Origin: Chthoniobacterales bacterium
Lineage (GTDB): Bacteria; Verrucomicrobiota; Verrucomicrobiia; Chthoniobacterales; DASVRZ01
NCBI GenBank assembly: GCA_039930045.1
Contig: JBDSQB010000010.1
Coordinates: 144,264-208,263 of the forward strand
Reading direction: 5' to 3'
Length of the DNA: 64,000 nucleotides
Made by a program: the position numbers and the translations under genes. Position 1 is the stretch's first letter, and each line of letters opens with the position of its first letter. Below, piece by piece: positions 1 to 64,000 of the stretch. The notes beneath the pieces were generated by a model, which saw only the letters and a program-made list of their open reading frames with translations, had not been told where the DNA came from and did no database searches.

Positions 1-1029
1 GAAAATTGGGGGAACACCCCGAGCAATGCCGATGGGCATTTTAGCGTCGGCAAAGGCTGGCTGCGGCCACTGAAGAACGTGACCGTGAAAATGGAGACGC
101 CGGTGATTTATTTCTACACCGATCAGGAGTTTCAGGCCCATGTCGAGGTGGATTTCCACGGCGGCTCGATCAGCCAATGGTATCCCAGTCGCAGCGGCGG
201 CGAGACGCCTCCCGGAGAAACCGCGAACGCCGTGGCCAATGCATTTCGCATCGGAGGGGCCGGTGTGAGTCATCTCTTGGGCGACATCGATTTCGCCCAA
301 AAATACGAGGGTTCCATCCATTGGGACATCGCAGTCACGCCTCCCGCTGAATCGGATGGAAGTCGCATCTTTCGTGGCAGCGAGACTCCCAACTGGCTCT
401 TCCCTCGCCAGACCGATTCGGCGCTCGTCACCGCGAAGAACGGCACGGCGGACAAGTTTCTCTTCTATCGCGGCGTCGGCAATTTCGAGTTGCCCGTGGT
501 TTTCAAAATGGAAAAAGACCGCGTCCTCACCATCCAGAATCGCGGCGAAACCGCCATTCCGCGCCTCTTCATTTACGAACTCGACGACGGCATGTCCGCC
601 CGTTTCCAACTCCTCGACGCGCTGCCCGCTGGCCAGGCGACTTCCATTGATCTCGAAAAACTCACTGCCACCGGCCAGTGGCAAAAGCCTGTTTACAACA
701 CCCTCGCCGAAGCCCTCCGCGACGCCGGACTTTACCGCAAGGAAGCCGACGCCATGCTGCAAACCTGGTGGCAAAGTTACTTCCAGAAGCCCGGACTGCG
801 CGTCTTCTGGATCGTGCCCGGCGCCTTTACCGAGTCCATTCTCCCGCTGCGCATCCAGCCCGCTCCGAAAACGATCACGCGCGTGCTCGTCGGTCGCGCG
901 GAGATTCTCACACCCGAGTTTGAGCGCAATCTGGTGAAACAAAAATCCGACCCCAATCTTTATTTCTGGAAAAACGACCGCTACCTCGACGCCTACGTCG
1001 AGCGCGTCCGCCAGCTCACCGGCAAGTGA
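1..1029 (+). CDS. Hypothetical protein, 5'-truncated by the window edge
   Basis: The reading frame is open from the first base, so the GTG at 79 is probably internal and the real start lies upstream. The visible 342 residues contain no transmembrane segment and are rich in Trp, Phe and Pro, with a beta-rich look. I do not recognise the family. It ends 31 bp before the TPP riboswitch that controls thiC, so the two genes are separate transcription units in the same direction. Function unknown. Confidence 0.7.
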   Translation, partial: ENWGNTPSNADGHFSVGKGWLRPLKNVTVKMETPVIYFYTDQEFQAHVEVDFHGGSISQWYPSRSGGETPPGETANAVANAFRIGGAGVSHLLGDIDFAQKYEGSIHWDIAVTPPAESDGSRIFRGSETPNWLFPRQTDSALVTAKNGTADKFLFYRGVGNFELPVVFKMEKDRVLTIQNRGETAIPRLFIYELDDGMSARFQLLDALPAGQATSIDLEKLTATGQWQKPVYNTLAEALRDAGLYRKEADAMLQTWWQSYFQKPGLRVFWIVPGAFTESILPLRIQPAPKTITRVLVGRAEILTPEFERNLVKQKSDPNLYFWKNDRYLDAYVERVRQLTGK

Positions 1030-1060
1030 AGGCGCATTGACTCTCAGCTGGCTTCCGGTA

Positions 1061-1176
1061 TCGTCGCACTCGACAAGCAGGGGAGCCCACGAGCTGAGAG
1101 TTTCGCCGTCAGCAATGGCCGAGCGAAAGACCCTTTGAACCTGATGCGGTTAACCCCGTCGAAGGGAGCGGAATTT
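1061..1176 (+). promoter_or_regulatory. TPP (thi-box) riboswitch upstream of thiC
   Basis: The aptamer signature is plain: GGGGAGC near 1080, CTGAGAG at 1094-1100, a variable TTTCGC/GCGAAA hairpin (1101-1128), then ACCCTTTGAACCTGATG, GGTTAA and CGAAGGGA at 1130-1168. It lies 85-200 bp before thiC, the standard target of this element; ligand binding would reduce ThiC synthesis. Just upstream, 1040-1049 is a perfect complement of 1092-1101, which covers the conserved CTGAGAG segment and could form a competing fold. Confidence 0.95.
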
Positions 1177-1212
1177 TTTCAACGGAGTTCCATTTCAATC
1201 TCTCAGCCGTGA

Positions 1213-3261
<2,049 letters not shown>

Positions 3262-3283
3262 GCCACTTAAATCATCATCTCTA

Positions 3284-4468
3284 ATGGAAGACTTCGGCGC
3301 GGAATCTATAGACTCTAACTACGGGGCAGAGGACGAATCCGACCTCAATCCGCTGAGGCGAATCGATGTCTCTTCGGTTTCAGTGTCAGGGACAGATTGG
3401 ACTACAGAGACGCTTCTAAGTCAGATGGACAAAGGAAACATTGAACTTAACCCGCGATTTCAGCGCCGGGATGCTTGGGAACAAACCCGTAAGAGCCTCT
3501 TCATCGAATCCCTAATCTTGGGACTTCCCGTCCCTCAGATTGTATTAGCAGAAAGAAGCGATGCTAGAGGAAAATATATTGTGTTGGATGGTAAGCAACG
3601 TCTTCTGTGTTTACGGCAATTTACGGCGACGGACCCAAAATCAGAGTTCCGTTCGTTCAAGTTGAAAGGATTAGAAATTCGGCCTGACCTTGAAGGTAGG
3701 GGCTTTAGCGATTTTCAATCCGATTTTGAATTCCAAGCGGACCTTACCGCTTTCGAAAATCAGTCAATTCGCACGGTAGTAGTGCGAAACTGGCGGTCCG
3801 AGGCCCTTTTATTCCACGTGTTCCTTCGATTAAACAGAGGAAGCAAGCCGCTATCCCCGCAAGAACTTCGTCAAGCTCTCCATCCTGGTCCATTTTTGGA
3901 CTTTGCTGATGAAAGCTCCACTGCCAGTCGGGCAATTCGGGGTATTTTGCGACTTAGTGAACCAGACTTCCGCATGCGCGATGTTGAACTCATTATCCGT
4001 TTCTTCAGTTTCAAACATCGTCTCAGCTATTACCGCGGAAACTTGAAAGACTTCCTTGATCAATCGTGCAAGGAATTCAACGAAAATTGGGCCGCGTTGT
4101 GTGATCGGTTCTCTTCGGAAATGGAAGATTTGGAATCCGCACATGCATTTTCAAAGACGATTTTCGGTCGAGACTTTAACTACAGCAAGTGGACTGGAAG
4201 TGGTTATGAAAGGCGCTTCAACCGTGCGGTTTTCGACGTTGTCATAGCCGCTCTCACGGATCCTTTATTACGCTCCGCGATTGAGGCGGATATCGAGAAA
4301 GCGAAGGTTACGTATCAAGCGCTTTGCGAACAGGATCCTAGGTTTATCGAATCGATCGAGCGGACTACAAAGAGCTTGGAATCGACGCGCTACCGCTTCA
4401 ACTCTTTTTATGGTCGCTTGGCAGAAGCCTACCAAATTGACGTCCAACCGCCGGCAGTAGGTGCTTGA
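3284..4468 (+). CDS. DUF262 (GmrS/ParB-like) domain protein
   Basis: Residues about 40-130 carry the DUF262 hallmarks: 'LNPRFQRRDAWEQ' and 'YIVLDGKQRLLCL', the ParB/Srx-like nucleotide-binding fold found in GmrSD-type and other defence proteins. Length is 394 residues. The frame is open back into thiC, but the ATG at 3284 lies after the thiC stop and is preferred. The base composition is clearly more AT-rich than thiC, suggesting transfer. The HEPN gene follows after 12 bp in the same direction, so the two are probably one operon. The likely role is antiphage or toxin-like, by inference from the family. Confidence 0.8.
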   Translation: MEDFGAESIDSNYGAEDESDLNPLRRIDVSSVSVSGTDWTTETLLSQMDKGNIELNPRFQRRDAWEQTRKSLFIESLILGLPVPQIVLAERSDARGKYIVLDGKQRLLCLRQFTATDPKSEFRSFKLKGLEIRPDLEGRGFSDFQSDFEFQADLTAFENQSIRTVVVRNWRSEALLFHVFLRLNRGSKPLSPQELRQALHPGPFLDFADESSTASRAIRGILRLSEPDFRMRDVELIIRFFSFKHRLSYYRGNLKDFLDQSCKEFNENWAALCDRFSSEMEDLESAHAFSKTIFGRDFNYSKWTGSGYERRFNRAVFDVVIAALTDPLLRSAIEADIEKAKVTYQALCEQDPRFIESIERTTKSLESTRYRFNSFYGRLAEAYQIDVQPPAVGA

Positions 4469-4480
4469 GTTGTTGTGTTG

Positions 4481-5179
4481 ATGAGCCCGGATTACCACGG
4501 CCTTTGTAAGCGCCTGTCTGCGTTGCGACGGCATCTGCTCCCTCAGATCAGTCCAACTGGTGCATACACTGACTCTGAGTCTGACAGAACTCGTGCTTTT
4601 ATTGCGCTATCTCATGCTGAAATTGAGTCTTTTATTGAGATCCGATGCACAAATGTTGCGAACGCGGCAAAGACCAACTGGTTTACGCACCGCCGTGTAA
4701 ACGGAATTATCTTCTCGCTCTACACAATCTGCTATTCCGGCTGGGCGGAGCTACAAGGCGATTTCAGAGATCTTCCAAAACTTGAAACTAAGGCAGACAT
4801 CGAAAAGCGGATAGTGTCGTGTCTAGACCAATATAAGCACGTCATCAGTAGCAACCATGGAATCAGGGAGCCGTATCTACGGAAGTTATTGGTCCCTCTA
4901 TCAATTCGAATGTCGGACCTCGATGCAAACTGGGTGCTTGAGATGACGAATTTTGGTGGGTTGCGAGGGCAGATTGCTCACATGAGTGGTAAGGCGAATC
5001 AGCCTCCCGATCCCGAGGCATTCGATAAACTGATCCGAAAAGTTTTGCTCCCCGGTTTGAAGGCTCTTGATCAGAGACTTTCGAGTCTCGTTGGCGCTGC
5101 CACCCCGCCACTTCAGCGAAATGGCGCGTGGCATCGCATAAAATGTGCGCTGCAATTAATCCGCACCGGCTACCCATAG
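4481..5179 (+). CDS. HEPN-domain RNase-like protein (MAE_28990-like)
   Basis: This 232-residue protein has an N-terminal 'LSHAEIESFIE' helix and a C-terminal RGQIAH (R162-x4-H167), the R-x4-6-H ribonuclease motif of HEPN domains. It begins 12 bp after the DUF262 gene; ATG 4481 was chosen over GTG 4475 and TTG 4478. HEPN proteins of the MAE_28990/MAE_18760 type are commonly encoded beside DUF262 proteins, so a two-gene defence or abortive-infection unit is likely. The composition is AT-richer than the flanks. The subfamily name is from memory of the motif layout and is less certain than the HEPN call. Confidence 0.72.
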   Translation: MSPDYHGLCKRLSALRRHLLPQISPTGAYTDSESDRTRAFIALSHAEIESFIEIRCTNVANAAKTNWFTHRRVNGIIFSLYTICYSGWAELQGDFRDLPKLETKADIEKRIVSCLDQYKHVISSNHGIREPYLRKLLVPLSIRMSDLDANWVLEMTNFGGLRGQIAHMSGKANQPPDPEAFDKLIRKVLLPGLKALDQRLSSLVGAATPPLQRNGAWHRIKCALQLIRTGYP

Positions 5180-5204
5180 GCTCAGCGGGGGACATTATAT
5201 CCCT

Positions 5205-5393
5205 CGTTTCCAAGCTCTGGCTTGGGGACGCGGTTGTTTTTGAAGCTCCGGCTTCATGGACGTTATTTGCAAGCTTGGCCATCGACTTCACGCTGGGCCA
5301 GTGCCGAGTGAGGAGTAAGGTTGTTGTGTAAGTCACGCTGACGAAGCTGGAGCTTCGGGGACAAGTGCGTTACTAAGCTGGAGCTTAGTAACG
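5205..5393. repeat. REP-like hairpins downstream of the HEPN gene
   Basis: Several short hairpins share an AAGCT-gg-AGCTT core: CCAAGC/GCTTGG and GAAGC/GCTTC near 5210-5255, CGAAGCT-gg-AGCTTCG at 5342-5357, and a 12-bp stem CGTTACTAAGCT-gg at 5368-5393. Related copies lie on the other side of the adjacent RAYT gene, which is the usual arrangement for REP/BIME elements and their RAYT. The 5180-5438 interval has no other content that I can see. Confidence 0.7.
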
Positions 5394-5438
5394 AGGGGGC
5401 GAAGAGGCAGTGAGCAAGCGGTGTCCGGCTTCCCTCAA

Positions 5439-5969
5439 CTAACGCCAGTCATCGCATTGCAGGAGCGGTTGCGCTCCGGGCAGCCAGGCGTGGGCGGAGG
5501 AATAACGCCAATGCTCCGGCGCGACGACCATGCCGCGCTTGACCGGGTTATTGTGAATGTAATCTAGCTTTTGCAGCATCACTTCGTCCGTGTGGATCGA
5601 CTGCGGATGCGAGCCTTCTTGCCAGATTTGATGCTCGCCCGTTTTATGTGCCGCCCGGTAGTAGCGAAGTTGATTGAGCAGCCACTCGCGATTTTCACGA
5701 CCGAGCTGCTGGATGATTTTCGAGGCAGTGAAGCTTTTGAAATCGCGCAAGACGGCGGAAAGATCGGGCGCGGCGAGAATGGCGTGAAGGTGGTTATCTA
5801 GAATGACCCATGCGTAGATCCGAAGCTCTTTTTGTTTCTGACAAAAAGCGAGAGATTGGACGATGAGATCGCAACAAGCGGCAGAGTTAAAAACGGGGAG
5901 CCATTCGACGATGGTACAGGTAATGAAGTGAGCGCGATTCGGTTCGTTGATCTGGTAACGGCTCCGCAT
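5439..5969 (-). CDS. REP-associated tyrosine transposase (RAYT, IS200-like Y1)
   Basis: The 176-residue product has the HUH motif 'NHLHAI' (His60, His62) and the RAYT signature 'LDYIHNNPVKRGMV', with Tyr137 among the catalytic tyrosine candidates. RAYTs are single-copy Y1-like nucleases that mobilise REP palindromes. The start at 5969 gives the usual N-terminus 'MRSRYQI..PNRAHFITCTI'. Matching hairpins flank the gene on both sides, at 5342-5393 and 6021-6046, which supports a functional RAYT/REP pair. Confidence 0.92.
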   Translation of the reverse strand: MRSRYQINEPNRAHFITCTIVEWLPVFNSAACCDLIVQSLAFCQKQKELRIYAWVILDNHLHAILAAPDLSAVLRDFKSFTASKIIQQLGRENREWLLNQLRYYRAAHKTGEHQIWQEGSHPQSIHTDEVMLQKLDYIHNNPVKRGMVVAPEHWRYSSAHAWLPGAQPLLQCDDWR

Positions 5970-6020
5970 GGCGGATGCTGCTGGAACTAAGTGGAAGAGG
6001 CAAGGCTGCTGTGCAGGGCA

Positions 6021-6046
6021 CGCTAACGAAGCTGGAGCTTGGTAAC
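6021..6046. repeat. REP-like element upstream of the RAYT gene
   Basis: The sequence CACGCTAACGAAGCTGGAG beginning at 6019 repeats the motif at 5334-5352 (one difference at CTAACG versus CTGACG), followed by AGCTTGGTAACGAG as at 5382-5395. It is the upstream partner of the REPs on the far side of the RAYT gene. Confidence 0.65.
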
Positions 6047-6050
6047 GAGG

Positions 6051-6081
6051 AAAGCGCATGGTTCGTTGGACCATGCGCTTT
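6051..6081. terminator. Perfect 12-bp stem-loop with trailing T-rich run
   Basis: AAAGCGCATGGT (6051-6062) pairs perfectly with ACCATGCGCTTT (6070-6081) around a 7-nt loop, followed by CTAGTTTTT. It lies between two minus-strand genes. The U-tract orientation suits a plus-strand terminator, but the symmetrical A/T ends allow either direction; it may also belong to the REP cluster. Confidence 0.5.
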
Positions 6082-6164
6082 CTAGTTTTTCAGTTGTTAC
6101 CCTGAAGGGGCCGAGCCTACTACCAGCGGGCAGGACGAGGACGAAACTCAATCTACTACATCGC

Positions 6165-6875
6165 CTAAGAAGTTGGCTGAGTGGGGTTGGTCGCTGGTTT
6201 CTCCCGCTTCGCGGCGCGGGCGATGTGGCTGGCGCTTTTCCAGGCGCGGAGTTTGTCGGGGTTGCGGGTGTATTTGTTGTTCATGATGGCGTCGAGGTAG
6301 TTGACCTCTTTCATGCCTTCGCGGATGAGACGTCCGACGGCTCCGGTGTTTTCCACGCCTTCGATGTCGTCGCTCTCGACTTCATCTTTCGCACCGTCGA
6401 TGGCGGCACGGTCGTCCATCAAGTTTTGCACAAAGTCGGCGGGGAGTTCGTGGTCGATGAATTTCGCGGCCAGGGCGGTTTTGGCGGCGAGTTCCGCTGG
6501 GGTGTCCACGGCTGGAAACACGGCGGGGGCGAGTTTCTTCAGGTAGGCGTCGGCGGTGGTGATGAGGTCGCGCTGGCTGCCGGTGGCGGGGTAGGGGAAG
6601 TGGTCGGCGAAACCGGGTTCGTCTTGATCGATGGCATCGGCGGTGCGGGCGATGTTTCGGACGTCGAGCCGCAGGCCATCGATGCGGACGGAATGGGCGG
6701 TGACTCCGCCGCCGAGTTGCCCGGCTTTGGCGAGGTCGAGTTCTTTGATGATGCGGGCGATGTTGGCGAAATGGCCGAGGGCTTTGCTGCCGGGGGCGAA
6801 GTCGCCGGAGTTATCGATGCCGAAGGTGGCAGCGCGGCCAAACATGTCGTAGCGGGCGGTTTCTCGATCGTTCAT
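6165..6875 (-). CDS. Uncharacterised protein, paralog 1 of a duplicated family
   Basis: The protein has 236 residues, is soluble and Ala/Asp-rich, starts 'MNDRETARYDMFGR', has a conserved middle ('ELPADFVQNLMDD', 'IDGAKDEVES') and ends in a basic tail. I do not recognise a family. A close paralog is at 62085-62801 (roughly two-thirds identical by eye), and the 128 bp upstream of this gene are also conserved there. A 21-bp-period repeat array ends exactly where that leader begins. The array-leader-gene arrangement suggests a dispersed chromosomal module of unknown function. Confidence 0.85.
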   Translation of the reverse strand: MNDRETARYDMFGRAATFGIDNSGDFAPGSKALGHFANIARIIKELDLAKAGQLGGGVTAHSVRIDGLRLDVRNIARTADAIDQDEPGFADHFPYPATGSQRDLITTADAYLKKLAPAVFPAVDTPAELAAKTALAAKFIDHELPADFVQNLMDDRAAIDGAKDEVESDDIEGVENTGAVGRLIREGMKEVNYLDAIMNNKYTRNPDKLRAWKSASHIARAAKREKPATNPTQPTS

Positions 6876-7003
6876 AAGGATTGGATTTTGAGGTGGTGGT
6901 TGCGGGTTAATGACACGGGAGGGAAGTCTATTGGCGCGTTGAATCCGGAAACAAGCCTAAAAAAGGTGTTTAATGATCACTCACGAGAAAAGTCTCTCCT
7001 GAC
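6876..7003 (-). promoter_or_regulatory. Conserved leader of paralog 1
   Basis: Read on the minus strand, this non-coding stretch runs from GTCAGGAGAG through GTGAGTGATCATTAAA and AACGCGCCAATAGACTT to ACCACCTCAAAATCC just before the ATG. The same blocks, in the same order, precede paralog 2 (61954-62084). Conservation comparable to the coding region implies a shared promoter, a regulatory RNA leader or recent duplication. Confidence 0.65.
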
Positions 7004-7336
7004 ACGGGCGAAGGCTCGATTGACACGGGAAATGGCCGTTTGATACACGCGCAGCCTCGATTGACACCGGAAATGGCTGATTTTGCACCGGTTCAGGCGG
7101 ATGTGACACGCGTTTAGGGTCGATTTGCACGCGAACATGGGCGGCTTACACCGGAAAATGGGGAGCTCGCACACGAAAATGGGAGTCGTACACACGTTCA
7201 GGCCGTGCTGGCACAGGCGAACGCCGGATTTGCAGACGAAAACGCCGGGCACGCACTGACGTAGAGGCGGTTGTCACGCGGAAATGTGGGGTTTACACAG
7301 GCGAATCTGGGATGTGCACGGAAAAATGCCGTTCTG
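7000..7336 (-). repeat. Degenerate 21-bp-period repeat array 1
   Basis: About 15-16 diverged units of 20-22 bp, each with a TGNCACG/TTGCACG core on the plus strand (starts near 7000, 7021, 7042, 7062, 7083, 7104, 7125, 7146). On the minus strand the best-kept unit reads CGTGTCAATCGAGCCTTCG, the same word as in array 2 (19320-19505). Because 21 bp is seven codons, an overlapping frame shows Cys every seventh residue; this looks like a by-product, not a gene. It occupies the gap between paralog 1's leader and the ArsR promoter. Confidence 0.75.
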
Positions 7337-7351
7337 AAGCCGACATAGAGT

Positions 7352-7380
7352 CTTGACATGCAACCGAATGGTTGCATAAT
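7352..7380 (+). promoter_or_regulatory. Promoter with operator in the spacer, ArsR gene
   Basis: TTGACA at 7352-7357 and CATAAT at 7375-7380 are 17 bp apart. The spacer holds the inverted repeat ATGCAACC-gaat-GGTTGCAT (7358-7377), well placed for autorepression by the ArsR-type product just downstream. Transcription would start near 7387, at or next to the ATG at 7388. Confidence 0.7.
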
Positions 7381-7387
7381 GATGGCG

Positions 7388-7699
7388 ATGGATGCAGTTT
7401 TTCGCGCCCTGGCTGATGCGAGTCGGCGGAAGTTGCTGGATGCGTTGCACGCTGAGAACGGTCAGACGTTGTCGGAGTTGTGCGCGCACCTGGCGATGAC
7501 GCGACAGGCGGTGACGAAGCATTTGGCTCTTCTCGAAGAGGCCAATCTCGTCGCAGTCGTCTGGCGCGGGCGCGAGAAGCTGCATTTCCTAAATCCGGTG
7601 CCGTTGCACGAGATCTACGAGCGCTGGATTGCCAAGTATGAACGCGATCGCCTCCAGGCGCTCAGCGATCTGAAAAAGGGTCTCGAAGAAAACAGTTAG
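7388..7699 (+). CDS. ArsR-family transcriptional regulator
   Basis: The 103-residue winged-helix protein begins 'MDAVFRALADASRRKLLDAL', typical of ArsR regulators linked to SRPBCC genes, with recognition helix 'MTRQAVTKHLALLEEANL'. It lacks the metal-binding CxC motif of ArsR/SmtB sensors, so its signal is unknown. ATGs at 7358, 7379 and 7382 fall in or before the promoter; 7388 fits the family N-terminus and implies a leaderless or nearly leaderless mRNA. The SRPBCC gene follows after 25 bp and is probably co-transcribed. Confidence 0.9.
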   Translation: MDAVFRALADASRRKLLDALHAENGQTLSELCAHLAMTRQAVTKHLALLEEANLVAVVWRGREKLHFLNPVPLHEIYERWIAKYERDRLQALSDLKKGLEENS

Positions 7700-7724
7700 T
7701 TCAAACACACAACTCATCAATCGT

Positions 7725-8174
7725 ATGGAAAAAAGCACATTCGTTTACGTCACCTTCATTCGCACCACGCCCGAGAAGCTCTGGGCGAAACTCACCGAGA
7801 CCGAGATTCCGCGGGAGTTTTTCTGGGCCACGACCTTGCACGGAGAGATTCGGGCCGGGGCGAAATGGCACAGCACCGCGCCAGACGGCACCGTGGTCGA
7901 TGGCGGGGAAATCCTCGAACTCGACCCTCCGAAACGGCTCGTCCTAAGCTGGCAGCACGAGATGCAGGAGGAAAAGAAGGCCGAGGGCGTGTCGCGGATG
8001 ACTTACACGCTGGAGCCGAAGGAGGGCATGGTGAAATTGACCGTGCTGCACGAGATGGATCGCGGTCAGTCGAAATTCATCGAGGCGGTGTCGAATGGCT
8101 GGCCGGTGATTTTGTCGAGTCTGAAGACGCTGCTGGAGACCGGCGAGGCGCTGGAAGACACGCGGACCTGGTAA
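7725..8174 (+). CDS. SRPBCC (AHSA1-like) domain protein
   Basis: This 149-residue single-domain protein of the START/AHSA1-like fold opens with 'TFIRTTPEKLWAKLTETEIPREFF' and has the 'GGEILELDPPKRLVLSW' strand pair typical of the family. Such proteins bind small hydrophobic ligands; the ligand is unknown. It is paired with the upstream ArsR regulator, a common ArsR-SRPBCC arrangement. Confidence 0.88.
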   Translation: MEKSTFVYVTFIRTTPEKLWAKLTETEIPREFFWATTLHGEIRAGAKWHSTAPDGTVVDGGEILELDPPKRLVLSWQHEMQEEKKAEGVSRMTYTLEPKEGMVKLTVLHEMDRGQSKFIEAVSNGWPVILSSLKTLLETGEALEDTRTW

Positions 8175-8259
8175 GGCGCATCGCAACAACCGGCGGAGGA
8201 ATCGCCGCAGAGTCGGATGGAAGTCGAATGGCTTTTTTCCGCACTCTGCGGCTCGCCGA

Positions 8260-8715
8260 TCAGACTTGATCGGGAATCTCGGGCTCGACGAGTTGGGCGA
8301 GGAGTTCGAGCGATTCCTGCCAGCCCATATAGCAGGCGGGAGCGGGGATGATGGCCGGGACGCCCTCTTGAGTGATGTGCAACTCGGTGCCGCAGAAGAC
8401 TTCCGTGAGTTCGACCGTGATGTGCATTTCTCCGGGGAGATTGGGGTCCTCGAATTTGTCGGTGTAGCGGAGGCGTTCGTTGGGCACGATCTCGGTGTAG
8501 GTGCCGCCGAAGTGGTGGCTGGAGCCGGTGGTGAAGTTGGTGAACGACATGCGGTAGGTGCCGCCGACGCGGGCGTCGAGGTGATGCACTTTGCCCGTAA
8601 AACCGTGGGGCGGGAGCCATTTGGCCTTGGCGTCCGGATCGAGAAAGGCGCGATAGACGCGCTCGGGTTTGGCGCGAAGGACTCGGTGCAGGCGGATGGT
8701 GTGGGTGTCGCTCAT
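8260..8715 (-). CDS. SRPBCC (AHSA1-like) domain protein
   Basis: The 151-residue START-like protein begins 'MSDTHTIRLHRVLRAKPERVYRAFLDPDAKAKWL'; the start at 8715 gives the family N-terminus. It ends in 'GWQESLELLAQLVEPEIP', the C-terminal helix of the fold. It is divergent from the SRPBCC gene at 8797 across an 81-bp gap that must hold both promoters, and convergent with the gene ending at 8174. Confidence 0.87.
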   Translation of the reverse strand: MSDTHTIRLHRVLRAKPERVYRAFLDPDAKAKWLPPHGFTGKVHHLDARVGGTYRMSFTNFTTGSSHHFGGTYTEIVPNERLRYTDKFEDPNLPGEMHITVELTEVFCGTELHITQEGVPAIIPAPACYMGWQESLELLAQLVEPEIPDQV

Positions 8716-8796
8716 GGTCGGAATATGAGTGAAAGAAATGATTTTTTCAGGGCTTTTCTTTTGCGCAACGGCGAAAGTTTTGGCGATGCTAACGCG

Positions 8797-9273
8797 ATGA
8801 AAACAGTGAGCCATCTGGACAACTCCACGGATGAGCCAATCGAGTGTCAGCTCGTGAGTTACCGGGTGTTGAATGCCTCACGACAGAGGGTTTTCCGCGC
8901 GTTTGCCGAACCAGAGCACCTTGCGCGCTGGTGGGGACCAAATGGATTCCGCAGCACGCTCCACCGCTTTGAGTTCCGGCCCGGTGGCCGCTGGGAACTG
9001 ACGCTGCATGGACCGGACGGCACGGATTACAAGAACGAGTATTTCGCAGTCGAGATCGTCGAGCCGGAGCGGATCGTGATCAATCATCCCGATCCGGCGC
9101 ATGAGTTCCAGCTCATCGTCACACTGGCAGAGGAAGGCGAACACCAGACGCGACTGAAGTGGCGCCAAGTCTTCGCTTCGAGCGAACACTTTGGAGAGAT
9201 TCAGTCATTCGTCACTGAAGCCAACGAACAGGTTCTGGATCGACTGGAAGCCGAAGTGGCCGTGATTCCGTAA
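8797..9273 (+). CDS. SRPBCC (AHSA1-like) domain protein
   Basis: This is the third SRPBCC protein in the cluster (158 residues): 'RVLNASRQRVFRAFAEPEHLARWWGPNGF', then 'FRPGGRWELTLHGPDG' and a closing helix 'VTEANEQVLDRLEAEV'. ATG 8797 was chosen because upstream sequence is the divergent promoter region. It is probably related to the neighbours at 7725 and 8260 by duplication; the ligand is unknown. The next 200 bp hold only a 36-codon frame at 9294-9404 of doubtful reality. Confidence 0.87.
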   Translation: MKTVSHLDNSTDEPIECQLVSYRVLNASRQRVFRAFAEPEHLARWWGPNGFRSTLHRFEFRPGGRWELTLHGPDGTDYKNEYFAVEIVEPERIVINHPDPAHEFQLIVTLAEEGEHQTRLKWRQVFASSEHFGEIQSFVTEANEQVLDRLEAEVAVIP

Positions 9274-9480
9274 TCGCCAAACTTGTAACTGCAATGGGCG
9301 AGCAGTTGAAACTTCAGGAAGCGCAGAATCCCGAGCTCGCCGAGTTGAAGCGCGATGTGACTCCTGAGAAAGTGCTGGATACCATCGCGCGTCCCGCCTG
9401 CTAGCGGCGCGTGCTGGATTTTTTTCCCAAGGTCGCCGCTTGAGCTTTACGACAGCCGGGCAGAGGAGCGATGCTGGGGT

Positions 9481-10047
9481 ATGCCCACCAAGAAAAATGA
9501 GTTGTCGCCCCAGCAACGTGAGGGGTTGTTTCGGGTGTTAAAAGCCCGGTTTGAGAAACATGTGAGTCGTCATCCCAGTGTGGAATGGGCGAAAGTCCAA
9601 TCACGGCTCGAAGCGAGTCCCGAGAAGCTGTGGTCGCTCTTGGAAATGGAAAAAACCGGTGGAGAGCCCGATGTGGTGAGTCAGGATGCGCAGACGGGGG
9701 AAGTCGTTTTCAACGATTGCTCGTCGGAAACTCCGAAAGGTCGCGTGAGTGTTTGTTACGACCGTGCCGGGCTGGAATCGAGGAAGGAGCATCGACCCGC
9801 CAACACCGCGATCGACATGGCGACGGAGATGGGCATCGAGCTGCTCACCGAGGAGGAATACCTGGAACTGCAAAAGCTGGGCGAGTTTGACTTAAAGACT
9901 TCGAGCTGGGTGAAAACGCCGGACAATATCCGTCAACTCGGCGGCGCGCTGTATTGCGACTGCCGTTACGGACGGGTCTTCACAGGGCACAACGGCGCGC
10001 AGTCTTACTACGCCGCCCGGGCCTTTCGCGGCTCGCTGCGGGTCTGA
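9481..10047 (+). CDS. DUF4256 family protein
   Basis: The 188 residues match the DUF4256 pattern from end to end: 'WAKVQSRLEASPEKLWSLLEMEKTGGEPDVV', 'SVCYDRAGLESRKEHRPANTAIDMA', 'MGIELLTEEEYLELQKLGEFD', 'YYAARAFRGSLRV'. The biochemical role of the family is not established. It is compact and soluble with no signal peptide, and monocistronic as far as can be seen. Confidence 0.88.
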   Translation: MPTKKNELSPQQREGLFRVLKARFEKHVSRHPSVEWAKVQSRLEASPEKLWSLLEMEKTGGEPDVVSQDAQTGEVVFNDCSSETPKGRVSVCYDRAGLESRKEHRPANTAIDMATEMGIELLTEEEYLELQKLGEFDLKTSSWVKTPDNIRQLGGALYCDCRYGRVFTGHNGAQSYYAARAFRGSLRV

Positions 10048-10146
10048 CCGTTTAGAGGAGAGGGTGCCGTTCCCTCGTCAGGCTGCATATATTGCATTGG
10101 AACTCGCGCCACTGACACGCAGCTCTTGGCGGAGAGCCATCTTCCT

Positions 10147-11058
10147 TTACCAATTGAAGTGCTGAATGCCATAAACCAGCGCAGCTCCGAAGTAGCCGGT
10201 GAAGCTGACGAGAAGGATGCCTGCGACGAGGGTGGTGCGGAATGAATAGCGCCAGAGCCGGGGTTGACCCACCTTGTGCGCCATTTCGGAGATGATGGCG
10301 AGGCCAACAGCCCAAACGGCGGTGCCGGTCCCGAGCCAGCGGTGCCATTCCATGATGTGCGCCAGTTCGCCTGTATGCGGCGAGGCGTTGCACCAGCCGA
10401 GGAGCGCGGTGAGGACGGCGCTGATCGCTCCAAGCATGACGCAGAAGCGGACGGTGGATTTCCAGTTGGGTTTGCGCGTGCGTTTCCACATCACCTCAGC
10501 CGGAAAGGCGGCAATGAGGAGCGCAATGGGGAAATGCGCGGAGGGCGGATGAAACTGACCAAGCGCGCGGATGAGGCGCGGGATGAGAGGAAGATCGGTG
10601 CGTCCGCGTGGCGGAGTTTTCTGAGCGGAGTTTGGGAGCGGACTGGCCTGGGCACCGGCGTCGATCCAGCGTTTGACGGTGTCTTTCTCCTGCGTGGTTA
10701 GCGGGGGAACTGTCGCGTCATCGCCTGGCATTTCTTCATTCTCCACCATCAGATAAAGATCGGAGTCCTCCGCGTTGCCACGAGTCACCCAATCGGGGTT
10801 CGCGGCGACTCGAGCCAGGTCGAGAACGTAGCCAAAGTCGCCTTTGGGCCGGGCCGTGGCGCTATCGTGGCATTCAATGCATTTGGCGGCGAAAATCTGC
10901 CGCACATCACGCTCCAAATCCGGTGTGTTTTCCCCGTCGGTACTTGCGACGGGAAGAACTGCCAGCCACAACAAGCCGAGCAGGGCAATAACGGGGAGGC
11001 GAAGGTTAATGGACTTCCTCCGGACCGGGGCCGTGCGGACGGTCGCCGCCGGGGCCAC
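10147..11058 (-). CDS. Planctomycete-type cytochrome c with DUF2231 membrane domain
   Basis: The N-terminal part has a signal or anchor helix (residues 19-40) and a c-type haem motif CIECH (60-64) with a distal 'MPGDD' Met, as in the cytochrome c domains common in Planctomycetes and Verrucomicrobia. The C-terminal part is a DUF2231-like domain starting 'HPPSAHFPIALL' with about four membrane helices. The start is GTG 11058, which overlaps the upstream gene by 53 bp; no other standard start precedes the signal helix. It is probably co-transcribed with the cytochrome b562-like gene and may have a redox role. Confidence 0.75.
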   Translation of the reverse strand: MAPAATVRTAPVRRKSINLRLPVIALLGLLWLAVLPVASTDGENTPDLERDVRQIFAAKCIECHDSATARPKGDFGYVLDLARVAANPDWVTRGNAEDSDLYLMVENEEMPGDDATVPPLTTQEKDTVKRWIDAGAQASPLPNSAQKTPPRGRTDLPLIPRLIRALGQFHPPSAHFPIALLIAAFPAEVMWKRTRKPNWKSTVRFCVMLGAISAVLTALLGWCNASPHTGELAHIMEWHRWLGTGTAVWAVGLAIISEMAHKVGQPRLWRYSFRTTLVAGILLVSFTGYFGAALVYGIQHFNW

Positions 11059-11521
11059 CCTTTTTGACTCCCAAATCCTTGTGACCGCTCTTCTTCACGT
11101 CGTTTAGCTTGTCGAGTTGCGCCTTGATGGCCACCGCGTCACCCGCTGTGATCAACTCTTTGAGTGTGGTCAACTCAGTGGAAAGCGTGTCCATATCTTT
11201 GTGGTAGATCTCCAGCGCTTTTGCTTGGTCCGCTTCCGGTAATTTGGCAACTTGGGAAGGAATCATTGTCTTGGCAGCCTCAGAGTTTGCCAGCATTTCC
11301 GAGACGAGTTTCAGGGAACTCTCCTTTTGCGCGGCATCGGAATATTGGCGGCTGAGTTTGCGCATATTCCGGTTGAGAGCCTCCATCTCTTTGTGTAACG
11401 GGGAGTCGTCATGTTTCTCACCATGTCCGGCAGGAGGCGCGCTCGGAGGCAGGGCTTCTTGAGCTGATAGAAGCGGGAGAAAGGCCAGGGCCAGAACGAC
11501 GGGAAGGCAGATTTTTTTCAT
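11006..11521 (-). CDS. Secreted cytochrome b562-like protein
   Basis: The 171-residue protein has a clear signal peptide 'MKKICLPVVLALAFLPLLSA'. The mature part is a helical bundle: a 'MEALNRNMRKLSRQ' helix near the N-terminus and 'LDKLNDVKKSGHKDLG' near the C-terminus, positions suited to the Met and His haem ligands of cytochrome b562. The 53-bp overlap with the cytochrome c gene downstream supports a shared operon. Haem binding is inferred. Confidence 0.6.
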   Translation of the reverse strand: MKKICLPVVLALAFLPLLSAQEALPPSAPPAGHGEKHDDSPLHKEMEALNRNMRKLSRQYSDAAQKESSLKLVSEMLANSEAAKTMIPSQVAKLPEADQAKALEIYHKDMDTLSTELTTLKELITAGDAVAIKAQLDKLNDVKKSGHKDLGVKKGGPGGDRPHGPGPEEVH

Positions 11522-11603
11522 AGATGGTGCGGCGGTAAGACGAAAGGGGGAACCCGGCACCGGTGGCAGAGCTGCTTTCAAAAATGAGGTTTGTGACTGC
11601 CCT

Positions 11604-12143
11604 TTACTTCAACGCTCCCTCGATAGCGCTGACTAGAGCCGGATCCTCGGGTTGCATCTTCGGCTCGAAACGCGCGAGGACTTCGCCGTCTTTGCTGATG
11701 AGAAATTTACCGAAGTTCCATTTCACTTCTCCGGGGAATTTCGCGCTGCTGTTGGTCAGGGCGGCGTAGAGCGGAGTCTGGTCTGGACCTTTGACGTGGA
11801 TTTTGTCGAGAATGGGGAAGGTGACGCCGTATTTCACGCTGCAAAACTCCCGGATTTCACCCGTGCTGCCGGGCTCCTGATTGCCGAAGTCGTTGCAAGG
11901 GAAGCCGAGGACGACGAGACCTTGCGGCTGGTAGGTTTTCGCGAGTTTTTCGAGACCCGTGTATTGCGGAGTGTTGCCGCAACGCGAGGCTACGTTGACC
12001 ACGAGCCAGGCCTTGCCCTTGAAGTCGGCGAGCGAGGTCACTTTGCCTTCCATCGTCATGAAAGGGATGTTGGCCACACCCTGCGAATGCGCCACGCGGG
12101 TGAGGAGGCAGGCGGCGAGAAGGAACACTAGGGAAAATCTCAT
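11604..12143 (-). CDS. Glutathione-peroxidase-family protein, exported
   Basis: The GPx fold is evident: 'VVNVASRCGNTPQYTGLEKL' with peroxidatic Cys55, 'VLGFPCNDFGNQEPGS' and 'VKWNFGKFLI' with the conserved Trp and Asn. It uses Cys, not Sec. The N-terminal 20 residues form a signal peptide, so it probably removes peroxides in the periplasm using a thiol reductant. The start at 12143 fits the signal peptide; the frame extends further upstream but without a sensible N-terminus. Confidence 0.93.
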   Translation of the reverse strand: MRFSLVFLLAACLLTRVAHSQGVANIPFMTMEGKVTSLADFKGKAWLVVNVASRCGNTPQYTGLEKLAKTYQPQGLVVLGFPCNDFGNQEPGSTGEIREFCSVKYGVTFPILDKIHVKGPDQTPLYAALTNSSAKFPGEVKWNFGKFLISKDGEVLARFEPKMQPEDPALVSAIEGALK

Positions 12144-12271
12144 ATCACCATGAAAGACGTTTTCCGAGCAAAAAGTCAATCGCCGCGAGGACATTCTGAA
12201 CAGTCCCGCAGAAATAAGCTCCGCTTCAACGTTGCGGAGTGAGTGGAGTTAGGTCGCGATGGCCGTCTTGA

Positions 12272-12808
12272 TTAGACTGAAAGTCGGCCTTCGATGGAGT
12301 CGTCAAGCGTCTTTCCAATGGTCGCGCCGATGAGCATCTTGATTCCTGCGACGGCCTGTCCGTGCTTCGTGTCCCAGTAATAACCTTCCGTGGGCGTGAC
12401 TTTGATGACAGTGATTCGTGGGTCGTCCACGCCGCCGGTGAACCACGTTTTGATGACCGGTTCCCAAAGTTCTTTGATCTTATCGTGGTCGCGCGAAATG
12501 CTCGCAGTGCCCTGGATGAGCAGAAAATCCGAATGCGTCGAGCCTTGGAAGTAGAGCCTGACTGAGGGATCGATGGCGACTTCGAGGTTTTTGTGGCTGT
12601 CGTCGGCACTCAGAAACCAGAAATTTCCCGAGTCATCGACCTTCTGCACGCTCATTGGGCGCGCCCCGTGGGGTCCATGCGTCGCCTCGGCGGTAACGAA
12701 GAAACAAGTCGGCGTTTTTTCGATCAGCTCCTGGATTTTCTCGATGGCTTTCGCGCCGCGGAGGTCTTCGTGATTGTCTTCTGGCTGCTGTTGATTGATG
12801 GAGTCCAT
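12272..12808 (-). CDS. Pyridoxamine 5'-phosphate oxidase-like flavin-binding protein
   Basis: The 178-residue split-barrel protein of the 'general stress protein 26' type has 'TCFFVTAEATHGPHGARPMSVQKVDDSGNFWFLSADDSHK' and 'RLYFQGSTHSDFLLIQGTASIS'. Such proteins bind FMN or related cofactors. The start at 12808 ('MDSINQQQ') was preferred over 12862. The CoA-binding gene diverges just upstream. Confidence 0.82.
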   Translation of the reverse strand: MDSINQQQPEDNHEDLRGAKAIEKIQELIEKTPTCFFVTAEATHGPHGARPMSVQKVDDSGNFWFLSADDSHKNLEVAIDPSVRLYFQGSTHSDFLLIQGTASISRDHDKIKELWEPVIKTWFTGGVDDPRITVIKVTPTEGYYWDTKHGQAVAGIKMLIGATIGKTLDDSIEGRLSV

Positions 12809-12882
12809 GTAGTCGATAAATCGTTTGCCGGAGGGCTTGCGGCTGTGTTTGCGGAACGCCATGGAGCGCGGCAGATTTCCTC

Positions 12883-13257
12883 ATGCCCAGCATCGCGATC
12901 ATTGGAGCCTCAAATGACTCAGGGAAATATGGCCACGCCGCAGTGCTGGCGTTTCTCCAGGCGGGCTGGGTAGTGCATCCGGTGAATCCGAAGGAGCAAG
13001 AAGTCGCCGGGTTAAAGGCCTATGCGTCCATCGTGGACGTGCCGCAGCCGGTGGATTGGGTAAGCCTCTATGTGCCACCGACCGTCGGGGAGTCATTGCT
13101 GCCCGGGTTGGCGCAAGTGGATGCGAGCGAGGTGTGGTTCAATCCGGGTTCGGCCACATCGGAACTCCTCCGCGGGGCTCAGGAGCAATTAACCGCCAAA
13201 GTCGTCTCCGGCTGCACGATTCGTGCGATCGGGATGGACCCGAAGGATTACTTCTAA
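12883..13257 (+). CDS. CoA-binding domain protein (YccU-like)
   Basis: The 124 residues form a single Rossmann-type CoA-binding domain: 'IAIIGASNDSGKYGHAAVLAFLQAGWVVHPVNPKEQEVAG', 'VDWVSLYVPPTVGESLL' and 'EVWFNPGSATSELL'. The physiological role of these stand-alone proteins is unclear. It is divergent from the PNPOx-like gene. Confidence 0.88.
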   Translation: MPSIAIIGASNDSGKYGHAAVLAFLQAGWVVHPVNPKEQEVAGLKAYASIVDVPQPVDWVSLYVPPTVGESLLPGLAQVDASEVWFNPGSATSELLRGAQEQLTAKVVSGCTIRAIGMDPKDYF

Positions 13258-13359
13258 CTCGACTCCTAACTTTTCGGGTGGAATCCGGCTCGCATTTGTG
13301 ACAGATTGATCACCCCTCTTTGGGGAACTGTTTATGTTTGTTTTTTCCCCAGCCCGGCA

Positions 13360-16300
13360 ATGACTGCGCCCATTTCCCCCGCCGACGAGACGGCCCGGCT
13401 GGCGGCTCTGCGCGATTACGACATTCTCGACACGCCACCGGAGTCGAAATATGACGAGATCACCAAGCTGGCGGCGGAAATTTGCGGCACTCCCATCGCC
13501 ACGATCACCCTCGTGGACGATTCGCGCCAGTGGTTCAAATCCAGAATCGGGTTGGAGATGAATGGCGGACCGCGTGAGCACTCTTTCTGTGCTCATGCCT
13601 TGGAGAGCCCTGACTTGCTCATCGTGCAGAAACCATTGGAAGACCCCCGCTTTTCCAACAACCCATACGTGGTGGCGCCCGACGGGATCCGGTTCTATGC
13701 CGGAGCGCCGCTGATCACTACGACGGGGCAGATTCTGGGAACTCTGTGCGTGATCGACCGGGTCGAGCGCCAGCTCACGCCGATGCAGGAGCACGCGCTG
13801 CAAGTGTTGAGCCGCAACGTGATGACCGAGATGGATTTGCGTCGTCAGATTCGCGAGGAAAAGCGCATGACGGCCCTGCTTCACGAGACGCAGGAGATTG
13901 CCAAGATGGGAAGCTGGGAACTCAATCTCGTGACGCAGCAATCCACTTGGTCCATGGAGACGAGCGCTTTGTTTGGCATCGAGCTGAAGGATTTCGGCAG
14001 AACGATGGAGGCGTTTCTCGAGTTTGTGCTGCCAGAGGATCGTCATTTGCTGAACCGCGCCGAAATGGGATCTGACTGGGAGGTGGAATTTCGCATTCGC
14101 CGACGCGACACTGGCGAGATTCGCTGGATGTCGGCGCGTGGGAAACTCGTCACCGACGAAAATGGGAAACCCCTTCGCCGTCTAGGCAGCGTGATGGACA
14201 TCACAGAGCGAAAATCTTCCGAGGCCGGGCTGCGTGAGAGCGAGGAACGCTACCGCTGGCTTTTCGAGCACAACCCGCATCCGATGTGGGTCTATGATGT
14301 GAATACGCTGCGATTCCTCGCGGTAAACCATATGGCCGTCGCCATGTATGGCTATTCGCAGGAAGAATTTCTCCAGCTCTCTCTCGTCGACATCCGCCCG
14401 CCGGAGGATGTGCCTACCCTGTATAAAACATTGGCCGAGTTGGGCTCGGCTCCCTCCCAATCCGGCGTCTGGCGGCATCGGCGCAAGGACGGGAGCGCGA
14501 TTCAGGTCGAAGTCAGTTCGCTGCAATTGGACTTCCATGGTTCTCCGGCCCGTCTGGTTCTCGCGCTCGATGTAACTGCACGCATCACGGCGTTGAATGC
14601 TCTGCAACAAAGCGAAGAGCGTTTCCGCCGCACTTTCCAAAACGCAGCCACTGGGATGGTCATCGCCAGCTTCGACGGGACGTTTCTCGAAACCAACGCC
14701 GCCTACCGGCAGATGGTCGACTACAGCGAAACCGAACTGCAATCTCAGGATGTTTTTTCCATCACCGTTCCCGAGGACCGGAAACGCGACGAGAGCTTGA
14801 TCGCCGATGTGCGGGAAGGCCGCCGCGAGAGCTGCGTTTACGAGAAGCGTTATCTCCGAAAAGATGGCCGCGTCGTCTGGAGCCAGATCAGCCTGTCGGT
14901 CATTCGCGATCCGATAAGTCAGGAGTCGAGTTTCATCGCAGTCACGGAGGACATCACCGCGCGCAAGCAGGCCGAGGAGGAGCGCGACCGGTTTTTCAAC
15001 TACTCGATGGACATGCTCTGCGTGGCCAATTTCGATGGTTGGTTTGAAATCGTGAATCCCGCCTGGACCAGCACGCTCGGCTGGTCGGCGGAGGAACTCA
15101 CCACCCGTCCCTCGGTGGAATTTGTCCACCCCGAGGACCACGACATCACCCTCGCGACCCGGGAAAAAATCCTCCACGGCGTGCCTGTCCGCGACTTCGA
15201 GAATCGCTACCTCTGCAAGGACGGGACCCATCGCTGGCTCTCCTGGAACGTCTATCCCATGCCGGAGTCGCGCCAGGTCTTCGGGGTGGCTCGCGACATT
15301 ACGCATCGTCATGAGAGCGAGGAGCAAAGAAAACGCGACGGACAGCGACTGAGCGAGCAGGCCGCCCTGCTCGACAGCGCCCAGGAGGCCATTCATGTGA
15401 AGGATCTCGCCGGGCGCATCATCTACTGGAACAAAGGTGCCGAACGCACCTACGGCTGGACCTCCGAGGAGGCGATGGGCAAGAATTCCGTGGAGTTGCT
15501 CTTCAAGGATCCAACTCAATACGATGCGATTCTCAACGCCATCATTTCCACCGGGGAATGGCGGGGAGAAGTGGCCCAGCGCAGCAAGGATGGCAGTGAC
15601 CTGACCATGGACGTGCACTGCACCGTCGTTAATGACAGCGAGGGCCGGCCTAAATCCGTTCTCTCCATCGCCACAGACATCACGGAAAAGAAAAAACTCG
15701 AAGCCCAGTTCCTGCGCGCCCAGCGGATGGAGAGCATCGGCACGCTGGCGGGCGGCATCGCGCACGACCTCAACAACATGCTGGCCCCCATCATGATGTC
15801 GCTGGAAATCCTGAAAATGAAATTCCCCGACAAAGACACCGAGGCATTGCTCAACACCCTGCTCAGCAGCGCCGAGCGCGGCTCCGACCTGGTCAGGCAG
15901 GTGCTCTCCTTTGCCCGTGGCGTCGAAGGCCAGCGCGTCGTCGTGGATCTCATTCACATCCTGCGCGACATCCAGAAAATCGCCCGCGAAACGTTCCCTA
16001 AGTCGATCACGTGTGAGCTTAATATCGGCCGCGACCTCTGGACGATCACCGGCGACCACACGCAGTTGCACCAAGTCTTTCTCAACCTCTGCGTCAATGC
16101 CCGCGACGCCATGCCGCGGGGCGGTCGTCTCTCCATCGACGTGCAAAACGTCCGGCTGGATGAAACTTACGTGTCGATGAACCCCGAGGCGCGGCCCGGC
16201 GATTACGTTCGGATCACCGTCGCCGACACGGGCGAGGGCATTCCGCCGGAAGTGCGCGACAAGATTTTTGAGCCGTTTTTCACCACCAAAGTCGTGGGCC

Positions 16301-16866
16301 AGGGCACCGGGCTCGGGCTTTCCACCAGCATCGGAATCGTCAAAAGCCACGAGGGATTCATCGCGCTCAACAGCCAGTTGGGCGAGGGGACGCAGTTTGA
16401 GGTGTATCTCCCGGCAAACACCGTCGCGGCCTCCGCCACCGCCGCGGCATTGCTTCCCAAACCGCTCCCGTGCGGCAACGGCGAATGGATTCTCGTCGTG
16501 GACGATGAGCAGATCCTCCGCGAGACCGTGCAGAAGACGCTGGAACATTTCGGCTACCGCACCCTGCTCGCCGCTCACGGCGTCGAGGCGCTTGCGATCT
16601 ACGCGCAGAACCAACAAAAAATCGACCTGGTCCTCACCGACATGGCCATGCCCGTGATGGACGGCCCGGCCACGATCCTCGCTTTGAAGGCGATCAATCC
16701 GGAAGTCAAAGTCATCGGCTCCAGCGGCTTGTCTTCCAATGAACATGTGGCCCAGGAAGTCGGAATGGCCGTTCCCTATTTCGTGCCGAAACCTTACACG
16801 GCAGAGACGCTCCTGAAGACCATCCGCCACGCGCTCACCGGGCGGCACCCGGACGAGTTGCAGTGA
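13360..16866 (+). CDS. GAF/multi-PAS hybrid sensor histidine kinase with receiver domain
   Basis: The 1168-residue protein has an N-terminal GAF domain (about 12-155), then five PAS/PAC units, each ending in a 'D(I/V)T(E/A)R/K' PAC tail (about 165-760). Next come HisKA with 'GTLAGGIAHDLNNML' (phospho-His about 802), HATPase_c with 'NLCVNARDAM', 'DTGEGIPPE' and 'GTGLGLST', and a C-terminal receiver with Asp about 1094 in 'VLTDMAMPVMDG'. No transmembrane helix is visible, so it is a cytoplasmic sensor. ATG 13360 gives the usual 'DETARLAALRDYDILDTPPE' GAF opening. No response regulator gene lies nearby. Confidence 0.95.
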   Translation: MTAPISPADETARLAALRDYDILDTPPESKYDEITKLAAEICGTPIATITLVDDSRQWFKSRIGLEMNGGPREHSFCAHALESPDLLIVQKPLEDPRFSNNPYVVAPDGIRFYAGAPLITTTGQILGTLCVIDRVERQLTPMQEHALQVLSRNVMTEMDLRRQIREEKRMTALLHETQEIAKMGSWELNLVTQQSTWSMETSALFGIELKDFGRTMEAFLEFVLPEDRHLLNRAEMGSDWEVEFRIRRRDTGEIRWMSARGKLVTDENGKPLRRLGSVMDITERKSSEAGLRESEERYRWLFEHNPHPMWVYDVNTLRFLAVNHMAVAMYGYSQEEFLQLSLVDIRPPEDVPTLYKTLAELGSAPSQSGVWRHRRKDGSAIQVEVSSLQLDFHGSPARLVLALDVTARITALNALQQSEERFRRTFQNAATGMVIASFDGTFLETNAAYRQMVDYSETELQSQDVFSITVPEDRKRDESLIADVREGRRESCVYEKRYLRKDGRVVWSQISLSVIRDPISQESSFIAVTEDITARKQAEEERDRFFNYSMDMLCVANFDGWFEIVNPAWTSTLGWSAEELTTRPSVEFVHPEDHDITLATREKILHGVPVRDFENRYLCKDGTHRWLSWNVYPMPESRQVFGVARDITHRHESEEQRKRDGQRLSEQAALLDSAQEAIHVKDLAGRIIYWNKGAERTYGWTSEEAMGKNSVELLFKDPTQYDAILNAIISTGEWRGEVAQRSKDGSDLTMDVHCTVVNDSEGRPKSVLSIATDITEKKKLEAQFLRAQRMESIGTLAGGIAHDLNNMLAPIMMSLEILKMKFPDKDTEALLNTLLSSAERGSDLVRQVLSFARGVEGQRVVVDLIHILRDIQKIARETFPKSITCELNIGRDLWTITGDHTQLHQVFLNLCVNARDAMPRGGRLSIDVQNVRLDETYVSMNPEARPGDYVRITVADTGEGIPPEVRDKIFEPFFTTKVVGQGTGLGLSTSIGIVKSHEGFIALNSQLGEGTQFEVYLPANTVAASATAAALLPKPLPCGNGEWILVVDDEQILRETVQKTLEHFGYRTLLAAHGVEALAIYAQNQQKIDLVLTDMAMPVMDGPATILALKAINPEVKVIGSSGLSSNEHVAQEVGMAVPYFVPKPYTAETLLKTIRHALTGRHPDELQ

Positions 16867-16878
16867 AATGGAGCCGGC

Positions 16879-18120
16879 TCAGACTTGGCCGAGCACGGCG
16901 CAACTGTTGATTCCGCCAAAGCCGAAGCTGTTGGTTAGTATGTAACTCAACTTCTTTTCGCGGCCCTCATTCGGCACCACATCGAGCGGACAGGCCGGGT
17001 CGGGCGTCTCGTAATTCAGCGTCGGGGGCACCCAGTTATTCTCCAGCGCGAGCGCGCAAATGATCGCTTCCATCGCGCCCGTGGCTCCGAGCGGATGCGC
17101 CGTGTAAGCCTTCGTTCCGCTGATCGGAATGCGACTCGCCACCTCGTGTCCGAGCGCTTTCTGGACGCAGAAACACTCGTTGGCGTCGTTCATTTGAGTC
17201 GAACTCGCATGGCCGTTGATGTAGTCAATCTGGTCGCCGTTCACCTTGGCATCGGCCAGCGCATCGTTGATCGCCTTCGTGCAAGCCTCGCCGCTCGGCA
17301 GCGGAGTCGTCATGTGATGCGCGTCGTTGTTCAGACTGTAACCCAGCACCTCGCCGTAAATGTGCGCGCCGCGTTTTTTGGCGTGCTCGTATTCCTCGAT
17401 GATCAGGCTCGCCGCGCCCTCGCCCATGACGAATCCATCGCGGTTTAAGTCGAATGGACGGCAGCTTTCCGCCGGGTCGCCGGTCCATTGCGACATCGTT
17501 TTGATGAACGCAAACGCGCCATACGTCAGCGGACTCAGCGGCGCTTCGGCCGCGCCTGCGACCATCACATCGGCCCAGCCATCGCGGATGTAACGCAGTG
17601 CCTCGCCGATGGCCACCGTGCCGCTGGCGCACGAGTTGGAGTTCGTTGTGCCCACGCCGCGCAGACCGCATTCGATGGCGATATTGGAGTGCGCCGAGCC
17701 GCCGAAGACTTGCAAGGCCAGCGTCTGATGCACCGCGCGCGGTCCTTTTTTCACAAAGAGCGCGTGCTGGCCCTCGGCGTTGGCAATGCCAGCGAGCGCT
17801 GTGCCGTAGCTCACGCCAATGCGATCCGTCGGGTTCTCGGGAGTCGCCACGATGCCGGCGTCCTCCAGCGCGAGCTTGGCCGAGGCCACGGCAAATTGCG
17901 CGTAACGATCCAGACGTTTCAGCCGGTGCGGTGGAAAGAAACGAGTTCCATCCCAATCGGCGATCTGCCCGGCGCAATGCGCGCGATAGAGCGTGGTGTC
18001 GAACTCCGTGAGACGGGTGATGCCGCTCTTTTGCGCGAGCAACCCGGCCCAGAAGGCGGCCTTGCCCGTGCCGATGCAAGTGATGGGCCCCAGCCCGGTG
18101 ATGACGGCGCGACGGCTCAC
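16879..18120 (-). CDS. fabF: Beta-ketoacyl-ACP synthase II (FabF-like)
   Basis: The 413-residue thiolase-fold condensing enzyme extends acyl-ACP with malonyl-ACP. Catalytic Cys164 lies in 'TNSNSCASGTVAIG'; the two His are in 'NGHASSTQMND' and 'KAYTAHPLGATGA'. The first His motif departs from the usual NAHGTST. The start is GTG at 18120, in a GTGA overlap with the SRPBCC gene stop. That coupling hints at a specialised pathway and not the housekeeping FabF, so the gene symbol is by homology only. Confidence 0.88.
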   Translation of the reverse strand: MSRRAVITGLGPITCIGTGKAAFWAGLLAQKSGITRLTEFDTTLYRAHCAGQIADWDGTRFFPPHRLKRLDRYAQFAVASAKLALEDAGIVATPENPTDRIGVSYGTALAGIANAEGQHALFVKKGPRAVHQTLALQVFGGSAHSNIAIECGLRGVGTTNSNSCASGTVAIGEALRYIRDGWADVMVAGAAEAPLSPLTYGAFAFIKTMSQWTGDPAESCRPFDLNRDGFVMGEGAASLIIEEYEHAKKRGAHIYGEVLGYSLNNDAHHMTTPLPSGEACTKAINDALADAKVNGDQIDYINGHASSTQMNDANECFCVQKALGHEVASRIPISGTKAYTAHPLGATGAMEAIICALALENNWVPPTLNYETPDPACPLDVVPNEGREKKLSYILTNSFGFGGINSCAVLGQV

Positions 18121-18560
18121 GTGGCGGGGTTTTCCAAGTGGAGTTTCATATGTTTCAAAGTCTGTCCGGCCACATAAGAAATGAAAAAATTCCCAATGAT
18201 CAAGCCAGCGATCGGGGCGAGCCAGCGAATGCGGAAACGGAGATAATGCATGATCTCCACCAATACGCCGTCGGGCGTGTCGGTAAAAGTCCAGACGACG
18301 TTCATCCCTTTTGTAAACGCCTTCAAATGATGGAAACGCACCTGGAGTTTCTCGCGGTCGATCACTTCCTCACTCATCCAGGAAATGGGAATGCCAGTGC
18401 GGTAGCAGGCCATCTTGACGACATGCCGGTCCTTGGCGCTCTCGATGTAATCGATGTAACGGTAATGCGGCAGAATCCTCGGCCATTGCGAGAGATCGGC
18501 GGCGGCTTCAAAGATCTTTTCCTTGGAAGCGCGGATGAGAATGGAGTTGCCGGTTTGCAT
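18117..18560 (-). CDS. SRPBCC/START-like protein coupled to the ketosynthase
   Basis: The 147-residue START-like protein contains 'ASKEKIFEAAADLSQWPRILPHYRYIDYI', the polyketide cyclase/lipid-transfer pattern, and a hydrophobic C-terminal stretch ('WLAPIAGLIIGNFFISYVAGQ') that may be membrane-associated. It overlaps the ketosynthase by 4 bp and follows the RibD-like gene after 4 bp. A role in modifying or carrying the ketosynthase product is inferred from this context only. Confidence 0.78.
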   Translation of the reverse strand: MQTGNSILIRASKEKIFEAAADLSQWPRILPHYRYIDYIESAKDRHVVKMACYRTGIPISWMSEEVIDREKLQVRFHHLKAFTKGMNVVWTFTDTPDGVLVEIMHYLRFRIRWLAPIAGLIIGNFFISYVAGQTLKHMKLHLENPAT

Positions 18561-18564
18561 GATT

Positions 18565-19251
18565 TTACGGGGTTATACGCCTGACGTAGTGGCAATAGAC
18601 TTCATTGTTTTCCACGAAAAACTTTTTCAGGCGAAAATGCCGCGTCTCCGGGAGGAACGAGCTCGCCTTTCCCGTCATCGTCGGCGCGTCCTTTCCGCCA
18701 AAAATCTTCGGGGCCAGCGTGATGAACATCTCATCCAGCAAATCCTCCGCGAGCAGCGCCCGCAGCAGCGTCGGCCCGCCCTCGCAGACCACCGTGCGTA
18801 CGCCGTGATGCGACCGCAACTCGCCCAGCACCCAGCGCAGCGGGACGGTTTTCTCGTGAGTCAGATGCAACTCCGCCCTCGCTTGCAACGCCTCTCGGCT
18901 CGCCGCCGGCATCGCCTCCGTGGAGTAGATCAGCGTCGGCGCGACCGCATTGGCAAACACCCGGAGCGTCGCCGGAATCTCGCCCGAATGGGAAACCAGC
19001 ACCCGTAGCGGATGCTCCGACTGCCCGCGCGCCAGCCGTTCCGCCCGCAAGTCCTCCGCCGGAATCGTCATCGACATCTCGTCCGCCTCCGCCGTGCCGC
19101 GCCCCACCAGCAACGCATCGCCCAGCGCGCGAATCTCCAGCAACCGCCGCTTATCCCGCGCCGAGGTAAACCCCGAGGGCGTGTGGTTCCGGGTCGAGAC
19201 CTTCCCATCCGCCGTCATGGCAAAATTGGAAATCACTCGTGGCCGGCGCAT
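18565..19251 (-). CDS. RibD C-terminal/dihydrofolate-reductase-fold oxidoreductase
   Basis: The 228-residue protein has the RibD_C pattern: 'RPRVISNFAMTADGKVST', 'LRALLAEDLLDEMFITLAPKIFGG' and a 'VCEGGPTLL' NADPH-site loop. It resembles 5-amino-6-(5-phosphoribosylamino)uracil reductases, but the deaminase half of RibD is missing. It is the first gene of a three-gene minus-strand operon with the SRPBCC and ketosynthase genes. Start 19251 gives the conserved N-terminus. Confidence 0.85.
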   Translation of the reverse strand: MRRPRVISNFAMTADGKVSTRNHTPSGFTSARDKRRLLEIRALGDALLVGRGTAEADEMSMTIPAEDLRAERLARGQSEHPLRVLVSHSGEIPATLRVFANAVAPTLIYSTEAMPAASREALQARAELHLTHEKTVPLRWVLGELRSHHGVRTVVCEGGPTLLRALLAEDLLDEMFITLAPKIFGGKDAPTMTGKASSFLPETRHFRLKKFFVENNEVYCHYVRRITP

Positions 19252-19319
19252 GGCTGGGACGTTAAGGGAAAAATCCCGCTGCGCCATCCAGAAAGCGGCT
19301 CCCTGTTCGTCGCGCCTGG

Positions 19320-19505
19320 GGACGTGCGAGCGCAGCCTTCGGACGTGTCAATCGAGGCTTGGAACGTGCGAACTGAGCCTTGCAACGTGTCAATTCACCC
19401 TTTTTCCGTGCGAGAGGCGCCTTCGAGCGTGTCAATCGAGCCTTGGAACGTGCAAATCGGCCATAAACCGTGTCAAACGCCCCTTCGAGCGTGTCATGTA
19501 TCCCG
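19320..19505 (+). repeat. Degenerate 21-bp-period repeat array 2
   Basis: About nine units of 20-21 bp start near 19320, 19341, 19362, 19383, 19404, 19425, 19446, 19467 and 19487. The core word CGTGTCAATCGAGCCT matches array 1 read on the opposite strand; units tend to alternate CGTGCGA and CGTGTCA. The array lies just left of the prophage, in the same orientation as paralog 2 on the prophage's far side. It fills most of the 274-bp gap after the RibD-like gene. Confidence 0.75.
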
Positions 19506-19523
19506 CACGCCGATTCGGGAACG

Positions 19524-19542
19524 AATGAAATAGGTATGAGAA
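19524..19542 (+). repeat. Left terminal inverted repeat of the prophage
   Basis: AATGAAATAGGTATGAGAA here is the exact reverse complement of 61804-61822. Taking the Mu-type TG...CA convention, the element would begin at TG 19526. A weaker shared block follows inward (GCTGTG ... CAGAGTTC, about 19553-19578), probably further transposase-binding sequence. Confidence 0.85.
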
Positions 19543-19589
19543 TTTTGACCTTCGCTGTGTGAGGTTTGCAGAGTTCGCGCAGTCATTGT

Positions 19590-20486
19590 TCAGGGGTTCT
19601 GCAACAGTCCTCCTCTAAAGCTATAAAGGAATCGGCCAGCGATGTCTGAGCCGTGGGAGCGGTAGATTAAGCCTGCGGGATTGGAGTCCAGGAATCCGCC
19701 GTTGACTCCGGAGCCGTCGATCTCTACCGAGCCGCCACTGGCGGCCGCGAAGCCTGCTCGGGCGGATGATCCTCCCAGGCCGCCTGAGCCGCCCGACGCA
19801 TTTCCTGTCTCCCATTCCACTTTGGAATAATTTAGCTCCACGTCGAAGTCGCCGCCGCCCTGGTTGACGAGTGCAATTTGGAAGCGGTTGAGTTTGTCGG
19901 CGGCAACGCTGTAATACCCAACCTCGGGCCAAGTGGCGACGAAGACATCGCCGTCGGTATTATAGTTCCCGTAAGTTGCCTTCCCGGAAGTGGGAGCACG
20001 GGTGTCCACGTCGGCCCAGAAAACGGCGATAACGGCGCGACCTAGCGCGGCCAGTGAGGTGGGCGTGTAGGCGCTCATGGCCCCGTCGAAAGTGAGGTTG
20101 CCGTTGTTGTTCACCCACAGCGAATGGTAAGTCGTCCCGTAGTAGTTGATCGAAAACGGCAGGGGTATTTCGGTGGTGGAACCGTCGTCGTTGGCTGGGA
20201 GAGTTTGGTCGCCCTCGGGCCGAACGGAGGGTGGATCGGGATCGAGTGTGGTGAGGATCGGCTCGGTAGTCCAGTCATCGGAGAGAAACTCAGCGGCGCG
20301 GAAGCGGGTTGCCGTCTCGATGGAGGGCGCACCGGACGGCACGGTCGGGTTGAGAAAGTATTGTTGCTCGAAAAACAGGCCGCGTTGGCAGATCAGCCAG
20401 CGAAAGCTCTGGCGCGTGACGGGCCAAGAGCGGCGGCGAACGGGGGTGCCTGCCTCGCAGATCGCCCGCGCCTCGTCCCAGGTCAT
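19590..20486 (-). CDS. Tail-tip protein: Tad2-like (DUF2829) N-terminus plus NIDO-like domain
   Basis: Residues 1-75 ('MTWDEARAICEAGTPVRRRSWP' opening, then 'RFRAAEFLSDDW') fit the DUF2829 pattern, the fold of the anti-Thoeris sponge Tad2. Residues about 105-298 resemble a nidogen NIDO domain ('INYYGTTYHSLWVNNNGNLTF', 'AVFWADVDTR'), an extracellular adhesion-type module. It is the last gene before the left end of the prophage and overlaps the upstream gene by 4 bp. A receptor-binding tail part is likely. The N-terminal domain is shared with the next gene. Confidence 0.6.
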   Translation of the reverse strand: MTWDEARAICEAGTPVRRRSWPVTRQSFRWLICQRGLFFEQQYFLNPTVPSGAPSIETATRFRAAEFLSDDWTTEPILTTLDPDPPSVRPEGDQTLPANDDGSTTEIPLPFSINYYGTTYHSLWVNNNGNLTFDGAMSAYTPTSLAALGRAVIAVFWADVDTRAPTSGKATYGNYNTDGDVFVATWPEVGYYSVAADKLNRFQIALVNQGGGDFDVELNYSKVEWETGNASGGSGGLGGSSARAGFAAASGGSVEIDGSGVNGGFLDSNPAGLIYRSHGSDIAGRFLYSFRGGLLQNP

Positions 20487-21130
20487 ATCGTGATCGAGCC
20501 AAGGGTGAACGCGCCCGGAATAAAGGGGTCAGGCGTAGTCGCACCCGATCCGGAGTATGTGGCTACCGGCCCGCCATTGATGCGGGTCGTCCAGGTGTAG
20601 GCAAACCCACGGGAGCCTGTGGTATTGACCAGCCGCAAAACATCGCCCGTCTGGAGGATGAGGGTGTTGTGAAAGGTGATGTAATCACGGTCTGCCGTGA
20701 GAGTGAAGACGCGGGCGGACCCTCGATAAAGTTGGAAAATGCCGACAGCCCACGTAACGCTGGAAAAACGCTCAGAGCGAATATCGATGGCTGCTTGGAC
20801 AGAGGGTGTGGGTGGCTGCGGTAATACCGGCGGAACCGGGGGCAAAGGAGGTGTCGGTGGCAGGGGTGGCACCGGAGTGATCGTGGTCAGGTATTCATTC
20901 TGGCTTTGCCAATCCGTGGCCAGAAATTCGGCGGACGTAAAGCGGGCGTTGGTGACAATGGCTCTCACGCCTTTGCTGGTAAGTTTGCCGTTGGTAAGGA
21001 TGAATTGGTCGGAATAAAACAACCCGCGATCCTCGAAGAGCCAGGCGAAGTCGGGGGTGGTGGCAGGCCACGAGCGACGGCGAACCAATTGGCCTGCCTC
21101 GGCTAAAATACGGGCTTCGTTCCAGGTCAT
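20483..21130 (-). CDS. Tail-tip protein with Tad2-like (DUF2829) N-terminus
   Basis: The 215 residues begin with 'MTWNEARILAEAGQLVRRRSWP' and reach 'RFTSAEFLATDW' near residue 73, the same DUF2829-like domain as in the downstream gene. A proline-rich linker (about 83-108) leads to a beta-rich C-terminal domain. It has 4-bp ATGA overlaps on both sides, so it is translationally coupled with 21127-22122 and 19590-20486. The linker plus C-terminal domain suggests a structural tail part carrying a ligand-binding module. Confidence 0.6.
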   Translation of the reverse strand: MTWNEARILAEAGQLVRRRSWPATTPDFAWLFEDRGLFYSDQFILTNGKLTSKGVRAIVTNARFTSAEFLATDWQSQNEYLTTITPVPPLPPTPPLPPVPPVLPQPPTPSVQAAIDIRSERFSSVTWAVGIFQLYRGSARVFTLTADRDYITFHNTLILQTGDVLRLVNTTGSRGFAYTWTTRINGGPVATYSGSGATTPDPFIPGAFTLGSITI

Positions 21131-22122
21131 GCTTGGGTGGGTTCGAGATCGCGCTCGGCTTCGATGAGGAAAGTTTTCGACGACTGATTCAGAGTGGTCG
21201 GAGAGCCGCTGATTCCGCTGGCGTTATTCACCGTCCAACTAATCTCCGCGAGGGCGGGGAAACCAGTGGTGGAGAGTCCCGACGCGGCGTCGAGCGGGAT
21301 GTTATCCTCGGAATCCGCGAGGGCGGCTGCAAAGGCGGCATCTGACGCGGGAATGTAGAGCAAATAACGGGCGGCAGTGCCAGCGCCGACTTTAGCAAAA
21401 GTGTTGCCCTTGACCAGGATCGACTCAGTTTCCTCCTGCTTCAGCACCATGCGCAGTCCGGTGAGATCCATGTCGATGTAACTCCCCGAGTTTTTGAAAG
21501 CGACACGCAGGATGAGGGCGTCGTGCAATTTGATGACACAGCCGGGCCAGAGGACTTCCCGCGTGACTACGTCGATTTCCACGTCGGGATAGAAGCTGTT
21601 CGACCCGGCCTGCGGAGTGATGCCGATGGGCACAATTAAACGCCCGGTGCCCTCTGCATTGGTGGCTTTTAGTTCGACAACAAACACGCCGGGAACCGTC
21701 GCCGCGCCGCTGATCAGGCCGGTCGAGACTTTGCTGATCGTGGCCGCTGTGATGTCGGTGGTGAAGTCAATCGCTGTGCCGCCCGAGGTGAGCGCCAGTT
21801 TGAAGGTCGCACCAGAGACGTTGACGACATAGTAGCGCGTGTTGACGGCCAGCCCCGCGCCGCCGGTGAGTGCGGTGAAATAAACCTTGTCGCCATTGGC
21901 AAAAGCGCTGCCGGTGGCGGTGATTATATCCGTCGATGCTGCGCCCGTGGTGGCGATGTAAAGCGTCGGCGCGTCGATGGTCATACCGTCCGGCAAACCT
22001 TTGGCTTCCCAGAGGACGACGGGGAGGAAGCTGCTATCGGTCGCGTAGGGCTGATATTGCCAGTATTCCCATTGTTTGTAGCCGAGAACGCTGGTGGTGG
22101 GGTCGATGGTGGGTGCGGGCAT
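21127..22122 (-). CDS. Hypothetical phage tail protein
   Basis: The 331-residue protein has a middle section rich in Thr/Gly ('GDKVYFTALTGGAGLAVNTRYYVV'), reminiscent of tail-fibre repeat domains, and a preceding stretch like a bacterial Ig-type domain. The same ITATG/TRYYVV-type segment recurs in diverged form in the fibre at 30279-32972 ('GTDYFVIASGLTSTALKVSATSGGSAIDI'). It is coupled by a 4-bp overlap to the tail-tip genes. A structural role is inferred from position. Confidence 0.6.
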   Translation of the reverse strand: MPAPTIDPTTSVLGYKQWEYWQYQPYATDSSFLPVVLWEAKGLPDGMTIDAPTLYIATTGAASTDIITATGSAFANGDKVYFTALTGGAGLAVNTRYYVVNVSGATFKLALTSGGTAIDFTTDITAATISKVSTGLISGAATVPGVFVVELKATNAEGTGRLIVPIGITPQAGSNSFYPDVEIDVVTREVLWPGCVIKLHDALILRVAFKNSGSYIDMDLTGLRMVLKQEETESILVKGNTFAKVGAGTAARYLLYIPASDAAFAAALADSEDNIPLDAASGLSTTGFPALAEISWTVNNASGISGSPTTLNQSSKTFLIEAERDLEPTQA

Positions 22123-22125
22123 AAC

Positions 22126-24480
22126 TTAGTAAGTGATGGTGGCTGTGGCTTTGCTGCCACCGGCAGTGGCGGCGGCGCTGAGTTCGTAATGGACCCAGCC
22201 GCGCAGGGTGGTGGCGTCCACGTTTTCGGTGTCGAATTGGGTGAGCCGGGCGCGGATGGCGAAGTTGGCGGTCGCCGGTTTGCCGTCGTTCGCGCCCTCC
22301 CAGACGCCGTAGCGCATCCGGTCGGCAGTGAGCGTGTCCACGAGGGAGACGAGCTTGCGGCGGATGCGGGCTCCGAAGGTGTGCTTCACAGCCAGCGGCG
22401 AAAGCAGAATGACCTGGCTCAGGATTGGTGTCGCAGACCAGGTGATTTTTTTGAGGTTGAGCCCGATGGGACTCGGGGTGGTATCGGCGTCGATGCTGCC
22501 GACCTCGATGACTACGATCCACTGGGCCTGGCAGGGCGCATTGAGGAGCTGCGCGACCAGTGAAAACTGGAGATCGAGCAGTCCGTTGAGGCGGAGCATT
22601 TTGTCGTTGATCTCGAAGGTAAACAGCGTGCGCTCGAAAGCGGCGGCGTAGAAGGAATTGCTCGTGCCGCTGCGGACCACTTCGTAGAGCGTGCGGCCAT
22701 CGCTGCCGACGTAGCCCTGGTCGGCCACACTGGCGGATTTAATGTGGCCGCCCGAGGAAATGAGCACGGCGGTTCCCGAGGTGTTTTGCCAGACGCTGGC
22801 GGCGGCGGGCGCGGGCAATGTTCCGGGGAGTGTGGTGACCGTGGAATCGTGGACTGCGGGGAGCAAATAGGCCATGTTGCGCACGGGCAGCGCTGCGGGG
22901 TCGAAATCGCCGGGGGCAGCGACGTAAAACAACGTCGTGTTGATCTCTGGCAGCTCGATTTCCAGTCCAGTTCCAGTCGTATCTGCAGTGCCAGCCGGGC
23001 CGGTCGAGGGAAGGATTTCTTCGAGCGTCGTCACGCGTCCGCTCAGGTCGCTCAGGTAATCCAGCAGACCCACGATCTGGCCCATCGTGTGAGTGTGCGC
23101 GAGGAACGCGGAGATCGGCCCGGACGAGCTGATAACAACCGCGTATTGCGCCGCTGTCGGCGTGGTGGCAAATCCGCTGATCATCAGGACATTCGCCGAG
23201 GTGTTAACGGCCGTAAATTCGTTGTCGCGGAGAATGCGGCCGCCCGAGACGTTTTCGCGGACGTTCACGTGGAGTGATTCCGTCGCGAGATTGTGGGCAA
23301 TGGCGAAGGTCGTCGCGGAGCCGTCGCCGATGGTCGTGGTGTAGTGCTGCGTGCCGGTGATGACCTGATCGAGCGTGAAGGGAATGTAATCCTTCGGAGA
23401 CGGCGGCTGGAGCCAGTCGATGTCCTGGACCGTGGCCAGATCGTCCCAGATGAGAGGGCGGCGAATAATCACATCCCGCCGCAATGCGACAACGTCTTTT
23501 ACTTCGCCATCCTCGACGATATTCAGACGGATGTGTAGCGGCAGAGTCACCTCTTCCTGCGTGCGCAACATCGCGGCCAGAATGGCCCGGCGTGTCGTGA
23601 GAGTGAAGGTGAGATCGCCCTCCGGAGCCTGGCGCACATTCACCTCCAATAAATCGTAGCCATTGCCTGCCATGTCGCCCGCAAACTCGATATTCATCGT
23701 GCCGCTGATTGGCAATGTGACGAGGAAGCCAGCGTTCAATTTTTGCAGCGCCGCCTGCACTTCCTCGGGTCCATCTTCCTGGCTGAGAAGATCCGTGCGG
23801 ACGGTGCCAAAAGTGAGATCGTAGGTCCCGCGAAATTCCCGCTGCAGAGTGAGCGATTGGACTTCGGTAATAATGAGGTCATCGACGACTTCACCGGCCC
23901 GCACACGAGCCACGGTCGGCGCGGGTGGCAGCACGCGAGGAGCTGCGTCGGTAAACGCGCCCGGAGCTTGCTGCAGGCGCAATTCGTGAATCCACTGGCC
24001 ATCGAGTTGGTAGGCACTGATCCGGCCAAAACTGATCGGCCAGAGGGTGTTATCCACGACAAGCAAAGGCACCTCGACCGATCCGGTTCCGAAGCGCATG
24101 AGAAGCGAGCCATCCACCTTCCACGTCTTGACGGCTCCGTAAGTGGCCACCGTCGCCGCAAGCGCGTTGAGAGCAGTCTGCAAGCCGGTTGCAGACACAT
24201 CGTAATTCACTTCCTGTGTGGTGTTCGCTCCGGTCGAAGCGCCGCTGCCCACCTTGATGGCAAATTTTCCCTGCACCGGCGGTGCGTCGATCTCGCCAAT
24301 CGCCGCCCACAGAGCGGCCACGTTTTCACTGGTCTCCACGGTTTGGCCATCAATGATTTTCTCGAATCGCAAGGCCAGCACAAGATCGTCGCCGAAGGTG
24401 AGATCAGGCGGCGTCCAGGTCGCGCCGCCGACCAGCGAGGCGGTCCGGTCCGCGAGGTTAACAGAGAGATATTGTTTCAT
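22126..24480 (-). CDS. Large tail-tip or fibre protein
   Basis: The 784 residues show no catalytic motif. The N-terminal ~300 residues look like a structural tail domain; the middle holds a fibre-like segment 'TTTIGDGSATTFAIAHNL' and a short coiled-coil 'LLDYLSDLSGRVTTLEEIL' that could trimerise; the C-terminus is beta-rich. It lies in a run of tail genes downstream of the tape measure, where central tail-tip proteins are expected in siphoviruses. The exact role is unknown. Confidence 0.65.
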   Translation of the reverse strand: MKQYLSVNLADRTASLVGGATWTPPDLTFGDDLVLALRFEKIIDGQTVETSENVAALWAAIGEIDAPPVQGKFAIKVGSGASTGANTTQEVNYDVSATGLQTALNALAATVATYGAVKTWKVDGSLLMRFGTGSVEVPLLVVDNTLWPISFGRISAYQLDGQWIHELRLQQAPGAFTDAAPRVLPPAPTVARVRAGEVVDDLIITEVQSLTLQREFRGTYDLTFGTVRTDLLSQEDGPEEVQAALQKLNAGFLVTLPISGTMNIEFAGDMAGNGYDLLEVNVRQAPEGDLTFTLTTRRAILAAMLRTQEEVTLPLHIRLNIVEDGEVKDVVALRRDVIIRRPLIWDDLATVQDIDWLQPPSPKDYIPFTLDQVITGTQHYTTTIGDGSATTFAIAHNLATESLHVNVRENVSGGRILRDNEFTAVNTSANVLMISGFATTPTAAQYAVVISSSGPISAFLAHTHTMGQIVGLLDYLSDLSGRVTTLEEILPSTGPAGTADTTGTGLEIELPEINTTLFYVAAPGDFDPAALPVRNMAYLLPAVHDSTVTTLPGTLPAPAAASVWQNTSGTAVLISSGGHIKSASVADQGYVGSDGRTLYEVVRSGTSNSFYAAAFERTLFTFEINDKMLRLNGLLDLQFSLVAQLLNAPCQAQWIVVIEVGSIDADTTPSPIGLNLKKITWSATPILSQVILLSPLAVKHTFGARIRRKLVSLVDTLTADRMRYGVWEGANDGKPATANFAIRARLTQFDTENVDATTLRGWVHYELSAAATAGGSKATATITY

Positions 24481-24486
24481 AAAAAA

Positions 24487-25710
24487 TCAGGACAGGAGGG
24501 CGAGGTCGAATGCGCGGGCGATGTAGGGAAAAGGCGGGTCCAGGCGCGACCGGCGTTTTGCTTTCTGGGCCAGGCGGGCCTTCGCTTGATTGCGGGCGGT
24601 TTTATCGGTGCCGATGGCGGGTTTTTCCTCGTCTAAAGAGGGGAGTGGAAACGTGCTGTCGGAGCCGCCGCCAGTGGGTGTCCAGAAGGTGCCTGCCAGT
24701 GAGTGGCCGCTGAGGACGTTAAGGGCGTTGGAAATCGCGTCGTTAAAACTCGCCGTGGTGAAGTTGATAATGAGTTGGGCCGCTCCCGCCGCGAGCGGTG
24801 GAATGAAGGGCGTGCCCGGATCGGTGTTGATGATCCGCAGCTCCGGTTGCATGTAGTTCAGATCCCAAAACAGCGCCTGCCGAACGAAGGGCGTCCAAGT
24901 GGCGTCGGGCGCACTGTTAGGAGTCGCATTGGGAGGCGAGAGAAGGTAAATGGTCGAGATTAGAATCTCGTCGAAGTTAGGCTCTTCATAAACGCCGGTC
25001 AGCGGATCGGGCGCGGCATCCAGCGGGCGAAAAAGCGACGTGCTGTAAACCTTCAGCCGGTCGCCCGGTGCGGCGCTCCGGACGCTCAAGGTTTGAGTGA
25101 CGTTGGAAATGCCGGTGACAATGCCGGGTTGAACGCTGATCTGTGAGGTTAATGCCAGGCGCGGCTGGTGCAGCACGATGTCGCAGGCCCGCAGGAGGCG
25201 GTTTTGTTTGGGCGATACTGGATTGAGGAGCTGCTGCACCGCAACGCTTTCGTCGTCGCTCAAGCGCGGCGGCGCGTTCACTCCACGGTCCAGGAAGAAT
25301 TGCGGAACTGTGGAGCCGGGTCCGTCCACACCAAGGTTGCGCCAGCTCGTAGAAATCGGCGGATTGAAGTAGAGCGGGACATCCACAGGCGCTTGCAGCT
25401 CGATCTTTTTCTTTGCCTCGCCCTGGTTAAAAATATAGGAGGAAAAATAGGGCTCACCCGTGAGTGGGTTGGTGCCAAAATTTCGGCCCGCCTGTCGCAA
25501 CTCCATGATCTCAGCGAAGCTGGTTTTGACGACCGGAGCCTCTCCGTTGACGAAGCCAGGGCGCACGGAGGCCACCCATTTCTTAAGCGGCGCGAGCCAG
25601 AATAGATTTGTAGTCCAGGGATGGTGCCATTTCGAGCTGCGAGGCAGCGTGATGGTGCGTCCCTGGGGATGCTGTCTTTGCGGCGCGAGACCTGGTGTTT
25701 GCGGCGTCAT
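24487..25710 (-). CDS. Hypothetical phage tail protein
   Basis: The 407-residue protein has no recognised domain. It is Pro/Asn-rich and ends in a basic Ala/Lys/Arg stretch ('ARNQAKARLAQKAKRRSRL'). The start at 25710 overlaps the stop of the preceding gene by 4 bp (ATGA). Its position between tape measure and fibre genes suggests a tail-tip component. Confidence 0.6.
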   Translation of the reverse strand: MTPQTPGLAPQRQHPQGRTITLPRSSKWHHPWTTNLFWLAPLKKWVASVRPGFVNGEAPVVKTSFAEIMELRQAGRNFGTNPLTGEPYFSSYIFNQGEAKKKIELQAPVDVPLYFNPPISTSWRNLGVDGPGSTVPQFFLDRGVNAPPRLSDDESVAVQQLLNPVSPKQNRLLRACDIVLHQPRLALTSQISVQPGIVTGISNVTQTLSVRSAAPGDRLKVYSTSLFRPLDAAPDPLTGVYEEPNFDEILISTIYLLSPPNATPNSAPDATWTPFVRQALFWDLNYMQPELRIINTDPGTPFIPPLAAGAAQLIINFTTASFNDAISNALNVLSGHSLAGTFWTPTGGGSDSTFPLPSLDEEKPAIGTDKTARNQAKARLAQKAKRRSRLDPPFPYIARAFDLALLS

Positions 25711-26261
25711 AGGAAGTAATGTTTCCTGCCGCCTTGTCCGGCGGGTGGGAGAATCGTGATGTAACGAAGGTTGAACCAGACCTGGTCAATGGCGCGAACG
25801 GGTCGTTTGTTTTTCCAAAGAACAAGCGCCACGGGCTGGATGCCTTTTTCGCCGACGAAAGCGTAGGCGCTTTTCCTCTGCACAACCTCGATCTGATCGG
25901 CGGTGGCGAGGCGTCCCTCTTTGTCGGGCGTCACCTGAAGACAGACCCAGCTTTGCTGAGTTTCCTTATCGATCTGATCTGGATCGAGCTTGAGAGCTGG
26001 CTGAGCGTGTTTGGCATCGCCGGAAATCGGGATTTTTTTTGTGCCGATAACGGGCTCAAGGCCGTTGACCAAGCCGCGACTCAAGCGGAGCTCCATACCG
26101 ACTAACGACGGGCGAAACGGATGGTTAAAGCTGCCACCGCCCCGGTTGGTCGGAGTCTGGGTGTAGCCCTGCGCATTCATCCGCAGGAGTATTCCAGGGC
26201 TTTGCCGTGGCGGCGCGTAACCGGCGGGCGTGGCCGTGCCGATGGGAAGAGAGTCGTTCAT
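25707..26261 (-). CDS. Hypothetical phage tail protein
   Basis: This 184-residue protein is beta-rich in its second half ('VCLQVTPDKEGRLATADQIEVVQRKSAYAFV'), without recognised motifs. Start 26261 was chosen because its ATGA overlaps the stop of the upstream gene exactly as at neighbouring junctions; the frame extends a further 12 codons. Probably a minor tail component. Confidence 0.6.
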   Translation of the reverse strand: MNDSLPIGTATPAGYAPPRQSPGILLRMNAQGYTQTPTNRGGGSFNHPFRPSLVGMELRLSRGLVNGLEPVIGTKKIPISGDAKHAQPALKLDPDQIDKETQQSWVCLQVTPDKEGRLATADQIEVVQRKSAYAFVGEKGIQPVALVLWKNKRPVRAIDQVWFNLRYITILPPAGQGGRKHYFL

Positions 26262-26977
26262 TTCAAGAAGTCCTTCTGATAGATGGGTTTCGGCCAACCG
26301 CCTGGGCCCGAGAGCCAGTAATTTTCCGTCACATCCCAGACGTTACCGAGGTGTTTGAGGTTAGGAGCTGCCATCAGCCAGTTGCGGCCGTCCTTCAGAT
26401 CGGTGGGTGGCTTTCCGGGCAGTTTGTCGGCGATGTAATCAACGCCGTCGAAGAGAGCGCCAGGCAGTTCCACGACCGCATAACGGAAGCGATAATTGCC
26501 TTCCATGCGGAATTTGCTCTGGTAACCGAACATCGGATTGATGTCGCCATCGGTCCCTCCATTACCGGGAAAAGCGCCACCACCACCGCTCTCTTTCGAG
26601 AGCGTCGCTGGCCAGAGAATATCGCCGCCGTCCACGTCGGGCACTCCCTGGTATTTCTCCAGCAGCTTCGAGTAATCTTTGTGCAACTTGAGCGACACCT
26701 CGGCGAAGCCCCCCGTAAAGTCGTAGTCGGTGGAATTCTTGCGATCTTGCAGTTCGACCCCCACGCCGCTTTTGTTGCCGTCCTCGTAGAACCACGTCAT
26801 AAAATAGATGCCTCCACGTTTGCGAATCTGCGAGCCGACCAACTTCGCTTTCCCGTCTTCCTGCGGCGGCTTCGGTTCCTTGCCGAACTCAAACATTTGC
26901 GAAAAAACACGCGTGCGCACACCGATTCGATTGGTGGATTCATCAACTAGATGGACTTGAGGAGTTCCGTAGATCAT
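26258..26977 (-). CDS. Hypothetical phage tail protein
   Basis: This 239-residue protein follows the tape-measure candidate with a 4-bp overlap, the position usually taken by distal tail proteins in siphoviruses. It contains Gly-rich 'KESGGGGAFPGNGGTDGD' and aromatic-rich stretches. No family recognised; the distal-tail role is only positional. Confidence 0.55.
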   Translation of the reverse strand: MIYGTPQVHLVDESTNRIGVRTRVFSQMFEFGKEPKPPQEDGKAKLVGSQIRKRGGIYFMTWFYEDGNKSGVGVELQDRKNSTDYDFTGGFAEVSLKLHKDYSKLLEKYQGVPDVDGGDILWPATLSKESGGGGAFPGNGGTDGDINPMFGYQSKFRMEGNYRFRYAVVELPGALFDGVDYIADKLPGKPPTDLKDGRNWLMAAPNLKHLGNVWDVTENYWLSGPGGWPKPIYQKDFLK

Positions 26978-28293
26978 GGCCGGGATCGGGTGCGGGCTTC
27001 GAGGATGCCGTCTTGTCCGGTGCGCAACGTTTCGTGCATCGAATCAATGCTCTTCATCAAGGCATCCGTTCCGGGCAAAGAAGAACTTGCGATCTGAGCG
27101 GCGCGGGCGGAGTCCGCCGCTCCCGACCTCGCATCAACGATGCCAGAAGCGGCTGCCAATCCGCGTTGACGCAAGGTTTCCTGAGTGGCGAGATTGGAAG
27201 CTTCGTCCGCTTGTTCTGGAGAACCGCCTTCGGCTCTGGTTCGCTTCCAAACCTCCATGTTTTCCAGCTTCGCCTCGGCGGCCAGGCGCTCCTGATTACC
27301 AGCGATGGTGCGTTTGCCGCGAGCACGCGCAATTTCCAACTTCAGTCCGCCTTCCTCGCGGTTAAATTTCTCTTGGCCGAGCGCTTCCTGCTCGGCTTTC
27401 AGCTTACCAAGACGTTGAATTTCTTCTTCGTTTTCCTTCATGGCGCGAACGCCGTCGATACTGCCGAAGCTAGTGCCGAAAGTCTTGTTGATGATGCGGG
27501 TGAAAGGATTTGTTGCCTTGCGTTCGAGTTCCTTTCGATTCTGCTCACGGGCAAATATTTCGTCCTCCGTCGAGTGAGCAGCCGATACCAGATCTCCGGA
27601 GCTTGCTCGATAGGTGCTGGAGATCTGCAGGCCGCGTGCATCGCTTGCCCGAGAGGCTCCGAGCCGGTTCTTTAACGATTGATCCTGCTCGCCCGCGTTG
27701 ATGATTTTGCCTGCCAGTTCCCCGGCAAGATAAGTCGCTATGGCGGCGAGGCCCAGCGCGCCACCTGTGCCCGCTGCATTGCCGACCGCGCCTTGGATGC
27801 CGCCGCCCTGGACTATGCCCTGGCCAACCGTTAATGCGCCGCGACTGAGTCGTCCTTGCAAAGCAGCTTGTTCCGCTTTTTGCTTGGTGATGGCGCGTTC
27901 CGCCAATTCCTGTGCTTTGGTCTCGGCGGTGGCGCGTGCTTTTGCGGCATTGATCTCCAACTGCGCTGCTTTTTGAGCGGCGGCGGATGCCAGGGCTGCG
28001 GCTGCAGCTTCTTTTTCCATCGCGGCGGCCTCCTTCGGAATGCTGGCGGCGGCGGCCTCGACCGTGTCGAAGGTGCGCTTGTTAGCAGCCCGAGGTATTT
28101 GGACCGTGCCACCGATGGGGTTATTGGCCGGTGTGTTTGGATCGTGGCGCGGCGGTGGCAGTGTTCCATCGATGATGCGAGGTGCGGGCCGGTTTTCGGC
28201 TTTTTGCAGATCGTCCTTCTTCCGCTGGGCCTCGCTCAGGGCGTTGCCTTCCGACACTTCCCTGACGACAATTTTAATTTCTTCGTCGGGCAT
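26974..28293 (-). CDS. Candidate tape measure protein (short)
   Basis: The 439 residues are Ala/Lys/Glu-rich with a long predicted coiled coil (about 75-145), a Gly/Ala-rich hydrophobic patch (about 150-195, 'GGALGLAAIATYLAGELAG') and a second helical region (about 240-400). That layout and its place right after a small acidic protein and the tube candidate fit a tape measure. At about 0.15 nm per residue the tail would be near 65 nm, short for a siphovirus. Confidence 0.6.
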   Translation of the reverse strand: MPDEEIKIVVREVSEGNALSEAQRKKDDLQKAENRPAPRIIDGTLPPPRHDPNTPANNPIGGTVQIPRAANKRTFDTVEAAAASIPKEAAAMEKEAAAAALASAAAQKAAQLEINAAKARATAETKAQELAERAITKQKAEQAALQGRLSRGALTVGQGIVQGGGIQGAVGNAAGTGGALGLAAIATYLAGELAGKIINAGEQDQSLKNRLGASRASDARGLQISSTYRASSGDLVSAAHSTEDEIFAREQNRKELERKATNPFTRIINKTFGTSFGSIDGVRAMKENEEEIQRLGKLKAEQEALGQEKFNREEGGLKLEIARARGKRTIAGNQERLAAEAKLENMEVWKRTRAEGGSPEQADEASNLATQETLRQRGLAAASGIVDARSGAADSARAAQIASSSLPGTDALMKSIDSMHETLRTGQDGILEARTRSRP

Positions 28294-28296
28294 AGG

Positions 28297-28863
28297 TTAG
28301 GAGGTTTGCAGATCGGGAATCTCCCTGTCGCGATAGCTAGGTCCCACGATGGTCCAGCGTTGATTGACGCGGTGTCCGGCCAGGAGCGCGAAGGCCTCGC
28401 ACACCGGCGAACGCTTTGCCTCTGCAGGGGTTAAACCGAGCTGACTAACCAGGGCCGCATAAATCGCCAGCCAATGGCCGATGCCAGGCTCCGGCGCTTC
28501 GATCTCTATTCCGGCATCCGCCTGGCGCACCCGCAGCGACATCGCGAAGGCTGCGTTGATCTCGGCGATCATACCCTCCATAATGACCACGGCGGCGGCG
28601 AGATCGGTGGCGTCGGAAACGAGATCCACTTCGAACGCGGCGATAGCGGCGGCAAACGCGGCCTCTTCATCGTCGTCTGGCAATTCGCCACGCAGCAGGG
28701 GCGACTTCATTTTTTCCAGATCGATCCAGCCTTGCATGGTGAAAACCAGCGCATCGGGACCGCGCCGGGCAAACGCCTCGGAGACGCAGACCGGCTCCCA
28801 GGGAGCGGACTCCAGGGCAGCCAGTTCGGCGCTCATCTCGAGGAGTTGTGCGTCGGCGTCCAT
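28297..28863 (-). CDS. Candidate tail assembly chaperone
   Basis: The 188-residue protein is acidic and helical ('LPDDDEEAAFAAAIAAFEVDLVSDATDLAAAVVIMEGM', in part). It lies between the tail tube and tape measure candidates, the standard place of the gpG-type chaperone. Its stop is followed after 3 bp by the tape measure ATG. No slippery site for a G/GT-type frameshift is obvious at its end. The call rests on position. Confidence 0.45.
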   Translation of the reverse strand: MDADAQLLEMSAELAALESAPWEPVCVSEAFARRGPDALVFTMQGWIDLEKMKSPLLRGELPDDDEEAAFAAAIAAFEVDLVSDATDLAAAVVIMEGMIAEINAAFAMSLRVRQADAGIEIEAPEPGIGHWLAIYAALVSQLGLTPAEAKRSPVCEAFALLAGHRVNQRWTIVGPSYRDREIPDLQTS

Positions 28864-28872
28864 TTCTTTTGC

Positions 28873-29637
28873 CTAAGCCGCGACCATTCCGGGAATCCAG
28901 ATGGAATTCACCAGGTAGCGTTTGCCTTTGAGGGTGGCGAAGCGGAACTCGCTCGCCTCGATCCGATGCCCGGCCATGTGATCGGGAGCGCCGGTAATGA
29001 TGAGCTCGCTCTGCACAGCGGGCGCGGCGACGGTCGGGCTGGCCAGCAGATCCAGGCGGATCATGCGGAGGTAGCCATGCGTGGTCGCGCCAAGGATGGT
29101 GCCGACGGGTGAAGGCTCGTCATCGGTGATGCTGAGTTGCTGCTCAATGGTCACGCCGTGCACCACGCCCGAGGCATGGCCGAGACCGGCAGTGCCGTAA
29201 ACGATTTTGCTCCCTGGGAAGACAAACGCGAGGGTTTGCTCCGGGGTCAATGCATTCAAGTCGGTGCCTGCGAGTGCGCCCGTCGTATCGACAAAATCAG
29301 GATAGTAAGAGGCGGCCAGGCTGGCGCGTTTATCCTGGCCGAGCGCCCATGTTTCCACGGCCCTGGTGGCCAGCACGGTGCCGCTTGTGAGTGTGCTCAC
29401 CACCACTCGGCCGCCTGTCGATAAATCGAGGAAGTTAGTCGAGCCATCCGTGACCTGGACTTCAAAATTCAACTCGCCTTTTGCGCTATGCAGGGCGAGC
29501 GCTGTGTTGTCGCCATTTCCATCGGGGATGAGTTGGCGGGTGACCGCATTGCGCAGCGAATAGCTGAGCACGCTGCCGGTGAAAATATCGGGCACTGTGG
29601 CAGTGCCGAAAACGAGTGATTGTCCGTATCTTTGCAT
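28873..29637 (-). CDS. Candidate major tail tube protein
   Basis: The 254-residue beta-rich protein ('MQRYGQSLVFGTATVPDIFTG') contains 'GELNFEVQVTDGSTNFLDLSTGGRVVVS' and other alternating strands typical of tube-forming folds. It follows the tail-completion candidate and precedes the chaperone and tape measure candidates. There is no sheath gene beside it, which argues for a non-contractile tail. Confidence 0.5.
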   Translation of the reverse strand: MQRYGQSLVFGTATVPDIFTGSVLSYSLRNAVTRQLIPDGNGDNTALALHSAKGELNFEVQVTDGSTNFLDLSTGGRVVVSTLTSGTVLATRAVETWALGQDKRASLAASYYPDFVDTTGALAGTDLNALTPEQTLAFVFPGSKIVYGTAGLGHASGVVHGVTIEQQLSITDDEPSPVGTILGATTHGYLRMIRLDLLASPTVAAPAVQSELIITGAPDHMAGHRIEASEFRFATLKGKRYLVNSIWIPGMVAA

Positions 29638-29643
29638 GGTTAG

Positions 29644-30186
29644 TTAGGTTGGGTTGATCTGGTATTGGGCTTCGAAGATGACGTCGAAGATTCGCTTTTC
29701 TTTGTCCTCGACCATTTCGATAGGACGGGAAGCGAGCTGCAAGGGATGGGCGAGGAGATCGGAAAGCGCCCACCAGGGCGCGAGGCCAACGTTGGCGCGG
29801 GCGGCTGCGTTCGCCGCATCGATCTCCATGCCTCCGGTCATGAGTTCCTGCACGGCTGCGTTGAGTTTGTTAAAGGGCTGCCAGTGGAGAGCCATGGCCA
29901 CTTCATCGCAGAGCTCATAGCCATCCGGGAACTTCGTATTCATGTCCGGCCACTCCGTCACCCGCACGCGGATCTCCGCCTTGTCGAAGAAGACAAACGG
30001 GTTGCCCTGGAGGAAATGCGTCGGTAGCGGGGGCAGTGAATGAATTGCCACCCCGAAGTCCTGCGCGGCCATTTCGAGCCGGGAGACGAGGTCTTTTGGC
30101 TTCACCTCCAGCACGGGCACGGCCGTGGAGAGGCTGGCCGACAAGATGGCAAGCACCGCAGTTTGAAGATCTATTGGGGCGGACAT
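29644..30186 (-). CDS. Candidate tail terminator/completion protein
   Basis: The 180-residue protein contains 'AEIRVRVTEWPDMNTKFPDGYELCDEVAMALHWQPFN', a pattern like Mu-type gp37/tail-completion proteins, and ends in a beta strand 'KEKRIFDVIFEAQYQI'. It is located just before the tube gene in transcription order, which fits. No decisive motif is visible. Confidence 0.5.
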   Translation of the reverse strand: MSAPIDLQTAVLAILSASLSTAVPVLEVKPKDLVSRLEMAAQDFGVAIHSLPPLPTHFLQGNPFVFFDKAEIRVRVTEWPDMNTKFPDGYELCDEVAMALHWQPFNKLNAAVQELMTGGMEIDAANAAARANVGLAPWWALSDLLAHPLQLASRPIEMVEDKEKRIFDVIFEAQYQINPT

Positions 30187-30197
30187 AGTCTAATAGG

Positions 30198-30275
30198 TTA
30201 ATTTTGTTCCACCAGCATCCAGACCGAGAGGCTGACGATGGACGCTAGAAGCAGCGTGGCGGTGATTTTGCGCAT
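30198..30275 (-). CDS. 25-residue hydrophobic peptide
   Basis: An ATG at 30275 opens 25 codons, 'MRKITATLLLASIVSLSVWM' plus five residues, ending TAA at 30198. It is a single membrane-spanning helix with a basic N-terminus. It fills the gap between the long fibre gene and the tail-completion gene. No clear ribosome-binding site, so its reality is uncertain. Confidence 0.35.
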   Translation of the reverse strand: MRKITATLLLASIVSLSVWMLVEQN

Positions 30276-30278
30276 GCT

Positions 30279-32972
30279 TTATTCGATATTGGCCACGAAA
30301 CGGACCAGGCAAAAGTTGCCGCTGTAAACGCGCACGAATTCGTAGTAATCGGTCGCATTGTTGGCGGTCGATTGTGTGATGCTAAAGCCGGTCGTTTTGT
30401 AGCCGTTACCGCTCGGGAAGCTGATCGTTGCCGCCGCCCCGCTCGCGGGTTGTTTAACGAAAAACTTGATCGTATAGCCTTCCCCGCCAAATCCGGCGTG
30501 TGGTGCGGCCATTGTTCTGGCAGACCCGGCAGCCAGTTGGACTTTCATCACGTTCGAGTTGGAATCCGGCTGGGTGATGGTGGCGGCATCGGTGAGTGCG
30601 GTGACGGCGGCTGGCTGGCCGATGAAGTAAAGGCCAGAAGTGGCAACGCCTTGGGCGGCGGTGAGATTTTGCGGCCCCCACGTCATGTTCACCCCGTTCC
30701 AAGTCAGCGCCATCACCGGGCTGGAGGCGGAGTAACCACCGGGCTGGGTGAAGTTAATGAAGCGATAGCTAAAAGCGTTGGCGTCGGTGAGTTGGTTCAC
30801 GGCCAATCCGCCGTCGCCAACCGCTTGGAGCGCCAGCGTTTTGAGGTTGGTGCCGCCGTCGCTTTTCTTGATGCGCAGACCCTTGGACGGCGTGCCACCG
30901 CCGTCGTTGTAAATCGTCTGCGAGGTGCCATCGTCAAATGTATTGGAGACGTTGGTTTTCGCGGTGAAGGCCTGCCCCGCCTTGTTGGCCAGCTCCTCCG
31001 AGGTGGCGAGATTCAGGAGTTGCAGACCGAAAAAGGTCGGCGAATAGCCTTGGAGACTGACGGCATCCAGCAGGCCAGTCACAGCGTTGGAGTTGGCGGT
31101 CTTAATCAGGTCTGCCGAGTTGGCCGGTGTGGTGTCGGATGCAACCCAAGTGCTGTAAATCCTGACTTTTTCGGTGGCGGGAAGGACGTTGGCATACACC
31201 TCGCAAGTGGTGATCTTCATCGTTCCTGCGGCGAATAAGTCCGGGATGCCCCAGCGTTGATAAATCGAGTGGGTGCCGGTGCCAGAGGTTGTGATGTCAA
31301 TGGCCGAGCCGCCGCTCGTGGCGGAAACTTTTAATGCAGTGGAGGTGAGGCCGCTGGCGATGACAAAATAATCCGTGCCTGCGACCAGCGGCGACGGCAG
31401 GGTGCCGGTCGTGGTGAAGCGGACCATTTGCCCGGCACTCAGTCCGTGCGTGGTGCTCACGGTCGCCAGATCGGTGCCTGTGTTAACCGTCACGGTGCCC
31501 TTTAGGTTGCTGTCCGTGGCCGATAAAGAGGTGAGCGTGGTGCCGGGCGCGCCCGCACGAATGGTGATGGTGTCGTTCGCGACAACCGTCTGGCTCATCT
31601 CCACTTCAAAAACCCAGTGCGTGCCGTCGGTGGGCACCGTGATCGCCTGAGACGCGAGAGTCTGTAATTGCGCCGGTCCGCCGCCGACGGTGGTAATTTC
31701 AATCTTCATGGCCGTGCTTGCCAGGGAGCAGTGGACGAGGTTGGCCAACGACGTGGAGGGTTGTAGAATGAGCGTGTTCGACCCGCCAACGACACCGGTG
31801 GACTTCAAAAAGGCGACTTCATTTCCCCAGCGCTTGGGCACGACGCTGTGAGTCTGGTTCAGATACAAGGCGCAGGCGCTGGCCACGGTGGAGTTCCAGA
31901 GAGAGTCCGTGAAACTCACATAACCGCCGAGATTGGGCGCGGTTTCTCCATTGCCACCGGTGCCGTAAGTGACGTTCCAAGTCGGCCCGAGATTCGGCGT
32001 GGTGCCGTGGACGGTGGAAGCAACGGCGTGCGAGGCAAAAAGGTCGGAGGCGATGACGTTGGCATTGGTGACGCCACGTTTCACAGTCACGGTGCCATCC
32101 GCTAACACGCCGCCCGTTCCGAGGACGGGAATCGTGCCGCTGGTAGTGCCGGTGTTTACTCCAGCAGCGGTGCCCCGGTCGGAGATGGTGTTGAGAAGCT
32201 GAGTGCCGGTGTGATTGGCGCGGTTGAGGAGAGTGGCATCGCTGCTGTTAGCAGTGGCTCCGGTGGCGATGCCCGTGAGTTTCGTCCGTTCGGTAGCGAG
32301 AAAGGCTTTGTTCGTGGTGCCGTCCGTGAGGGTGTCCGCCGACTGGGTTCCGGTGTGGTTGGAGCGGTTGAGCAGAGTGGCATCGCTGCTGTTGGCGGTT
32401 GCACCCGTGGCGATGCCCGCGAGTTTCGTCCGTTCGGTAGCGAGGAACGCCTTGTTTGTGGTGCCGTCTGTCAAAGTGTCGGCAGACTGTGTTCCGGTGT
32501 GGTTGGAACGCTGCACGGCGGCGGCTTGGGCGGCGTTGGCCTTGGTGGTGGCGTCGGTCGCTGCGGCGGTGGCGACGGCGCTGTTAGCCGTCGCCTGTGC
32601 TGTGGAGACTGGCTTATTGGCATCGCTGGTGTTATCGACGTTGCCCAGCCCGACAGTCGATTTGGTGAGCCCTAGGGTGAAGCCCGAGAGATCGAGCGTG
32701 CCGGTGCCACCGGTTAAGAAGTTGCGAATCGCGGTAGCCGGGCTGGCGGCGATGGTGTCCAGATCGGCGTCCCATGCCTGGATGTTGCTGCCAATGGCCA
32801 GCCCCAGCGCGCTGCGGACGGTGGATTTATTGGTTACACCCGAGAGATCGAGGGTGAGGTTGAAACTGGTCGCGCCATTGAAGACGTTGGCCTCGGGATG
32901 TGTGACGGTGACGGCACTCTGGCCGGTGTGAAGCGATAGCGCGAAGAGGGCGAGGATGAGGAGTTTTTTCAT
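30279..32972 (-). CDS. Tail fibre with signal peptide and 44-residue repeats
   Basis: The 897-residue protein begins with a textbook Sec signal 'MKKLLILALFALSLHTGQSA', odd for a virion protein. Residues about 155-270 carry three near-identical repeats containing 'SNHTGTQSADTL', 'NKAFLATERTKL' and 'GATANSSDATLLN', a fibre-type repeat common in phages. The rest is Thr/Ser/Gly-rich beta sequence. Start 32972 was chosen over an upstream in-frame ATG. It is embedded among head-tail genes, ahead of the tail-completion gene. Confidence 0.75.
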   Translation of the reverse strand: MKKLLILALFALSLHTGQSAVTVTHPEANVFNGATSFNLTLDLSGVTNKSTVRSALGLAIGSNIQAWDADLDTIAASPATAIRNFLTGGTGTLDLSGFTLGLTKSTVGLGNVDNTSDANKPVSTAQATANSAVATAAATDATTKANAAQAAAVQRSNHTGTQSADTLTDGTTNKAFLATERTKLAGIATGATANSSDATLLNRSNHTGTQSADTLTDGTTNKAFLATERTKLTGIATGATANSSDATLLNRANHTGTQLLNTISDRGTAAGVNTGTTSGTIPVLGTGGVLADGTVTVKRGVTNANVIASDLFASHAVASTVHGTTPNLGPTWNVTYGTGGNGETAPNLGGYVSFTDSLWNSTVASACALYLNQTHSVVPKRWGNEVAFLKSTGVVGGSNTLILQPSTSLANLVHCSLASTAMKIEITTVGGGPAQLQTLASQAITVPTDGTHWVFEVEMSQTVVANDTITIRAGAPGTTLTSLSATDSNLKGTVTVNTGTDLATVSTTHGLSAGQMVRFTTTGTLPSPLVAGTDYFVIASGLTSTALKVSATSGGSAIDITTSGTGTHSIYQRWGIPDLFAAGTMKITTCEVYANVLPATEKVRIYSTWVASDTTPANSADLIKTANSNAVTGLLDAVSLQGYSPTFFGLQLLNLATSEELANKAGQAFTAKTNVSNTFDDGTSQTIYNDGGGTPSKGLRIKKSDGGTNLKTLALQAVGDGGLAVNQLTDANAFSYRFINFTQPGGYSASSPVMALTWNGVNMTWGPQNLTAAQGVATSGLYFIGQPAAVTALTDAATITQPDSNSNVMKVQLAAGSARTMAAPHAGFGGEGYTIKFFVKQPASGAAATISFPSGNGYKTTGFSITQSTANNATDYYEFVRVYSGNFCLVRFVANIE

Positions 32973-32983
32973 GTGGTTAAAGG

Positions 32984-33553
32984 TTAGGAAGCGACGTAGC
33001 TCGGGCCGTCCTGCCACGTGGTGCCATCGTCGGAGACTTGGAATTTGAAGCCATTGGCAATGGCGACGAGGCGGGCTTTCGGGCCGATTAAGAGAGTGGT
33101 CGTGGAGCCGTCGAACCGCGCATAGCGCGCATCGGATTCGGCTTCTGTTAGATAGAGAGGGCCGCCCTCGCTGCTTTCCGGTCCATTAACGATCCTCTGC
33201 TGGCAGGTGATCTGCGTGTTAGGAGAAACAAACCGCGTTCCTTCCAGGGTGTAGGCGAGTTCGAGATCCAGGGCGACATTCGTCTTGGAGGCGATGAACT
33301 CCATCAATCGTGTATCGTTGGTGTCCCAAACAGCGAAAAACACGGTCTCGCTCTCTTCGTCCAAGGCTCCCGCGTAATAGCAGAGAGTCGATGGAGGCGT
33401 GGTTTGTCCGCTGATGGCCAGCTCGAACACCGGCGGTGCGCTGGGTGCGCGGTTGAGGGCGATTCGCACCAGGACAGGTGCACCGGCTTTGAAGACAGCG
33501 CCGGAGGCCGCGCGAGCCACTTGGGTATCGAGATTGAGAGAAAGATCAAACAT
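32984..33553 (-). CDS. Hypothetical phage structural protein
   Basis: The 189-residue protein starts 'MFDLSLNLDTQVARAASGAVFKAG' and has a C-terminal half reminiscent of fibre-linked motifs ('YLTEAESDARYARFDGSTTT', then 'FQVSDDGTTWQDGPSYV'). Start 33553 follows the previous stop by 2 bp. Its position just upstream of the fibre suggests a fibre-attachment or neck role. Confidence 0.55.
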   Translation of the reverse strand: MFDLSLNLDTQVARAASGAVFKAGAPVLVRIALNRAPSAPPVFELAISGQTTPPSTLCYYAGALDEESETVFFAVWDTNDTRLMEFIASKTNVALDLELAYTLEGTRFVSPNTQITCQQRIVNGPESSEGGPLYLTEAESDARYARFDGSTTTLLIGPKARLVAIANGFKFQVSDDGTTWQDGPSYVAS

Positions 33554-33555
33554 AG

Positions 33556-34140
33556 TTAGGAGAGGGCTTCGCGAACATATTTCTTTGCGCCCTGCACGGC
33601 GGCGGCGCTCCATTGCTCTTGCGACGGCAACAGCGAGCGGTCCTGCTTTTGGGTGACGCTGCGGAGCAGGAGATAAAGGAGCTTGAGTTTTCCATCCTCC
33701 TGCAGCGCGAGGAAGGCGTTGCCGGTCTTGCCCTTGTAAAGGAAGAGGCCCGCGAACTCCCCTGCGCGACGGCCATAAGCCACGGCCGCGATGGGAATCG
33801 TGAGAGCCTTGGACTTCGTGGGTGTGATGGTGACATCGCGAAATGCGCGAGAAAGCCCTGGATGATTGAAGACTAAGGCAGCTTCGTTTTCGTCCGCCGT
33901 GATGGCCGCGCCTGCGACCTTCTCGGCTGCCTGAGCCAGGTGGCCAGTGGGCGATGCGCCAAGGCGCTGAGCGGTCGCGTGCCGGGTGCTGGCGATGTCT
34001 CGTAAATGAATGCGGGTCACTTCCTGCACTTCAGTGATCGCCGCAGTGAGCAGATCCCGGCGACCCGCGCCGTGTAAGCGCGAGATCACCGTCTTCAGGC
34101 CACGACCAGAGGTTTGGAAATCAAGGACCGTGGTGCTCAT
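33556..34140 (-). CDS. Phage virion morphogenesis-type protein
   Basis: The 194-residue basic helical protein contains 'LLTAAITEVQEVTRIHLRDIASTRHATAQRLGASPTGHLAQAA', a pattern seen in Mu-type virion morphogenesis/tail-completion proteins that need unstructured helices with His-rich loops. It overlaps the gpF-like gene by 4 bp (ATGA). The assignment is tentative. Confidence 0.5.
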   Translation of the reverse strand: MSTTVLDFQTSGRGLKTVISRLHGAGRRDLLTAAITEVQEVTRIHLRDIASTRHATAQRLGASPTGHLAQAAEKVAGAAITADENEAALVFNHPGLSRAFRDVTITPTKSKALTIPIAAVAYGRRAGEFAGLFLYKGKTGNAFLALQEDGKLKLLYLLLRSVTQKQDRSLLPSQEQWSAAAVQGAKKYVREALS

Positions 34141-35009
34141 TCTGCGAGCTCTCTTTCCAATGCGGCCGCGAGATCCGGAGATAAACCGGCTATGACGCGG
34201 CGGACCTCTTCCTGGCCTGGCGAAAGTGTGGCGCGGGTTTCCTCGACCTCCTGTTTCGCCCGATTGATTAGCCGCAAGCTAAGAGCTTCAGACCACGGCA
34301 CCGCACGCCAGCCCATGCCGGAATGAAAAGCGAATGGCGGATACGGATTGCGCAGCGTGTCGGTGTAATCGCCGCCAGCGCCCATGCCGAGAGCCAGCCA
34401 GATCGGCGAGTCCTTCAATGCCACCATGCGGATCTGCGAAGCGCCTTTCCACTCGACGTAACTGCCCGCTTCCTCCCACCGTTCCCGCCAACCCGCCGCG
34501 TGGCTTTCTTCCGTGCCCCGTTCGATGTGCCGATCATACAGCCGAATCAGCTCCCAGGCGGGATAAGCCTGGCGGGCGTAGGGCGTGTTGCCCGCAATCA
34601 TCAGGCCATAATTCGCGGCCATCCGCATGTTAGTTTCGAGAACCAGATTCAGCCGTTTATAGCTGGAAAGGTCGCGCAAGCTAGCGATCTTCGCGGGCGG
34701 GATTTCCCCCATGTCGCCTGGGAAGCCGGTAGTCGGATCGTAGCCGAGTTGCTTGAGCTTTTTCATCAGCTCCCACCGGCCCGTGGCCATGTCGATCTTC
34801 CCGGAAAGCATATCGTCCACGACGCGGGAAACTTCCTCCAGGTATTCGACAGATGATGTCGCCGCCGACACCACTGAGCGTCGCATGACTTCCGTGGAAA
34901 GATTCCGCAATTCGGCGCTGCCCATGCTCGTTGGCAACGTCTCGCGAGAGCGCCACTGCTTCAGCGCGTCGGTGACGGTCGAACCTTCAGAATCGTAGAG
35001 CGCGATCAT
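34137..35009 (-). CDS. gpF-like head morphogenesis protein
   Basis: The 290-residue protein has an N-terminal helical region and a C-terminal module: 'YPAWELIRLYDR', 'RERWEEAGSYVEW', 'IRMVALKDSPIWLALG', 'LRNPYPPFAFHSGMGW'. This resembles the C-terminal part of Mu gpF-type minor head proteins. The same module recurs in the moron at 46521-47450. It is coupled by 4-bp overlaps to both neighbours. Confidence 0.65.
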   Translation of the reverse strand: MIALYDSEGSTVTDALKQWRSRETLPTSMGSAELRNLSTEVMRRSVVSAATSSVEYLEEVSRVVDDMLSGKIDMATGRWELMKKLKQLGYDPTTGFPGDMGEIPPAKIASLRDLSSYKRLNLVLETNMRMAANYGLMIAGNTPYARQAYPAWELIRLYDRHIERGTEESHAAGWRERWEEAGSYVEWKGASQIRMVALKDSPIWLALGMGAGGDYTDTLRNPYPPFAFHSGMGWRAVPWSEALSLRLINRAKQEVEETRATLSPGQEEVRRVIAGLSPDLAAALERELAE

Positions 35010-35338
35010 GGCTGCTCCCTCAATCCCTGGACAACGGCAGTTCCTAACAAGAAGGCGAAATGATCTGCGAGAGCGCCATTGGCATTCACTTTCACGAGCA
35101 ACTCCGGCAGCATCGCTCGGAGGCCGCGAAGGGCTTCCAGGTCATCGCTCTGCAGCGCCTCTACAATCGCGTCGCGAACTGGCTGCAGGTCGCTTTCAAA
35201 GGCTTTTTGGGCGGCTTCCCGTTCCGCCGGGCTTGCGTTTTCGGTGCGCTCCAGCGCGAGAATCTGCTTCTCGATTTCAGCGCGATCTTCTGGCGACACA
35301 TGCTTTAGAGCGGCGCGAGCGATTTCGAGAGTGGTCAT
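35006..35338 (-). CDS. Hypothetical helical phage protein
   Basis: The 110-residue acidic helical protein ('HVSPEDRAEIEKQILALERTENASPAEREAAQKAF', in part) has no recognised domain. It has ATGA overlaps at both ends with the gpF-like gene and the gp36-like gene, so it belongs to the head-completion block. Confidence 0.6.
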   Translation of the reverse strand: MTTLEIARAALKHVSPEDRAEIEKQILALERTENASPAEREAAQKAFESDLQPVRDAIVEALQSDDLEALRGLRAMLPELLVKVNANGALADHFAFLLGTAVVQGLREQP

Positions 35339-35781
35339 AATCCGCTGGTCCTTTCCCGACCGGTCTGGCGGCGTGGCACGTTGACGGCCACCACGGTATT
35401 GCCCTGCTGGATCTCGCCGGAGCCTGCCGAGGAGTCTGGAGTTTCGACCCGGATCATCTTGTCGGTGAGGCGCAGTAGATCGCTGTAATCATTTTTGCGC
35501 GTTTCCCGCTGATCGTCTTTCAGCGAGAATCCCAGGCGATCCATCAAGGTAAAAACGGCCAGGCGCACGGTCATCCCCTTCAAGCTGTTGGGAACTTTGG
35601 TTTGATCGATGTCGAGGGAATTGGCGGACGCCACGGCACGGCGAACTCGCGCCACCGCGTCGGCAATCGCCTCGGCTACGGGATCGAGCGTGCCAGTGGC
35701 CATCGTGGCGGCGCGATCAATCACGTTGGCGTGGGCAGCCGCCTTTAGGTGATCGGGTGTGATTTGTGTCCAGTTGCTCAT
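35335..35781 (-). CDS. gp36-like (DUF1320-type) head-tail connector
   Basis: The 148-residue helical protein contains 'LDPVAEAIADAVARVRRAVAS' and 'SLKGMTVRLAVFTLMDRLGFSLKDDQRETRKNDY', the layout of Mu gp36/DUF1320 proteins that complete the head. It lies directly downstream of the capsid genes, separated from them by a 280-bp stretch with hairpins and a tiny gene. Confidence 0.55.
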   Translation of the reverse strand: MSNWTQITPDHLKAAAHANVIDRAATMATGTLDPVAEAIADAVARVRRAVASANSLDIDQTKVPNSLKGMTVRLAVFTLMDRLGFSLKDDQRETRKNDYSDLLRLTDKMIRVETPDSSAGSGEIQQGNTVVAVNVPRRQTGRERTSGL

Positions 35782-35791
35782 TTGCTCTAGA

Positions 35792-35822
35792 AAGCGGCCC
35801 CTCTTTTGCGGAGGAGCCGCTT
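35792..35822 (-). terminator. Stem-loop between capsid and connector genes
   Basis: On the minus strand AAGCGGC-(t)-CCTC pairs with GAGG-(g)-GCCGCTT around a small loop, followed by TTCTAGAGC. A second, longer stem-loop lies at about 36000-36041. Together they probably attenuate read-through from the highly expressed capsid genes or protect the mRNA 3' end. Confidence 0.5.
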
Positions 35823-35844
35823 GGTTAGAACCAAGGAATGCGGC

Positions 35845-35955
35845 TTATTCTTCCGTCTTGGTTTCGGTTGTCTCCGTGGTGGTGACTTCCTTGGCCGGGA
35901 CGTTTTCTTTGGTCTCGGTCGTTTCGGTGTGGGTGGTTTCGTTGCCTTCGCTCAT
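35845..35955 (-). CDS. 36-residue Thr/Glu-rich acidic peptide
   Basis: The ATG at 35955 opens 'MSEGNETTHTETTETK', then ENVPAKEVT and a second 'TETTETKTEE', stop at 35845. The internal 'TETTETK' repeat and lack of hydrophobic residues predict a disordered acidic peptide. It lies between two hairpins directly downstream of the major capsid gene. Function unknown; the repeat makes a chance frame less likely. Confidence 0.5.
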   Translation of the reverse strand: MSEGNETTHTETTETKENVPAKEVTTTETTETKTEE

Positions 35956-36062
35956 ATGTTTTTTGGGTTGTGTTTTCTAAGTCAGGTAATACCTGGCACT
36001 GCCTCAAGCCCGAGGCCGCTTTCGCGGGCACTCAGGCTGAGGTTTTCCTATGGAATGCCGGG

Positions 36063-37091
36063 TTAGCTGATGGTCAGCGTGCGGCAGCCCAGGGTGGTGG
36101 CGCAGAACTCGGTCTCGTAGCACTCGACCACGATTTCCCAGAACTTGACGCTTAACTGGCGCACATAGACTGCGTAGCGGCCGCCCTGCTGAGTGACGCC
36201 GCGTGCCGTTTTGAAGTTGCTCGAATCTTCGCCGCTCTGGCCGTAGGCCGAGAACAGGAGGATCTTCGCACCGGCGATGGCGGTCTTCGTTGCGCCAGTC
36301 TGGTAGCGGGATTCGCTAACGCGGGCGTCGAGGCCGATCTTCGAGCAGGCTTCTTCCGGACTCAGGCTGCGGCCAGCCATCGCTTTCGCGGTGTTGCTGC
36401 CACCATAGGCGGAGAAGCGGGCGAGTTTGGCCGCAAGACCCCAGAGCGCACGGTTTGGCGCAATACCGCTGCTGTCACCACAGAGCTTCGCCTGGTTGGC
36501 GAGATCGTAGTCTGGATCGGAGCTGCTATCCCAGGTCAGGGCAGCGGCGGCTCCGGCTGCGACTCCCAACGCGTATTTGCGGCGGAAGGCGTTGCGCTGC
36601 AGACGCTGCATGATGCGGGCGGTGTAGAGCTGTTGCCAATTCGGCGTGTTCTTCACCCGTTCGTAGTCGACCACGATGCGGAGACCGCGATTCGGGATCG
36701 AGCGGCGTTGCTTCGATTCGGTGATTTCAATGGTCTTGAAATCAGAATCGATCGGACGCAGATCGTCATCGGCCTCATCACTGAGGAACGATTCCGCGTT
36801 CGGGTAGAGCGTGTGCTCGTAGAGTTCGCCGCTGGGCAGAAGCGACGGAGCGAGGAACTCGCAGATCGCGTCGAGGTTGTCCGCATCGGTCCAGCCGGTG
36901 GCGTATTGCGTCATCGGTTCGGAATAATGCGCCTGCTCGAACATGCTGGCGTTGGCGGTAACATCCGGAGCTGCGGTGATGAGACCGTGGCTCAGAGGCG
37001 TGCCCGCATAGGCGGGAACGTGAGTGGCGGCGAGGATCGCGGCCACGACTGCAGCGTTGGCTGTGCGGCCAATGTAGTTAGGATTTTTCAT
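36063..37091 (-). CDS. Major capsid protein candidate with signal-like N-terminus
   Basis: The 342-residue protein sits in the capsid position, after the protease/scaffold and decoration-type genes. Its core ('IPNRGLRIVVDYERVKNTPNWQQLYTARIMQRLQRNAFRRKYALG', in part) resembles Mu-type major head subunits with an E-loop/helix arrangement. The N-terminus 'MKNPNYIGRTANAAVVAAIL...PAYAG' looks like a signal peptide with an AxA site. It holds two Thr-Ala-Asn-Ala motifs. Strong SD is not seen; the leader is AT-rich. Confidence 0.65.
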   Translation of the reverse strand: MKNPNYIGRTANAAVVAAILAATHVPAYAGTPLSHGLITAAPDVTANASMFEQAHYSEPMTQYATGWTDADNLDAICEFLAPSLLPSGELYEHTLYPNAESFLSDEADDDLRPIDSDFKTIEITESKQRRSIPNRGLRIVVDYERVKNTPNWQQLYTARIMQRLQRNAFRRKYALGVAAGAAAALTWDSSSDPDYDLANQAKLCGDSSGIAPNRALWGLAAKLARFSAYGGSNTAKAMAGRSLSPEEACSKIGLDARVSESRYQTGATKTAIAGAKILLFSAYGQSGEDSSNFKTARGVTQQGGRYAVYVRQLSVKFWEIVVECYETEFCATTLGCRTLTIS

Positions 37092-37128
37092 TTGAGTTGG
37101 ATTGAACTGCTAGTGTTTTGGTTGCGGG

Positions 37129-37674
37129 TTAGAGGAACTTCACCAGTGTTGGAGAAGCCAGGGCGGCAGCGATGTTGCCAACCGTGGAAGGCGTGGCGGC
37201 GACGACCAATTTGATCGGCGCTTGTGGCGCGAACTCGATCACGTAGCCGCCGTCGCTGTTTTGAACTGCAGCGGAAACGGAACGTCCGATCTTGAAGAAG
37301 CTGCCTGCCGTTCCGGGCTCCGCCTGGGCAAAGCCGCTGGCGGCGGTGTAAAGATCGATGTCGGCTCCCAGAGCTGAAGCGACGCGCACTTTGCGAGTGC
37401 TGGTCGATAGCTGCAGTGGGGTGACGTTGATCAGATCCTCAGCAGCCGAAGGCATGTCGGTCGTGAGTCCGACAGGGTAGTTGGCAGCGCCGCAAACTGC
37501 GACGTGGCCAGCATCGCTTCCGCCCGTGACGAGCAAGTGCGTGTAGCTGTGCGCCGCGTCGGCGCGGCGGCTGAGAATAGTGCGAGTGCCACCCGCGCCC
37601 TCGGCATTCGCCGTGCGGAAGGGTTGCATGAAGGCGGCGAGAAACGCCGCTGCTAACAATTTGAGTGTTTTCAT
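37129..37674 (-). CDS. Capsid decoration-type protein with signal peptide
   Basis: The 181-residue protein begins 'MKTLKLLAAAFLAAFMQPFR' followed by TANAEG, a good Sec signal with ANA cleavage site. The remainder is beta-rich ('SYTHLLVTGGSDAGHVAVCG', 'PVGLTTDMPSAAEDLINVTPL'), like DUF2190-type or capsid-spike/decoration proteins. Located between scaffold and capsid genes. The exact family is uncertain. Confidence 0.5.
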   Translation of the reverse strand: MKTLKLLAAAFLAAFMQPFRTANAEGAGGTRTILSRRADAAHSYTHLLVTGGSDAGHVAVCGAANYPVGLTTDMPSAAEDLINVTPLQLSTSTRKVRVASALGADIDLYTAASGFAQAEPGTAGSFFKIGRSVSAAVQNSDGGYVIEFAPQAPIKLVVAATPSTVGNIAAALASPTLVKFL

Positions 37675-37709
37675 AGTGATGATGATGAAGCGGATGGTTT
37701 AGATCCTGG

Positions 37710-38201
37710 TTATTTGCCTTTTTTGGCTACGGCGGCTTTGTCGGCTTCCAGCTTTTCAGCCAGGGCGACTTCGACGGCTTGCGCGGGATCAAGTCCGGCG
37801 CGGATGCGCCAGTTGACGTCCTCGGCTTTAACGCCAGCGCCTTTGATCATGAGGGCGATGGCCGAGGTTTCTTCGATCTCAGGTTTTGGAGCGGCTTTTT
37901 CCGCCCGAAGGCTGGCGATGAGCGCCGCTTGTTCATCCAGTTGCTCCTGGATTTTAGGATCGACGGCGGTCGCCTTTCGAAGCGCCTCGATTTCTTTTGC
38001 CTGCTTATCTAAAAGCGTCTGCACCTCAGGAGTTACCTTTGGAGCTTTTCGAAGCGCCTCTAGCTCTTTGGCCTGGGCGTCGATTTGTTTCTGGAGAGCG
38101 GCGGGATCTGGTTCCGTCGCGGCGTTGGCGGTGCAGTGACTGGCCGGCCGTCCGAAGACGAGCGAAGCCAGGCTCAGCAGGGCGAGTGATGGAATTTTCA
38201 T
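37710..38201 (-). CDS. Helical head protein with signal-like N-terminus
   Basis: The 163-residue protein starts 'MKIPSLALLSLASLVFGRPA', then SHCTANAATE, resembling a signal peptide. The rest is a charged coiled coil with repeated 'QAKE(L/I)EALRKA' (about 40-75), like an assembly or scaffold accessory protein. It sits between the protease/scaffold gene and the decoration gene. Function unknown. Confidence 0.55.
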   Translation of the reverse strand: MKIPSLALLSLASLVFGRPASHCTANAATEPDPAALQKQIDAQAKELEALRKAPKVTPEVQTLLDKQAKEIEALRKATAVDPKIQEQLDEQAALIASLRAEKAAPKPEIEETSAIALMIKGAGVKAEDVNWRIRAGLDPAQAVEVALAEKLEADKAAVAKKGK

Positions 38202-38250
38202 TGGAGTTAGGTTTGTATGGGTTGCTGTGTTTTGGTTTTGCTCGGCTGGA

Positions 38251-39528
38251 TTAGGCTTTCGACGTTGCCGACATCGCGTCGAAGAGAGGTTTATTGTTCG
38301 GGTCTGCCTGGACGGCTGCGTAGGCTTTGTCGCGGTCGCAGTTGTGGTCCTTCATGTAGGCGGCGACGAGTCCCTCAAGCGCGGTGGCGCGGGCATTCGC
38401 CGTGGAGAGGTCAACGCGATTTCCGTTGAGCTTCACTTCCGTGGTGTTCAGTGCTGGAGCCTTCTCGGTGAGTTCCTTGATCGCGGCTGCCGAGGTGTTG
38501 GCCGTGGTCAGGCGATCTTTATAATCCCCACGCTGGGCTGCCGTGATGACGCCGCGTTTTTCTGCCAAATCGAGCAAGCCTTCGACGTAGGCGGCGTTGG
38601 CTGTGTTAAGGCTGGTGACTTTCTTTTTTTCCTCGTCCAGAGTCGTGTTGGCAGTGGTGAGATCGTTACGAACTTGATCGGCCGTGTTGGCCGTTGTCCG
38701 GTTGAGTTTGAGTGCGGATTCAATCTGCTCGTCAGTCGCGTCAGCGGCTAATCCGAGGAGTTGAATAAGTTTGTTCTTGTCCATGATGTTTTCGTTTTTT
38801 TGGGTTTCTGTGTTTTCTGCTGCCTCGGATGAGGCGAGATCGGTATTGGCGGTCCAGGCGGGAACGCCGGAAATGTTAGGAGCGGGCACGAGGCCAACGC
38901 TTTCGAGCAACTCGGGAAAGACTTGCGGAGGCGTGCCGGAAGCCGGCCAGTGCCACCAGAGCGAGCTGGGGAAGAGCGGACCTCTAGTGCGGGCGGTATC
39001 GCCTTTTGCATTCCAGGTGAGCTTGCCTTCGAGGCCGATTTCACCAGCGCGAAGATCAGAAATCTCCGCGAGGAGTTTTTCCTTGGGCCAACGCTTTTTG
39101 TCCGTTTCCGGATGGCCGTCCCAGACCGGTGCGGTGCTCTTAATTCCGAGACCGTGTGCGATATTTTTGAAGGTGCGCACCGCAATACCCGCAATCGAGT
39201 TCCAGGTCTTCACCACTTTGTCGGCTTGTTCGCGAGAGAAGACTTGAGTGTAACTCCCGTCTGGCGAGGGATGGTCGCCGTAGGGCGAGATCAACGCCCA
39301 ATCGCCGCTGGCCACCGGCGTAAGGTCTGCAGCGTTCGGTGTGATCGCAGCGGAAAGCTGCATGCGCTCTGGGGCCGGATAGAGGTCGGCGGTGTTTGCG
39401 GTGCGGACTTGACTCAGGCCTGTTAGTGCCAGAAAGTTTCCTTGGGCAACCGCTCCCACCAAACGCTGAAAACGTATAGGCGTCTGGTGCGCAGGAATCG
39501 TGTGAATCGTAAACTTCATGGGTTTCAT
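38251..39528 (-). CDS. Mu gpI-like prohead protease with C-terminal scaffold
   Basis: The N-terminal half has the gpI-type protease pattern: 'GDWALISPYGDHPSPDG', 'TRGPLFPSSLWWHWPASG', 'ESVGLVPAPNISGVPAW'. The C-terminal half is a coiled-coil scaffold; an internal ATG at 38784 ('MDKNKLIQLLGLAADATDEQ') could yield it separately, as with Mu gpZ. Seven Thr-Ala-Asn tripeptides occur in this protein. The start at 39528 overlaps the portal stop (ATGA). Role: capsid maturation and assembly. Confidence 0.8.
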   Translation of the reverse strand: MKPMKFTIHTIPAHQTPIRFQRLVGAVAQGNFLALTGLSQVRTANTADLYPAPERMQLSAAITPNAADLTPVASGDWALISPYGDHPSPDGSYTQVFSREQADKVVKTWNSIAGIAVRTFKNIAHGLGIKSTAPVWDGHPETDKKRWPKEKLLAEISDLRAGEIGLEGKLTWNAKGDTARTRGPLFPSSLWWHWPASGTPPQVFPELLESVGLVPAPNISGVPAWTANTDLASSEAAENTETQKNENIMDKNKLIQLLGLAADATDEQIESALKLNRTTANTADQVRNDLTTANTTLDEEKKKVTSLNTANAAYVEGLLDLAEKRGVITAAQRGDYKDRLTTANTSAAAIKELTEKAPALNTTEVKLNGNRVDLSTANARATALEGLVAAYMKDHNCDRDKAYAAVQADPNNKPLFDAMSATSKA

Positions 39529-41336
39529 CGGTTGCTCTCTTTTTTTTCGTAGCCGGTCACGAGCCAGCGATTCGTGGGTTTGCCGTGGTAATCCTTGGCG
39601 AGGACTGCCTTGTGATCGCCGTATTCCAAAAAGACCCGGTTCTTGCCTTCCTGAATGGTTCCGTGGGCGATGACGGCAGGGATTTTCATGGCCACCGCTT
39701 CTCCATGTTTGGCCACGATGGGAGCGACGCCAGAACCGCCTTGGAAATCTTTCTCCGCGTCGCCCGCGTCTCCATGCCGGAAATCGATTGCGCCGAGAGT
39801 TGGATGATCCATCGCATTCAGCACGTCGGTTTTTTCTGAAATGGAAGCCCGCATCGCTCGTTCGCCTCGCGCTTGCTCGGTATATTGATTCCCGTGGAAG
39901 GGGTGACCTTCCGCCTCTCCGTTCGCCGTTCTTGCCCTTTGCAAAGCCGCCTGCACGGTTTCTAACAAACGGGCATTCGCAGTGGCTTTGGCGGCAGTCT
40001 CTGGAATTTCTGGTTGCGCTATAGAAGCACCGCCGAGCACGTCATCGCTGTCCTGGACTTCCTCCAGTTCCACGCCTAGGCGGTCGGCCACGCTGCTCGC
40101 CTTCACCTTTACGCCGCGATCTGCGAGGAACCCGGCGCTTTCGCGCAAATCCTGCGTGTTCTCCAGGTCCATGTCGGGCAATCCGAAATAGGCGAGCGGC
40201 TCCACGCCTTTCCCGAAACAGATCTCGATGACTTTGCGAGTGAGATATTCGTCGGCAGCTCCGGCGATGCGGCGGCAGCATCCGGCCTCCATTGTATCGG
40301 TCTCCCCGCCCTGGAGCGAGGCGCCGCGAGCTTCTCCGCCTTTGTCCGCACCGCGAGACTGCATCGTCATGTCGCCGCCGCGATACATCATCATCAGCTT
40401 GCGATCCTGCCGGTCGAGGAAGCGCTCGAAGATGTCCACGCTGGCGGTGCCGGTGGGACCGAGGACGGAGATCGGTGGCTTGTCGCTGATCTGCGCGTCG
40501 TAGATCACGATCCCCTGGTCGCCGTTAAAGTCCTCAATGAGTTGCCGCATTGCCTGACCTTGAGGCGTATCCTTGCCAGCCGTGGTCTGGCCGATGGGTT
40601 TGCCCTGGGCAAAGCGCTCGTTAAAGATCGTCCAGTCCTGGAAAGTGAGGCGCTTGAAAATCAGGCAGCCCGCTCCGGCAAACATCAGGCCGCGTCCCAC
40701 CGTTACCATCCATTCGCCGTCCCAATTCATGTCCTGCCCGGTGATGCCTGAAGCGTTGCCCATTGGGAGAAAGCGCAGGGTGCCGGTGGTGTTTTCAAAA
40801 TACCAAAGTGGCACGTATTCGAGCGTGGCCGTGATCACCGGAACCGGCGTCGAGCCTTCCACGTCGATCATTTTTCCAGGCTCTGGGTTCCAGATGATGT
40901 GCTGGACGGCGTAGTAGTAGCTGTCGGCCCGCATCATGTGCTTGAGCACCAGCTCCTTTCCGCCGCGTTCGTTTTTGTCGAAGGCGTCGGTGGCTTTGAT
41001 GTGGTCCCAGAAATACTGCAGGCAGGCGGCGTGGCGGGCGGCTTCCTTTTCATCCGCGCCCTTCTTTTTGAAAACACCCCAATCTTTCGACGCGACGGAT
41101 TCTTCGAGCTGCGGCTTGACCGTGACGAGAGTGTCATCTCGACGGCACATCGCGTCCCAGCAGACGGCGGCTGGCCCTAGAATGCCGACATCGAATTGAT
41201 CGTGCCAGCGAGCCAGGTTCTCTGGATCGGCCAGACGCAGCGGGTTGAAGCGCATCCGACGCTGAGTCGCGATGGCTTCAGCGGTGAACAATGGCCCTTG
41301 GTTCGCCGAAGGAGCGGCGGAGGCGGTTTCGCTCAT
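39525..41336 (-). CDS. Mu gp29-like portal protein with C-terminal PBECR-type domain
   Basis: Residues 1-475 follow the DUF935-type portal layout (e.g. 'VDIFERFLDRQDRKLMMMYRGGDMTMQSRGA', in part). After a 'GHPFHGNQYT' linker (477-486), about 110 residues match PBECR-type (phage Barnase-EndoU-ColicinE5/RelE-like) domains: 'MDHPTLGAIDFRHGDAG', 'GSGVAPIVAKHGE', 'RWLVTGYEKK'. Such domains ride with head proteins into the host. A strong AAGGAGG site precedes the ATG. It is longer than plain portals of this family because of the fusion. Confidence 0.75.
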   Translation of the reverse strand: MSETASAAPSANQGPLFTAEAIATQRRMRFNPLRLADPENLARWHDQFDVGILGPAAVCWDAMCRRDDTLVTVKPQLEESVASKDWGVFKKKGADEKEAARHAACLQYFWDHIKATDAFDKNERGGKELVLKHMMRADSYYYAVQHIIWNPEPGKMIDVEGSTPVPVITATLEYVPLWYFENTTGTLRFLPMGNASGITGQDMNWDGEWMVTVGRGLMFAGAGCLIFKRLTFQDWTIFNERFAQGKPIGQTTAGKDTPQGQAMRQLIEDFNGDQGIVIYDAQISDKPPISVLGPTGTASVDIFERFLDRQDRKLMMMYRGGDMTMQSRGADKGGEARGASLQGGETDTMEAGCCRRIAGAADEYLTRKVIEICFGKGVEPLAYFGLPDMDLENTQDLRESAGFLADRGVKVKASSVADRLGVELEEVQDSDDVLGGASIAQPEIPETAAKATANARLLETVQAALQRARTANGEAEGHPFHGNQYTEQARGERAMRASISEKTDVLNAMDHPTLGAIDFRHGDAGDAEKDFQGGSGVAPIVAKHGEAVAMKIPAVIAHGTIQEGKNRVFLEYGDHKAVLAKDYHGKPTNRWLVTGYEKKESNR

Positions 41337-41451
41337 TGCGCCTCCTTATTGTTGCCTTTGCAAACCGCCGCAAACGCCTTGCAAAAGCCCTGGAGCCCCT
41401 CCGAACGGGGGTCGAACGCTGAAAAGCCGTTGGCGGGGCGATTTGGGCGAT

Positions 41452-43104
41452 TCACAACATCCCTCCCAGATTCCTTGAAGTGCGGCTGCCGTGACCGCCC
41501 GCGATCCCCCGTTTATTTGGATTGACACTCACGCCGCCCGCCATTGCCGCTCCTGCGGCGGAAAGCGCATATTCTGCAGCGGCTCCACTGGAAAAGGTGT
41601 CTCCGTGTTTGCCGTCTGAGTCGGGCACGCATTCATAGCGACCAGCGTTCTTAGTGGTCATGCGCTGATCGTCTTTGAAGTAATCGCCGCCAGGCAGATC
41701 ATAACGATTGTCGTTCACTGCTCCGCTGTAGATGTCTCCCAGGTAGGTCTTGAAGTTGACGGACTTATCGTAACCTTTCGGTTGGAGGGCTACGCTCTCC
41801 ACAACCAGCTCAGTGGGAACGATGGAGCGCAGGATCTGCGATACACGTTCGGCGAAGTAGCGTTCATTTGTCGCCAGGACAACGAACCGACGGGCTGGAC
41901 CGCCCATTGGCCGGGAGGCGATGGTGGCAAAAATCCCCTTGAGCCTTTCCTCGACAATAGCGGGGTTGCGCTCTTTCCAGAGAACGACCAGGCGCTGCTT
42001 GCGGTGCAAACCATTCGTCTCAGTAACGGTGACGCTGGAAGGGTTGCTCGTGGCGGCGGTCGTGGTCGCAGGATCGTAACCCACTCCGACATTTCCCTCG
42101 CCGAGCAGCGTGCGTAGCAGGGTCATCGCTTGTGAAAATTCCGCTTCGTTTTCGATGTAAACGAAGGCGCAACTGCGAGCGCCGCGCTCCTGGGCCGTCA
42201 ACAAGGCAAAGAGGTCGATGGCAGCAGCCCCGCCTGCTTTGTGATTGAGGGCGTAGCTTTGATCCCAACCCGCGCGGATCTGTGGATGTTTGCGACATTC
42301 ATCCAACGTCATGGGTTCGCCGGAATCGTCATAAAGACGGTGGCCGGTCGCGTAGGCATCCTGCAGCGCCACGCGATGGATGAGAATTCCATGCTGGCCG
42401 ATGTAGAAATGCCCGCGTGGATTCGGAGGGAATTGCAAATCCTCGCTTTCCTCCGTCAGTTCGCGAGGCAGTGTGGTGGTGAACCAGGGATGCTTGTCGT
42501 TTGCGCCCAGGTTGGAGGCATAGACAATCTTCAGATCGGGCGTGTCGCGAACGATGGCATCGGTGGCGATGCGCATGGCCTCCTCAAAGCCCGGCTCGGT
42601 GAAGCCGCACTCGTCGCGCACTACCAAGGCTCTCCAGCCGCGAGCCGTCGCGGGATTTGGAGCGATGATCTGTAGGCGGGAATACGAGGTGTTATCGAAA
42701 TACAACCGCAGTTCCATGTTGCTGCTCTTGTAAAGATCAGCAAAATCATCCGGACTGAGGCCGCTGCAGATTTTGTTAGTCGCGCTATTGGCTACCTGGA
42801 GATCCAGTCCGCGCTCTTCGGCGCTCGCACCGAAAACGTCTCGCACGGCAGCGGATTCGTTGAGAACTAACATCGCCTGCTCGACGCTGTTTAACGTAAC
42901 GGAGACGAGTTCCTTTCCGATCAGCAATGAGGCGGATGCAGCGATGCACATCCGACCCGGTTCGCGGGACATTTCATCGAAACAGATACTGCCAAGGGTC
43001 GTGGATTTGCGACCGCGCCGCGTCCAGTAGAGCCCGATCTGGCGACGTTCGCGCACGGCGACCAGCGCGGCCTGCTCGTAAGGTCTGCGAGAGAAGCGTT
43101 TCAT
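41452..43104 (-). CDS. Terminase large subunit (Mu gp28-like)
   Basis: The 550-residue protein has the P-loop 'LYWTRRGRKSTTLGS' near residue 30, a Walker B-like 'RALVVRDECGF' near 145-150, and downstream nuclease-domain sequence with 'AAIDLFALL'. It packages phage DNA by the headful mechanism. The start at 43104 overlaps the stop of the preceding gene (ATGA); the open frame continues upstream but is only a shadow of that gene. The last residues run into a 115-bp gap before the portal that holds no convincing gene. Confidence 0.8.
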   Translation of the reverse strand: MKRFSRRPYEQAALVAVRERRQIGLYWTRRGRKSTTLGSICFDEMSREPGRMCIAASASLLIGKELVSVTLNSVEQAMLVLNESAAVRDVFGASAEERGLDLQVANSATNKICSGLSPDDFADLYKSSNMELRLYFDNTSYSRLQIIAPNPATARGWRALVVRDECGFTEPGFEEAMRIATDAIVRDTPDLKIVYASNLGANDKHPWFTTTLPRELTEESEDLQFPPNPRGHFYIGQHGILIHRVALQDAYATGHRLYDDSGEPMTLDECRKHPQIRAGWDQSYALNHKAGGAAAIDLFALLTAQERGARSCAFVYIENEAEFSQAMTLLRTLLGEGNVGVGYDPATTTAATSNPSSVTVTETNGLHRKQRLVVLWKERNPAIVEERLKGIFATIASRPMGGPARRFVVLATNERYFAERVSQILRSIVPTELVVESVALQPKGYDKSVNFKTYLGDIYSGAVNDNRYDLPGGDYFKDDQRMTTKNAGRYECVPDSDGKHGDTFSSGAAAEYALSAAGAAMAGGVSVNPNKRGIAGGHGSRTSRNLGGML

Positions 43105-43760
43105 TTCGGCAGTTCGATCTCCCCGCTCGCCTGGAGTGCGTCGATGTCCGCAAAATATTCCTGTCGTAGTTGTGCGATCTTCTCCGCCTTCGGCACGTTC
43201 GACTCGGCGATGGACCTCACTTTCGCATCGTTCACCGCCGCGAGGATCTTCTCGCAGGCTTCGATCTCGAACTTCTCCCTGGCTAACGCTGCTGTGCCTT
43301 GCATCCGAGCTTCGGCCATTTTCCGCAACTCCAGTTTCGCCGACTCTAGCTCGGCTTTCATCGCCGCCGATTCCTTGGCGATTTTGAGATACTGCATCTC
43401 CCGCCATTCCTCGCCATTGCCCGCGTTCGCGGCCTTCATGGTGAAGACCAGGTCTCCCGCCTTTTCGATCTTCTCCAGGGGAACGTCCGGCAACTCGCGT
43501 GTCAGCATTTCCTGCACGTCCTGGGTGAAGTTGTTGATCGCCTGAAAATCCCGACGCATGCCCCACCAGCCAAAGAATTCCGAGACAACTCCAATGGAGA
43601 CTTTGATGCCATCCGAGACGAGCTGCTCGCGAGCATGCTGATAGCCGCCCGAGCAATCCTCCGTTTTCGGTTCCAGGCACCAGGCGAAGACCATTTCGCC
43701 GAATTCCTCCGACTGCTCGGCGCGGGATTTCAGAATGGAGTTGGAGCGCGATTTCGCCAT
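43101..43760 (-). CDS. Terminase small-subunit type (Mu gp27/DUF3486-like)
   Basis: The 219-residue helical protein ('MAKSRSNSILKSRAEQSEEF') has an early HTH-like region ('ISIGVVSEFFGWWGMRRD'-type layout) and a long coiled coil (about 110-175). Its position directly before the large terminase with a 4-bp overlap, and the size, fit Mu gp27-type small terminases. Confidence 0.65.
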   Translation of the reverse strand: MAKSRSNSILKSRAEQSEEFGEMVFAWCLEPKTEDCSGGYQHAREQLVSDGIKVSIGVVSEFFGWWGMRRDFQAINNFTQDVQEMLTRELPDVPLEKIEKAGDLVFTMKAANAGNGEEWREMQYLKIAKESAAMKAELESAKLELRKMAEARMQGTAALAREKFEIEACEKILAAVNDAKVRSIAESNVPKAEKIAQLRQEYFADIDALQASGEIELPK

Positions 43761-44021
43761 TCACAAGCCCTCCTTGGTGCGACCCCGCTCGGTTAGGAAC
43801 CACTCGTCGCGCTCTTCGTCGTGATTGCGCGTGTATTCGATCCAGCCCTTGCTGTGGTTGAATTCGATGGCGATTCGCAGCTCGTCCGTGCGCAAGTCGT
43901 TGATCTCCGAAAAACGAGATTCGAGCACACGAGTGAGTGCCCCTTCGTCCAGACGGCGGTTGTGCGGCAGAGCCGACAGCACGGTCCTGATGAGCTTCCG
44001 AAGCGCTACAGGATCATTCAT
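43761..44021 (-). CDS. Small winged-helix-like phage protein (gp26-like)
   Basis: The 86-residue protein contains 'LDEGALTRVLESRFSEINDLRTDELRIAIEFNHSKGWIEYTRN', in the style of a winged-helix module, and ends just before the gp27-like gene. Mu-type phages carry a small gp26 protein here. It overlaps the upstream gene by 8 bp. Confidence 0.6.
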   Translation of the reverse strand: MNDPVALRKLIRTVLSALPHNRRLDEGALTRVLESRFSEINDLRTDELRIAIEFNHSKGWIEYTRNHDEERDEWFLTERGRTKEGL

Positions 44022-44418
44022 CGGTGTCCTCCGCCTCGTCGCTGCTAAGGATGTCTTGCATCCGTTTCCCGTCTCTTTCGCCTTTATCGCTCAGTCGGCT
44101 GGCCAGCACATGCAGGGCAATATCGTGCTTGTTCAGTTTCCGGTGGATCGGCTTCCGCGCCAAAGCCTGCCCCGTGTTGATTCCGCGAACCTCTTTTGTT
44201 AGGTCCGAAATGGACTGCTCCAACTTGTCGAACGATTTCTGGGTGGCGTAGGTTTGCGCGATGGGTGGCGATTCCCTCAGTCCGTCCAGGAAAGCTTTGC
44301 CTTGGTTCAGGATCACCATCACCGCCGCGCCCGCCACGATCCACTTGCCAAGGTCGGAGTTGCTGACCGTTTCCGTCTGCGCGAGAAACGCAGCCACTAT
44401 CAAGTTATTGAGAAACAT
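44014..44418 (-). CDS. Small membrane protein, lysis or packaging region
   Basis: The 134 residues hold an N-terminal hydrophobic stretch and a membrane helix (about 25-45, 'WIVAGAAVMVILN'), followed by a charged helical region ('SFDKLEQSISDLTKEVRG'). The layout resembles an inner-membrane spanin or holin-associated protein. It lies beside the CHAP endolysin. The role is not settled. Confidence 0.55.
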   Translation of the reverse strand: MFLNNLIVAAFLAQTETVSNSDLGKWIVAGAAVMVILNQGKAFLDGLRESPPIAQTYATQKSFDKLEQSISDLTKEVRGINTGQALARKPIHRKLNKHDIALHVLASRLSDKGERDGKRMQDILSSDEAEDTDE

Positions 44419-44421
44419 GGC

Positions 44422-44988
44422 TTAGATATTCCCTCCGGCTTTGGTGCCCTTGGGTGGGTTGATGCGAATCCAGCGGCGCACGTCTTGGAAGCGGCGCACT
44501 TTTTCGCAGACTTCCCAGCCTTCGCGGCTGCCCGCCGAATCCGTGTTGCCCTCGACGGCGTAGAAGGCGCGGGCTCCGGGATGAATCAGCGAAACGATGC
44601 CGCAGTGGCTGAAATTATAGACGACGATGTCGCCGACTTGCGGCCAGAGTTTGTCGGGGTCGAAGTTCGGATTTGCGGTCGAGAAAACCAGTGTGCCGGG
44701 AGCATTGGCGCGGCCCCATTCGATCAAGCCAAAGGCGGCGGCGGTGCGGGGCAGCTCGGCGTCCATGTCGCCCCCGCGCTCGATCCAGGTCTTGACGACG
44801 AAATCTACGAAGGCGGCGCACCAGGGATAGCTCTCATCCCGATTGCCGGGCGTGTAGTTGTCCGCCGCAAAAATTTCCTTGAGGAGCGGGCCGCGATTCG
44901 TGCCGCGTGGCTCTTCGTGACGGAACGTCTGCTCGCGGGCAATGTCGGCCAGCGCGGAGGCAGGCAGCGGAGGCTTAAGGTGGCTCAT
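44422..44988 (-). CDS. CHAP-domain endolysin
   Basis: The 188-residue peptidoglycan hydrolase has the CHAP/NlpC-P60-type catalytic set Cys57 ('YPWCAAFV'), His128 ('NFSHCGIV') and Asn148 ('VEGNTDS'). It has no signal peptide, so it needs a holin for release. It is in the lysis block with membrane proteins at 44014, 45466 and 45750. Confidence 0.85.
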   Translation of the reverse strand: MSHLKPPLPASALADIAREQTFRHEEPRGTNRGPLLKEIFAADNYTPGNRDESYPWCAAFVDFVVKTWIERGGDMDAELPRTAAAFGLIEWGRANAPGTLVFSTANPNFDPDKLWPQVGDIVVYNFSHCGIVSLIHPGARAFYAVEGNTDSAGSREGWEVCEKVRRFQDVRRWIRINPPKGTKAGGNI

Positions 44989-45473
44989 GCGGCCTCCTTA
45001 TATTTGCGACCGGGGCCGCGACGCCGGGGGCCGGTCGGGGCGGTTGGAAGAAAAATAACGATGTTAGGAGTCCTCGCCTGCCGATGTTCCGGCACGTAGT
45101 TGGCCATATCCACGAGCCGGTAACGAAACGAGATCCCGCGCCGGGTGATCGGACAGACACCGCGATGAATCCGCAGGCCGCTGGGGAGCGCACGCGACTC
45201 GCGTGCTGCCTCGGGCGACTCGCCCGAGGTCACCGAAGGCGGGAGCCCCCCGGAACCCGCCTCCGGCTTATCCCGCAGGTCGGAAAGTTTTTCCAACACC
45301 ACGGGAACGCCAGTTCCGCCGTCGCGGCTTCTTGGCTGGCGTTCCCCTTCTTGTGGCGGTCGCGATCCGCCCATCATTTCGTTCAGTGGTGTAGTAGGTA
45401 ATGCGCCGGAGTGAGTGTCCGATTTGAAGCTGAGTTTGGCGCGAGACGCCGGGAGTTTGATCGACTTAGACAT
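44985..45473 (-). CDS. Hypothetical basic protein in lysis block
   Basis: This frame of about 162 residues starts 'MSKSIKLPASRAKLSFKSDT' and ends 'GPRRRGPGRKYKEAA'. It overlaps the endolysin start by 4 bp. The middle is low-complexity and Gly/Pro/Arg-rich; a tail 'GISFRYRLVDMANYVPEHRQARTPNIVIFLP' looks more protein-like. No family recognised; part of the frame may not be under selection. Confidence 0.45.
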   Translation of the reverse strand: MSKSIKLPASRAKLSFKSDTHSGALPTTPLNEMMGGSRPPQEGERQPRSRDGGTGVPVVLEKLSDLRDKPEAGSGGLPPSVTSGESPEAARESRALPSGLRIHRGVCPITRRGISFRYRLVDMANYVPEHRQARTPNIVIFLPTAPTGPRRRGPGRKYKEAA

Positions 45474-45732
45474 CGTAGTTGCTCTCGCCCTCCGGCTCGC
45501 CCCTGCGGGCAGTCTGCGACTGGCTGTCTCGCTCCGCTCGGCTCTCCCCGACGTCTTCGCTGCATTCATCACAGACCCACGAGCCATCCTCGGCCACGCA
45601 GGTAGCGATGTTTTCCCCGCAGCTCTCGCAAGGCGCGTTTTCCGCATTCGGCACGGTGCCCGCGTGTGGCCAGAAGCAGATCGCGATAATAATCACCACG
45701 ACCACGACTAGAAATATCCAGGGAAACAGCAT
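45466..45732 (-). CDS. Membrane-anchored zinc-ribbon protein
   Basis: The 88-residue protein has an N-terminal membrane helix ('WIFLVVVVVIIIAICFW', residues 5-21) and a four-Cys ribbon: CESC, then CVAEDGSWVCDEC. It lies in the lysis region with an 8-bp overlap with the next gene. Zinc binding is inferred; function unknown. Confidence 0.65.
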   Translation of the reverse strand: MLFPWIFLVVVVVIIIAICFWPHAGTVPNAENAPCESCGENIATCVAEDGSWVCDECSEDVGESRAERDSQSQTARRGEPEGESNYDV

Positions 45733-45749
45733 GACTTTGGGTCGTTTAG

Positions 45750-53223: not shown

Positions 53224-54315
53224 ATGAAAGAAACCATCACCGAGGAACAGCCTCCCGAACTCCAGCCGATGCCGGACATTATCGCCAAGCTCATCGCCGA
53301 GCAGGGCGACCGCTCCGACAGCGTCTTCTGCCGCGAATACAATTTCGGCTACGCCGACACCACCTGGAGCCGCGTGCGGCGCTGGGTGGATGCCGAGTCC
53401 GTTCTCACCCGCGACATCACCAAGAAAGGCGAGAACAAAGAAGTCATCGTGCTGCACCGCAAAGGCGAGCGCAACCCGAACTACGGCCAGCTTTTTTACC
53501 AGGGCAGCATTAGCGAAGTGCTGAATGAATGCGAGAGCATGTATCGCCGCATCCAGGAGCGCAAAGCGCTGGCCTCGAAGGTTCGCCAGGGAACGGTGTT
53601 CATCACCTTCCCTCACTTCCAGACCTTGCTGGATCGCGTCACCATCCTTCACGGCAGCGAGACGCAAAACCGGCTGCTGGTGTATCTCGCCGATTCGGGC
53701 GGCGGCAAGACAGCTTTCCTGCGCGAGGCCGCAGCCCGCACCGGCGGACTCTTTATCGAGGCGCGGGAATCCTGGCGGGATAGTTATTTTTCGGCCTGCG
53801 TGGATCTGTGCCGAGCCACGGGCATCACGGAAAACCTGCCCAGCAGCGGCGCGGCGGAAAAGGCGTTGATCGAGATTTTGAAGGTTCGCAAAACGGTCCT
53901 TCTCATCGACGAGGGCGAGTATTTCGGGCCGAAATCGATCAACCTCATCAAGCTGATCCTGAACCAGACGCCGACCGTCGTCATCATCTGCGCCATCCCG
54001 GAATTGTGGAACCGCATCAAGCGCATTGCCTGGATGGAGAGCCTGCAAATCGTCCGGCGCACCGACCACGTCGAGACGCTCACGAAGATCCACCCCGCAG
54101 ACGTGCAGAAGTTTATGGACCAGCGCGAGTTGAATCTGAATGGCAGCAGCGAAGCGAGCTGCAAGCTCATTGCCCGGCACGCCAATGAGTTTGGCCGCTA
54201 CGACCTCATCACCCGCGTGGCAGATCGCCTCGGCATGGAGGAACCGCAGCACCTCAGCGACGTGGAAAGCACCGTGCTGCAAGTCAAGGCCATGATGGGA
54301 TTCACCGTTAGATAG
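53224..54315 (+). CDS. MuB-like AAA+ transposition ATPase
   Basis: The 363-residue AAA+ protein has Walker A 'LADSGGGKTAF' (about 155-165) and Walker B 'TVLLIDEGEYF' (about 225). The N-terminal segment includes 'CREYNFGYADTTWSRVRRWV', a MuB/HTH-like helix. MuB binds target DNA and activates the transposase; the gene lies one place downstream of the transposase as in Mu. Confidence 0.85.
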   Translation: MKETITEEQPPELQPMPDIIAKLIAEQGDRSDSVFCREYNFGYADTTWSRVRRWVDAESVLTRDITKKGENKEVIVLHRKGERNPNYGQLFYQGSISEVLNECESMYRRIQERKALASKVRQGTVFITFPHFQTLLDRVTILHGSETQNRLLVYLADSGGGKTAFLREAAARTGGLFIEARESWRDSYFSACVDLCRATGITENLPSSGAAEKALIEILKVRKTVLLIDEGEYFGPKSINLIKLILNQTPTVVIICAIPELWNRIKRIAWMESLQIVRRTDHVETLTKIHPADVQKFMDQRELNLNGSSEASCKLIARHANEFGRYDLITRVADRLGMEEPQHLSDVESTVLQVKAMMGFTVR

Positions 54316-54317
54316 CC

Positions 54318-54623
54318 ATGAACCCGCCGCTATTATTCCCGGAGTCCGTTGGCAAGGAAAAGAAGCTCAAGAAAGGCGAGCGCCGGGCTTCTGAGCCGGT
54401 CCTCGTGATCAGCCTTTATCGGCGGCGGCTCTCTGCCATCTATCAGGCACGAGTGCGCTTCAAAGAGGATCTGCTGCGGATCTCCACGCGCACGCGCAAC
54501 AAGACCGCTGCTCAGGAGTTTGCCCGCCTTCTCTATCGCCAGTGCGAGCGCGATATCGCCGCCAATAAGGGCGTCCTCCGCAAACCTCAACCACCGGAAC
54601 CCCACACCGGCGAAAGCCGCTAA
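54318..54623 (+). CDS. Hypothetical early protein
   Basis: The 101-residue basic protein ('KLKKGERRASEPVLVISLYRRRLSAIYQARVRF', in part) contains an internal 'TRTRNKTAAQEFARLLYRQC' helix. It starts 2 bp after the MuB-like stop. No family recognised. Confidence 0.55.
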   Translation: MNPPLLFPESVGKEKKLKKGERRASEPVLVISLYRRRLSAIYQARVRFKEDLLRISTRTRNKTAAQEFARLLYRQCERDIAANKGVLRKPQPPEPHTGESR

Positions 54624-54627
54624 CATC

Positions 54628-54843
54628 ATGGACAAGTATTACCTCGATCTCGTTCTCAATAGCGGCCAGCTCATCCGCGTGGAAGCCCCTGCCACCATTC
54701 AAGACGAAGTTTATAGATCCGTCGAAAACTCTCTGAAGCTTCGGGAGTGGTGGTCGCCGCAGATGTTTAACGACTGCACCGCCGAGTTCCTCGGCATGAC
54801 GCTGCACCGCGTGAACATGGGCGAGGTCATCGGCACACTTTAA
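54628..54843 (+). CDS. Hypothetical early protein
   Basis: The 71-residue protein starts at ATG 54628 ('MDKYYLDLVLNSGQLIRVEA'), just after the TAAC of the preceding gene. It contains 'PATIQDEVYRSVENSLKLREWWSPQMF'. No recognised domain. The longer upstream extension of the frame overlaps the previous gene and was not used. Confidence 0.6.
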   Translation: MDKYYLDLVLNSGQLIRVEAPATIQDEVYRSVENSLKLREWWSPQMFNDCTAEFLGMTLHRVNMGEVIGTL

Positions 54844-54868
54844 TTCTAACAACCAACTCCTAACATTT

Positions 54869-55480
54869 ATGCAAAACCTCGAAAACTACAAAGCCGACAG
54901 CCAGGGACGACTTGTCCCATTGGCCTCCATCAAACCCATCGACCTCGAACGCGACGATCTCATTTCCAAGCTGGTGCAGGAAGCGAAGGCCGCGCGCGAT
55001 GTCCTCCGTAAACTGCGCGACCTGGCCAATGCCGACATCCAGGCGTTTGCCGAGATTTCCGCCGAAAAGTATGGCCTCAAAAAGCTCGGCGGCATCAAGG
55101 GCAACCTCACGCTGATGTCCTTCGACGGACGCTACAAGGTGCAACGCGCCATTGCCGATGTGCTGGTCTTCGACGAACGCCTGCAAGCCGCCAAGCAGCT
55201 CATCGACGAATGCCTCACCCTCTGGAGCCAAGACAGCGGCAAGGAGATCCGCACCATCGTCGCCAGCGCCTTCCAGGTGGATAAACAGGGGAACATCAGC
55301 ACCGGGCGCGTCCTCAGCCTGCGTCGGCATAACTTCGATCATCCCAAGTGGGTGGCGGCGATGGAAGCCATCAGCGACAGCCTGAACGTCGCCACCAGCC
55401 GCAGCTACATCCGCTTCTACGAGCGTGATGAAAAAAGCGGCGAATACCTCCCCATCAACCTCGATCTGGCGAACGCCTAA
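54869..55480 (+). CDS. DUF3164 family protein
   Basis: The 203-residue protein follows the DUF3164 pattern of Mu-like phages: 'DSQGRLVPLASIKPIDLERDDLI', 'KGNLTLMSFDGRYKVQRAIADVLVFDERLQAAKQLID', 'HPKWVAAMEAISDSLNV', 'RSYIRFYERDE'. The family is typical of transposable phages; function not established. Confidence 0.85.
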   Translation: MQNLENYKADSQGRLVPLASIKPIDLERDDLISKLVQEAKAARDVLRKLRDLANADIQAFAEISAEKYGLKKLGGIKGNLTLMSFDGRYKVQRAIADVLVFDERLQAAKQLIDECLTLWSQDSGKEIRTIVASAFQVDKQGNISTGRVLSLRRHNFDHPKWVAAMEAISDSLNVATSRSYIRFYERDEKSGEYLPINLDLANA

Positions 55481-55483
55481 CTT

Positions 55484-56221
55484 ATGGGAAACGTGAAGCT
55501 CACTCCCGAAGTCACTGCTATTTTGCGGGCTTCGACGATCTCCGGGAATCTGCTTTTTCTGCCATCTGGCCAGCTCGACAGGAAAATGTATGAGGCCGTC
55601 AACAAGGCCATTGTTATGGCGGGTGGCAAGTGGATGACGAACAAAAAGGCGCACGTTTTTGACGGTGATCCGCTGGTAAAACTCGGCATCGCCTTGGAAA
55701 CGGGAGTCGTCGTGGATGAAAAAAACGAACGGCAGGCGTTCTACACGCTTCGTGCCTTGGCGATGCAGATCGCGCAGATGGCTATGGTCGCGGGCGAGAT
55801 GGTGTTGGAACCCTCCGCAGGCGGCGGCGCACTGGCTGATGCGTGCATGGAGATGGGGGCCAAGGATGTGCTTTGCATAGAGATTCACGGGCCATCAGCC
55901 GAGGCGTTGAAAGCCCGTTACAAGGTCCGAATGTCTGATTTCCTCTCCTGTTTTCCAGTGAATCCATCCGAGCGATTCACTCGCATCGTAATGAACCCGC
56001 CGTTCACGAGGAATCAGGACATCGCTCATGTCGAGCACGCGCTGAAGGTTTGGTTAGCACCCGGCGGCGTGCTGGTTTCCGTGATGGCTCCTAACACTAG
56101 CCGCGCGCGTTTTCAGAAGCTAATCGCCAATATAAAACACGAGATTGAAGAGGTGGAGTGCGGCGCATTCAAGGAATCTGGCACAGACATTTCCACCATC
56201 ATCTTGAGAGTGATCGCCTAA
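55484..56221 (+). CDS. Adenine-specific DNA methyltransferase-like protein
   Basis: The 245-residue SAM-dependent methyltransferase has motif I 'VLEPSAGGGALADAC' (about 107-121) and motif IV 'IVMNPPFTRNQD' (about 168-178), the NPPF of N6-adenine enzymes. An N-terminal 60-residue segment ('MAGGKWMTNKKAHVFDGDPL') is shared with phage-type methylases. It could protect phage DNA from host restriction. Confidence 0.82.
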   Translation: MGNVKLTPEVTAILRASTISGNLLFLPSGQLDRKMYEAVNKAIVMAGGKWMTNKKAHVFDGDPLVKLGIALETGVVVDEKNERQAFYTLRALAMQIAQMAMVAGEMVLEPSAGGGALADACMEMGAKDVLCIEIHGPSAEALKARYKVRMSDFLSCFPVNPSERFTRIVMNPPFTRNQDIAHVEHALKVWLAPGGVLVSVMAPNTSRARFQKLIANIKHEIEEVECGAFKESGTDISTIILRVIA

Positions 56222-56222
56222 C

Positions 56223-56414
56223 ATGAACCCGCTCAGTCCTGCCACCATTGACCGCGCCATCGGAGCCTTGTATGTCCGGATCGTCAACCATGACATGGCG
56301 CTGGAGCGTCCCTCCGAGCCCGACACGGAAAGAGTGCGGGAGAAGATTCGGATCGCAAAGGAAGCTGACGAAAAAGCGCTCAACGAGCTGATCGCCTACA
56401 ACAGATCGCTATGA
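56223..56414 (+). CDS. Hypothetical early protein
   Basis: The 63-residue charged helical protein ('EPDTERVREKIRIAKEADEK') starts 1 bp after the methyltransferase stop and overlaps the next ATG by 4 bp. No family recognised. Confidence 0.6.
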   Translation: MNPLSPATIDRAIGALYVRIVNHDMALERPSEPDTERVREKIRIAKEADEKALNELIAYNRSL

Positions 56415-56695
56415 GGATCGTTGCCACGCCACCCGAGACGATGCGCGAGGAGGATTACCTCGCGCTGCGTGAGCTGGCGGCGCATGGCTGGGCCTTTGAG
56501 TTTGATATTTTTTCGCCGCTGACGCTCGACGAATATGCCCAGGACCGGAGTTGGCATCCGGGCTCGCTTTGCCGCAAGCTGAACGATCCGGCCTGCCCGT
56601 GGTTTGAGGATCTGCGGGGCGACTCGGGCCGTCTCCGCCAGTTGCGGCCCAATCCCGAGCTGAACGCCTTTATTCCGAGAAAGGAGAGGGCATGA
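56411..56695 (+). CDS. Hypothetical early protein
   Basis: The 94-residue protein contains 'LRELAAHGWAFEFDIFSPLT' and 'DRSWHPGSLCRKLNDPACPWFEDLR', an arrangement with a possible small winged-helix look. It is the last plus-strand gene before a minus-strand gene. Function unknown. Confidence 0.6.
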   Translation: MRIVATPPETMREEDYLALRELAAHGWAFEFDIFSPLTLDEYAQDRSWHPGSLCRKLNDPACPWFEDLRGDSGRLRQLRPNPELNAFIPRKERA

Positions 56696-56715
56696 AAACC
56701 ACGCTGGGGCACAAA

Positions 56716-56740
56716 AAAAGCCTCCGAATCGGAGGCTCTT
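56716..56740 (-). terminator. Rho-independent terminator of the 56755-56964 gene
   Basis: GCCTCCG-aat-CGGAGGC is preceded on the plus strand by seven A residues, so on the minus strand the 7-bp GC-rich stem is followed by TTTTTTT. It lies 15-40 bp after the minus-strand stop at 56755. Confidence 0.85.
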
Positions 56741-56754
56741 CCATAAAGGTTTCT

Positions 56755-56964
56755 TTACCGGACCAGCACAAAGAAAAAGCCGCGTTGTTGGAAGACGGTG
56801 GCGCTGTTCTTGATGTGCCGAACAAAGCGAACCGTGCGACCGTCGCCGCTCCGTTCTGCGGTGCAAAATCGGCGGGGACTCAGGCGGGAAATCTCCACCG
56901 AGCCGCCCGGCGCGAGGGCATTGATTTTATCGGACAGGGTCAGGGTGCGAGCGGGTGTTTGCAT
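56755..56964 (-). CDS. Small minus-strand protein within the early operon
   Basis: The 69-residue basic protein, 'MQTPARTLTLSDKINALAPG' then 'GSVEISRLSPRRFCTAERSG', ends in a beta-type 'FFFVLVR'. It has its own strong terminator downstream on the same strand, which argues it is real and monocistronic, against the direction of all other early genes. A plus-strand frame across the same interval (56692-57021) reads through the terminator and looks like its shadow. Possibly expressed in the lysogen; function unknown. Confidence 0.7.
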   Translation of the reverse strand: MQTPARTLTLSDKINALAPGGSVEISRLSPRRFCTAERSGDGRTVRFVRHIKNSATVFQQRGFFFVLVR

Positions 56965-57024
56965 GGCGACACACACGCTCTGGTTCCGGCGAAAGCGAGT
57001 GGTGATTGCAGATATTTTTGAGGT

Positions 57025-57801
57025 ATGAAGGCCACTCTGACAATGACAGAAGTCGCCCACTACCGGACGCCACTTTCGCCGGTGCGCCGGAAGTATTTTC
57101 TGGAGCTGAATCGAGTCTGCAAGGCGAAGGGTTGGAAGGCCAGCGACGCGGTGCGCCACGCCATTACCCGGCAGGCGCTGGGGCGCGATCTGAGTTCCAG
57201 TGAATTCAAGCCGTCGCATTGGGACCGCATTTTCGCGACGATGGCGCTGCTGGCCGATTCCACGGATCTGGATGCCGCGATCCTGGCAGCGGCATTGGAG
57301 AATCACGACGCCGCGCAGGCTGCGCACGTGCCCGAGGTAAAACCCGGCAAACGCAACCCGAACCGTCGCCATGCCAGCGAATACGAGAAGCTCACCGAGG
57401 CCGATGAGCCCGGCGAACGCAAGCGGCTCCTCTGGTTTATCAACCGCCTGTTCCAGCCCGCGTATATCGAATCCATCGCCCGCGATCTTTACGACGATGT
57501 GGTGTGGGAGGAATTGCCGATTCCCAAGCTGCTGAACCTCCAGCACACCCTGCGCAACCGCCTCTCGAAGTGGCTAACGACGGCCAAGCACCGACCCTAC
57601 ACCTACAATCTGCCCGATGCGCCTGTGGCTGTTCGATCCGTCACGGGAATGCCGACGAATGAAGCCTACATTACTGCGCTTCTGGAGCGCGGAACGCCAG
57701 TCAATCTCTGGCTCGAAAAAGCAGCGGAAAGTGTGGGCCCGCAAAACACAGAAACCGAGGCTGACAGACACGTGTCTGGTGAAGCGGGAGGGCCGTTTTG
57801 A
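57025..57801 (+). CDS. GemA-like (Mu gp16-type) regulatory protein
   Basis: The 258-residue protein has an N-terminal 'YFLELNRVCKAKGWKASDAVRHAITRQALGRDLSSSEF', in the style of GemA/DUF1018, then a long C-terminal extension ('LLWFINRLFQPAYIESIARDLYDD'). GemA-type proteins of Mu-like phages affect host gene expression and DNA supercoiling. It ends in a TTGA overlap with the next gene. The family call is by pattern and not certain. Confidence 0.55.
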   Translation: MKATLTMTEVAHYRTPLSPVRRKYFLELNRVCKAKGWKASDAVRHAITRQALGRDLSSSEFKPSHWDRIFATMALLADSTDLDAAILAAALENHDAAQAAHVPEVKPGKRNPNRRHASEYEKLTEADEPGERKRLLWFINRLFQPAYIESIARDLYDDVVWEELPIPKLLNLQHTLRNRLSKWLTTAKHRPYTYNLPDAPVAVRSVTGMPTNEAYITALLERGTPVNLWLEKAAESVGPQNTETEADRHVSGEAGGPF

Positions 57802-58049
57802 AAATCACTTTCGCAAGGCCAGCAGATTTGCCAGACCGTGGCGGCTGTGAGCCTAATTGCGGACATTCGGAACAGGAGCACGTCGCCTTCGACATGGGCG
57901 TCCGTGATGGCGAAGAGGGCACCACTATTCCACCAGTGGAAACCTGCGAGGCTGACGCTGATTCGCTGCTCTTGAGAGAAGCCTGGCTGACGGGTTATTC
58001 GGTAGGAACTCAGAATGCAAAGCGCCAGGGAAAAGGAGAGTCGCTTTGA
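57798..58049 (+). CDS. Hypothetical early protein
   Basis: The 83-residue acidic protein with a TTG start in a TTGA overlap; GGGAGG lies 6 bp upstream. It has a 'CEPNCGHSEQEH' Cys/His cluster that could bind metal and a later 'AFDMGVRDGEEG'. No family recognised. Confidence 0.6.
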   Translation: MKITFARPADLPDRGGCEPNCGHSEQEHVAFDMGVRDGEEGTTIPPVETCEADADSLLLREAWLTGYSVGTQNAKRQGKGESL

Positions 58050-58339
58050 AGCTGACGGACATCGCCAATCTGACGGGGAATGATCTCTGGAAAGGCATTC
58101 GCGGTTGCCGCACGCATCGGCAGCTCGACTACCTGGCCACGCGCTTTAGCCATGACCAGGCAACGCTGGATTTTATCGAATCGCGCCGGTCGGAGATCCG
58201 GGCCGAATTGTCCCAGGCAGCGCAGATCACTTTGAACATCGACGCCATCGTCGCCTACGCGACCGGCTGCACCCGTTTGGAAGCCAATGCCGCCCTGAAT
58301 GATTTGCAGTGGATGGCCGAGGCGAGGAGGGAAGGATGA
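58046..58339 (+). CDS. Hypothetical early protein
   Basis: The 97-residue helical protein ('LTDIANLTGNDLWKGIRGCR') has a TTG start overlapping the previous stop, with AAAAGGAG upstream. The C-terminal half includes 'IDAIVAYATGCTRLEANAAL'. No family recognised. Confidence 0.6.
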   Translation: MKLTDIANLTGNDLWKGIRGCRTHRQLDYLATRFSHDQATLDFIESRRSEIRAELSQAAQITLNIDAIVAYATGCTRLEANAALNDLQWMAEARREG

Positions 58340-58524
58340 TCCAGATCTGGGTGGAGGACATCGACATGACGGTGCGCAAGTTGCCCGCCGAGGAGTATCG
58401 CGTGGAGGGCGATCCCGACGAGAGCGTGATCGAGATCGATCTGGAAGACATGCTCCTCACCATGCCCGAGGAATTGGCCGAGAAGCTCTACGAGTCGCTC
58501 GCCATTTACTTTGCCGAGTCATGA
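58336..58524 (+). CDS. 62-residue acidic protein
   Basis: ATG 58336 lies in an ATGA overlap with the previous stop and opens 'MIQIWVEDIDMTVRKLPAEE', strongly acidic towards the end ('IEIDLEDMLLTMPEELAEKL'). The stop overlaps the DUF2786 start. The charge pattern resembles DNA-mimic-type proteins, but that is speculation. Confidence 0.6.
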   Translation: MIQIWVEDIDMTVRKLPAEEYRVEGDPDESVIEIDLEDMLLTMPEELAEKLYESLAIYFAES

Positions 58525-59282
58525 GTTACCAAGCCGAGTTTGAATGGGATGCGGAGCCGCTCGACGAAGTGGAGCCGGTGCAGCAGGAATGCACCGCCTC
58601 GGAAACGATCCTGCAACGCATTAAAAAGCTGCTCCGGCTCTCCCAGGATCAAGCCGCCACTCCCGCCGAAGCCGAACGCGCTGCGGCTCTCGCTTTCGAT
58701 CTGGCGGAGAGGCATCATGTCGATGTCGCCGCGCTCAACCTGGACGATCAGGGCGAGCCGTTGACAGGTGAGCATTTCAAGTGCGGCCGGGCAGATCGTT
58801 TCACCCGTGCGATCTGCGGAATCGTGGTCCGTTTTTTCCATGTGGAGCAGTGTTTCTCGGAGGCGAGCGTGTTGTTTGTCGGGCGCGAAACGGATGTGCA
58901 AATCGCCGGATATGTCTTTGATTTCCTGCGCCGCGCCGGACGCGCTGCCGCCCGCGACTATGACGTTGCTGAGAAGCGCCAGCGCCGGAAGGTGACGACG
59001 CTGAAAAGGAACAACTTCCTGGCTGGATTTGCCTGGGGCGTGAGGGCGCAACTCATGGAGTCGCGGGAGCATTTTCAACTGACCGCTTCGCAAACGGGTT
59101 TGGTGCTTCGGGAAGAAAAAGCCCGCCAGGAAAAGCTGAGTGTGCTGGTGCCCGAAATGCAGCAGATAAAAGCAAAGCCTCTGCGCAAGGTCCAGAGCGC
59201 CGCCAGCCGTGGTTTTATCTCAGGAATGGAGACACAAATCCACCGACCGCTGGGAGGGCGCGATCTGCTTCGATTGAAATGA
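58521..59282 (+). CDS. DUF2786 domain protein
   Basis: The 253-residue protein has the DUF2786 motif 'ILQRIKKLLRLSQDQAATPAEAERAAALA' (about 30-60) followed by 'RHHVDVAAL', and a C-terminal basic helical region. DUF2786 proteins are common in phages and mobile elements; function not established. It overlaps the genes on both sides by 4 bp. Confidence 0.8.
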   Translation: MSYQAEFEWDAEPLDEVEPVQQECTASETILQRIKKLLRLSQDQAATPAEAERAAALAFDLAERHHVDVAALNLDDQGEPLTGEHFKCGRADRFTRAICGIVVRFFHVEQCFSEASVLFVGRETDVQIAGYVFDFLRRAGRAAARDYDVAEKRQRRKVTTLKRNNFLAGFAWGVRAQLMESREHFQLTASQTGLVLREEKARQEKLSVLVPEMQQIKAKPLRKVQSAASRGFISGMETQIHRPLGGRDLLRLK

Positions 59283-59617
59283 GCGAGCAGCAGCTCTCAT
59301 TCGACGACTATGTGCGCCCGGCTGGAGAGTTGGAAACGCGCAAGGCGGCGCTGCTCAACCGCCTCCGAGGCCACGGCTGGGTGACCTCGCGGCAACTGAA
59401 GGAGGAAGGATTTAGCGACCGCGATCTGCGCGAGATTGTGGAGAATGATTTCGACTTCGACATTTTCAGCCATCCGGGTTCGCCGGGTTACAAGTATTTC
59501 GGAGAGGTGACGCTGGAGGAATTTAACAAATGCCACAGCCTCAAGTCGCAGGCCGACAAGATGACCCATCGTTACACGGGTTATTATTGCCGCTTTCACC
59601 GGGGGCGGGTGTCATGA
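59279..59617 (+). CDS. Winged-helix-like early protein
   Basis: The 112-residue protein contains 'LLNRLRGHGWVTSRQLKEEGFSDRDLREIVEN', a winged-helix pattern, and ends in a basic Cys/His tail ('TGYYCRFHRGR'). It overlaps neighbours by 4 bp. DNA binding is inferred. Confidence 0.65.
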   Translation: MSEQQLSFDDYVRPAGELETRKAALLNRLRGHGWVTSRQLKEEGFSDRDLREIVENDFDFDIFSHPGSPGYKYFGEVTLEEFNKCHSLKSQADKMTHRYTGYYCRFHRGRVS

Positions 59618-60021
59618 GGCGGGGAAGTGACACGCGGGGCAACACGTATTCGCTCGGATACGTCGGCGGGCAGCGGGCCGTTTTTAGCCGAACAACAGCT
59701 TGTGTAGTCGGTGTATGGATCGCGTTTTTGCTTTCTGGGTTTGCGGGTGTTTGCGGACATCGTGCTGGGCTGCATTTCACACCATATTGTCCGGACCAAG
59801 CGAAATCCGCGACCGGTCGGAAAATAGCAAGATTGCTGCGCGCAGCAGGGAGATTGCCAGTCGGTATAAGGGTTGCATTTCTGATTCATATCCCCGGCGA
59901 TGCGGCACTGATCCGCTACGTCGAGTTTTTTAGTGGGCTTTTGCATACCAGAAAACATGGCGTTAAACGCACGGACATCACGCTGCCGTGGAAACGGTGG
60001 AAACGGCAGGGGTCCCTATGA
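59614..60021 (+). CDS. Hypothetical protein with a hydrophobic segment
   Basis: The 135-residue frame has a membrane-like stretch ('ACVVGVWIAFLLSGFAGVCG') and a second hydrophobic patch. Both ends overlap neighbouring genes by 4 bp, but the ribosome-binding site is weak and the composition is less clearly coding than its neighbours. A minus-strand frame (59596-59958) with a doubled 'NPYTDW/DPYTDY' word overlaps it. Real gene or spacer is undecided. Confidence 0.4.
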   Translation: MRRGSDTRGNTYSLGYVGGQRAVFSRTTACVVGVWIAFLLSGFAGVCGHRAGLHFTPYCPDQAKSATGRKIARLLRAAGRLPVGIRVAFLIHIPGDAALIRYVEFFSGLLHTRKHGVKRTDITLPWKRWKRQGSL

Positions 60022-60515
60022 GCACTCCCATCGACAAATCCGCCGATCTGTCTGGCCGCATTTTAGCCAGGCTGAAGGCGCGATTTTATGCAGGACATGA
60101 GAAGCTGTATTTTCAGGAGCTGGCCATGCTTCAGCAGGCGATCTCGTTGCCCGCTGTCTATCTGGAGGAGCGCAGTCGCGCTTTGCCAGCCGAGAGGCTG
60201 GAGTCCATTTTGCTGACGGTGATTCGCGGCATTGTGGAGAATGCCCGCCCGGAGGATATCCACAGTTTTGGACGTTACTTTTTGAAGGCCGTGCAGACGC
60301 ACATGAACCATCACGGCGAGGAATATCTGGCTGCCGCGAAGTCGTATCAAAGCGTGCTGGAACATCAGCTCATGGGCTTGCGCAAGGTCGGTGAAAAGGC
60401 GTTGCCCTTCGACAAGACCTGCGAGTCGCTCGCCGCTGCTCACAAGGTGCTGACGCAAAAATCTGGCCGGAAAAAGGCGCAGAAAACGCAATGCCACCAG
60501 ATCGATCTTCTATGA
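60018..60515 (+). CDS. Hypothetical early protein
   Basis: The 165-residue helical protein ('LSGRILARLKARFYAGHEKLYFQELAMLQQA', in part) starts at ATG 60018, overlapping the preceding stop. It ends 'KSGRKKAQKTQCHQIDLL'. No recognised domain. Confidence 0.6.
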   Translation: MSTPIDKSADLSGRILARLKARFYAGHEKLYFQELAMLQQAISLPAVYLEERSRALPAERLESILLTVIRGIVENARPEDIHSFGRYFLKAVQTHMNHHGEEYLAAAKSYQSVLEHQLMGLRKVGEKALPFDKTCESLAAAHKVLTQKSGRKKAQKTQCHQIDLL

Positions 60516-60548
60516 ATCCGGTATGCGTCGAGTCGCAACATTCATGGG

Positions 60549-60740
60549 TTGAAGAGTCGGGATCGAATCGATCTGGGCTTGGCCATTTCGCGCACGCGGC
60601 TGCAACGAAATCAGACGGTGTCGTTGGCCAGCCTCGCGGCCTATTGCGACTGCCATCCCTCGACCATTCTGCGCATCGAGCGCCGTGCCCTGGCGAAGGT
60701 CAGAAAAGCAATGGAAGCCGAGTGGCGTGCCATGCTTTGA
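60549..60740 (+). CDS. Sigma region-4-like HTH protein
   Basis: The 63-residue protein reads 'TVSLASLAAYCDCHPSTILRIERRALAKVRKAM', close to the region-4 HTH of sigma-70 factors (A.xxG.s...I..IE..AL.KLR). The frame has no ATG: TTG 60549 is the only usable standard start after the upstream stop at 60513-60515. Its late position in the early operon suits a middle/late transcription activator, the job of Mor or C in Mu. Confidence 0.7.
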   Translation: MKSRDRIDLGLAISRTRLQRNQTVSLASLAAYCDCHPSTILRIERRALAKVRKAMEAEWRAML

Positions 60741-60742
60741 GG

Positions 60743-61510
60743 ATGAAACGCATTTTACCCGTTCTCCGCTGGCCCGGTGGCAAAAGCCGCCACCTCAAAA
60801 CGCTCCTGCCCATGATCCTGCCGCACGAGACCTATGTGGAGGTGTTTGCCGGTGGCCTCGCTGTTCTCCTGGCTAAAGAGAAGTCGAGCCGCGAGGTGAT
60901 CAATGACACGAATGAGGATCTGGTGTGTTTCTACCGCAACGCCCGTTTCCATCTGCCTGCGCTCCTGGATGAGCTGGATGGATTGAATGCCAGGGCGGAG
61001 TTTGATCGCGCTCGCGACTCGTTGCCTGCCACGGAGATCCAGCGTGCGGCCCGGTGGTTTCTCCTGAATGCGATGTCCTGGGGTGGCAAAGGGGAAAATT
61101 TCGGCCTCGGGAGCGCTGCTGTGTCGCGCCAGGGGAAGCTGGATCGGATCAAGGCTCTCAGCGCCCGTCTCGACCGGGTTGTCGTGGAAAAGCTCGACTA
61201 TCGGAAATGCCTCAAGGCCTACGACCGGGTGAACACGTTTTTCTTTATCGATCCGCCGTATTTGAACTGCGATCCGGGCGCGTATGAAGGCTGGAACGTG
61301 GAGCAGATGCAGGAGCTGGCAGCGGCGATTCTGAAGCTGAAGGGCCAGTGGGTATTGACGGTCGATGACAGCCCGGAGAACCGGGAGATCTTCACGGAGC
61401 ACGAGCTGCTGGGCACGGTGATCCGCAACCAGCTCAACAACTGCCGCAAGGGAGAGGTGAAGGAAATGCGCGAGCTGATCATTCGTCCGCTTCGGAGGCC
61501 GGAAGCATGA
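60743..61510 (+). CDS. DNA adenine methyltransferase (D12/Dam class)
   Basis: The 255-residue protein has the D12-class signatures: 'RWPGGKSRHLKTL' at the N-terminus, 'YVEVFAGGLAVLLAK' (motif I) and 'FFFIDPPYLNCDPGAYEGW' (motif IV DPPY). GAGG precedes the ATG by 0-1 bp. The longer upstream frame overlaps the sigma-like gene and is a shadow. It probably methylates adenine to protect phage DNA or regulate its promoters. Confidence 0.9.
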   Translation: MKRILPVLRWPGGKSRHLKTLLPMILPHETYVEVFAGGLAVLLAKEKSSREVINDTNEDLVCFYRNARFHLPALLDELDGLNARAEFDRARDSLPATEIQRAARWFLLNAMSWGGKGENFGLGSAAVSRQGKLDRIKALSARLDRVVVEKLDYRKCLKAYDRVNTFFFIDPPYLNCDPGAYEGWNVEQMQELAAAILKLKGQWVLTVDDSPENREIFTEHELLGTVIRNQLNNCRKGEVKEMRELIIRPLRRPEA

Positions 61511-61682
61511 CGCCGTCTGCACCACGTTTGATGAGCAGCCGTCTCGCCGCGCCGATGACCATGACGCGCTCCTTGCCATCACCAGGCACGCTGGCTATGT
61601 GTGGACGCAGATCGATGACCTGCCCTTTAATGTTTACCTTTTTAGACAGACCGATGCTCGCCAGCCACTCGGCTGCGGTCAT
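61479..61682 (-). CDS. Small minus-strand protein at the prophage right end
   Basis: The 67-residue protein 'MTAAEWLASIGLSKKVNIKG' continues 'QVIDLRPHIASVPGDGKERV' and has a balanced composition. It is convergent with the methyltransferase and overlaps its last 32 bp. It fills an otherwise empty 170-bp interval. No ribosome-binding site is obvious and no family is recognised. Confidence 0.5.
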   Translation of the reverse strand: MTAAEWLASIGLSKKVNIKGQVIDLRPHIASVPGDGKERVMVIGAARRLLIKRGADGVMLPASEADE

Positions 61683-61803
61683 GCGGGCGTTCTGCCAACT
61701 CAGGTCATGTCAGTGCGGATCATCGCAGAAAAAAGGGTGTGCAGGCGCGATTCTGCATGGCTGCAAGCGGCTTGCAAGAACTCTGAGCCACAGCCGCGAT
61801 TCG

Positions 61804-61822
61804 TTCTCATACCTATTTCATT
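61804..61822 (-). repeat. Right terminal inverted repeat of the prophage
   Basis: It is the exact reverse complement of 19524-19542; taking the CA convention the element ends at 61820. Inward lie GGCTGCAAG and GGCTTGCAAG in tandem (about 61761-61780) and CAGAG/GAACTC-type words shared with the left end, probably transposase-binding sites. The interval 61683-61803 holds no gene. Confidence 0.85.
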
Positions 61823-61953
61823 TGGCCGTTTCTGGCCTTTTTTGTCTCAAACCGGCGATTCGCGATTCTGTCCTTCGTAAGTCACTGATATTCGGCTTGT
61901 TCCGGGCTATTCCGGCCTGCTTCGGCGATTCTTAAATCCCTCTGCGGGGAACA

Positions 61954-62084
61954 GTCAGGAGAGTCTTTTCGCGTGAGTGATCATTAAAAACCTTTTTAAG
62001 CCTTGTTTTTGGGTTCAACGCGCCAATAGACTTCGCTCCCGTCCATCATTCACCCGCAACCACCACCTCAAAATCCACATCACT
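61954..62084 (+). promoter_or_regulatory. Conserved leader of paralog 2
   Basis: It runs from GTCAGGAGAGTC through GTGAGTGATCATTAAA and AACGCGCCAATAGACTT to ACCACCTCAAAATCCACA before the ATG. It aligns over its whole length with the leader of paralog 1 (6876-7003, minus). The 61823-61953 stretch before it has a loose ~10-bp TTCGGC/TTCCGG rhythm (about 61886-61925) and no gene. Confidence 0.65.
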
Positions 62085-62801
62085 ATGAACGACCGAGAAA
62101 CCGCCCGTTACGACATGTTTGGCCGCGTGACCACCTTTGGCACCGACAACTCCGCCGACTTTGCCCCCGGCAGCAACGCCCTGGGCCATTTCGCCAACCT
62201 CACCCGCATCATCGCCGAACTCGACCTCGCCAAAGCCGGGCAACTCGGCGGCGGAGTCACCGCCAAATCCGTCCTCATCGACGCCCTGCGGCTCGACGTG
62301 CAAAACATCCGCCGCACCGCCGTCGCCATGGATCAGGATGCACCCGGCCTCGCCGACCAATTTCCCGCCGTGGCCTCGCCCTCCCAGGCCGACCTCATCA
62401 CCACCGCCGACGCCTACCTCGCCCTGCTCGCGCCCGCGCCGAACGACACCCCCGCGCAACTCGCCGCCAAGACCGCCCTCGCCGCCCGCTTCATCGCCAA
62501 CGAACTCCCCGCCGACTTCGTGCAAGACCTCGTGGACGACCGCAAAGCCATCGACGGAGCGAAAGACGACGTCGAGAGCGTGGACAACGACGGAGTGGAA
62601 AACACCAGCGCCGTGGGTCGCCTCATCAAAGCGGGCATGAAAGAGGTCAACTACCTCGACGCCATCATGCACAACAAATACAGCCGCAACGCCGACAAAC
62701 TCCGCGCCTGGCTAAGCGCCAGTCACATCGAACGCACCGCACGGAAGAAAAAAGAAGACATCGGAAATCCCACGGGCGGCACCGGCACTCCCAATAGCTA
62801 A
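62085..62801 (+). CDS. Uncharacterised protein, paralog 2
   Basis: The 238-residue protein is homologous to the gene at 6165-6875 over its full length: 'MNDRETARYDMFGRVTTFGT', 'LDLAKAGQLGGGVTA', 'ELPADFVQDLVDDRKAIDGA', 'SAVGRLIKAGMKEVNYLDAI'. ATG 62085 is fixed by alignment with paralog 1. No known domain recognised. It lies immediately right of the prophage, with array 2 on the prophage's left. Confidence 0.87.
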   Translation: MNDRETARYDMFGRVTTFGTDNSADFAPGSNALGHFANLTRIIAELDLAKAGQLGGGVTAKSVLIDALRLDVQNIRRTAVAMDQDAPGLADQFPAVASPSQADLITTADAYLALLAPAPNDTPAQLAAKTALAARFIANELPADFVQDLVDDRKAIDGAKDDVESVDNDGVENTSAVGRLIKAGMKEVNYLDAIMHNKYSRNADKLRAWLSASHIERTARKKKEDIGNPTGGTGTPNS

Positions 62802-62857
62802 GGGTTTCCCACTGATCTACCCAAGCGGAAAGTAATCTCTCCCACTTACCCACCATT

Positions 62858-63250
62858 ATGCCGATTGATTTCAGTAACATCCCAATCGGTAGTAAGTGGG
62901 ATCGGCCAACTCTGGCAAAATTGTGGGGATACAAAACTTTCAATGCCATCGCCCGAGGTGTAATTACACCGGCGAAGCAGAACGTCATCATTCTGTATGT
63001 AACCATCGTGAAGCAGGAAGGATCAGTGCAATATGCCGACCAGTTAGATGGAAAAAAACTATTTTGGGAAGGCGAGGACAAAAACGGCAGCGACGACAGA
63101 ATCAAGAACGCGGCAGCAAACGGAGACAGAATTCACCTTTTTCACCGTGAGCGACATCACTCGCCATTCGAATATATGGGAACAATGAACTTGGTTTTCT
63201 GTGAGAACGTTACAGGTAAGCCCAGTAAATTTGAGTTTCGTTTACACTGA
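62858..63250 (+). CDS. DUF3427/SRA-like domain protein
   Basis: The 130-residue protein has an N-terminal 'IPIGSKWDRPTLAKLWGYKTFNAIARGVITP' and a C-terminal 'KLFWEGEDKNGSDDRIKNA' ... 'IHLFHRERHHSPFEYMGTM', the pattern of the DUF3427-type domain found at the end of some restriction-related proteins and in stand-alone SRA-like readers. The composition is AT-richer than the prophage. Function inferred: recognition of modified DNA or nucleotides. Confidence 0.5.
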   Translation: MPIDFSNIPIGSKWDRPTLAKLWGYKTFNAIARGVITPAKQNVIILYVTIVKQEGSVQYADQLDGKKLFWEGEDKNGSDDRIKNAAANGDRIHLFHRERHHSPFEYMGTMNLVFCENVTGKPSKFEFRLH

Positions 63251-63277
63251 TAGGTTCGCATCTAGCACGCTGGCTCC

Positions 63278-63739
63278 ATGAATTCGCGAGATAAGAATCT
63301 CTTAATCATTTGGGAGCAGAAAAAAATTCCTATTGTTTACCGCCAAGGCGGTGCCAAACCATTGCTGATCCGCCTGCCTTTTGCCCGTGACAATCGTGCT
63401 TGGTTAAAAGAAAGACCTCGTCAAAAGGAGCCGCAATTTTTGGAGAACTACAAGTGCTGGGAAATACCGAAAAGTCGTTTCGAGGAAATCGTAGAAAAAT
63501 CGATTCTCCGCTACAAACAAGTTTATGTCATTCAACCTTATAGAAAGCACGAGGTTTGTGCGCCAAGTTGTATGAATGCTTCTGGTTTCGAATGCGAATG
63601 CTCGTGTTTGGGAGCTAACCATGGTCGAGGCAATCAAGGTAACTGGTTTGAAATAGCCGAGACTTTATCCGTCAGGTGGAGTGAGCGAGAATACGCATGC
63701 AGGCTAATTACCCAAAAAAGCGACAGTATGATTCAATAA
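63278..63739 (+). CDS. Hypothetical protein with a Cys-rich motif
   Basis: The 153-residue protein contains 'CAPSCMNASGFECECSCLGA' followed by NHG, a tight Cys/His cluster likely to bind metal. It starts 27 bp after the DUF3427-like gene and is likewise AT-rich. I recall similar clusters in proteins of mobile elements, but cannot name a family. Confidence 0.65.
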   Translation: MNSRDKNLLIIWEQKKIPIVYRQGGAKPLLIRLPFARDNRAWLKERPRQKEPQFLENYKCWEIPKSRFEEIVEKSILRYKQVYVIQPYRKHEVCAPSCMNASGFECECSCLGANHGRGNQGNWFEIAETLSVRWSEREYACRLITQKSDSMIQ

Positions 63740-63760
63740 CTCTACAACTGTGTCTCGAGT

Positions 63761-64000
63761 ATGCCTCGCCATGATTACAACTGGTTAGAGAGAATCAATC
63801 GTTATCAACCAACTGACCCCGCTCTCCCGTGGTCATGGCTTTCAAAAACCGATATAGTTCAAAGAATCCTTTTCCAATGGAACTCACTGTTGCAAACACC
63901 AAACATTGCAGAGCGTAAACTTACTGAATTTCTAAAACGAAATGCCGGGCTCTTCTTTCATTTTGAAAATCAATATCCCTTTGCTCTAAGCGAAATACGT
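63761..64000 (+). CDS. Truncated CDS at window edge, possibly Shedu/DUF4263-like
   Basis: ATG 63761 opens 80 codons with no stop before the window ends. Visible sequence includes 'LPWSWLSKTDIVQRILFQWN' and 'AERKLTEFLKRNAGLFFHF'; the last resembles the N-terminal 'ELhxFLexNPxLF' helix of Shedu/DUF4263 nucleases. With the two preceding AT-rich genes this may be a defence cluster. The call is weak because the catalytic part is not in view. Confidence 0.5.
   Translation, partial: MPRHDYNWLERINRYQPTDPALPWSWLSKTDIVQRILFQWNSLLQTPNIAERKLTEFLKRNAGLFFHFENQYPFALSEIR

Follow-up and report, generated by a model that had tools for sequence, protein, structure and literature searches.

Several unrelated families of small, mostly helical proteins adjoin their own 21-bp repeat arrays in soil and sludge bacteria

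Introduction

What is a degenerate array of 21-bp repeats doing immediately ahead of a gene of no recognisable family, with related sequence elsewhere in the same stretch of a Chthoniobacterales genome? The question was raised by an earlier note on the 64,000-nucleotide stretch analysed here (the window), which proposed, from the sequence alone, that an array, a conserved non-coding leader and a 236-residue protein (P236) make up a functional unit. The answer has proved both narrower and broader than that proposal. Array and gene are strongly supported as a unit, since 21/22-bp arrays lie beside most P236 homologues in Verrucomicrobiota, Acidobacteria and Accumulibacter and beside three further gene families, whereas the leader finds no support as an essential element. 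Several unrelated families of small, mostly helical proteins in soil and sludge bacteria each adjoin a 21-bp array of their own.

Two modules in the window, one interrupted by a prophage

The first module runs without a gap along the minus strand, from array 1 (6986-7341) through a 128-bp leader (6876-7003) into the P236 gene (6165-6875; 236 codons, with an all-helical product in the AlphaFold model), and the last array unit extends into the beginning of the leader. Array 1 comprises 17 degenerate units of about 21 bp with the consensus CGTGTCAATCGAGCCTTCGAC, delineated by TRF, a unit table and a chain score that reached 251, where Markov-shuffled sequence of 64 kb gave no more than 15.4. When both window arrays are tabulated, the core G, T and G are kept in 22/23, 23/23 and 23/23 full-length units, respectively. 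The three elements are thus present and contiguous, as the earlier note had it.

The recurrence it reported, of leader and protein at 61.95-62.8 kb and of the array type at 19.3 kb, is equally sound. Array 2 (19302-19489, plus strand) has nine units of 21 bp that match the array 1 unit and alternate between GTGCGAG and GTGTCAA, giving a 42-bp higher order; leader 2 (131 bp, 61954-62084) and the second P236 gene (62085-62801, 238 aa) follow on the same strand. Between the two copies, DNA identity is 90% for the leader and 83% for the coding sequence, and the proteins share 76% of their amino acids. These distant pieces are not separate partial copies, however, but two halves of one module. Host sequence flanking array 2 continues to 19496, where a 42.5-kb Mu-like transposable prophage begins (19497-61953), encoding on the plus strand a MuA-like transposase (50636-52444; phrog_310, E 5.9e-9) and a MuB-like DNA transposition protein (53224-54315; phrog_296, E 7.3e-12). 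Its ends read TGTATC at 19497 and GGAACA up to 61953, in the TG...CA form, with a 4-bp GTCA repeat on the flanks. Joined in silico, the flanks restore an uninterrupted array-leader-gene sequence, 866 bp of which can be aligned with copy 1 at 83%. On the strength of the MuA and MuB genes, the prophage ends and this alignment, we count two modules in the window, the second of which the prophage interrupts. The prophage itself contains a 144-bp tandem duplication (86% match) at 32199-32507.

The leader fares less well. Leader 1 has a TTGTTT-18-TAGACT that resembles a promoter, 49 bp ahead of the ATG, with a score no better than shuffled sequence, and a promoter scan of the leaders gave a mean score hardly above shuffled and on the whole no better, leaving the promoter positions suggestive. 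Structured RNA was considered and rejected: neither leader has a significant fold (z -0.2 and -1.0), and Rfam matches were only below the gathering threshold, at 6033-6098, outside the leader. By similarity, the leader was undetectable outside the source genome. Accumulibacter has no array-leader-gene order, its arrays being at the opposite end of the gene. The idea of a separately conserved, essential leader accordingly finds no support, and the leader is probably a promoter plus 5' UTR.

Directly downstream of copy 1 lies a gene for a REP-associated tyrosine transposase, or RAYT (5439-6074, minus strand; NCBIfam NF047646, E 4.5e-32). RAYT genes are found in this position beside P236-type genes in two further loci (L167 12081-12488 and L082 8311-8847), and about 0.74 Mb of the source genome sampled outside the window contained a single RAYT, which is one of these two. 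RAYT is an occasional neighbour of P236, not a constant part of the module. Beyond it, at 3227-5179, a GmrSD_N protein (a strong PADLOC NsnA match, E 1.2e-64) is followed by a HEPN_RiboL-PSP-like protein, a pair that is a candidate two-gene defence system.

P236 and the arrays beside its homologues

Close copies of P236 in the 3.5-Mb source genome are limited to the two in the window. Relatives are patchy, occurring in 14/384 genomes of the class and 10/213 of the order (one of them a Chthoniobacteraceae genome, G363, on the contig of L053); a profile search of the whole phylum, for which the first-look filter was probably limiting, turned up few genomes. Further relatives lie in records titled Accumulibacter, Pyrinomonadaceae/Acidobacteria, Verrucomicrobiota and one Akkermansia, with none in the viral contigs scanned and no match in plasmids. 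P236 itself matches nothing in Pfam, PHROG, NCBIfam, PADLOC or the PDB. Its AlphaFold model (pLDDT 83, pTM 0.48) is all-helical, with confident helices and uncertain packing. Foldseek returned no significant match in the PDB or among viral models, and the VIA-align rows are generic helical bundles. With packing uncertain and no specific structural match, the model neither supports nor excludes DNA binding.

The gene's regular companion is the array. Upstream of P236 homologues, the best repeat lag was 21 or 22, and significant, in 20/27 cases; among lags 10-40, no other was significant. Unit refinement was confined to lags 20-22, a restriction that did not apply to the period test itself. Homologues of P236, like those of the PFN family described below, were collected by protein similarity alone, with arrays playing no part, so the association is not circular; the counts nonetheless come from homologues that share descent and are not independent. 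Lag 21 appeared in 20/306 control 1-kb tiles, which, with about two exceptions, contained the same arrays again. In Accumulibacter, 5/6 loci have a lag-21 array downstream of P236, and the remaining locus, L050, shows a period of 42 bp. Units of different loci look unrelated, as illustrated by GCGCACGTGCATTTTATCGTA in L009, AAAAACAAGATAGAGATGAGC in L060 and GTTGCGGGGCGTGAGAATTCA in L058.

Exceptions occur in both directions. Several 21-bp arrays stand without such a gene, and L031, L034 and truncated P236 copies have no array nearby. The earlier note had named copies lacking both the leader and any nearby array as grounds for abandoning its unit; this applies only in part, for a few copies lack an array, others have one at a distance, and several lack the leader, but such copies are a minority. 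In L031 (1501-2739), in one genome, the P236 domain is fused to a methyltransferase domain (Methyltransf_24).

Position bears directly on the first alternative, in which a host regulator binds phased sites upstream of a promoter and the repeat number tunes expression. In most Verrucomicrobiota and Acidobacteria loci the array lies 70-480 bp before the P236 start codon, as a regulatory element would, and its sites fall on one helix face; this placement counts against pairing of the array with the protein. The Accumulibacter array, by contrast, sits 0.1-0.3 kb behind the P236 stop codon, on the other strand, with its core still pointing gene-ward, and for this reason the array as a promoter element only is rejected. 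Arrays without a gene, promoter predictions on the whole no better than shuffled, and the separate specificity that a host regulator would need for each paralogue speak against the broader cis-regulatory explanation, which we consider unlikely. In a further three loci (L052, L081 and L082) an array is found 4.4-5.1 kb upstream of P236 and other genes intervene, which recalls the prophage-split module. One of these genes, in L052 (1945-4827), encodes 960 aa and was judged restriction-modification-like by eye.

Further array-linked families and their units

A model of the window array found two further arrays in the source genome, one of which precedes a gene (P0001) unrelated to P236. Its 209-aa product, PFN, has an FN3-like C-terminal part, with fn3 just below the Pfam cut-off, and an N-terminal part that is helical as judged by reading. 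PFN copies have a 21/22-bp array upstream in 42/47 cases, with one exception at another lag. Stretches totalling 805 kb of the source genome yielded 13 lag-21 arrays, of which two or three are coding repeats, but no arrays at the neighbouring non-triplet lags 14, 16, 17, 19, 20, 22 or 23. The neighbours of sampled lag-21 arrays include F1b, a divergent P236 subfamily, the PQLLE-like F3 and a fourth family, F4. These three were first noticed beside arrays, and only their homologues elsewhere count as a test: arrays accompany 6/11 for F1b, 2/3 for F3 and 5/5 for F4.

Several array neighbourhoods in these searches contain other genes of note. An MmeI-like restriction-modification gene (L158 7827-11258, contig C3 of the source genome, G000) adjoins an orphan 21-bp array, and the unit of this array matches that of a PFN array some 16 kb distant. 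Across from an F1b array is a metallophosphoesterase-STAND NTPase protein (L167 13849-17043; PADLOC PDC-S60, E 3e-115). On contig C21 of G000, a young orphan array of 11 nearly identical units (L078 6264-6494) abuts the 3' end of a gene for an ECF sigma factor of the DUF6596 type.

Most unit sequences are specific to a single locus, and close paralogues share theirs. For instance, one genome with 13 PFN copies has a private unit for each, and within the source genome the two P236 arrays match each other (z 6.9), as do two F1b arrays (z 7.8). Gene-less arrays can also match gene-linked ones: C21 resembles P236 array 2, and C3:121 kb resembles a PFN array (z 8.1 each). Such sharing would be expected of a trans-acting reader of the unit, and recent array duplication would give it as well.

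Pitch, phasing and strandedness of the arrays

Of 62 arrays whose sequences are unrelated, 54 repeat every 21 bp and 8 every 22 bp, and arrays contain 5-22 units (median 13). AA/TT power at 10.5 bp is 0.266 vs 0.130 for P236 and 0.203 vs 0.129 for PFN, with p=0.003 for each family, the floor of 300 permutations. Curved DNA, or DNA bound on one face, classically shows this pairing of a fixed two-turn pitch with AA/TT phasing at half the pitch. P236 arrays also have a common core, CGTGCnA, found by leave-one-out motif search over 27 arrays. In the held-out array it is enriched on the gene-ward strand (Fisher p 6.5e-11) and not on the opposite strand (p 0.16); the column-permutation nulls ignore dinucleotide bias, and this strand contrast is the safer result. 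A pitch of seven codons might suggest coding repeats, an explanation rejected because 18/60 family-linked arrays are closed in all six frames.

Could the arrays instead act as RNA? A mechanism like that of type III toxin-antitoxin (TA) systems would have the array transcribed and cut into 21-nt RNAs that restrain the neighbouring protein, with the need for orthogonality explaining why paralogues have private units. Direct repeats upstream of a small-protein gene fit this picture, and PFN units do tend to self-complementarity (mean z -1.96; 17/30 in the top 3 of 60). Those of P236 do not (mean z +0.17) and are unstructured, on which ground RNA hairpins are rejected for P236 arrays. The PFN stems give hairpins no support either, lacking a G-U excess (74 G-U vs 87 A-C mismatches) and covariation (36 compensatory changes vs 41 expected). 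Because G-U and A-C mismatches are similar in number and compensatory changes are at chance level, the PFN symmetry is more suggestive of dyad sites in DNA than of stems in RNA. A terminator in the array-gene gap exceeded the 5% null in only 2/20 P236 and 5/29 PFN cases, the Accumulibacter array is downstream and antisense, there is no match to a ToxN-like family, and the period stays at two turns of DNA, with AA/TT steps phased at 10.5 bp. Taken together, we regard restraint by array RNA as quite improbable.

What the arrays may do

A third alternative is that the arrays are mobile-element ends or insertion hotspots, serving as a transposase or recombinase platform at whose edge genes are gained and lost. 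The Mu-like prophage at the array edge of module 2 invites this explanation, as do the genes, including the restriction-modification-like one, between array and P236 in L052, L081 and L082, the loss of homology near the outer array edge in L044/L047 and L045/L046, and the RAYT beside P236 in three loci. Mu-type phages show little insertion sequence preference, however; no recombinase is a constant neighbour, none of the four array-linked families are recombinases, and inverted copies at two ends are absent. We think a hotspot very doubtful. Neutral minisatellites, born of replication slippage and hitchhiking with these genes, would account for the near-identical units of L009 and L151 as recent expansions, but are highly improbable given a gene-family link, a single pitch, an oriented core and 10.5-bp phasing that slippage would not be expected to produce.

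The reading that we favour, at slightly worse than an even chance, is a DNA-level protein-array pair, in which the protein encoded next to the helically phased array, or else a partner, would bind it. It is suggested by what is observed of the arrays: a link to four families, fixed pitch and phasing, an oriented core in P236, non-coding sequence, and orphan arrays that share units with gene-linked ones. That no DNA-binding domain is recognised in P236 counts against it. With a spacing of two B-DNA turns, each unit would lie on the same helix face, and the stretch would be bendable or curved in phase. The array could then provide a platform for cooperative binding or wrapping by the product of the neighbouring gene, or by a lineage-matched partner. 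A lineage-specific unit would allow each protein to address its own array along with orphan arrays of matching unit elsewhere, and the compact nucleoprotein body that we infer would result might mark or organise its locus. Candidate purposes, as alternatives, are regulation, nucleoid organisation, and maintenance or defence of a mobile segment.

To our reading of open-licence PMC papers, 21-bp tandem arrays in these bacteria have no description there, nor has a variable unit at fixed spacing, and a description elsewhere is possible. As a tentative proposal, these may be a widespread, undescribed class of helically phased arrays, each with its own code and its own partner from one of several families of helical proteins; that partner would read the array together with its orphan copies and form local, addressable nucleoprotein marks on chromosomes of at least three phyla. 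Multi-copy families of uncharacterised proteins, with up to 13 PFN matches per genome, share a DNA feature hidden from annotation, and the arrays offer a first handle on the function of these families by predicting their DNA targets. They suggest that soil and sludge bacteria organise, regulate or mobilise their DNA locus by locus at a level so far unrecognised. If binding were confirmed, private units at a fixed pitch would be a natural set of orthogonal protein-DNA pairs.

Comparison with known systems

Among known systems, CRISPR is readily distinguished: the units here are head-to-tail, degenerate and 21 bp long, without spacers, and no cas genes were among the neighbouring window genes scanned. 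REP/RAYT (REPIN) systems likewise combine repeats and a gene family in one genome, and RAYT does neighbour P236 on occasion, but P236 units are non-palindromic and follow one another in tandem with a fixed pitch, and a RAYT is missing from most loci. The PQLLE family (NCBIfam NF052641) is matched weakly by F3 (E 2.6e-11, below the curated cut-off) and not by P236 or PFN; the open-licence PMC papers searched do not mention it.

Type III TA systems (ToxIN, CptIN and TenpIN) have, as a defining feature, a terminator between the repeats and the gene (PMC5086642). Tandem direct repeats upstream of a small-protein gene are common to both, with the array downstream in Accumulibacter. Here, on the other hand, no terminator is consistent and no RNA-stem signature is present, and the array is sometimes downstream and antisense. 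The P236 model, for its part, is all-helical, with no sequence family match and an unspecific fold search.

A resemblance in geometry may be drawn with iterons and centromere arrays. The 17-22-bp iterons of plasmid Rep proteins and the centromere arrays of parC/ParR and sopC/SopB are tandem repeats close to two helical turns; they lie next to the gene for their own binding protein, which occupies them cooperatively on one face. The arrays described here differ in being chromosomal, with many different arrays per genome, and in having no replication or partition ATPase gene alongside. P236 has no Rep or ParB family match, and no replication-initiator or partition domain was found in it or in the other array-linked families. 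Here the direct repeats have a pitch of 21-22 bp and 10.5-bp phasing and lie beside a gene; binding by its product, as in iterons and centromeres, would complete the parallel.
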